From a virus, in IMG/VR virus record IMGVR_UViG_3300048839_000734, positions 1-23,577 of that record: a stretch of 23,577 bases of DNA; one strand, 5' to 3'. The notes under the pieces are model-generated. The model was not told the DNA's origin. It did no database searches and was given only the letters and a program-made list of their open reading frames with translations. The stretch's first letter is position 1. The number at the start of each line of letters is the position of its first letter. Below, piece by piece: positions 1-23,577 of the stretch. A program made the translations under genes and the position numbers.

Positions 1-288
1 CACGACGTAGCCGAACCAGTCTTCGTAGCCGGTCCCAGCCAGGCTCGGAATGTAAATCCAAACGTACTTGCCGGCGATGTTCAGCCGGTCGACGTAGGCC
101 ATCGCTTCGCCCGGTAGCGAGATGCTGCCGAACTGCCAGTGAAGCGTGGCCTGGCTGATCGTCGGCGCCAGCCCGCGCGTGAGCGAGCTGCATTCGAGCC
201 GGTCGTACAGCGTCCAGTCGTCATGGTCCGGCGGATGCAATGCGTCGGCGACGTAGACTTCGTGCGCAATCCAAGTATCGGCAGCCAT
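1..288 (-). CDS. Putative tail-tip/baseplate-type protein, N-terminal part (cut by window edge)
   Basis: An open frame of 96 codons runs from an ATG at 288-286 to the window edge without a stop. Its ATG overlaps the TGA of the preceding gene (ATGA), which fixes the start. The visible protein begins MAADTWIAHEVYV and contains TRGLAPTISQATLHWQFG and YVWIYIPS, ending in GYEDWFGYVV. It has no signal peptide or membrane segment and is rich in aromatic residues and probable beta strands. I do not recognise a named family with certainty. The position, two genes downstream of the tape measure on the same strand, is where siphophages code distal tail and hub proteins, so a tail-tip role is an inference from context. 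Confidence 0.7.
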   Translation of the reverse strand, partial: MAADTWIAHEVYVADALHPPDHDDWTLYDRLECSSLTRGLAPTISQATLHWQFGSISLPGEAMAYVDRLNIAGKYVWIYIPSLAGTGYEDWFGYVV

Positions 289-692
289 CAGGGAGTCGGC
301 GCCTCCGTGCTGATGACCGTCCACTGGCAGATGTGCAGCACCGTGGGCGTGGCGATGATCGAGCCGACGACGTTCTCCACGGCCTGCGCACTGACTTCCG
401 TGACCTTGGCGATGCGGAAATAGCCGTAGGTGTGCGTGTGCTGGATGATCTCGTAGGGGTTGCCGTCAATTAGGGCTTGGTACGCCTGGATCGCCGAGCG
501 GGCCGCGTCCCAATCCGCGACGTAATGCAGCGTCTGAATCTGGCTCGGCTCGGCCCTCACGCCAGTCCGGCGGAACGCCTCGCCCGAAACCCCGGCGCGG
601 ACGGTGATTTCCATCTGCTGGGCCTTTGGCTGTAGGCGCCCGCGGATGTCCTCGAACTGGTATTCGTCGATGGTGTTGAGGTGGAATGGCAT
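288..692 (-). CDS. Putative minor tail protein downstream of tape measure
   Basis: This 134-residue protein starts MPFHLNTIDEYQFEDIRG and has no signal peptide or membrane helix. A stretch with YVADWDAARSAIQAYQALIDG is followed by IIQHTHTYGYFRIAKVTEV and a beta-rich end (VLHICQWTVIS). The alternating pattern resembles small beta-domain tail-tip proteins, but no family can be named from sequence alone. The start at 692 has no clear Shine-Dalgarno sequence. It shares a CATG palindrome with the start codon of a gene on the other strand. Its TGA overlaps the next ATG by one base-shifted register (ATGA), so the two minus-strand genes are probably co-translated. Confidence 0.75.
   Translation of the reverse strand: MPFHLNTIDEYQFEDIRGRLQPKAQQMEITVRAGVSGEAFRRTGVRAEPSQIQTLHYVADWDAARSAIQAYQALIDGNPYEIIQHTHTYGYFRIAKVTEVSAQAVENVVGSIIATPTVLHICQWTVISTEAPTP
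678..684 (+). promoter_or_regulatory. Ribosome binding site that selects the start of the plus-strand gene
   Basis: GAGGTGG ends six bases before the ATG at 691-693. It favours that codon over the in-frame ATG at 712, which has no comparable purine-rich sequence upstream. Confidence 0.5.
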
Positions 693-1170
693 GGGTGGTT
701 ATAGTGCTGGGATGCAAGAGCCGCCGCCGTTTAAGCCGCCTGCTAAAACCTCCGCCGTGAAGCGGAAGTCTCTCGCGGGAAGTTTTTCGGTTGCGTTTGC
801 TTTCCTTTTCCTTGGATCGGTGGTTGGGTCTTTAGCGGGCTATTCGCTGGCGAGTTTCACGGCAGACGATCCTGCCCCGGTAGTCGTTGAAAAAGCCGCC
901 GTCGGGTCAGACCGTCCTGATTTCTCGGAAATGATTAAAGCCATTGATGGACGGGTTGCGCGACTTGAGCGGCTGCCGGAATCCCTAACCGACTACTTCA
1001 CTGGGTTCCTCGCCGTTACTCTTTCGCATGTCGACGCTAAGTACGATCCTGACGGTCCAGTTCGCGCTCCGGTTCCGCAAAGTTTCAGTAGCCATTTCAA
1101 GTTCTGGAAAACTTCCGAGGAACGCGCCGCCGAACGCACTCAGCGGCGCAAGGCGAGAGGACTCGAATAA
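691..1170 (+). CDS. Small single-pass membrane protein, moron-like gene on the opposite strand
   Basis: This is the only plus-strand gene I accept. It codes 159 residues from the ATG at 691 (152 from the alternative ATG at 712). The N-terminus is short, proline-rich and basic (PPPFKPPAKTSAVKRK). A hydrophobic helix follows at about residues 31-56 (SVAFAFLFLGSVVGSLAG), then a 100-residue soluble part ending in a basic tail (RTQRRKARGLE). This suggests an inner-membrane protein with a cytoplasmic N-terminus. Third codon positions are much richer in A and T than in the neighbours. The gene lies exactly between two minus-strand tail genes, its TAA touching the tape-measure stop. I recognise no family. 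Transfer as a single-gene moron is an inference. Confidence 0.65.
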   Translation: MGGYSAGMQEPPPFKPPAKTSAVKRKSLAGSFSVAFAFLFLGSVVGSLAGYSLASFTADDPAPVVVEKAAVGSDRPDFSEMIKAIDGRVARLERLPESLTDYFTGFLAVTLSHVDAKYDPDGPVRAPVPQSFSSHFKFWKTSEERAAERTQRRKARGLE

Positions 1171-2739
1171 TTACTCCGGTCGCGTGGTGACTCTTTTCTT
1201 TCCCTGCTGCTCTGTGCGCTCCGCCGCGTCCGCCGATCGTCTCACATGCCTCGCGATGTCTTCGGCTAGCTTTCCAGTGAGGCCGCCTTCCTTGCCGATG
1301 GTGCGAGCCTCGGTTTCCAAGTACGATTGCTCCGTGCCTAGCTGCGTGTGACGCTTTTCAATGATTTCCAGCCCATACGTCGCCAGGAACCCGGCTTCGT
1401 TCTCCAGTAGTTGCTTCTTGCGTGCGGCGATCGCAGCATTGAACAGATTCCGAGTTGGCGACAGATGTTTCCCGCGGGACACATCCAGACTGCCCTGCGC
1501 CTTAGCCGCCTCAATGGCCGCGCCTAACTGTGCATCAGTTGACGGCAACCCCGCCGCTTCGCCGGCTAAATCTTCGGCCTGAGCGGACTGCACTTTTCCC
1601 AGCAATGCCGCAACGCCCTCTTCGCCGCCGAGGTTGTCTCGCAATGTGCGGAACGCCTGGACGGCCTCGGCACGGTCGCCAAGCACGCCGCCGATCCCTT
1701 GCTTTCGCTCCGGCATGGCGGCGATCGTCTCGACGATGCCTAGCAGCCCCTTGCCTTCGATGCCGCGTAGCTTCGCCTTTTCAACCTGGCGCAAGAATGC
1801 CGAGAGTTGCGTCCCTCCTTCGCTGATCGAACCTGACTGCTTGCCGAGAATAGTTGTCGCGGCCAACAGTTCTTCGTCGCCGATACCCAGAGCCTTAGCC
1901 GAGCCGCCAGATTGAGCGGCGGCGATCGGCAATTGCTCGAAAGACCCAGGAGCCGGGCCAGCGGCGCGGAGCGACTTGCTCATAAACTCCCGGAACGTGC
2001 CGACTTCTTTGGCGCCCAGTGAAGTCTTGAGGGCGCTATATGCTTCGGCGGCGCCGCCGACGTTCGTGAGCGTGCCGGCAGCACGAACCTGAGCAGCGAA
2101 CGCACGGTCCTTTTCGTCCAGGCCCGCGCCTGCCAATTGGAACAGGAGGTTGCCCGCCTCGTTCTCGTCCGCCGCAGCGCCCACGTCCACGAAGCCGCGG
2201 GCCTCGGCGATCAACTTGTCGTTAATGGCCTTGCGTTCCGCTTTCGTGTTCCCCTCGCCGGCCGCGAGCTGCGAGAGTGAGCCTAAGCCGGCCCGAGATT
2301 GCAAAGCCTTCTGCGCCGCCTGCTCCTTAACGGCGGCCTGTCGTTGTATTTCGCTGGTGACTTCCCTGATGGCTGCGGCCGCCGTGAAGTAGGCGCCGAC
2401 CATTGCCGTGACTTTAGACAAGGCGCTTGCCCCCCACGTTTTATCGCCCTCCTGTCCGGCCCGCTGTAATTCCGATCCGTACTTCTGCGCCGCCGCCCGT
2501 GCGTCGTCGATCTTGATCCGCCCAGACTGAACGTGCTGGGCAAGCTCCTGCATCTTGCGGTTGTACTTCTCCTGCGGATTAACTGACTCGGTAATCCGCT
2601 GCGCCTGATCGGCAAGCCGCTTGGTCGACTTGACGGCCCCTTCGGAGTTCTTCTCCGTGGCCTCAAGCGCCTTATTCAGATCGGCGACAGCCTTCACCGC
2701 GCCGCTGCCGCTTCCTTCGAGCGTGAACTTGGCCGACAT
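1171..2739 (-). CDS. Tail length tape measure protein
   Basis: This 522-residue protein is alanine-, lysine- and glutamate-rich and almost wholly helical. It has coiled-coil stretches near the N-terminus (about 20-110), a short hydrophobic segment at about 112-124 (MVGAYFTAAAAI), and helical repeats through to a charged C-terminus. This composition, and its place after the tail tube and a chaperone gene with a frameshift site, fit a tape measure. It is the longest protein of the tail module. At about 0.15 nm per residue the length would predict a short tail of roughly 80 nm. The ATG at 2739 has GAGG eight bases upstream. No lytic or peptidase domain is visible. The TMP assignment is strong by context, weaker by motif, as the family diverges fast. 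Confidence 0.8.
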   Translation of the reverse strand: MSAKFTLEGSGSGAVKAVADLNKALEATEKNSEGAVKSTKRLADQAQRITESVNPQEKYNRKMQELAQHVQSGRIKIDDARAAAQKYGSELQRAGQEGDKTWGASALSKVTAMVGAYFTAAAAIREVTSEIQRQAAVKEQAAQKALQSRAGLGSLSQLAAGEGNTKAERKAINDKLIAEARGFVDVGAAADENEAGNLLFQLAGAGLDEKDRAFAAQVRAAGTLTNVGGAAEAYSALKTSLGAKEVGTFREFMSKSLRAAGPAPGSFEQLPIAAAQSGGSAKALGIGDEELLAATTILGKQSGSISEGGTQLSAFLRQVEKAKLRGIEGKGLLGIVETIAAMPERKQGIGGVLGDRAEAVQAFRTLRDNLGGEEGVAALLGKVQSAQAEDLAGEAAGLPSTDAQLGAAIEAAKAQGSLDVSRGKHLSPTRNLFNAAIAARKKQLLENEAGFLATYGLEIIEKRHTQLGTEQSYLETEARTIGKEGGLTGKLAEDIARHVRRSADAAERTEQQGKKRVTTRPE

Positions 2740-2748
2740 GGTTAAGCC

Positions 2749-2868
2749 TCACAGGTCCAGGCTAAGCGCCATTAAGTCAGCCCACGAAGGTTTGTAAGTC
2801 GGCGCTAGGCCGCTTTTCCATCGGATGTATCGGAGCCAGCCGCGGCTTGTGGGGGTTCGTTTTTTTTT
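2749..2868 (-). promoter_or_regulatory. Programmed -1 ribosomal frameshift site and 36-codon extension
   Basis: A run of nine A occurs at 2868-2860 (minus strand), read in frame as GCA AAA AAA AAC. This contains the classical heptamer A AAA AAC at 2865-2859. A -1 slip leads into an open frame of 36 further codons, including RYIRWKSGLAPTYKPSW and ADLMALSLDL. It ends at TGA (2751-2749), nine bases before the tape-measure ATG. The unshifted frame ends at TAG 2807-2805 instead. Position, heptamer phase and the otherwise unexplained 65-base gap match the lambda G/GT arrangement. No clear stimulatory pseudoknot is evident by eye. Confidence 0.75.
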
Positions 2869-3590
2869 GCTAGGTCGTTCAGCGCGTCGAGCATCCACCG
2901 CCCGCGGCAGCACGCCATGACGATGTTGCGGAACGTGCTTTCGTTTTCCAGCGCGCCCAGCGCAACCAACTCCGGCATGTCAACGACGTAGTTAGCGCCG
3001 ATGATCGAAAACGCCGCCAAGCGAATCTCCTGCGCCGTCGGCTCGGCAATGCCCGACCCGTCGCCTCCGAAGCACAGACCCAACGCGACCGGATGCACCG
3101 CGTCCCACAACTCCGCGTTAATCCCGACTGGCTTACCGGCCACGAGATTCCCGTCATCGTCATAGTCCAGCGGCGCCGGCAACATGCAATCGCCGTCTTT
3201 TCGCTCGTCGTCGAACTCCGTCAACGTGGCAATCAGCCACTGTTGCCCGCCGAGGTTCATCGAGACTTCACCGGGCAACATGCTCGCCCGCGATAAGTCT
3301 TCCGGCGTCGGCTTCGCATCGTTCCAATACCCAAGCCACAACTCCGGTCGCCCCTCGACTCTTGGCAGCTTCCGCCACGTCTGTTGCTCCGGGTAGTAGC
3401 CGACCGTCTTCCCTTCGTGCCGCGACGCCGCGCAGAAGATCAGCCCCGCCTTGCCGCTGGGGCTGCCGGATGAAGTCGCGCGGGCCTCTACGCTCGACCC
3501 ATCAAACGCATAGCCCAGCCCCAGCTTGTTGACGCCGGCGCGGTTGATGGGGCGCGAGTCGCCCGAACGGAAGTAAAGGAATCCCGCCAA
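2805..3590 (-). CDS. Tail assembly chaperone candidate (G-like; frameshifted to a GT-like form)
   Basis: The unshifted product has 261 residues and no membrane segment. The N-terminal half (GFLYFRSGDSRPINRAG; about 1-110) looks beta-rich. The C-terminal half is helical (about 185-245), with EIRLAAFSIIGANYV and FRNIVMACCRGRWMLDALN, and then a disordered polar tail. The protein has little motif similarity that I can name. The chaperone call rests on its position directly before the tape measure and on the in-frame A AAA AAC slip site near its 3' end, which would yield a 280-residue variant. It appears to start with TTG at 3590, two bases after the upstream stop. It is larger than lambda gpG (140 residues), so extra domains are possible. 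Confidence 0.65.
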   Translation of the reverse strand: MAGFLYFRSGDSRPINRAGVNKLGLGYAFDGSSVEARATSSGSPSGKAGLIFCAASRHEGKTVGYYPEQQTWRKLPRVEGRPELWLGYWNDAKPTPEDLSRASMLPGEVSMNLGGQQWLIATLTEFDDERKDGDCMLPAPLDYDDDGNLVAGKPVGINAELWDAVHPVALGLCFGGDGSGIAEPTAQEIRLAAFSIIGANYVVDMPELVALGALENESTFRNIVMACCRGRWMLDALNDLAKKNEPPQAAAGSDTSDGKAA

Positions 3591-3592
3591 AA

Positions 3593-3982
3593 TTACACCG
3601 TGGGGTCAATCAGGAGATTGATAACTAGATTCGCCGTCTCGCCCGATGCGTTGGTGACGTAGAGCGCCGTAATGTCGTCGCCGATGCAGAACAGCGGGTC
3701 ATACTTCGCCGTGTACCAGACGTAGGGAATCCCGGCGACCAGCGTGAGCGTGTCGTCCGGGGTCGTGCCGTCGTTCGTCTCCAAGAGCAACGCTTGGTCG
3801 CTCGAAATGTAGACGCCCTTGACTTGGCTCACGTCGACCGAGAGGGCGACTAGCAAGTTGGTCGAGCTATCGGGAATCGCTTCCTCGATCGAAATAAGCT
3901 GACCGGCGGTCAGCGTGTTATTCAGCGTCGTCGTCTCGTTGCCAATCGTGACGCGCTCAGTGAACTGGAAAGAATGCGACAT
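3593..3982 (-). CDS. Small beta-rich tail-module protein, unknown
   Basis: The 129-residue protein starts MSHSFQFTERVTIGNETTTL. It is dominated by alternating hydrophobic and Thr/Asp residues that predict beta strands, such as LLVALSVDVSQVKGVYIS and TALYVTNASGETANLVINLL. There is no signal peptide, cysteine cluster or membrane helix. A single Ig- or jelly-roll-like domain would fit the length. It lies between the tail tube and the tail chaperone, so it may be a tail accessory or tube-decorating protein; this is inference. The ATG at 3982 is four bases after the preceding stop and has GGCTAAGG just upstream. Confidence 0.7.
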   Translation of the reverse strand: MSHSFQFTERVTIGNETTTLNNTLTAGQLISIEEAIPDSSTNLLVALSVDVSQVKGVYISSDQALLLETNDGTTPDDTLTLVAGIPYVWYTAKYDPLFCIGDDITALYVTNASGETANLVINLLIDPTV

Positions 3983-3986
3983 GGCC

Positions 3987-4238
3987 TTAGCCCTCGGTTA
4001 CGGGTGGTTCGTTGGTTTGCAGTTCACGCGCCCGCCGGTTGCAATTGCGGACAAGTATCAGCCGGCACTTTTCCTGAGCGCCTTCGATCAAAACGCCGTC
4101 TTCGTCGCACAGCGCCGCCAGTTCGCCGCGCAACTGATCGTCCATGCCGACCAGCGACGCCGGCGCACGGCCGCAGCAACTCAGCACACGCCGGCACTTC
4201 TCGTCCGGCGTTCGGTATGTCCTGGGAGCTAGGCTCAT
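3987..4238 (-). CDS. Small Cys-containing protein, unknown
   Basis: This 83-residue protein starts at an ATG that overlaps the stop of the tail-tube gene (ATGA), which supports it as real. It contains four cysteines in the first 60 residues (CRRVLSCCG and, later, LCDEDG and KCRLILVRNCNRR). The paired spacing could bind a metal, although no standard zinc-finger pattern is complete. It is basic at the N-terminus and has no signal peptide. The function is unknown. Its place in the tail operon suggests an assembly or accessory role only. Confidence 0.55.
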   Translation of the reverse strand: MSLAPRTYRTPDEKCRRVLSCCGRAPASLVGMDDQLRGELAALCDEDGVLIEGAQEKCRLILVRNCNRRARELQTNEPPVTEG

Positions 4239-5179
4239 GGGGGCGTCGTGTCGTAAGTGGCGGACAGATCGAACAGCACAGGGGCGTTGGTCCCGTCGTA
4301 GGCGGACACAAGCCGAATGGAATTGGTCGCCCGTTGGTTGCTGGATGCGCTAACAAGGTTCTCAGGAACAACCAGACCGGCCACGGTGATGGCGATATGG
4401 TCTGAATCGCCGAAGTCAGCGAACGAGCCGGAATTCTCGCGGGCGATGAGTTGGATGACGGTGTTCAAGTGCGTCGCGCCGCTGGCCCCCGCTGCCACGA
4501 GGGCGTTAGAGACTTTCGACAAGTCGCGCCCGCGGAACGTCACGACGGGCCGCACGGTCAGCACGCCGATGGCATCGGTCCAGATCGAACCGAGCGAAGG
4601 CGTTTTCTCCGTCTTGGTGACGTTGAACTCGATCGACACGTCTTCGATTTCCGGCCAGGTGCTGCCAGCAATCGCAGGCAGGCCCAGCGTGAACCGTTCG
4701 GCCACGATGGGCGTCGGCAGCGCTACGCCGTCCGTGCGGGCCACAGGGGCGTTACTGCCGTCCGTGATCGCGTCCAGCATCGCCGTGATCGTTGCGTCTT
4801 GCCCGCGGCTGGCGCTGAGCGTGCCGAGCGTCAGCAAGCCCGCTGATACGCGGTCGCGCATATGCGGCGTACCGCCCAAAGCCGACTGGCAATCGCCGAC
4901 GCGGCGGGTGATAACGTCCACCGCCGTCACGTCGAACGCCGAACCGACGCACTGGCCCGCCAGGCCGATGAACGACAGCACTTGAGCGATGTTCTTCGTG
5001 GTGATCGTCGCTACCGGGTCGACGCGGGTGAGCGACTGAAACTCTTCGTAGAGTGCGCCAGAATCGTTGCCCATCACTTCCACGTTGAGCGGGAAGTCGA
5101 CGTTCGTACCGCCGATATGCGTTGGCTGGCTGGCCCCGTCGTAAATCGAGAAGCAGCCTAGCGTGTATTGTTTGCCCAT
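4235..5179 (-). CDS. Major tail (tube) protein
   Basis: The 314-residue protein begins MGKQYTLGCFSIYDG. Long beta-rich stretches include VSIEFNVTKTEKTPSLGSIW and VLTVRPVVTFRGRDLSKV, with a final domain that contains DHIAITVAGLVVPENLVSAS. There are no membrane segments. Size, beta content and position after tail-completion genes and before the tape measure fit a tail tube subunit. A strong Shine-Dalgarno sequence (AGGAG, nine bases before the ATG) after a 12-base gap agrees with high expression. An extra C-terminal Ig-like domain would be usual for this class but is not proven here. The call is by context and general character. Confidence 0.7.
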   Translation of the reverse strand: MGKQYTLGCFSIYDGASQPTHIGGTNVDFPLNVEVMGNDSGALYEEFQSLTRVDPVATITTKNIAQVLSFIGLAGQCVGSAFDVTAVDVITRRVGDCQSALGGTPHMRDRVSAGLLTLGTLSASRGQDATITAMLDAITDGSNAPVARTDGVALPTPIVAERFTLGLPAIAGSTWPEIEDVSIEFNVTKTEKTPSLGSIWTDAIGVLTVRPVVTFRGRDLSKVSNALVAAGASGATHLNTVIQLIARENSGSFADFGDSDHIAITVAGLVVPENLVSASSNQRATNSIRLVSAYDGTNAPVLFDLSATYDTTPP

Positions 5180-5191
5180 AGTCGGCTCCTG

Positions 5192-5710
5192 TTAGGCGGC
5201 GATGCGCTTGGTTCGTTTGGGGGCGGCGATGCCCTTGGCAATCAACTGCTTTTCCCACACCTCGGCGAAGACTTTTTCCATCGTCTTCTCTTCCTGCGGC
5301 GTGAAGCGGGTCACTTCGTCGCGCATGTCAATCCGTTTGCCGACGCCGAAGTTGAACGCCGGGGCGTCGATGATTACGTCGGCCCGATACGACTGGTAGT
5401 TGGGGGCCTTCGCCTTGATGTTCGGACTGCGTAACGCGCTCTCGCGCGAGCGGCCGGTGAAGACGAGCGGCTTGACTTCGCCTAGCGCTTGCGTGTCGTC
5501 GTATTTGCGACGCTTGGCCTTCGATTCGTTGTAGACGGTGCTCCGCGATGCGTAGCTGTAGCGGCGGTAGGCGATGTTTTGGAAGTGGAGCGGCAGATAG
5601 TTGTCAAACCAGTACGAAGCCGCCGCCTCAATCGCCAACCGCCCGACTTCCTGAAAGCCGCGCTTGCCGATGGCCGAGATACCGCTGCGGGTGATAGTGA
5701 TTTTCATCAT
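5192..5710 (-). CDS. Tail completion / minor tail protein
   Basis: This basic 172-residue protein starts MMKITITRSGISAIGK. It contains the block YRRYSYASRSTVYNESKAKR, followed by KPLVFTGRSRESALRSP. The order 'sheet, helix, basic RxxY block, then PLV-TGRSR' is typical of small tail-completion proteins in phage head-tail modules (phage virion morphogenesis or HK97 gp10-like groups). The ending is charged and helical (EEKTMEKVFAEVWEKQL). The gene starts directly after the preceding stop and sits immediately before the tail tube. The likely role is to cap the tail tube and allow head joining. The exact family is not certain. Confidence 0.65.
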   Translation of the reverse strand: MMKITITRSGISAIGKRGFQEVGRLAIEAAASYWFDNYLPLHFQNIAYRRYSYASRSTVYNESKAKRRKYDDTQALGEVKPLVFTGRSRESALRSPNIKAKAPNYQSYRADVIIDAPAFNFGVGKRIDMRDEVTRFTPQEEKTMEKVFAEVWEKQLIAKGIAAPKRTKRIAA

Positions 5711-6286
5711 CTACTGTTCGCCGGTCGGGTCGCCCCAGCCGATTGAGTGTGCGGTAAACAAAAACTCGCCTTGGGCCGACGCCTTCTTGCGTTCGCCGAA
5801 TGCCGGCCCCTGCTGTCGCGTGATGCTTAACAGCCGCGGACATGCACGGGATTCGGCGCGGGTCATCAACTCCTGCTCTAGCGCCGCGATCTTGTCCAAA
5901 AACCACAAATACAGGTCGCTCTGGTCCGCCATTTCCGACTGCCGGGCGTGGCGGCGAATCAGCAACAGGAACTCGCCGGTTTCGTCAGCGCGGTCAAACG
6001 ATCCGTCCGACTTCACTGCCGCCTTCCCGCCCTCAAGCGGCGCCGTCAACTGAAACTCGATAAACCGCGATTCCATTTCCTCTTCGGTGAATCCGTCCGC
6101 TGACCACGATCCGGCGTGCGGGCCAACGATGATTTTTTCTCGCGTCGCTGTTTTGTTTGCCGCGTCCGTTCCGCCCGTCTTTTCCGCCAACGCTTTCGCC
6201 GCGTCGCATTCGGCCAGCAGGTCGGCCAGATGCCACAGGGCGCCAGCCTCGCCGCTGTCTACGTTGTCGGGGTCAAATAGCGGCAC
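5711..6286 (-). CDS. Putative tail terminator or neck protein
   Basis: The protein has 191 residues and seems to start with GTG at 6286, overlapping the previous gene by 14 bases. It includes GALWHLADLLAECDAAKAL, a low-complexity linker, and a beta/helix section with MESRFIEFQLTAPLEGG and GEFLLLIRRHARQS. The C-terminal part carries PRLLSITRQQGPAFGER and SAQGEFLFTAHSIGWG. No membrane helix or cysteine motif is present. The length and the location between a head-joining gene and tail completion agree with a tail terminator (lambda gpU-like) or stopper, but there is no diagnostic motif. Confidence 0.55.
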   Translation of the reverse strand: MPLFDPDNVDSGEAGALWHLADLLAECDAAKALAEKTGGTDAANKTATREKIIVGPHAGSWSADGFTEEEMESRFIEFQLTAPLEGGKAAVKSDGSFDRADETGEFLLLIRRHARQSEMADQSDLYLWFLDKIAALEQELMTRAESRACPRLLSITRQQGPAFGERKKASAQGEFLFTAHSIGWGDPTGEQ

Positions 6287-6689
6287 GGCGGCACTCGTTC
6301 TTATGCTCCAACGGCTCGCGGATTAGCGCGAACGTCACGAACTCCTCGGTCCATTCGCTTGTCGCTTCGTCCAAACTCCACCGCTGGCCGCTCCACTCGA
6401 ATTCCGCATCAGGCTGCAAGCGGGTGATCCCGCTGGCAAGCACGATCGGCGTTCGCACGTCGGCCAGCAGATGCCGTTTCACGCTCGTCTCGTGCGTGGC
6501 TTCGTCAAACACCGGCTGGAACGTCTCTTCGCCGATGACAACCGGCCACTCGTAAGGCGTCGAACCGGCCGGCAATCGCGGGTCGAAATACTTCAGCGGA
6601 AACAGGTCGCCGTATTCGTTCTCTTCCGAGTAGTTCTCGGCGAGAACGTCTGCGGCGCGGTCGAAGGCTGAACTGACACGCGACGGCAT
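6273..6689 (-). CDS. Putative head-tail joining (head completion) protein
   Basis: This acidic 138-residue protein starts MPSRVSSAFDRAADVLAENY. The N-terminal amphipathic helix is followed by beta-rich sequence, including VVIGEETFQPVFDEATHET and FEWSGQRWSLDEATSEWTE. Short proteins with an N-terminal helix and a small beta barrel, coded just after the capsid gene, are often stopper or head-tail joining proteins (lambda gpFII-like). I see no stronger motif. The ATG lies three bases after the upstream stop. Confidence 0.6.
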   Translation of the reverse strand: MPSRVSSAFDRAADVLAENYSEENEYGDLFPLKYFDPRLPAGSTPYEWPVVIGEETFQPVFDEATHETSVKRHLLADVRTPIVLASGITRLQPDAEFEWSGQRWSLDEATSEWTEEFVTFALIREPLEHKNECRRAAI

Positions 6690-6692
6690 GAC

Positions 6693-7046
6693 TCACTCCG
6701 GCTTCGTAGCGACTTCCAAGTCGGCACGCAGCTTCGAGTTTTCCGCCGCCAGGTCCTCGACCTTCTTTTCGAGTTTGGCGATCTCCGACGCCGCGTCGGC
6801 CGTTACCGCAGCGGGGCGCCGCTGGCGGCCCTTGGGGTCGCGGTTGGGATCGACCAGCAGTCCGCAGTCGATGAATGGCTGTAGGCCGCCGTCGATCTCC
6901 GCCTGCGTGACTTCCTTGTCCTCGTTCGGCTCGAATACGATCTGCACTCGCTTCGGCTTATCCTTCGGCCCGACGGCGACCGTCTGCCGCCATGCAGTCG
7001 TGTGGCCGATCTTGAGGGCCAGCGTGCGGGTTTCTTTCTTGGCCAT
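6693..7046 (-). CDS. Small head-module protein with C-terminal coiled coil, unknown
   Basis: The 117-residue protein has a beta-rich N-terminal domain (LALKIGHTTAWRQTVAVG, RVQIVFEPNEDKEVTQAEI) and a coiled coil at about 84-112 (ASEIAKLEKKVEDLAAENSK). It is the first gene after the capsid terminator, in the place of lambda FI or a head-completion adaptor. The coiled coil could mediate oligomerisation in the connector. No enzymatic motif is seen. Its distance from the capsid gene and the intervening hairpin mean it is likely expressed at a lower level than the capsid. Confidence 0.65.
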   Translation of the reverse strand: MAKKETRTLALKIGHTTAWRQTVAVGPKDKPKRVQIVFEPNEDKEVTQAEIDGGLQPFIDCGLLVDPNRDPKGRQRRPAAVTADAASEIAKLEKKVEDLAAENSKLRADLEVATKPE

Positions 7047-7072
7047 GACTAACTCTCGGGTGGAACGTAAGT

Positions 7073-7103
7073 AAAAAGCCGGGGCTCGCTGCCGAGCCCC
7101 GGC
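7073..7103 (-). terminator. Rho-independent terminator after the major capsid gene
   Basis: A perfect 11-bp stem (GCCGGGGCTCG / CGAGCCCCGGC) with a four-base loop is followed on the minus strand by TTTTT (7077-7073). It lies 24 bases beyond the capsid stop. Because tail genes continue on the same strand, it is probably a partial terminator that lowers tail gene expression relative to the capsid. Confidence 0.9.
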
Positions 7104-7127
7104 CGGGACTCGTCAATTCACCGCCGC

Positions 7128-8066
7128 TTACGCCGTGGTGAATGTGTGGAGCACTGCGTTCCACCAGGCCAAGTAGCCGAGGTTGTACCGGGCCTCGGTC
7201 ATGAACTTGACCTCCTTGTACTCCATGTCGTCGAAGCCCTTCGAGCCACGCATGAGCGGTTCGCGTGCCTGGAAGATGAAGGGCTTCACCGGCGTGTCCG
7301 TGCGGTAAAGCTGAAACACGTTCCCAGTGATGTGCGGCGAGGCCACGACTGTCGCGTCGACGACGACGACGTTCGTGTCGCCCCCGCTGACGAGGATGCC
7401 GTTTGTGGTCGCCTCGATCGCCACCTTGCGGAAGTGCAGCGGCACGAGCAACACAAGCTTCATGCCGTTGGCGGTTCCAATGACCGCGTCGTCGTGCAGG
7501 AACTCGCCGAAGTCGTCCTTGAACGCGAGCATGGCATTCAAGGCGCCGTTGAGGGCGAGCTTGAATTCGGCGACCGTCGGAGTCGCCGCCGCGACGATGC
7601 CGGACGTAAGATCGTTGTCCTGCGCTCCCGACTCGCCCCAGGCGTGATCGGTGTCGAAGAACGCCTGGCCGTCGAGACACAGGTCCGTCGTCGCCCCAGG
7701 GATCAACGTCCCCAGGAGCAACTTGTCGGGGTGCCGAGCCGCCCGTACGCCGAGATTCTGGAACGCCGGGCCGTAAATGGCCATGCGATCGTCGCGGATG
7801 CGGGTCTTCTCGACGCTGATGCCCGATTCCCAATGCTTGTTTTCGAGCGTGAACTTGGCGGCACGCAAGGTGTCGAACCGGCGAGCGCCGATCCACTCAC
7901 GCACCTGCGGCACGGCGCCCAGCAGGCCGTATTCCTCGTCGTAGCCGTCGCTGGGGATGACGGTGCAGAGCTCCGGGTAAAACGGCGTGGTTGCCCGCAC
8001 GGCGTTGTCGAACTTAGCGGTAAGGCTGCGGAGTTTGGCAACAGCAGCCGCAGAGTCAAGAGACAT
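7128..8066 (-). CDS. Major capsid protein, Mu gpT-like
   Basis: The 312-residue protein shows features of the Mu-like major head subunit family (gpT). These include REWIGARRFDTLRAAKFTLE with NKHWESGISVEKTRIRDDRM (about 57-95), the segment ending IYGPAFQNLG, and LDGQAFFDTDHAWG (about 131-144). It should form the icosahedral shell with an HK97 fold. There is no long N-terminal scaffold-like delta domain, in agreement with a separate scaffold in the upstream protease gene. A clear Shine-Dalgarno sequence (AAGGAA) precedes the ATG at 8066 after an 86-base gap. A strong terminator follows. The family call is from the motifs; the lambda-type neighbours make a chimaera of head types. Confidence 0.88.
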   Translation of the reverse strand: MSLDSAAAVAKLRSLTAKFDNAVRATTPFYPELCTVIPSDGYDEEYGLLGAVPQVREWIGARRFDTLRAAKFTLENKHWESGISVEKTRIRDDRMAIYGPAFQNLGVRAARHPDKLLLGTLIPGATTDLCLDGQAFFDTDHAWGESGAQDNDLTSGIVAAATPTVAEFKLALNGALNAMLAFKDDFGEFLHDDAVIGTANGMKLVLLVPLHFRKVAIEATTNGILVSGGDTNVVVVDATVVASPHITGNVFQLYRTDTPVKPFIFQAREPLMRGSKGFDDMEYKEVKFMTEARYNLGYLAWWNAVLHTFTTA

Positions 8067-8152
8067 GGAACTTTTCCTTGTGAATGTTGTGAATGCCGCG
8101 ACGCTGCGGCCTGCTGTTTGAACTCAAGATTCGATTCGAATCCCGGCTTCGC

Positions 8153-8590
8153 TTAAGTGACCAGCGGGCCGGTGTCGCGCTCGCCGAGGCCGGCGATCGC
8201 AACCCACACTTGGGTCGTCGACACGACTTCGGTGATGATTCCGACCGGCACGAGGTCGGTCGCCGTTTCCGTGATGGTGTAGTTGTCCGATGCGTACACC
8301 GCCTTGCCGATGTCCGCGGCGGCGGCCGAAGTCGTGTTGAGCGTCAGCAAAAATTCGCCGTCGACCCAGACCTCAGCCTTCTTCGCGGCGTCGGCGCCGG
8401 CCGAGTTGTCGACCTGATCGACGACGATGCCGCCGAACGAGCCGTTCTCGACGACAGCACCCGCGAAGTCGCCGCCGGCGTCCTCAAAGCACATCGTGCC
8501 TTCGTAGAGGATGGTGCTCGCGGCGACCGGCACCTTGCGGCGCTTGGTGGCGCCCCGCATTTTGATCTGCTGATTGGCAGTGACTGCCAT
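8153..8590 (-). CDS. Capsid decoration / stabilisation protein
   Basis: This 145-residue, beta-rich protein begins MAVTANQQIKMRGATKRRKV and has two repeating beta motifs. One is GTMCFEDAGGDFAGAV with FGGIVVDQVDNSAGADA, and the other is KAEVWVDGEFLLTLN with GKAVYASDNYTITETA. The pattern resembles the DUF2190 family, which includes capsid trimer-decorating proteins, and the site between protease/scaffold and capsid matches lambda gpD. AAGGAA lies seven bases before the ATG at 8590, after a 78-base gap. It probably binds the expanded shell. A head-fibre role is a less likely alternative. Confidence 0.8.
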   Translation of the reverse strand: MAVTANQQIKMRGATKRRKVPVAASTILYEGTMCFEDAGGDFAGAVVENGSFGGIVVDQVDNSAGADAAKKAEVWVDGEFLLTLNTTSAAAADIGKAVYASDNYTITETATDLVPVGIITEVVSTTQVWVAIAGLGERDTGPLVT

Positions 8591-8668
8591 GATGAAGTTC
8601 CTTGTTTACGGGCCTTGTTTACTGGTTAATTGCCGTCGACCGTCAATGCGGAACGAACGCCGTTTGAA

Positions 8669-9178
8669 CTAAGCGGCTTCGGCCGACTTCGGGGCAAGCA
8701 GCTCGGCCCCATCGTCGATCTTGCGGCTCGTGATGTACTCCTGAAGGCTGAGCCCCATGTGCGTGAAGGACGCGAGGTTCTTCTGGTACTCGGCCTTGTA
8801 CTTCGCCTCGGGATCGTCCGACTGCTGGCCGCTGTCCTTGGTGAGCCCGTTCTTCGCCAGGGCCAGGTCGCCGATCGCGGCTTTGGCTTCCAGCAACGAG
8901 AGCCCTTTCTCGACCCAGCCGGTGGCGAGCTTCTCCCACTCGTCGAGGCCGGTGTTCTTGGCCAGGGCCTGCAACTCGCCGCACCGCTTGCGCTCGGCGG
9001 CCTGGATCTCAGACACGCTAAGCGGCGCGTCGTCGGTCTTGTCCGCCGGCTTGATGGCGGCGATCTTCTGGTCGACCAAACCCAGCAGCTTGGTGCTCAG
9101 CGTCTCGCCGAACGTCTTGAGCGTCGAATCGAGGGCCTCTTGGGTCAGGGCGGCCGGGGGATTACTAGCGGTGGACAT
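8669..9178 (-). CDS. Nested in-frame scaffold protein (internal start in protease gene)
   Basis: An ATG at 9178 within the protease gene has AAAGGGAC shortly upstream on the minus strand. It would yield a 169-residue protein beginning MSTASNPPAALTQE, which is exactly where the acidic helical region begins after a linker (GGQGNSERDD). It would have no protease residues. The length is near that of free scaffolds. A separate scaffold is made this way by lambda (Nu3 within C). It is inferred, not proven. Confidence 0.5.
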   Translation of the reverse strand: MSTASNPPAALTQEALDSTLKTFGETLSTKLLGLVDQKIAAIKPADKTDDAPLSVSEIQAAERKRCGELQALAKNTGLDEWEKLATGWVEKGLSLLEAKAAIGDLALAKNGLTKDSGQQSDDPEAKYKAEYQKNLASFTHMGLSLQEYITSRKIDDGAELLAPKSAEAA

Positions 9179-9910
9179 ATCGTCCCTTTCACTGTTGCCC
9201 TGTCCGCCGAACCGGCTGGCCAGGTAGGTATCAAGAAAGCCGAGTGAGCGCGACCGGATGACCTCCGGAGTTGCGTCGGCAAACAGTTGATTCAAAGCGT
9301 GCGTGAGTTGGCGAGGCGCCGTCTCGATCGACAGCGGAGAATCGCCGAAAAAGCCGCCGCGGGTGGCGGCAGGTTCGTCGACAACGTCGCCGGCGACTAG
9401 TCGCTGAATTCGCATCGGCTGGAAACCGTCGTCGCGTTCGTCCTTCTCCATCGCCGTCTCGTTGACGAACGGGAAGATCGACACGCCGAAGGCATCCGGC
9501 TCGTCTCTCGCCATGTCCATGACATACTGGCCGCGACCGCCAGACTCGCCGCGGAAGGCGATCGGCGACAAGTGCAGGTCCGCCAATACCGTGGCGCCGT
9601 CCGCCGAGAGGCGAAACTTCTTCCAGCGGCCAAGGAACGATCCGAGGCCGTCGCTGCTCATGTTCGGGTGCGTCCAGCGGGCCTTGAGCCCCTTGGCCGG
9701 CGCGTTCCCCAGTTTGACGACTTGCGAAAGCGTCGTGTCGTCGATGAACATCTTGCGGACGTCGCCCTCGTTGAGCGCGCCGCGCTGAATGATTGCTACG
9801 CCGTAGATCGTTCGGCGCTGCGTGTCGAGTCTGGCGTCGCCCGGCAAGCCGCGGAGCGGCCGCAGCGGGTAATCGAGTCCAACGGCGGGTGGTTTGGTGA
9901 TCGTCTTCAC
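8669..9910 (-). CDS. Prohead maturation protease fused to a scaffold domain
   Basis: The 413-residue protein has an N-terminal serine protease domain, about residues 1-200. It carries the His motif ARWTHPNMSSDGLGSF (H81), then the Ser motif DAFGVSIFPF (S144), and the typical VDEPA ending of this domain (177-181). The C-terminal part is acidic, helical and Ala/Lys-rich (about 245-413), as in scaffolds. So the gene resembles lambda C, with the scaffold Nu3 in its 3' end. It starts with GTG at 9910, inside a GTGA overlap with the portal stop. Protease action should process scaffold and perhaps portal during prohead assembly. The exact protease clan cannot be fixed by eye. Confidence 0.85.
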   Translation of the reverse strand: MKTITKPPAVGLDYPLRPLRGLPGDARLDTQRRTIYGVAIIQRGALNEGDVRKMFIDDTTLSQVVKLGNAPAKGLKARWTHPNMSSDGLGSFLGRWKKFRLSADGATVLADLHLSPIAFRGESGGRGQYVMDMARDEPDAFGVSIFPFVNETAMEKDERDDGFQPMRIQRLVAGDVVDEPAATRGGFFGDSPLSIETAPRQLTHALNQLFADATPEVIRSRSLGFLDTYLASRFGGQGNSERDDMSTASNPPAALTQEALDSTLKTFGETLSTKLLGLVDQKIAAIKPADKTDDAPLSVSEIQAAERKRCGELQALAKNTGLDEWEKLATGWVEKGLSLLEAKAAIGDLALAKNGLTKDSGQQSDDPEAKYKAEYQKNLASFTHMGLSLQEYITSRKIDDGAELLAPKSAEAA

Positions 9911-11577
9911 GCTGCCGCTCCAGTCTCTTGGCGTTTGCTGTTGGCGTCCGACGATTCCTGGTTGCCGTCGCCGCGCTGCGTCGGAGCGCCGCTAGACGGC
10001 TTGTCGCGGCCCATCTGCGGCATGGTCGTATTGATCCCGAGTTCTTCCATTTCCTCGCGGTTGCGCTGAATGCGGGCGTAAACCTTGTCGGCCGGCTGCC
10101 CGTTCTTGCGCTCAACGAAGTCAGAGTGCGGCTTGACGCCGGCTTCGATCATCGTGAGATCGTTGCGATCCTCTCGCGGCGGATCGATCGACATCGAGGC
10201 CGGCGGGATAATGCGGGCCGACCAGTAGAGCCACGGGGCCGATCGGTATGCGCTTTGGTCGATGTCAAGAATTGGAGCGACCCCAGTGACCGCCCGAGTA
10301 ATAAAGTTTCGGTAGATCGCCATGAGCGTCTTGGCGTGGCCCATCTGCAGCACGTCGACGGTAGCGTCTTCGATGTTGAACAGCACGCGACCGGTCGAGT
10401 AGCTGAGGTTCTTCCAGTCCCCCGTCAGCATCTCGTAGGCCGTCCCGCAGCCCGCGGCGAACTGCCGGGCCTCGTATTCCATGAACGGGACGAACGACGT
10501 CGGAGCGCCCTGCGGATTGCTGAACGACACCTCGTCGGCCGGGCCGAGGTACTGAATCATGCCGGGGACGATGTCGCGCTGCTTCTTGCCGTCTGCGTCC
10601 GTCACGACGCCGGCCGCTTCCATTTCGGCGAAGATCTCTGAATCACTGCGAACGAACGCCGCCATGCAAGCGCCGATGTTATTGCGTTCCAACTCCGCGG
10701 ATGCGTACTCTTCGGCGTTCTTGAGTCGCTTCGTGCCCACCTGCATCCGCGGGAAGCCGCGGTGCTGCCCTCGCTTAACGCGAGCGTAGTGGTGGAACAT
10801 CCGGAATTGGCCGTTCTTCAGCTTCTTGGGGTAATAGGTCCACGACTCTTTGATCTCAAGCGTGTCGACCGGATGGCTGTCGCGGACCCAATAGCCGATA
10901 GCGCGGCCGTCTTTGAGTTGCACGCCCATTCGGACGTTCACGTCGCCCTCTTTTCCGGGCGGGGTACTCACGCGATCGGGCTCAATCACTTCGACTTTGA
11001 GCGTCGTCGGCGCGAAGGGATCGTATTCGTCGCCGATCAGCACAAACCACTCGCCGCGAGATTCCCAGTCTCGCTGCATTTCGTGCTGGATTTCCCACAG
11101 TGCCTGGCCGTCGCGACCAATGCACTCGGCGGTTCGTTCCCAATTCAAGCGAAGCGTCTTGTTCCACTGCTTGGCCTGCTGGGGGGTGATCGTGCCGTCG
11201 TCGTCGGCTCCAATTTCCGGGTCGATCGCCATGCCGCAGCCAGCGACGCGAATCACCCGGCCTTCCTGGTGAGCGACGGCCATTTCGTAGTTCTTGAGAG
11301 CCGAGTCGGCCCGCTTAATCATCGTCGGCCGGTCAGCTTCCAAGGCGGAGTCGGCTGATAGTTGGCTGGTCAGCCAGCTATGGCCGTCGCGTGACTGCTC
11401 AGCCGACTCAAATCCACCGCCCGAAAGAGCATCGCGGCGGCGACTGGCGGCCCGTTCGATGTCCTCTTTCATGCTCTCGGCGTACTCACGTCGCAGCCGA
11501 GCTGCAGCACGGCGGTTGCCGCGCTCCGGGCTCACCGCGTCGATAACGCTGTCGCAAGATTTTGAGAACCAGCCCAT
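9907..11577 (-). CDS. Portal protein, lambda type
   Basis: The 556-residue protein has a charged N-terminal helical region, followed by DSALKNYEMAVAHQEG and a stretch with VIRVAGCGMAIDPEI. Later comes the wing/stem core with GYWVRDSHPVDT and QLKDGR, and the lambda-portal signature LTGDWKNLSYSTGRVLFN. It forms the dodecameric ring at one vertex, through which TerL pumps DNA. The C-terminus is polar and disordered (GDGNQESSDANSK). The ATG at 11577 overlaps the TAA of the gpW-like gene. The order gpW-portal-protease is exactly that of lambda (W-B-C). Confidence 0.9.
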   Translation of the reverse strand: MGWFSKSCDSVIDAVSPERGNRRAAARLRREYAESMKEDIERAASRRRDALSGGGFESAEQSRDGHSWLTSQLSADSALEADRPTMIKRADSALKNYEMAVAHQEGRVIRVAGCGMAIDPEIGADDDGTITPQQAKQWNKTLRLNWERTAECIGRDGQALWEIQHEMQRDWESRGEWFVLIGDEYDPFAPTTLKVEVIEPDRVSTPPGKEGDVNVRMGVQLKDGRAIGYWVRDSHPVDTLEIKESWTYYPKKLKNGQFRMFHHYARVKRGQHRGFPRMQVGTKRLKNAEEYASAELERNNIGACMAAFVRSDSEIFAEMEAAGVVTDADGKKQRDIVPGMIQYLGPADEVSFSNPQGAPTSFVPFMEYEARQFAAGCGTAYEMLTGDWKNLSYSTGRVLFNIEDATVDVLQMGHAKTLMAIYRNFITRAVTGVAPILDIDQSAYRSAPWLYWSARIIPPASMSIDPPREDRNDLTMIEAGVKPHSDFVERKNGQPADKVYARIQRNREEMEELGINTTMPQMGRDKPSSGAPTQRGDGNQESSDANSKRQETGAAA

Positions 11578-11804
11578 TACGTTCGCGCGTGCCGAGAAAG
11601 GACCGTGGTAGTTACGACTGATTGCTTTCGGATACGGCGTTCCAAGTCATCCCGCAGCTTCAGCAGCTCACTAAGATTCGCCCGCGTGACCGTCTTGCCG
11701 CGAAACGTGCTGCTGCTGAACACCGTCAACTCAGCAATCGCCTGCTTGCACAGCGCCAATAGCTCGGCGTCCGTGTAGTCGACGGCGGTCAGCTTCGTGG
11801 CCAT
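11577..11804 (-). CDS. gpW-like head-tail joining protein
   Basis: The protein has only 75 residues: an N-terminal helix (YTDAELLALCKQAIAEL), a short beta hairpin with FRGKTVTRANLSE, and a second helix (LLKLRDDLERRIRK). This alpha-beta-beta-alpha order, and the site between terminase and portal, are the hallmarks of the lambda gpW family, which completes the head before tail joining. It starts at ATG 11804, directly after a small hairpin and without a good Shine-Dalgarno sequence. Confidence 0.75.
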   Translation of the reverse strand: MATKLTAVDYTDAELLALCKQAIAELTVFSSSTFRGKTVTRANLSELLKLRDDLERRIRKQSVVTTTVLSRHART

Positions 11805-11820
11805 GCCCTAACGATAGGGC
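11805..11820 (-). promoter_or_regulatory. RNA hairpin abutting the gpW-like start codon
   Basis: GCCCTA and TAGGGC form a perfect six-base stem with a four-base loop. Its 3' end on the minus strand is directly joined to the start ATG, with no spacer. It could restrict ribosome access or act as an operator. It has no poly-T tail, so it is not a terminator. Confidence 0.4.
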
Positions 11821-11846
11821 AGAAAAGAGAGTTGCCGCGGATGCTC

Positions 11847-11864
11847 CGTACCAGAACTGGTACG
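11847..11864. promoter_or_regulatory. 18-bp palindrome, possible operator
   Basis: CGTACCAG AA CTGGTACG is a perfect dyad with a two-base centre in the short gap (11805-11868) between the zinc-ribbon gene and the gpW-like gene. The two-base centre is too small for an RNA loop unless the stem opens. A dimeric-protein binding site is the better guess. No function is shown. Confidence 0.4.
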
Positions 11865-11868
11865 AGTA

Positions 11869-12090
11869 TTACGCTTGCCGTTCGCCGCGCTGCGGTGCGT
11901 ACCGCAGCGGCACAACCTGCTGATTCTGCTCTGGGCGGCAGCGGCAGGTGTTGCAGTGAAGGTACTTAATCCGCACGCCGGACGACTGTATTGCTCGGCT
12001 GCAATAAGCCACCAACCTGCCGACGCAGGTGCCTCGCGGGCAGCGGTCGCCGCTCTGGGGGCCGTGGCCGTTGGTGAGAGCGATGCTCAA
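11869..12090 (-). CDS. Small zinc-ribbon-like protein
   Basis: The protein has 73 residues, with C17-x4-C22 (RCPRGTC) and C46-x2-C49-x-C51 (YLHCNTCRC), plus C30. Two knuckles 24 residues apart, with YLHC before the second, are typical of phage zinc ribbons that bind nucleic acid or a protein partner. It probably starts at TTG 12090, whose last two bases are shared with the preceding TGA (TTGA). Its position in the terminase-gpW interval suggests either a packaging accessory or a late-gene regulator. The palindrome and hairpin just downstream make a regulator attractive, but this is inference. Confidence 0.6.
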   Translation of the reverse strand: MSIALTNGHGPQSGDRCPRGTCVGRLVAYCSRAIQSSGVRIKYLHCNTCRCRPEQNQQVVPLRYAPQRGERQA

Positions 12091-12326
12091 ATGCCAGCCC
12101 TCGCTTTCTTTTCGGCTGGCTCGGGGGGCTTAATCTCCGACCGATCATCGCTGTACTTCACTACCTCGTAGCGAATGGCTCGCTTGGCCACGATTCTCGC
12201 CACTCGCTCTGGCGAAACGATACGGAGCATCACGAATAACGCCCCGAAACGAATTGCCAGCCAGAACCACCACGCCCGCTTCGTTTGAATTTGAACGCCC
12301 AGGCCATCGCCACTCTTGATCGTCAT
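12087..12326 (-). CDS. Small membrane-associated protein, unknown
   Basis: The protein has 79 residues. One hydrophobic helix at about 18-37 (RAWWFWLAIRFGALFVMLRI) is followed by a charged basic tail with RIVAKRAIRYEVVKY and a Pro/Glu/Lys-rich end. The ATG at 12326 overlaps the TerL stop (ATGA), so it should be translated with the terminase. I know no family. The aromatic, tryptophan-rich helix suggests interfacial membrane binding. A role in lysis timing or packaging cannot be shown. Confidence 0.55.
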   Translation of the reverse strand: MTIKSGDGLGVQIQTKRAWWFWLAIRFGALFVMLRIVSPERVARIVAKRAIRYEVVKYSDDRSEIKPPEPAEKKARAGI

Positions 12327-14311
12327 GCCCTTCTCCTCCCGCGTCGAAACTCTGGCTTAAATCGCTCACGCCGCCGGCCGCCTTCAGGCTCCGCCGCCTG
12401 CACCGCCACGGGTCTGGGCGCCGCCTTCCCGCTCGGCTGCCGCTTCTCGGCCAGCTTCCAATTGCTCTTGAACCGCACGTCAGCAGCGCATCTGGCGTAC
12501 TTCTTTCCGTCGCGGTAATCGTTCGGCTCGCCTTCCCATCGCTTTACCCACAGGTGACGGTTCGGGTCCGTCTTGCTCGGCTCGGCCGACTCGGCGCCGT
12601 TGCAGAGCTGACGCAGGAAGTCGTCGTCGCCCTTTGATTCGCTGTTCAGCGTGAGCGAACCAGGCTCGCCCGGCTGCCGCTCGTCGAGCTGCTCCTGGAT
12701 GATCGGCTCGTAGTAGTGCGGATTGACGCGGATGCGACGTAGGCCGCGCCCGGCTCGCATCAACGCCTTCTTGGTTCGCACCGACTTGCCTTCATTCAGG
12801 CCAATGATCTTGACCTCGTAAGCTTCCCCGCCGCAGTCGGTGTTCGATCCCTTGCAAGGCATGACGTTGTACGGCGTGCCGCGGAACTTCTGGCAGAAAA
12901 CGTACACGTCCCGCGTGCGGAAGCCGCTGTCGATCAGCGTCAGCGCCGGGCAGAGCGGTTCGCCGCCGTCTTCGTGCTCGAATTGCCGGCAGATGACGAG
13001 CTGCTCGATCTCGTCCAGCGTCTCGCACGTTCCATGCGCAACCTCATGCTCCCGCTCGCCAGGGCCCACAGCATTGACCCAGTAAACGTAATGGTCGCCC
13101 TGGATGTCCACCGCGGCGAAGAGCCACGTCGACCAGACGGGCATGACGCCGGCCGGGGTCGACGTCGCCAGCCGATCGCCGACTTCTTCCGGTTCGTTCT
13201 TGCTCTTGTGCGGCTCCCATGTCTCGGCCAGCCAGCCGTTGACGAACATACGGAGGCTTTGCGGCTGTCCGATGGTCTGCACGAACCGCGCGGCAATGTC
13301 TCCCCAGCGTAGCTGCAGCGAGTAGAGCGAAGAAAGCTGCCCGCCCCAAATCGTCGAGTCTCGTTTCGGCTTGCCGATGACTCGCCCGCGAATATCAACG
13401 CGGCATCCCTCGGGCGCCCACTTGCCGGTCCTCATCATCCGCGGTCGTTGATCGTCGTGGATCTCGTGCCGGCAATGCTCACACACATAGCGGGCCGTCG
13501 CCCGGGCCACGGACGCCTCGACCGATCCATCGGCGGCACGGTCAAACAGGATCCCGCCGAGCGACTGGCTGTCCGTTCCGAGCTTGAGCACCTGGCGTTG
13601 CCGGCACTTCGGACAGCCCACCCAATAACGGCAGTTGTTTGAAGCCAGCACGCGCCGGTGGATGCGACTGCGGAGCTTGGTCGACGGCGAGCATTCGAAC
13701 AGCTTCTTATGGTCGGGATTCTCTTTGAACCGTTCCTCCCATTGGTCGACGGGATCGCCTTCTCCGGCATCGCCAGCCTGCCGCTCATTCATCGACCACT
13801 TGTCGATTTCGTTCGCCCAACCGTAGTACGCCTCGACGTCGGCCAGTTGCGTTTCAGATCCCGACCAGGCCACGCCCCACGGCGAGCTGCTCAGCCTGAT
13901 CTCCTCCAGGGCCCGGAACCGCGGCGCCGGCAACTGCCGCCGTGTCGCCTCGATCGATTCGAGCATCGGGTAAATCTTCCGCCGCACCGTCTTCTTGGCC
14001 AGCGTCTGCGTGCTTGTCGCGAACAGACCGGGCATCGGCTTAAGTACGGCCGTCGACGCCATGAGCTGCAGGGCGATCGTCGTCTTGCCGGTTCGCGTTC
14101 CCCATTCCAGACTGATCTCTCGCGTAGCCGGATCGTCCCACGCATCGCAGACTCCCTCGCACCACGGGATCCGGTCGCCGTCGAACGGTTCGCCCTTGTG
14201 CGTCCGACCATGCTCGTTGATCCACTCCCACGAGCGCACGTCGGGCCGAGGGTTAAAGGCCGCCATGACGGCCGTCGTGAGAATCGCCGGCTGGTACGCT
14301 TCGCAGATCAA
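12323..14311 (-). CDS. Terminase large subunit, lambda GpA-like
   Basis: The 662-residue packaging motor has an N-terminal ATPase with Walker A GTRTGKTT (71-78) and a Walker-B-like ANEIDKW (N167, E168, D170). A coupling motif FECSPST (205-211) follows. Two Cys pairs (CPKC 233-236 and CEHC 277-280) fit the zinc-binding insertion usual in GpA. Next come FVNGWLAETWE (about 356-366), and the nuclease start AAVDIQGDHYVYW (D402) with a later LTLIDSGFRTRDVYVFC block. It cuts DNA at the packaging site and drives translocation. It begins with TTG at 14311, inside a TTGA overlap with the TerS stop. The Asn before the Walker B acid is a variation in this family. Confidence 0.93.
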   Translation of the reverse strand: MICEAYQPAILTTAVMAAFNPRPDVRSWEWINEHGRTHKGEPFDGDRIPWCEGVCDAWDDPATREISLEWGTRTGKTTIALQLMASTAVLKPMPGLFATSTQTLAKKTVRRKIYPMLESIEATRRQLPAPRFRALEEIRLSSSPWGVAWSGSETQLADVEAYYGWANEIDKWSMNERQAGDAGEGDPVDQWEERFKENPDHKKLFECSPSTKLRSRIHRRVLASNNCRYWVGCPKCRQRQVLKLGTDSQSLGGILFDRAADGSVEASVARATARYVCEHCRHEIHDDQRPRMMRTGKWAPEGCRVDIRGRVIGKPKRDSTIWGGQLSSLYSLQLRWGDIAARFVQTIGQPQSLRMFVNGWLAETWEPHKSKNEPEEVGDRLATSTPAGVMPVWSTWLFAAVDIQGDHYVYWVNAVGPGEREHEVAHGTCETLDEIEQLVICRQFEHEDGGEPLCPALTLIDSGFRTRDVYVFCQKFRGTPYNVMPCKGSNTDCGGEAYEVKIIGLNEGKSVRTKKALMRAGRGLRRIRVNPHYYEPIIQEQLDERQPGEPGSLTLNSESKGDDDFLRQLCNGAESAEPSKTDPNRHLWVKRWEGEPNDYRDGKKYARCAADVRFKSNWKLAEKRQPSGKAAPRPVAVQAAEPEGGRRRERFKPEFRRGRRRA

Positions 14312-14931
14312 TCCGCCTCCAATAAGCGGGCGCTGTTCAGGACGTCGCGGGCTGACTTTTCAGACATAGCCACGAGCTGACGACGAATCTGCTTCTCCAT
14401 TTCCACGCGAGTGTCCACGGCCACGTCGGCCGGCAGCATCGGCTCGATCAACGCAGGGATCCGCAGCAGCCTTTCTCGCAGCACAGCGATCAAAGCCGAC
14501 AGCTCCCGCTCTACTCGATGGCGTTCAACCATGTCGCCGTCTTCCAGGGCCGCCCGCCGCTGCTTCCGCTGAAGATTAAGCCGCTTCTCTTCGATCTCGA
14601 TGTCGCGAAGCTCGACGGTTTGGCTCTTCGCCGACGAGCCAGGCTGACGCTCAGCCACGGCCGCCTCATGCTTGAGCCGCCAAATGAGGATCTCGGCCAG
14701 CGGCCAGGCGCCGGCCTTCCCGGGCATCCCTTGCTGTCGCCAGTTCGCACGGAGCGTTGTGCTCTCGACCCCGAACTCGGCCGCCACTTCGGTGAGCGTG
14801 CGAGCTGTCCGTTTGCCAATCACCAAGCGAATCGCGTCCTCCGGAATGAACGATGGCCGGTGAGCGAGAATCAGACCGCAGATGCCCATCGAAGGCGGCG
14901 CCGACTTGCTCCTTTTGGTTTTGGCTGGCAT
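14308..14931 (-). CDS. Terminase small subunit, Nu1-like
   Basis: The 207-residue protein has a basic N-terminus and a winged helix-turn-helix at about 45-70 (TLTEVAAEFGVESTTLRANW followed by RQQGMPG). A coiled coil and acidic/basic region lie at about 105-150 (VELRDIEIEEKRLNLQRKQR), with a C-terminal helix that should contact TerL. The fold order fits lambda Nu1, which binds repeated sites near cos. The gene is the first after a long intergenic region and a terminator, so it probably opens the packaging operon. No strong Shine-Dalgarno sequence precedes the ATG at 14931. Its HTH could bind the 12-base repeats in the gap. Confidence 0.88.
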   Translation of the reverse strand: MPAKTKRSKSAPPSMGICGLILAHRPSFIPEDAIRLVIGKRTARTLTEVAAEFGVESTTLRANWRQQGMPGKAGAWPLAEILIWRLKHEAAVAERQPGSSAKSQTVELRDIEIEEKRLNLQRKQRRAALEDGDMVERHRVERELSALIAVLRERLLRIPALIEPMLPADVAVDTRVEMEKQIRRQLVAMSEKSARDVLNSARLLEAD

Positions 14932-14998
14932 TCATTCGATCGCTTCAACGGGCGTCGCGCTGCTGCTGCAAGTGGGATAAAAACTAGGTTCCTTCGAT

Positions 14999-15028
14999 AA
15001 AAGGCGTTCGATGCTTCACCCGAACGCC
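14999..15028 (-). terminator. Rho-independent terminator before the terminase operon
   Basis: GGCGTTCG and CGAACGCC (15003-15010 and 15021-15028) make an eight-base stem with a ten-base loop. On the minus strand it is followed by TTTTA (15002-14998). It stops transcription from the fibre gene and separates it from terminase. Confidence 0.8.
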
Positions 15029-15090
15029 CCAAAATCCCATTATGAGAGGACCCGACCGGGGGTCTCATAATGGGATTGTCTCATTTTGGG
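15028..15090. repeat. Inverted repeat with three TCTCATNNTGGG copies
   Basis: ATCCCATTATGAGA (15034-15047) and TCTCATAATGGGAT (15063-15076) form a perfect 14-bp dyad around a GC-rich centre. CCCAAA/TTTGGG extends it outside a bulge. TCTCATNNTGGG occurs directly at 15063-15074 and 15079-15090 (16-base spacing) and inverted within 15036-15047. It may be a DNA binding site or an RNA hairpin. Confidence 0.8.
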
Positions 15091-15136
15091 CTGCCGTTTT
15101 GGCTGGCAGTCGGGCGACCACATCCTCAGCCCCTCC

Positions 15137-17572
15137 TCAACTCCCAAACACCTCAACATCCATCACCACGTTGACCGTCGTGCCGCTCTCCATCTGCACT
15201 GGCACGGTGATCGTCCTGGCTTCGCTTGCCGTGGCCGTGCCGCCCAGGTCCAGGTAGAAGCCGGTGTCTCGCGGCCCCTCTGCTGCTGCTGTGATTGAGC
15301 CGCCCGATACCGTTGGCGTGCCTACCGTGTCCACGTTGTCGTCTGGTCCGAACAGCGGCGCCATGTCGATGTAGGGATAGACGTTGGTGACTGCGCCTGG
15401 CGTCAGCCTGATTGGCCGCGTTACCTTATGCGTGCCGTCGGCTCGGCGGCTGATCTGGTAGGTGAACGCTGGGGCTGGCTTGCGGTTGATGCGTGGCTGT
15501 CCGCTGCTGACGCTGGCTAGCCCTGCTAGGTCGTCCGAATCCAGCACGCTAAGCGTCCCGCTCCCCGGCAGCAGCGGCGACAGATCGTCGGTTACGGACC
15601 CCACCTCATCCACCGCCGCCTTCGTCGCTGCCAGGCCGGTGTCTTCGTCGAGCACCGTGAGATTGATGCCTTCCGCCAATCCGGCGAGATAGCTGAGTCC
15701 CGAAGGCGCTAGACGTGAACTAACGGATGCGTCGAGACGCGCCAATTCGACGGCTAGTTCCTCTCGTACTGCTTGAGCAATCGCCGCGGCGCCGGGGTTT
15801 TCTTCCCCGCTGACCGACTCGGTAATCGTGTGCGCGAAGCTGTTGCTCACGCCGGTCCAGACTTCGCCGCTGTTGAGCAGCGCTCGGTAGGAAACGCAAG
15901 TCAGCGTCGAGCCGTCGACTTCGATTAGCTGGCACATGCCGTAGCCGCCGTCAGTGACGCTCTGCGAGTTGCAGTAGATCGCCAAGACGTTGTTGCCGTA
16001 GCGGCCGAACAGCAGGTTGTACGCGGTCTTGTGCGTCGCAATTTCGGTAATATCGTGGCCGTTGGAAATGACCGCCAGATTCGGGATCTGCGCGAGGTGC
16101 GTATACCACCAGCCCGAGCCAAGCGGCGCCGTCGAGCGGCCGTTGGTCGGGTACTGCCCGTCGGGGTCGGGCGACTCGCTCCCGCCGGGCACGTTGTAAT
16201 TGTTCGGCATGTAGCGATCGGCGACGTTATAGTCGCCGTAGCCGTTCCCCGCGCCGGCGAACGTCGAATCGTAGGCAGCCCGCCCGCTGCCGACGCCGCC
16301 CCGCGAATTGAGGAAGGTGTGAACTTGCAGCCAGACCTTGCGCGTCGGATGCAAGGCAGCTTGAGCGACGGCCCAATCGAGTTGGGCGGTGGACGGCGCC
16401 CACGGCAGGCAGATCAACAGCCAGCCGTCCATGATCGTCGCCGAGTAAGTGTAATAATCCGAATCGTAGGTGGCGCCGCTGGTCAGCATCGCCGCGTCAA
16501 ACGTCGCCTGCCCGCTGAACAGCGACTGCGGCAGCGTGGTCCCGGTCATCATGTACCCTTCGGGCGGGTCAAGCTGCCGCGAAGCGTTTGTATCGTGGTT
16601 GCCGGTCGAGCCGTATACCCAAATCCCCGCCGCCAGAATCAAGTCGACGGCGGCCCGTGCGGCGAGATACTGCGCCTCCTCGTCTGCGTCGTCGCACCAA
16701 TCGCCGGGGCAAACCCAGCCGACGATGTTCAGCGCGTCTTTGTGCGCAATGAGCCAGTCGGCCCAATCGTCGTACATCTGCCCTTCGTCGCCGATCGGCA
16801 ACTCGCCGTAGTATTGCGGATCGCCGCTGTTGACGATCGTGGGCGCGCGGCCGTAGTCCAGGAATGAAACGAAATGCCGGACTGGCGAGACGGACGACGG
16901 CACGCCGGCTGTGGCGTTGACGCGATCGGCGTAGGTTGTGCTTTCGGCCAGGTCGGGGCAGAAGTAGAGCGTTGAAGCGCTCTCGGCCAACGCTAAGTGC
17001 GGGAGCATCGTTTGCAAGTCGGCGATCTCCTGCGTTGTCGGAGTGCCAGTGTGGCAAAGAAACAGTCCTTCGAGCCAGCCGTCCAACGGCTTGTCGCTTG
17101 CCCGGCCGCCAACGCGAATAATCGTGCCCGTCAGGTCCAGGCCGCCGCCAGCGTCAACGTAGGTTCCCGTCGAGGCGGTCCCGACTTCGACGCCATCCTT
17201 CCAGAGCCTGACGGCCGCCGAGTCGGCGCCAGTATCGAGCACGACGGAAAAGATGAAGTGATGCCACTCTTCGGCGGTGACGTCGCCTCCGTCGCCCGTG
17301 AACTTCGTCACCGCCGCGCTGGCCGAGTCGCGCACGTAGACGCACATCGAATGGTCGATGCTGCCAGGCGCCGCCTCATCCCAGAAGACTTGGATCGACG
17401 GCGAATCAGCCGTGTTGCGGATCGTCAAAATCGACTGGTCCGCGCGGCCGTCCGTAACGTCGGTAAATCGCAGCCAGAAGCCTCCCCAAAGAGAAGTCTT
17501 ACCAGCGAGTGCCGTCTGCAATCCGGCATAGTCGAGCCGGTTATTGAGCGTGTTTGCGTGTTTGGTCGCCAT
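15137..17572 (-). CDS. Fibre / receptor-binding protein with LamG-like and calcineurin-like phosphoesterase domains
   Basis: This 811-residue protein has no signal peptide. Residues about 1-200 look like a LamG/concanavalin lectin domain (SLWGGFWLRFTDVTDGRADQ, EEWHHFIFSVVLD). Residues about 230-560 contain metallophosphoesterase motifs: VCPGDWCDD (288-294), YGSTGNHDTN (320-329), LQVHTFLN (415-422) and ISNGHDI (502-508). The usual first Asp-x-His motif is not seen; LDYGR (238-242) is in its place. A linker with AVREELAVELARLDASVSSR (601-620) typical of phage fibres precedes the beta-rich C-terminal domain. It probably binds and may modify host surface polymers or dephosphorylate them. Activity is inferred. 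Confidence 0.75.
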   Translation of the reverse strand: MATKHANTLNNRLDYAGLQTALAGKTSLWGGFWLRFTDVTDGRADQSILTIRNTADSPSIQVFWDEAAPGSIDHSMCVYVRDSASAAVTKFTGDGGDVTAEEWHHFIFSVVLDTGADSAAVRLWKDGVEVGTASTGTYVDAGGGLDLTGTIIRVGGRASDKPLDGWLEGLFLCHTGTPTTQEIADLQTMLPHLALAESASTLYFCPDLAESTTYADRVNATAGVPSSVSPVRHFVSFLDYGRAPTIVNSGDPQYYGELPIGDEGQMYDDWADWLIAHKDALNIVGWVCPGDWCDDADEEAQYLAARAAVDLILAAGIWVYGSTGNHDTNASRQLDPPEGYMMTGTTLPQSLFSGQATFDAAMLTSGATYDSDYYTYSATIMDGWLLICLPWAPSTAQLDWAVAQAALHPTRKVWLQVHTFLNSRGGVGSGRAAYDSTFAGAGNGYGDYNVADRYMPNNYNVPGGSESPDPDGQYPTNGRSTAPLGSGWWYTHLAQIPNLAVISNGHDITEIATHKTAYNLLFGRYGNNVLAIYCNSQSVTDGGYGMCQLIEVDGSTLTCVSYRALLNSGEVWTGVSNSFAHTITESVSGEENPGAAAIAQAVREELAVELARLDASVSSRLAPSGLSYLAGLAEGINLTVLDEDTGLAATKAAVDEVGSVTDDLSPLLPGSGTLSVLDSDDLAGLASVSSGQPRINRKPAPAFTYQISRRADGTHKVTRPIRLTPGAVTNVYPYIDMAPLFGPDDNVDTVGTPTVSGGSITAAAEGPRDTGFYLDLGGTATASEARTITVPVQMESGTTVNVVMDVEVFGS

Positions 17573-17573
17573 G

Positions 17574-18653
17574 CTATTTACGTTTCCCTATGAGCGTCGT
17601 TTCGATGTTCGCCAAGACCGCGCCGTCCTGCCGGTAGCAGTCGCGCACCGTCACGTTCAGCGCACCGCGCGACCCCGCTACGTCGAACAGGTCCAGCGTC
17701 TTGCGCACGTCCCAGCAGGCGCAGTTTTCAATCAGCACCCGCGGCGTGTCGTCGGGGTCATCCCAGCGGAACATGCCGGTTTTGAGATATTCGGCGTCGC
17801 GGACTGTGAGCGAACTGCGGCCAGCGATGGTGAACGCCGGCGGCGCTCCCGGCCCGTAGTTCGCGGCGTGCAGTCGCAGGCCATTGAAGTAGATCGCGGC
17901 GTAGTACCGCGGGCCGCTCTCCATCGCCAGGATCGTGGTATCGCCGGCTTGCTTGTCGAGATAGACGTTGCGGAACTCGAATCGTGCGTTCGACGGGCCA
18001 ATGCCGCCGTTGGGACTGGAGAGCTTGAGCAGCGTGCAAGGCGACGGAGTGAAAAACCCGTCCACCAGCAGTTTGCCGCCGGCCTGAACGTCGAAGATGA
18101 GCGGCGTGCGGTAGGCTTTCACCGCCGAGAACTGATGGCCCATGCTCATCGTGTTGACCAGCCGAATCGCCGTGTCGCAGTCGTGGACCGATACCGACCG
18201 CGCGACCGTTTCGTCACAATTGCCGTCGCCGACGTTGACGCCGAATTGGATGCCCGTCCCGAAGCTGCATAGCTGGACGTTGTCGAGTCGCATCCGCCCG
18301 ATGGCCAGTCCGCCGATTTTGCGGTCGACGTGGATGCCGACGTTGCACCGCTCTTTCGGGTCGGCATCGAGCGGAGCGCCGGCCAGGGTTAGGTCGCGGA
18401 CGATGGCGTCGCAGCCGGTCACAGCCAGCAGCGGGCCGTCGTTTGGTTTGCCGGTCCAGACTAGGCGGGTCGTGTCGGCGTACCAGTGCGACTTGACCAG
18501 CGGGCCGGATGCTTGACCGACGAGCCGATAGCCAATGGTCCGCCCCGTGTCGATCGACTCGGCGATGCGATGCTCGCCGGCGGGGTAGTCCGCGGCGCAG
18601 GCGAACCCGCAGCAGTACCACGCGATTAGGGCGAACAGGATGCTTGCTTTCAT
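17574..18653 (-). CDS. Exported beta-helix (pectate-lyase-like) protein
   Basis: This has about 359 residues from the ATG at 18653, chosen because it overlaps the preceding TGA (ATGA) and begins a signal peptide (KASILFALIAWYCCGFACAA). A longer frame to 18674 would add seven residues before it. After cleavage the protein has repeated beta-strand coils, as in right-handed beta-helices (AIVRDLTLAG, LRLDNVQLCSFGTGIQFG, RFEFRNVYLD, LTVRDAEYL, VLIENCACW). Cysteines are spread through the chain. These helices bind or cleave sugars in many tailspikes, but catalytic residues cannot be set by eye. An export signal is unusual for a virion spike, so a cell-surface role in the lysogen is possible. Confidence 0.7.
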   Translation of the reverse strand: MKASILFALIAWYCCGFACAADYPAGEHRIAESIDTGRTIGYRLVGQASGPLVKSHWYADTTRLVWTGKPNDGPLLAVTGCDAIVRDLTLAGAPLDADPKERCNVGIHVDRKIGGLAIGRMRLDNVQLCSFGTGIQFGVNVGDGNCDETVARSVSVHDCDTAIRLVNTMSMGHQFSAVKAYRTPLIFDVQAGGKLLVDGFFTPSPCTLLKLSSPNGGIGPSNARFEFRNVYLDKQAGDTTILAMESGPRYYAAIYFNGLRLHAANYGPGAPPAFTIAGRSSLTVRDAEYLKTGMFRWDDPDDTPRVLIENCACWDVRKTLDLFDVAGSRGALNVTVRDCYRQDGAVLANIETTLIGKRK

Positions 18654-19000
18654 CGGTTCCTCCACCGTTCCCACAAGTCCGCGACAATCTCGCGGACCAG
18701 GGCGGATAACGCCGCGATCAGCATGATGCCGAGGATGCTCCCGTACTTCTCGCAGAACTCCTCGAAACGGGGCTCGTCTTTGATCTTCTGCGCGATCTTC
18801 GCGGTGATTTGGTCGGCGCTGTAGCCGCCCTCTTTGCGGTAGCCCCAGGCCAGCGTGCGGACTTCGCGGACGAATCGGCGGCGTTCGACTCGGCTGAACG
18901 TCTTGAACGCGGCGACCGGCTCAATGAGCGCATCGCCCTCGCACAGTGCGTCGAGCACGGCGTCGATTTCTTCGATGGGGTCGCGGCCGTCGGCGATCAA
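18650..19000 (-). CDS. Small protein with a C-terminal membrane helix, holin candidate
   Basis: The protein has 116 residues with an acidic then basic soluble part (EIDAVLDALCEGDAL, FSRVERRRFVREVRTLAWG). It ends in a hydrophobic helix at about 87-106 (YGSILGIMLIAALSALVREI) and a basic tail (ERWRNR). It starts with TTG at 19000 inside a TTGA overlap. One C-terminal helix with positive tail is compatible with an inner-membrane anchor, an atypical holin, or an antiholin partner for the next-upstream gene. No known family is recognised. Confidence 0.65.
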   Translation of the reverse strand: MIADGRDPIEEIDAVLDALCEGDALIEPVAAFKTFSRVERRRFVREVRTLAWGYRKEGGYSADQITAKIAQKIKDEPRFEEFCEKYGSILGIMLIAALSALVREIVADLWERWRNR

Positions 19001-19377
19001 CTTCCCGGCCCTCCTTCGCTTCGGCTATTGAGCGTATCTATCACGCGCTCCATGACGCGCGTATGGCCGTCCATGCTGCGGGAGTGCGTGTGCATTGCGT
19101 CGTTCGATTTCTCGACGATCTTCTGCACCGTATCCATCGCCTTGTCGCTTTGCTTGTGGCACTCGACCTGCATTTCCCGCTGCACCGCGTTTTGTCCGGC
19201 GATGAAGTCCATGAAGTCGGCGATTAAACGGCGGCCGGCGAATAGGGCGATCCCGATGATGCACAGAATGATCAGGCCCATGATCCAGGTGAATGGCTCG
19301 CTCCGCGCGGCGTCGGGCGTGCCGGCGAGCACTTCCTTAACGACCTGAAGCGTCTGCGGGTCGAGTTGATGCTGCAT
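18997..19377 (-). CDS. Membrane protein with coiled-coil tail, holin/spanin candidate
   Basis: The 126-residue protein has a hydrophobic helix at about 29-48 (FTWIMGLIILCIIGIALFAG) after a polar N-terminus. A long amphipathic, charged region follows (IAGQNAVQREMQVECHKQ, MDTVQKIVEKSNDAMHTH). This single-helix plus coiled-coil form is like i-spanins or tail-lysis membrane proteins. A clear Shine-Dalgarno sequence (GAGGGA) precedes the ATG at 19377, after a terminator. It shares a TTGA overlap with the next gene, so the two membrane proteins are a likely functional pair. Confidence 0.65.
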   Translation of the reverse strand: MQHQLDPQTLQVVKEVLAGTPDAARSEPFTWIMGLIILCIIGIALFAGRRLIADFMDFIAGQNAVQREMQVECHKQSDKAMDTVQKIVEKSNDAMHTHSRSMDGHTRVMERVIDTLNSRSEGGPGS

Positions 19378-19402
19378 CCGCTAGTCCCTCGAACGATTCG
19401 AT

Positions 19403-19446
19403 AAAAGCCGGCGGCGGGTTGGGTTATGAGCCGCCCGCACGCCGGC
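19403..19446 (-). terminator. Rho-independent terminator after Cys-rich gene
   Basis: GCCGGC plus GCGGG pair with CCCGC plus GCCGGC across a small internal loop, leaving a 15-base loop. On the minus strand the stem is followed by TTTTA (19406-19402). It ends the right-hand sub-operon just past the gene at 19465-19971. The base pairing is imperfect. Confidence 0.7.
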
Positions 19447-19464
19447 CGGCGCTACGAGAGTCAG

Positions 19465-19971
19465 TTACCGACAGCCGCTACAGCCGAACACGCGATGGCG
19501 AATCGGGCCGCGAGCGACGAATCGGATCGGAGCCGTCGCCACGCGAGCCACGCCGACAAGGGCGCGCCGTACCGGGCGATGTTCGCCGAACCAGTGAACC
19601 GTGCCGCGTACCGCGCGGACGGGCGCCCGCAGGACGTTGCGAACCGGCTGGCCGCGATGGAACGTCAGGACGCTATGCTCGTTTGCGTAGACCGTCCCGC
19701 GAGATTCCGCCGAGCCGCAGTTGCACGCGGGGCAGTTGCAGCCGCAGGTGTTGTTAGCGACTCCGGGGGCGACTTCCTCCACGGGACAGCCCCCAGGCGG
19801 GCAGCCAGATGGAAGCTGCTCGGCGGCGGTGTAGTACCGCTGGACCGGCTGGGCGTAGCTGCCGTACTCGTAGTACGACTGGTTGACGGGGCAGTCGGGT
19901 CCGCTGCACTGAGCGAAGGCGGGAGCCGCCAGCATCAGCACGGCGGCGAGGGTTAGGACGATGCGATTCAT
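19465..19971 (-). CDS. Exported Cys-rich protein, unknown
   Basis: The 168-residue protein has a signal peptide (RIVLTLAAVLMLAAPAFA, cleaved before QCSG). Eleven cysteines follow in small clusters: CSGPDC, CPPGGCP, and the dense CGCNCPACNC (76-85), with a final CSGC. The second half is basic (VRNVLRAPVRAVRG, RPVRRALVGVARVA) and may bind anionic polymers or membranes. The tight Cys cluster suggests disulfides or metal binding outside the membrane. An AGGAG sequence lies close before the ATG. No named family; exported Cys-rich short proteins of this style are common in planctomycetes. A role near the thioredoxin genes is inference. Confidence 0.7.
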   Translation of the reverse strand: MNRIVLTLAAVLMLAAPAFAQCSGPDCPVNQSYYEYGSYAQPVQRYYTAAEQLPSGCPPGGCPVEEVAPGVANNTCGCNCPACNCGSAESRGTVYANEHSVLTFHRGQPVRNVLRAPVRAVRGTVHWFGEHRPVRRALVGVARVATAPIRFVARGPIRHRVFGCSGCR

Positions 19972-19985
19972 TTCGATAGCTCCTA

Positions 19986-20255
19986 CTAAGGGTTTTGTTT
20001 GAAACTTTCGGCATGGCTGACTCGCTTCACAGGCTTCAGCGCATGAAACACGTCGCGGTCATATCTCACCCAACTGCGGTACAACTCTCGGCCCTTGTCA
20101 TCACGCGATAGGTAATCAATCGTTGGCGAGCACCAGTCGGCGTCGCCTGCGTAAACCGAATGAACATGCCCGCTGACCGGATTGACCAGCGTGACTTCGG
20201 TGCGTCCGCAGGTGGCGAGCGCGGCCCAGAGGATGATTTCGCAGTAGGGGTTCAT
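19986..20255 (-). CDS. Small protein, unknown
   Basis: The protein has 89 residues and begins MNPYCEIILWAALATCGRTE. The start at 20255 is chosen because it overlaps the previous TAA (TAATG). The beginning is weakly hydrophobic (CEIILWAALATC), possibly a short signal-like segment but with no clear cleavage site. It contains VTLVNPVSGHVHSVYAGDAD and RSWVRYDRDVFHALKPVKR. The two cysteines bracket the hydrophobic part. No family is recognised. It is placed between an unknown small gene and the exported Cys-rich gene. Confidence 0.6.
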   Translation of the reverse strand: MNPYCEIILWAALATCGRTEVTLVNPVSGHVHSVYAGDADWCSPTIDYLSRDDKGRELYRSWVRYDRDVFHALKPVKRVSHAESFKQNP

Positions 20256-20464
20256 TAGTTTCTGCCGATATGTAATTGGCGGACCCAGTGATTCAGCGCG
20301 AGTTTGGCGATCGGGCAAACGTCGTCGTCGTCGCACTCGTCGATCATGTCCTTGAGCATGGAGCGGAGTGCTTTGTGTGCGTGTGGTCCCTCAACTGACT
20401 CGATCATGTTCTTGAGCCATTGCAGTTGCGTGGGCAATTGCTCGCCCGGCTTGCTTTTGCTCAT
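20255..20464 (-). CDS. Small helical protein, unknown
   Basis: The protein has 69 residues, begins MSKSKPGEQLPTQLQWL and is helical and acidic in the middle (KDMIDECDDDDVCPIAKLA). Its two cysteines are close (ECDDDDVC). The ATG at 20464 lies in an ATGA overlap with the thioredoxin stop, which supports it as coding. Function unknown; an adaptor or regulator of the neighbouring genes would fit the size only. Confidence 0.6.
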   Translation of the reverse strand: MSKSKPGEQLPTQLQWLKNMIESVEGPHAHKALRSMLKDMIDECDDDDVCPIAKLALNHWVRQLHIGRN

Positions 20465-20976
20465 TGGGCCTTACTCCACCACTGGTCGAGGTGCTTGACG
20501 TAGCCCGCCGCGTCCATCGGGCAGGGTTGCGACGGCGCCGCCATCTGGAAACGCGACCCACGCACGAACACGTCGCGCGGGACCGTCGTGATGCCCATCG
20601 CCTGATGCACCGGCACGGCGCCAGTGCGGAACATCATCGTGTCCTTGGCGTCCATGTGAACGCAGGCCCAGCGCTGCGAGGCGGCAATCAGTCGCGGATC
20701 GCGGAACGGGCCGGACTCCAACGCTCGGCACGGCGCGCAGAACTCGCCGGAAACGTGCAGCCAGATCGGCTTGCCCGAATGGCGGGCGACGTCGAGACTG
20801 ACCCACTTAATAGCGGCCGGCGCCGGCGAGCGGAGCTTTTCGTTGGCGTCACCGATATGGTTCGCCTGCCGCGGCGGAAAATGGTACACGCCGCCGGCAA
20901 TCAACGGCGCACAGGCCCACGCATCCGCCAGCGGCGGTACGGCGATGGCCAGCAGGAGGTAAAGGATGGTGTTCAT
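20461..20976 (-). CDS. Exported thioredoxin-like protein with CAPC motif
   Basis: This 171-residue protein starts at ATG 20976, chosen because it overlaps the peptidase TGA (ATGA) and begins a signal peptide (NTILYLLLAIAVPPLADAWA). A longer frame to 21072 lacks such support. The thioredoxin domain has KPIWLHVSGEFCAPCRALES with C80-A-P-C83, and a cis-proline at about residue 133 (TTVPRDVF). The C-terminus is short (DQWWSKAQ). It should exchange disulfides outside the cytoplasm, as DsbD-gamma or thioredoxin_7 types do. Its position right after a cysteine peptidase suggests a shared job, e.g. keeping a catalytic Cys reduced, but this is inference. Confidence 0.8.
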   Translation of the reverse strand: MNTILYLLLAIAVPPLADAWACAPLIAGGVYHFPPRQANHIGDANEKLRSPAPAAIKWVSLDVARHSGKPIWLHVSGEFCAPCRALESGPFRDPRLIAASQRWACVHMDAKDTMMFRTGAVPVHQAMGITTVPRDVFVRGSRFQMAAPSQPCPMDAAGYVKHLDQWWSKAQ

Positions 20977-21749
20977 TTGGTCGGCACCACGACGCTGCGG
21001 AGCGCGAACGCCCAATTGGCGGACTTGCGGATTTGGTTTTCGGAGTCGTAGCCGTAGCCTTGGTCGCCCCACATGCCCCAGCTATTTGCGTACTTCACGA
21101 CGCGGCGGCCGTCGCGTTGCAGCGGCCGGCAGTAACAGATCGAGTGGCCTTCGCGGCCGACGACGACGGGATGCTGATTGCAGAGCGCCGAGAGGATGCC
21201 TTGCACGCTCTCGACGACGTGGCCCTCGAAGCCGGCGAACTGCTTGGCCGTTTCTTCCCAGCCGCTTGGGTAGGGGGTCGAGAAGCCGGTGTTCGGCATG
21301 ACGCTGCCGCCGAAGCGGGCGCGGTTTTCCGGCGTATCGAGCGGCAGGATGCCGCGCTTGCGCATTTCGTCGATGCCGTCGCTGACCATCGCTCCCGACT
21401 GCGGAGAGCGACCAATGCGCTTGTAAAGCGAAATGGCCGACAAGTGGACGACGTTCTCCAGGCCGAACTGTAGCGCCTGAACAATCTCATGCGACTGGCT
21501 GGTGGCGTTCGCCACGCAGGATCCTTCTTGCCGCTGATCGTAAATCCGCGTCACAAGTTTGTCGGCGCCGCCGCCCTCGGCCTCCATCTGCTCCATCGCA
21601 CGGGCAATCTCCGCGTCGGTCAGCACGCCCACGGCTCGCTCATAAGACTCACCGCCGAACAGCCGCGCGAACGGTACGCCCAGATCGCCGCGGACGTACC
21701 GCGGGTCGCGGGTAAAGTCGACGTCGGTGAATTGGTCGATGATGTTCAT
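20973..21749 (-). CDS. Papain-like (C1) cysteine peptidase
   Basis: This 258-residue protein has all papain-fold active-site features. The oxyanion Gln (Q72) and nucleophile (C78) lie in YDQRQEGSCVANATSQ with the papain six-residue separation; the His is in VVGREGHSICYC (H202), and the Asn in KYANSWGMWG (N222). There is no propeptide-like region or signal peptide; the first 65 residues are an acidic helical leader that could act as one. No holin-dependent export signal is seen. It may be the lysis enzyme of a protein-rich cell wall, or a virion or host-directed protease. No muramidase or amidase is seen elsewhere in the window. The call as a C1-family fold is strong, the role is open. Confidence 0.87.
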   Translation of the reverse strand: MNIIDQFTDVDFTRDPRYVRGDLGVPFARLFGGESYERAVGVLTDAEIARAMEQMEAEGGGADKLVTRIYDQRQEGSCVANATSQSHEIVQALQFGLENVVHLSAISLYKRIGRSPQSGAMVSDGIDEMRKRGILPLDTPENRARFGGSVMPNTGFSTPYPSGWEETAKQFAGFEGHVVESVQGILSALCNQHPVVVGREGHSICYCRPLQRDGRRVVKYANSWGMWGDQGYGYDSENQIRKSANWAFALRSVVVPTK

Positions 21750-21751
21750 GC

Positions 21752-22552
21752 TTATCCGCCGTGCTGCTTGACCAGTTCGACGACTTCGCCGGCCGTGTCG
21801 GGCAGCGGCTGCTTGGCCAGCACGGCGCCGGTCGCGCTGTCCAAGACGAACAGCGCCGGCAGCGGCACGCCCAGCGACTTGTATTTCGCCACGACTTCGG
21901 CCAGTTGTCCGTTGGGGCCAACCGTGTCGTCGTCGATGATGATGAGCCGATGCCCTTTGTCCTGGAGGTACTGTCCCTGCTGACTGGCTCGCAACGACGT
22001 GAACAGGATCGCCCGCGAAGGGGTTTGGTCTTCCGATTCGTACAGGATCACCACGTCGCGCTTGCCGCTGGGCACTGGCGGCGGCGTCGGTCCTGGGGGA
22101 TCAGGTTTCGGTGGAATTGGGCCGGGACCGTCCGGCCACACGACTTCGATCGGAGTCGCAAAGTCCGCGACCTGCGTGCCCAGATAGTCGCGGATCGTTT
22201 GCAGCTTCGCCTTGGTCGGATCGGTCGGGAACTCCGGGTCCGGCACGAACACCTGGATCGAGCGATAGCGGTGCGTCGTTATCCGCAGCTTCGCTTCGTG
22301 TATTACGCCCGGCAGCGCCGTTGCCAGCAGCGTTTTGCCGCTGGCGCTTTGGCGGTAGTCAACGCCGTCGCTGATCGACCAGTCGAGCGTTTCGGCGACT
22401 TCTACGTCGTCGTCGGTCTTGGCGGGTCGCGAGGGCGCCGTCGCAATGGAGAACAGCTTGCCGGCGACTGGCGTAGCGGGCGTGACGACGATCTGCCCGG
22501 CGGCGGTCGACGCCAGGAGAAGCAACGCCAGAAAAGATCGGACAAGAATCAT
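21752..22552 (-). CDS. Exported thioredoxin-fold protein lacking CxxC
   Basis: The 266-residue protein has a signal peptide (ILVRSFLALLLLASTAAG, cleaved near 20), and then a beta-rich domain (about 22-135). A Pro/Gly-rich linker (142-162; PPKPDPPGPTPPPVPSG) leads to a C-terminal thioredoxin-like domain (165-266). There, VVILYESEDQTPSRA stands where the CxxC would be, and the cis-Pro region is VPLPALFVLDSATGAVL. Without cysteines it cannot do redox, so a binding or scaffold role outside the membrane is more likely. Its ATG overlaps the previous stop (ATGA). It neighbours the peptidase and the CAPC thioredoxin, so the three could act together. Confidence 0.65.
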   Translation of the reverse strand: MILVRSFLALLLLASTAAGQIVVTPATPVAGKLFSIATAPSRPAKTDDDVEVAETLDWSISDGVDYRQSASGKTLLATALPGVIHEAKLRITTHRYRSIQVFVPDPEFPTDPTKAKLQTIRDYLGTQVADFATPIEVVWPDGPGPIPPKPDPPGPTPPPVPSGKRDVVILYESEDQTPSRAILFTSLRASQQGQYLQDKGHRLIIIDDDTVGPNGQLAEVVAKYKSLGVPLPALFVLDSATGAVLAKQPLPDTAGEVVELVKQHGG

Positions 22553-23145
22553 ATCCAGCCTTTAGCGATGTATTCGCCGGTGAGGTAGCCGACGCCCATC
22601 CGATAGTAGCCAGTGAGAAACAATTCCAACTCGTCGAGCGCAGCGTCGTGTTTCTTCTCCGCAACATCACGGGCCACTTGCACGAAATCCCACGTCCATA
22701 GCGCACGCTCGAAACTGACCATCGTGAACGCCGATCTGTTCCGATCGTCGCTCTCCAGTGCGATCATGCTGCCATTGACATAGCAGACATGTTCGTCCAG
22801 GACGTATAGCGGCCGATCGTTCCAAGCCGAAAGTGCGTTGCCCTGCAAATACAAGTTGAAAATCGGATGCTGCCGGAAGATAGCCGGCATTGCGTCGGCT
22901 ACGTCGGACAGCTTGAACGACGGGTACGGAACGATGTACGCCCTCCCGGCTAGGCAGTAATAACCCTCGGCCTTGTGCGTGTTCCTCAGTCCCGCATGAA
23001 CGACGTGGCATTGTTCGTGACCGTCAGTAACTCGATCTTGATTATCGATGTGGACCGGATAACCAGGCTGCGTACGCGATTCAATGTCCCCGAGAATTCC
23101 GGTGTGATTGCTCTCGCGGCACGGCGGTAAATCAATCCACGGCAT
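22549..23145 (-). CDS. Protein with HExxH motif, possible zincin; unknown
   Basis: The 198-residue protein has HEQCH at residues 43-47 inside VTDGHEQCHVVHAGLRN, which matches the HExxH pattern of zinc peptidases. It is followed by GYYCLAGRAYIVPYPS and LDEHVCYVNGSM; E118 or H119 could be a third ligand. There is no signal peptide or membrane segment. A short HExxH can occur by chance, and there is no full metzincin or gluzincin signature. The gene overlaps the first gene by 14 bases and the next by ATGA. Its role in the peptidase-rich block is unknown. Confidence 0.65.
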   Translation of the reverse strand: MPWIDLPPCRESNHTGILGDIESRTQPGYPVHIDNQDRVTDGHEQCHVVHAGLRNTHKAEGYYCLAGRAYIVPYPSFKLSDVADAMPAIFRQHPIFNLYLQGNALSAWNDRPLYVLDEHVCYVNGSMIALESDDRNRSAFTMVSFERALWTWDFVQVARDVAEKKHDAALDELELFLTGYYRMGVGYLTGEYIAKGWI

Positions 23146-23551
23146 CGACGACGCCCAGCTTGTCCAGGCCGCGCTGCCCGAAGTCGCGCAGCGCGTTGAA
23201 CGCCGGCACGACCCATTGCTGCTTGAACGCCTCCACGTCGCCAGAGTATTCGGCGAGCTTGTCGACCAGCGGGCCGATGATCATCGGCAGCGCGCCGGCG
23301 ATGGCCATCGGCAGGCCCCACGGCAGCTTCACCTTGTCCAGCAGTTCGGTCAGCCGGTTCCGCAGGTCGATCTTGAGTTGCGCAAGGTCGGCGGCTTTGT
23401 CGTTGTCGTCGATCGCGGCGAGCGCCGTAGCGGCCACGTCGACCGCTTCTAGGGCGACGCCGGCCAGCCAGTCGGGCAGGCTCTCGCCGGGCAGTCGGCC
23501 GGTGGCGCGCTCGATCAGTTCGTCCATTTCGGTGCGGATGCTGACGGGCAT
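23132..23551 (-). CDS. Small helical protein, unknown
   Basis: The protein has 139 residues beginning MPVSIRTEMDELIERAT. It is helical and Ala/Leu-rich (WLAGVALEAVDVAATALAA), with a hydrophobic stretch at about 80-95 (LPMAIAGALPMIIGPLV) that may be a membrane or buried helix. No motif I recognise. The ATG at 23551 lacks a clear Shine-Dalgarno sequence, and the frame stays open to the window edge (26 bases), so a longer protein is possible. Overlap with the next gene suggests co-translation. Confidence 0.6.
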   Translation of the reverse strand: MPVSIRTEMDELIERATGRLPGESLPDWLAGVALEAVDVAATALAAIDDNDKAADLAQLKIDLRNRLTELLDKVKLPWGLPMAIAGALPMIIGPLVDKLAEYSGDVEAFKQQWVVPAFNALRDFGQRGLDKLGVVDAVD

Positions 23552-23577
23552 GGCGGACTCGCGGGGGAAATGCGGGC

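Follow-up and report, generated by a model that had tools for sequence, protein, structure and literature searches.

Among the closest described counterparts of the locus considered here is the gpG/gpGT pair of phage lambda, whose two forms are made at a ratio of about 30:1; G binds the tape-measure protein, and the tail tube is bound by T (PMC5009743). Ribosomal shifting is what the phage tail chaperones in this review use. With regard to ribosomal slip sites in E. coli, A_AAA_AAC is among the inefficient motifs and A_AAA_AAR among the better ones (PMC4066793). A second way of obtaining two products from one gene is programmed transcriptional realignment, which is marked by homopolymers of at least eight bases (PMC3711429). 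Efficient slippage by bacterial RNA polymerase is found at runs of nine As or Ts (PMC5009743), and in one study the slippage of the E. coli polymerase was below detection on its poly(A) constructs and poor on shorter A runs (PMC6260861).

The window, as the DNA analyzed is called here, spans an IMG/VR record in full (23,577 bases, 63% GC), and every gene discussed lies on its minus strand. Its features are collected in Table 1. At the lambda-like place before the tape-measure gene, two chaperones would be made from one gene, most likely via slippage of RNA polymerase at a run of nine As (A9), and we give this reading somewhat better than an even chance.

Table 1. Features of the slip locus and its neighbors in the window, with the homologous genes of the sister clade listed by lineage.
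Feature	Position	Strand	Remarks
Zero-frame gene, G-like product	2805-3590	-	261 aa, TTG start, TAG stop 2805-2807
A9 slip run	2860-2868	-	A8-A10 across the 12 slip lineages, with each of the three codon phases represented
In-phase heptamer A AAA AAC	2859-2865	-	common to the window and L003 only
In-phase A AAA AAA, overlapping A AAA AAC	2862-2868	-	common to all 12 lineages
-1 frame extension, T-like	2749-2859	-	36 codons plus TGA, RTPTSRGWLRYIRWKSGLAPTYKPSWADLMALSLDL
Tape-measure gene	1171-2739	-	522 aa, directly downstream of the 261-codon gene, PF10145 match below the curated cut-off
Putative major tail-tube protein	4235-5179	-	314 aa, upstream of the chaperone-position gene, AlphaFold model match
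Gene with no assigned function	3593-3982	-	129 aa, between the tail-tube and chaperone-position genes
Sister-clade gene, L002	4893-5558		
Sister-clade gene, L004	4893-5558		
Sister-clade gene, L006	5001-5675		
Sister-clade gene, L008	4815-5495		
Sister-clade gene, L009	4884-5549		

Gene order and identity of the protein before the tape measure

The 314-aa upstream protein belongs to no sequence family, but searches with its AlphaFold model (pLDDT 71, pTM 0.75) led to the tail-tube proteins of P74-26, SH-Ab15497, and T5, at a best E of 1.9e-6 (prob 1.00). By this siphophage fold of the T5/P74-26 type, shared at a sequence identity of about 10%, it is probably the tail-tube protein. Downstream, the 522-aa protein matches PF10145 (PhageMin_Tail) with an E of 5.7e-6, which lies below the curated cut-off, and the corresponding proteins of relatives match either the phrog_167 tape measure or PF10145. 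The order of tail tube, 261-codon gene, and tape measure is repeated in these relatives. A tail-tube fold upstream and a tape-measure-like gene downstream put the gene at the lambda V-G-(T)-H place, as the initial annotation had proposed with its comparison to lambda G/GT. By position and architecture, it is a G/GT-like tail-assembly-chaperone pair, and from these two features only we infer a chaperone function for its products.

The 261-aa protein has no match in Pfam, PHROG, NCBIfam, or among PDB sequences, and its model (pLDDT 78, pTM 0.72) matched neither PDB folds nor BFVD at an E of 0.001 in structure searches that used models of moderate confidence from ten-sequence alignments. Likewise, no match was obtained by tblastn against named phage records, for which the gene of the window, two of its homologues, and the -1 peptide of L007 served as queries, and pattern scans of GTDB genomes found no relative. 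The known chaperone families of these libraries (Pfam, PHROGs, NCBIfam, PDB sequence, and folds) were rejected for the 261-aa protein, as none matched. Lambda-like chaperones are themselves very divergent, so that the missing family match limits the homology, but not the function, of the protein. A new chaperone class had been suggested earlier on grounds of size, 261 residues being more than gpG has; this is a weak argument, and a better one is that neither the sequence nor the fold has a match. The analysis supports a protein family at the chaperone position that is absent from every library searched and unrelated to that of lambda.

Some further genes were noted in passing. The 129-aa gene is also present in L003 (4609-4998) and highly conserved between both, was not seen in L002 or L004-L009, and has no family match. 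At 20973-21749 the window encodes a papain-like peptidase (phrog_16701 peptidase E 7e-4, PF00112 weak), the gene of which adjoins one for a thioredoxin-like protein at 20461-21072 (PF13899 weak). The regions 7128-8066 and 9907-14311 hold a Mu gpT-like major head protein with a lambda-type portal and a GpA-type terminase.

Conservation of the A run and the -1 peptide

Near its 3' end, the frame of the gene reads CTA GCA AAA AAA AAC GAA, with a C after the A9. After a slip into the -1 frame, 36 codons follow up to a TGA at 2749-2751, nine bases ahead of the tape-measure ATG at 2739, while 65 bases lie between the zero-frame TAG and the same ATG; the predicted slip product has 280 residues. The initial annotation holds on re-reading with regard to its coordinates, the A9, the in-phase A AAA AAC, the 36-codon frame, both spacings, and the estimate of 280 residues. 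The A9 is the sole homopolymer of at least eight bases in the 23.6 kb, and a first-order model expects only about 0.04 A-runs of nine or more on the minus strand. The open -1 frame was also confirmed, but as evidence it was rejected, since a -1 opening of at least 38 codons occurs at 49% of all codon positions in the genes of the window, which is the chance level in a genome of 63% GC. Whether the extension is real is decided by its conservation in relatives and not by frame openness.

Homologues of the 261-codon gene were found at the equivalent place in 16 other lineages of uncultured tailed phages from IMG/VR. Twelve distinct slip lineages including the window, which are related and hence not fully independent, have in common this gene, located between those for the tail tube and the tape measure, together with an A8-A10 run and the -1 peptide. 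The run is A9 in ten of them, A10 in L012, and A8 in L030/L031, and in each slip locus it is the sole homopolymer of at least eight bases. The closest relative, L003, the protein of which is 63-65% identical to that of the window, has kept the A9, the run phase, the zero-frame stop, and the -1 peptide, and even L005 and L007 (approximately 30% identical) and L012 (approximately 23%) retain A9 or A10 together with the peptide. When the -1 translations after the run were aligned, z values of 7.2 to 23.7 were reached in all ten pairs of the window, L003, L005, L007, and L012; the zero and +1 frames of these pairs aligned far more weakly, mostly near chance in the distant pairs.

The comparison of the window with L003 past the zero-frame stop gave 3, 4, and 13 substitutions at -1 codon positions 1, 2, and 3, respectively (P 0.004), and 14 of 19 -1 codons were unchanged in meaning, a count that 20,000 unconstrained random simulations, never exceeding 13, did not reach. 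The -1 codons are under purifying selection. Comparison with related phages had been recommended from the start, and the peptide proved to be kept in them, with the motif W..G..P.YRP(S/T).AD(L/I) present in all 12 lineages and its W, G, Y, P, and D invariant in the ten -1 peptides that were aligned. The conservation in relatives thus supports, as judged from sequence comparison, that the gene preceding the tape measure has a genuine -1 extension under selection.

Viral contigs were also searched with the -1 peptide alone, a query that carries no frame information. Each of the further contigs obtained in this way combined a homologue of the 261-codon gene with an A8-A10 run and carried the peptide in the -1 frame; eight lineages (L012, L020, L022, L023, L024/L025, L026, L030/L031, and L035) were first found by this search. 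In-frame fused copies of the peptide, which the peptide searches would have recovered, were seen in none of the 12 lineages. This bears on the idea of a phase-variable gene, in which DNA mutation of the A run switches the genome between a short and a fused form. Homopolymers of this length are mutable and such runs are possible phase-variation sites (PMC3711429), but all recovered lineages are out-of-frame, where roughly one third should be fused if the states were free, and we consider phase variation improbable.

Alternatively, the peptide could be the product of an independent small gene that begins at a start codon of its own, and the -1 frame of the window does have GTG codons upstream. 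However, the -1 frame of L003 opens only six bases before the run, and neither there nor in L007, L020, L023, or L026 does an ATG, GTG, or TTG precede the motif core in the -1 frame, so that in these five lineages the peptide is not a separate gene; this explanation is hardly credible. The A run as a sequencing error, which had been named as a possible refutation, is excluded in practice, as A8-A10 recurs in 12 lineages from independent metagenomes. More broadly, the true sequence could be a single fused ORF, or the peptide a relic of a decayed gene. Homopolymers are indeed error-prone, and a -1 frame is open by chance at half of random positions, yet the run has equal length in independent assemblies, the peptide is kept while the zero-frame tail and stop persist, and the selection on the -1 codons is purifying; error or decay is therefore very improbable. 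The sequence observation at the 2805-3590 gene is confirmed.

In all 12 lineages, the conserved extension ends at or before the tape-measure start. As side observations, the zero-frame product of L012, with its A10 run, extends beyond the -1 stop and reaches the start of the tape-measure gene (4962-5076), and the stretch from the -1 stop to the tape-measure gene holds short repeats in L020 (5100-5130, GAGTACT...), L022 (5070-5130, GACAGGAAGAT...), and L035 (GGGAGAAGG...).

The five remaining lineages form a sister clade (L002, L004, L006, L008, and L009) with the same gene order as the slip clade. Their homologue is shorter, with 221-226 aa, and abuts or overlaps the tape-measure gene. The five loci have no A run of at least eight bases and no -1 extension, and the T-like motif was not found elsewhere in them. 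In the protein tree, slip and non-slip lineages are split with full support, equivalent to one change. Relatives without the slip site but with the same gene order, which the initial annotation would have taken as a refutation, therefore do exist; as they lack the extension as well, they limit the distribution of the slip rather than argue against it.

Ribosome or RNA polymerase at the run

The initial annotation described a textbook -1 frameshift at A AAA AAC. A selected -1 extension, conserved in relatives, stands, while a ribosomal slip at this heptamer is weakened: only the window and L003 have it in phase, so that the other ten lineages do without it, and A AAA AAG is in phase only in L023. 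The slip heptamer of the X XXY YYZ form that is in phase in 12 of 12 lineages is A AAA AAA. Programmed -1 ribosomal frameshifting at A AAA AAA or A AAA AAC, as in lambda G/GT, with the extra As being incidental or raising efficiency, is thus the main alternative, to which we assign a substantial but clearly smaller probability, about one chance in three. In addition to the in-phase heptamer in every lineage, it has in its favor that tailed phages are known to rely on it at this place (PMC5009743) and that motifs of the form A_AAA_AAR do comparatively well in E. coli (PMC4066793). The A AAA AAC of the window, in turn, is of the kind that is inefficient in E. coli (PMC4066793), and it is not conserved.

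The behavior of the run itself is harder to reconcile with a ribosomal site. It starts at codon phase 0, 1, and 2 in three, four, and five lineages, respectively, and this phase has changed at least five times on the tree, while the length stays near nine. Elsewhere in these loci there are 105 A/T runs of five bases, 25 of six, 7 of seven, and none of eight or more, a drop of approximately 4-fold per added base. For a ribosomal slip seven As suffice, yet at least nine are present in 11 of 12 lineages with the phase free to vary; if only a 7-base heptamer were kept, this would have a probability of about 6e-13 with the lineages treated as independent.

Stimulators of ribosomal frameshifting are not conserved, which also counts against this alternative. 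For downstream hairpins, pseudoknot-free single-strand folds gave z values of -1.9 to 1.2 against shuffles, with none clearly stronger, and an upstream Shine-Dalgarno-like element was present in 3 of 12 lineages. Both were rejected as stimulators. Lambda-type sites may work without strong stimulators.

RNA-polymerase slippage is favored because the phase varies, the length stays near nine, and no stimulator is conserved. A run kept regardless of codon phase and a homopolymer of at least eight bases at the frame transition, both of them hallmarks of transcriptional realignment, are found in the slip lineages, and we infer from these sequence patterns that it is probably the polymerase rather than the ribosome that slips. 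Against this stand the heptamer A AAA AAA, which lies in phase inside every run and is a valid slip site for the ribosome, the use of ribosomal shifting by the phage tail chaperones in the review (PMC5009743), the A8 of L030/L031, and one study in which slippage of the E. coli polymerase on its poly(A) constructs fell below detection (PMC6260861). In the literature searched, outside which many subscription papers lie, there was no report of polymerase slippage for a phage tail chaperone.

With polymerase slippage, normal expression of the gene would yield the 261-residue G-like protein, and a minority of expression events would gain one A at the A9, most likely by programmed transcriptional realignment. 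The extra A would lead to the 280-residue protein, which has a conserved tail of 36 residues (W..G..P.YRP..ADL..L) in place of the last 17 residues after the run. If the division of labor is that of lambda, coating of the tape-measure protein would fall to the body that both forms have in common, and the rare T-like tail would bring tail-tube subunits to the tape-measure protein. The run presumably sits near the length threshold of polymerase slippage, which would give the low share of the long form that is needed.

Comparison with known two-product systems

With this locus, an unrelated protein family would join those from which phages make a chaperone in two forms at this place. We regard it as an even call that this is a previously unrecorded chaperone family whose G:GT ratio is set by the polymerase, slipping at a run of about nine As that is under selection, and not by ribosomal frameshifting. 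If the polymerase does slip, the same two-protein logic would have been reached at a different step of gene expression, the G:GT ratio would be encoded simply as run length, and annotation tools seeking only phased ribosomal heptamers would misread such loci.

Among systems with programmed transcriptional realignment, Thermus dnaX, Shigella spa13 and mxiE, and some insertion sequences have a conserved homopolymer of about nine, as is the case here, and two C-termini per gene, as is predicted here, but unlike in those systems, each run of the slip lineages also contains an in-phase ribosomal heptamer. With lambda gpG/gpGT, the locus shares the place between the major tail protein and the tape measure, and the longer form is predicted to share the body of the shorter, as in lambda. 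In contrast to the lambda pair, the body here has about 250-280 aa without a sequence or fold match in the libraries searched, the extension comprises only about 33-50 codons, and the slip site is kept as a run length and not as a phased heptamer.
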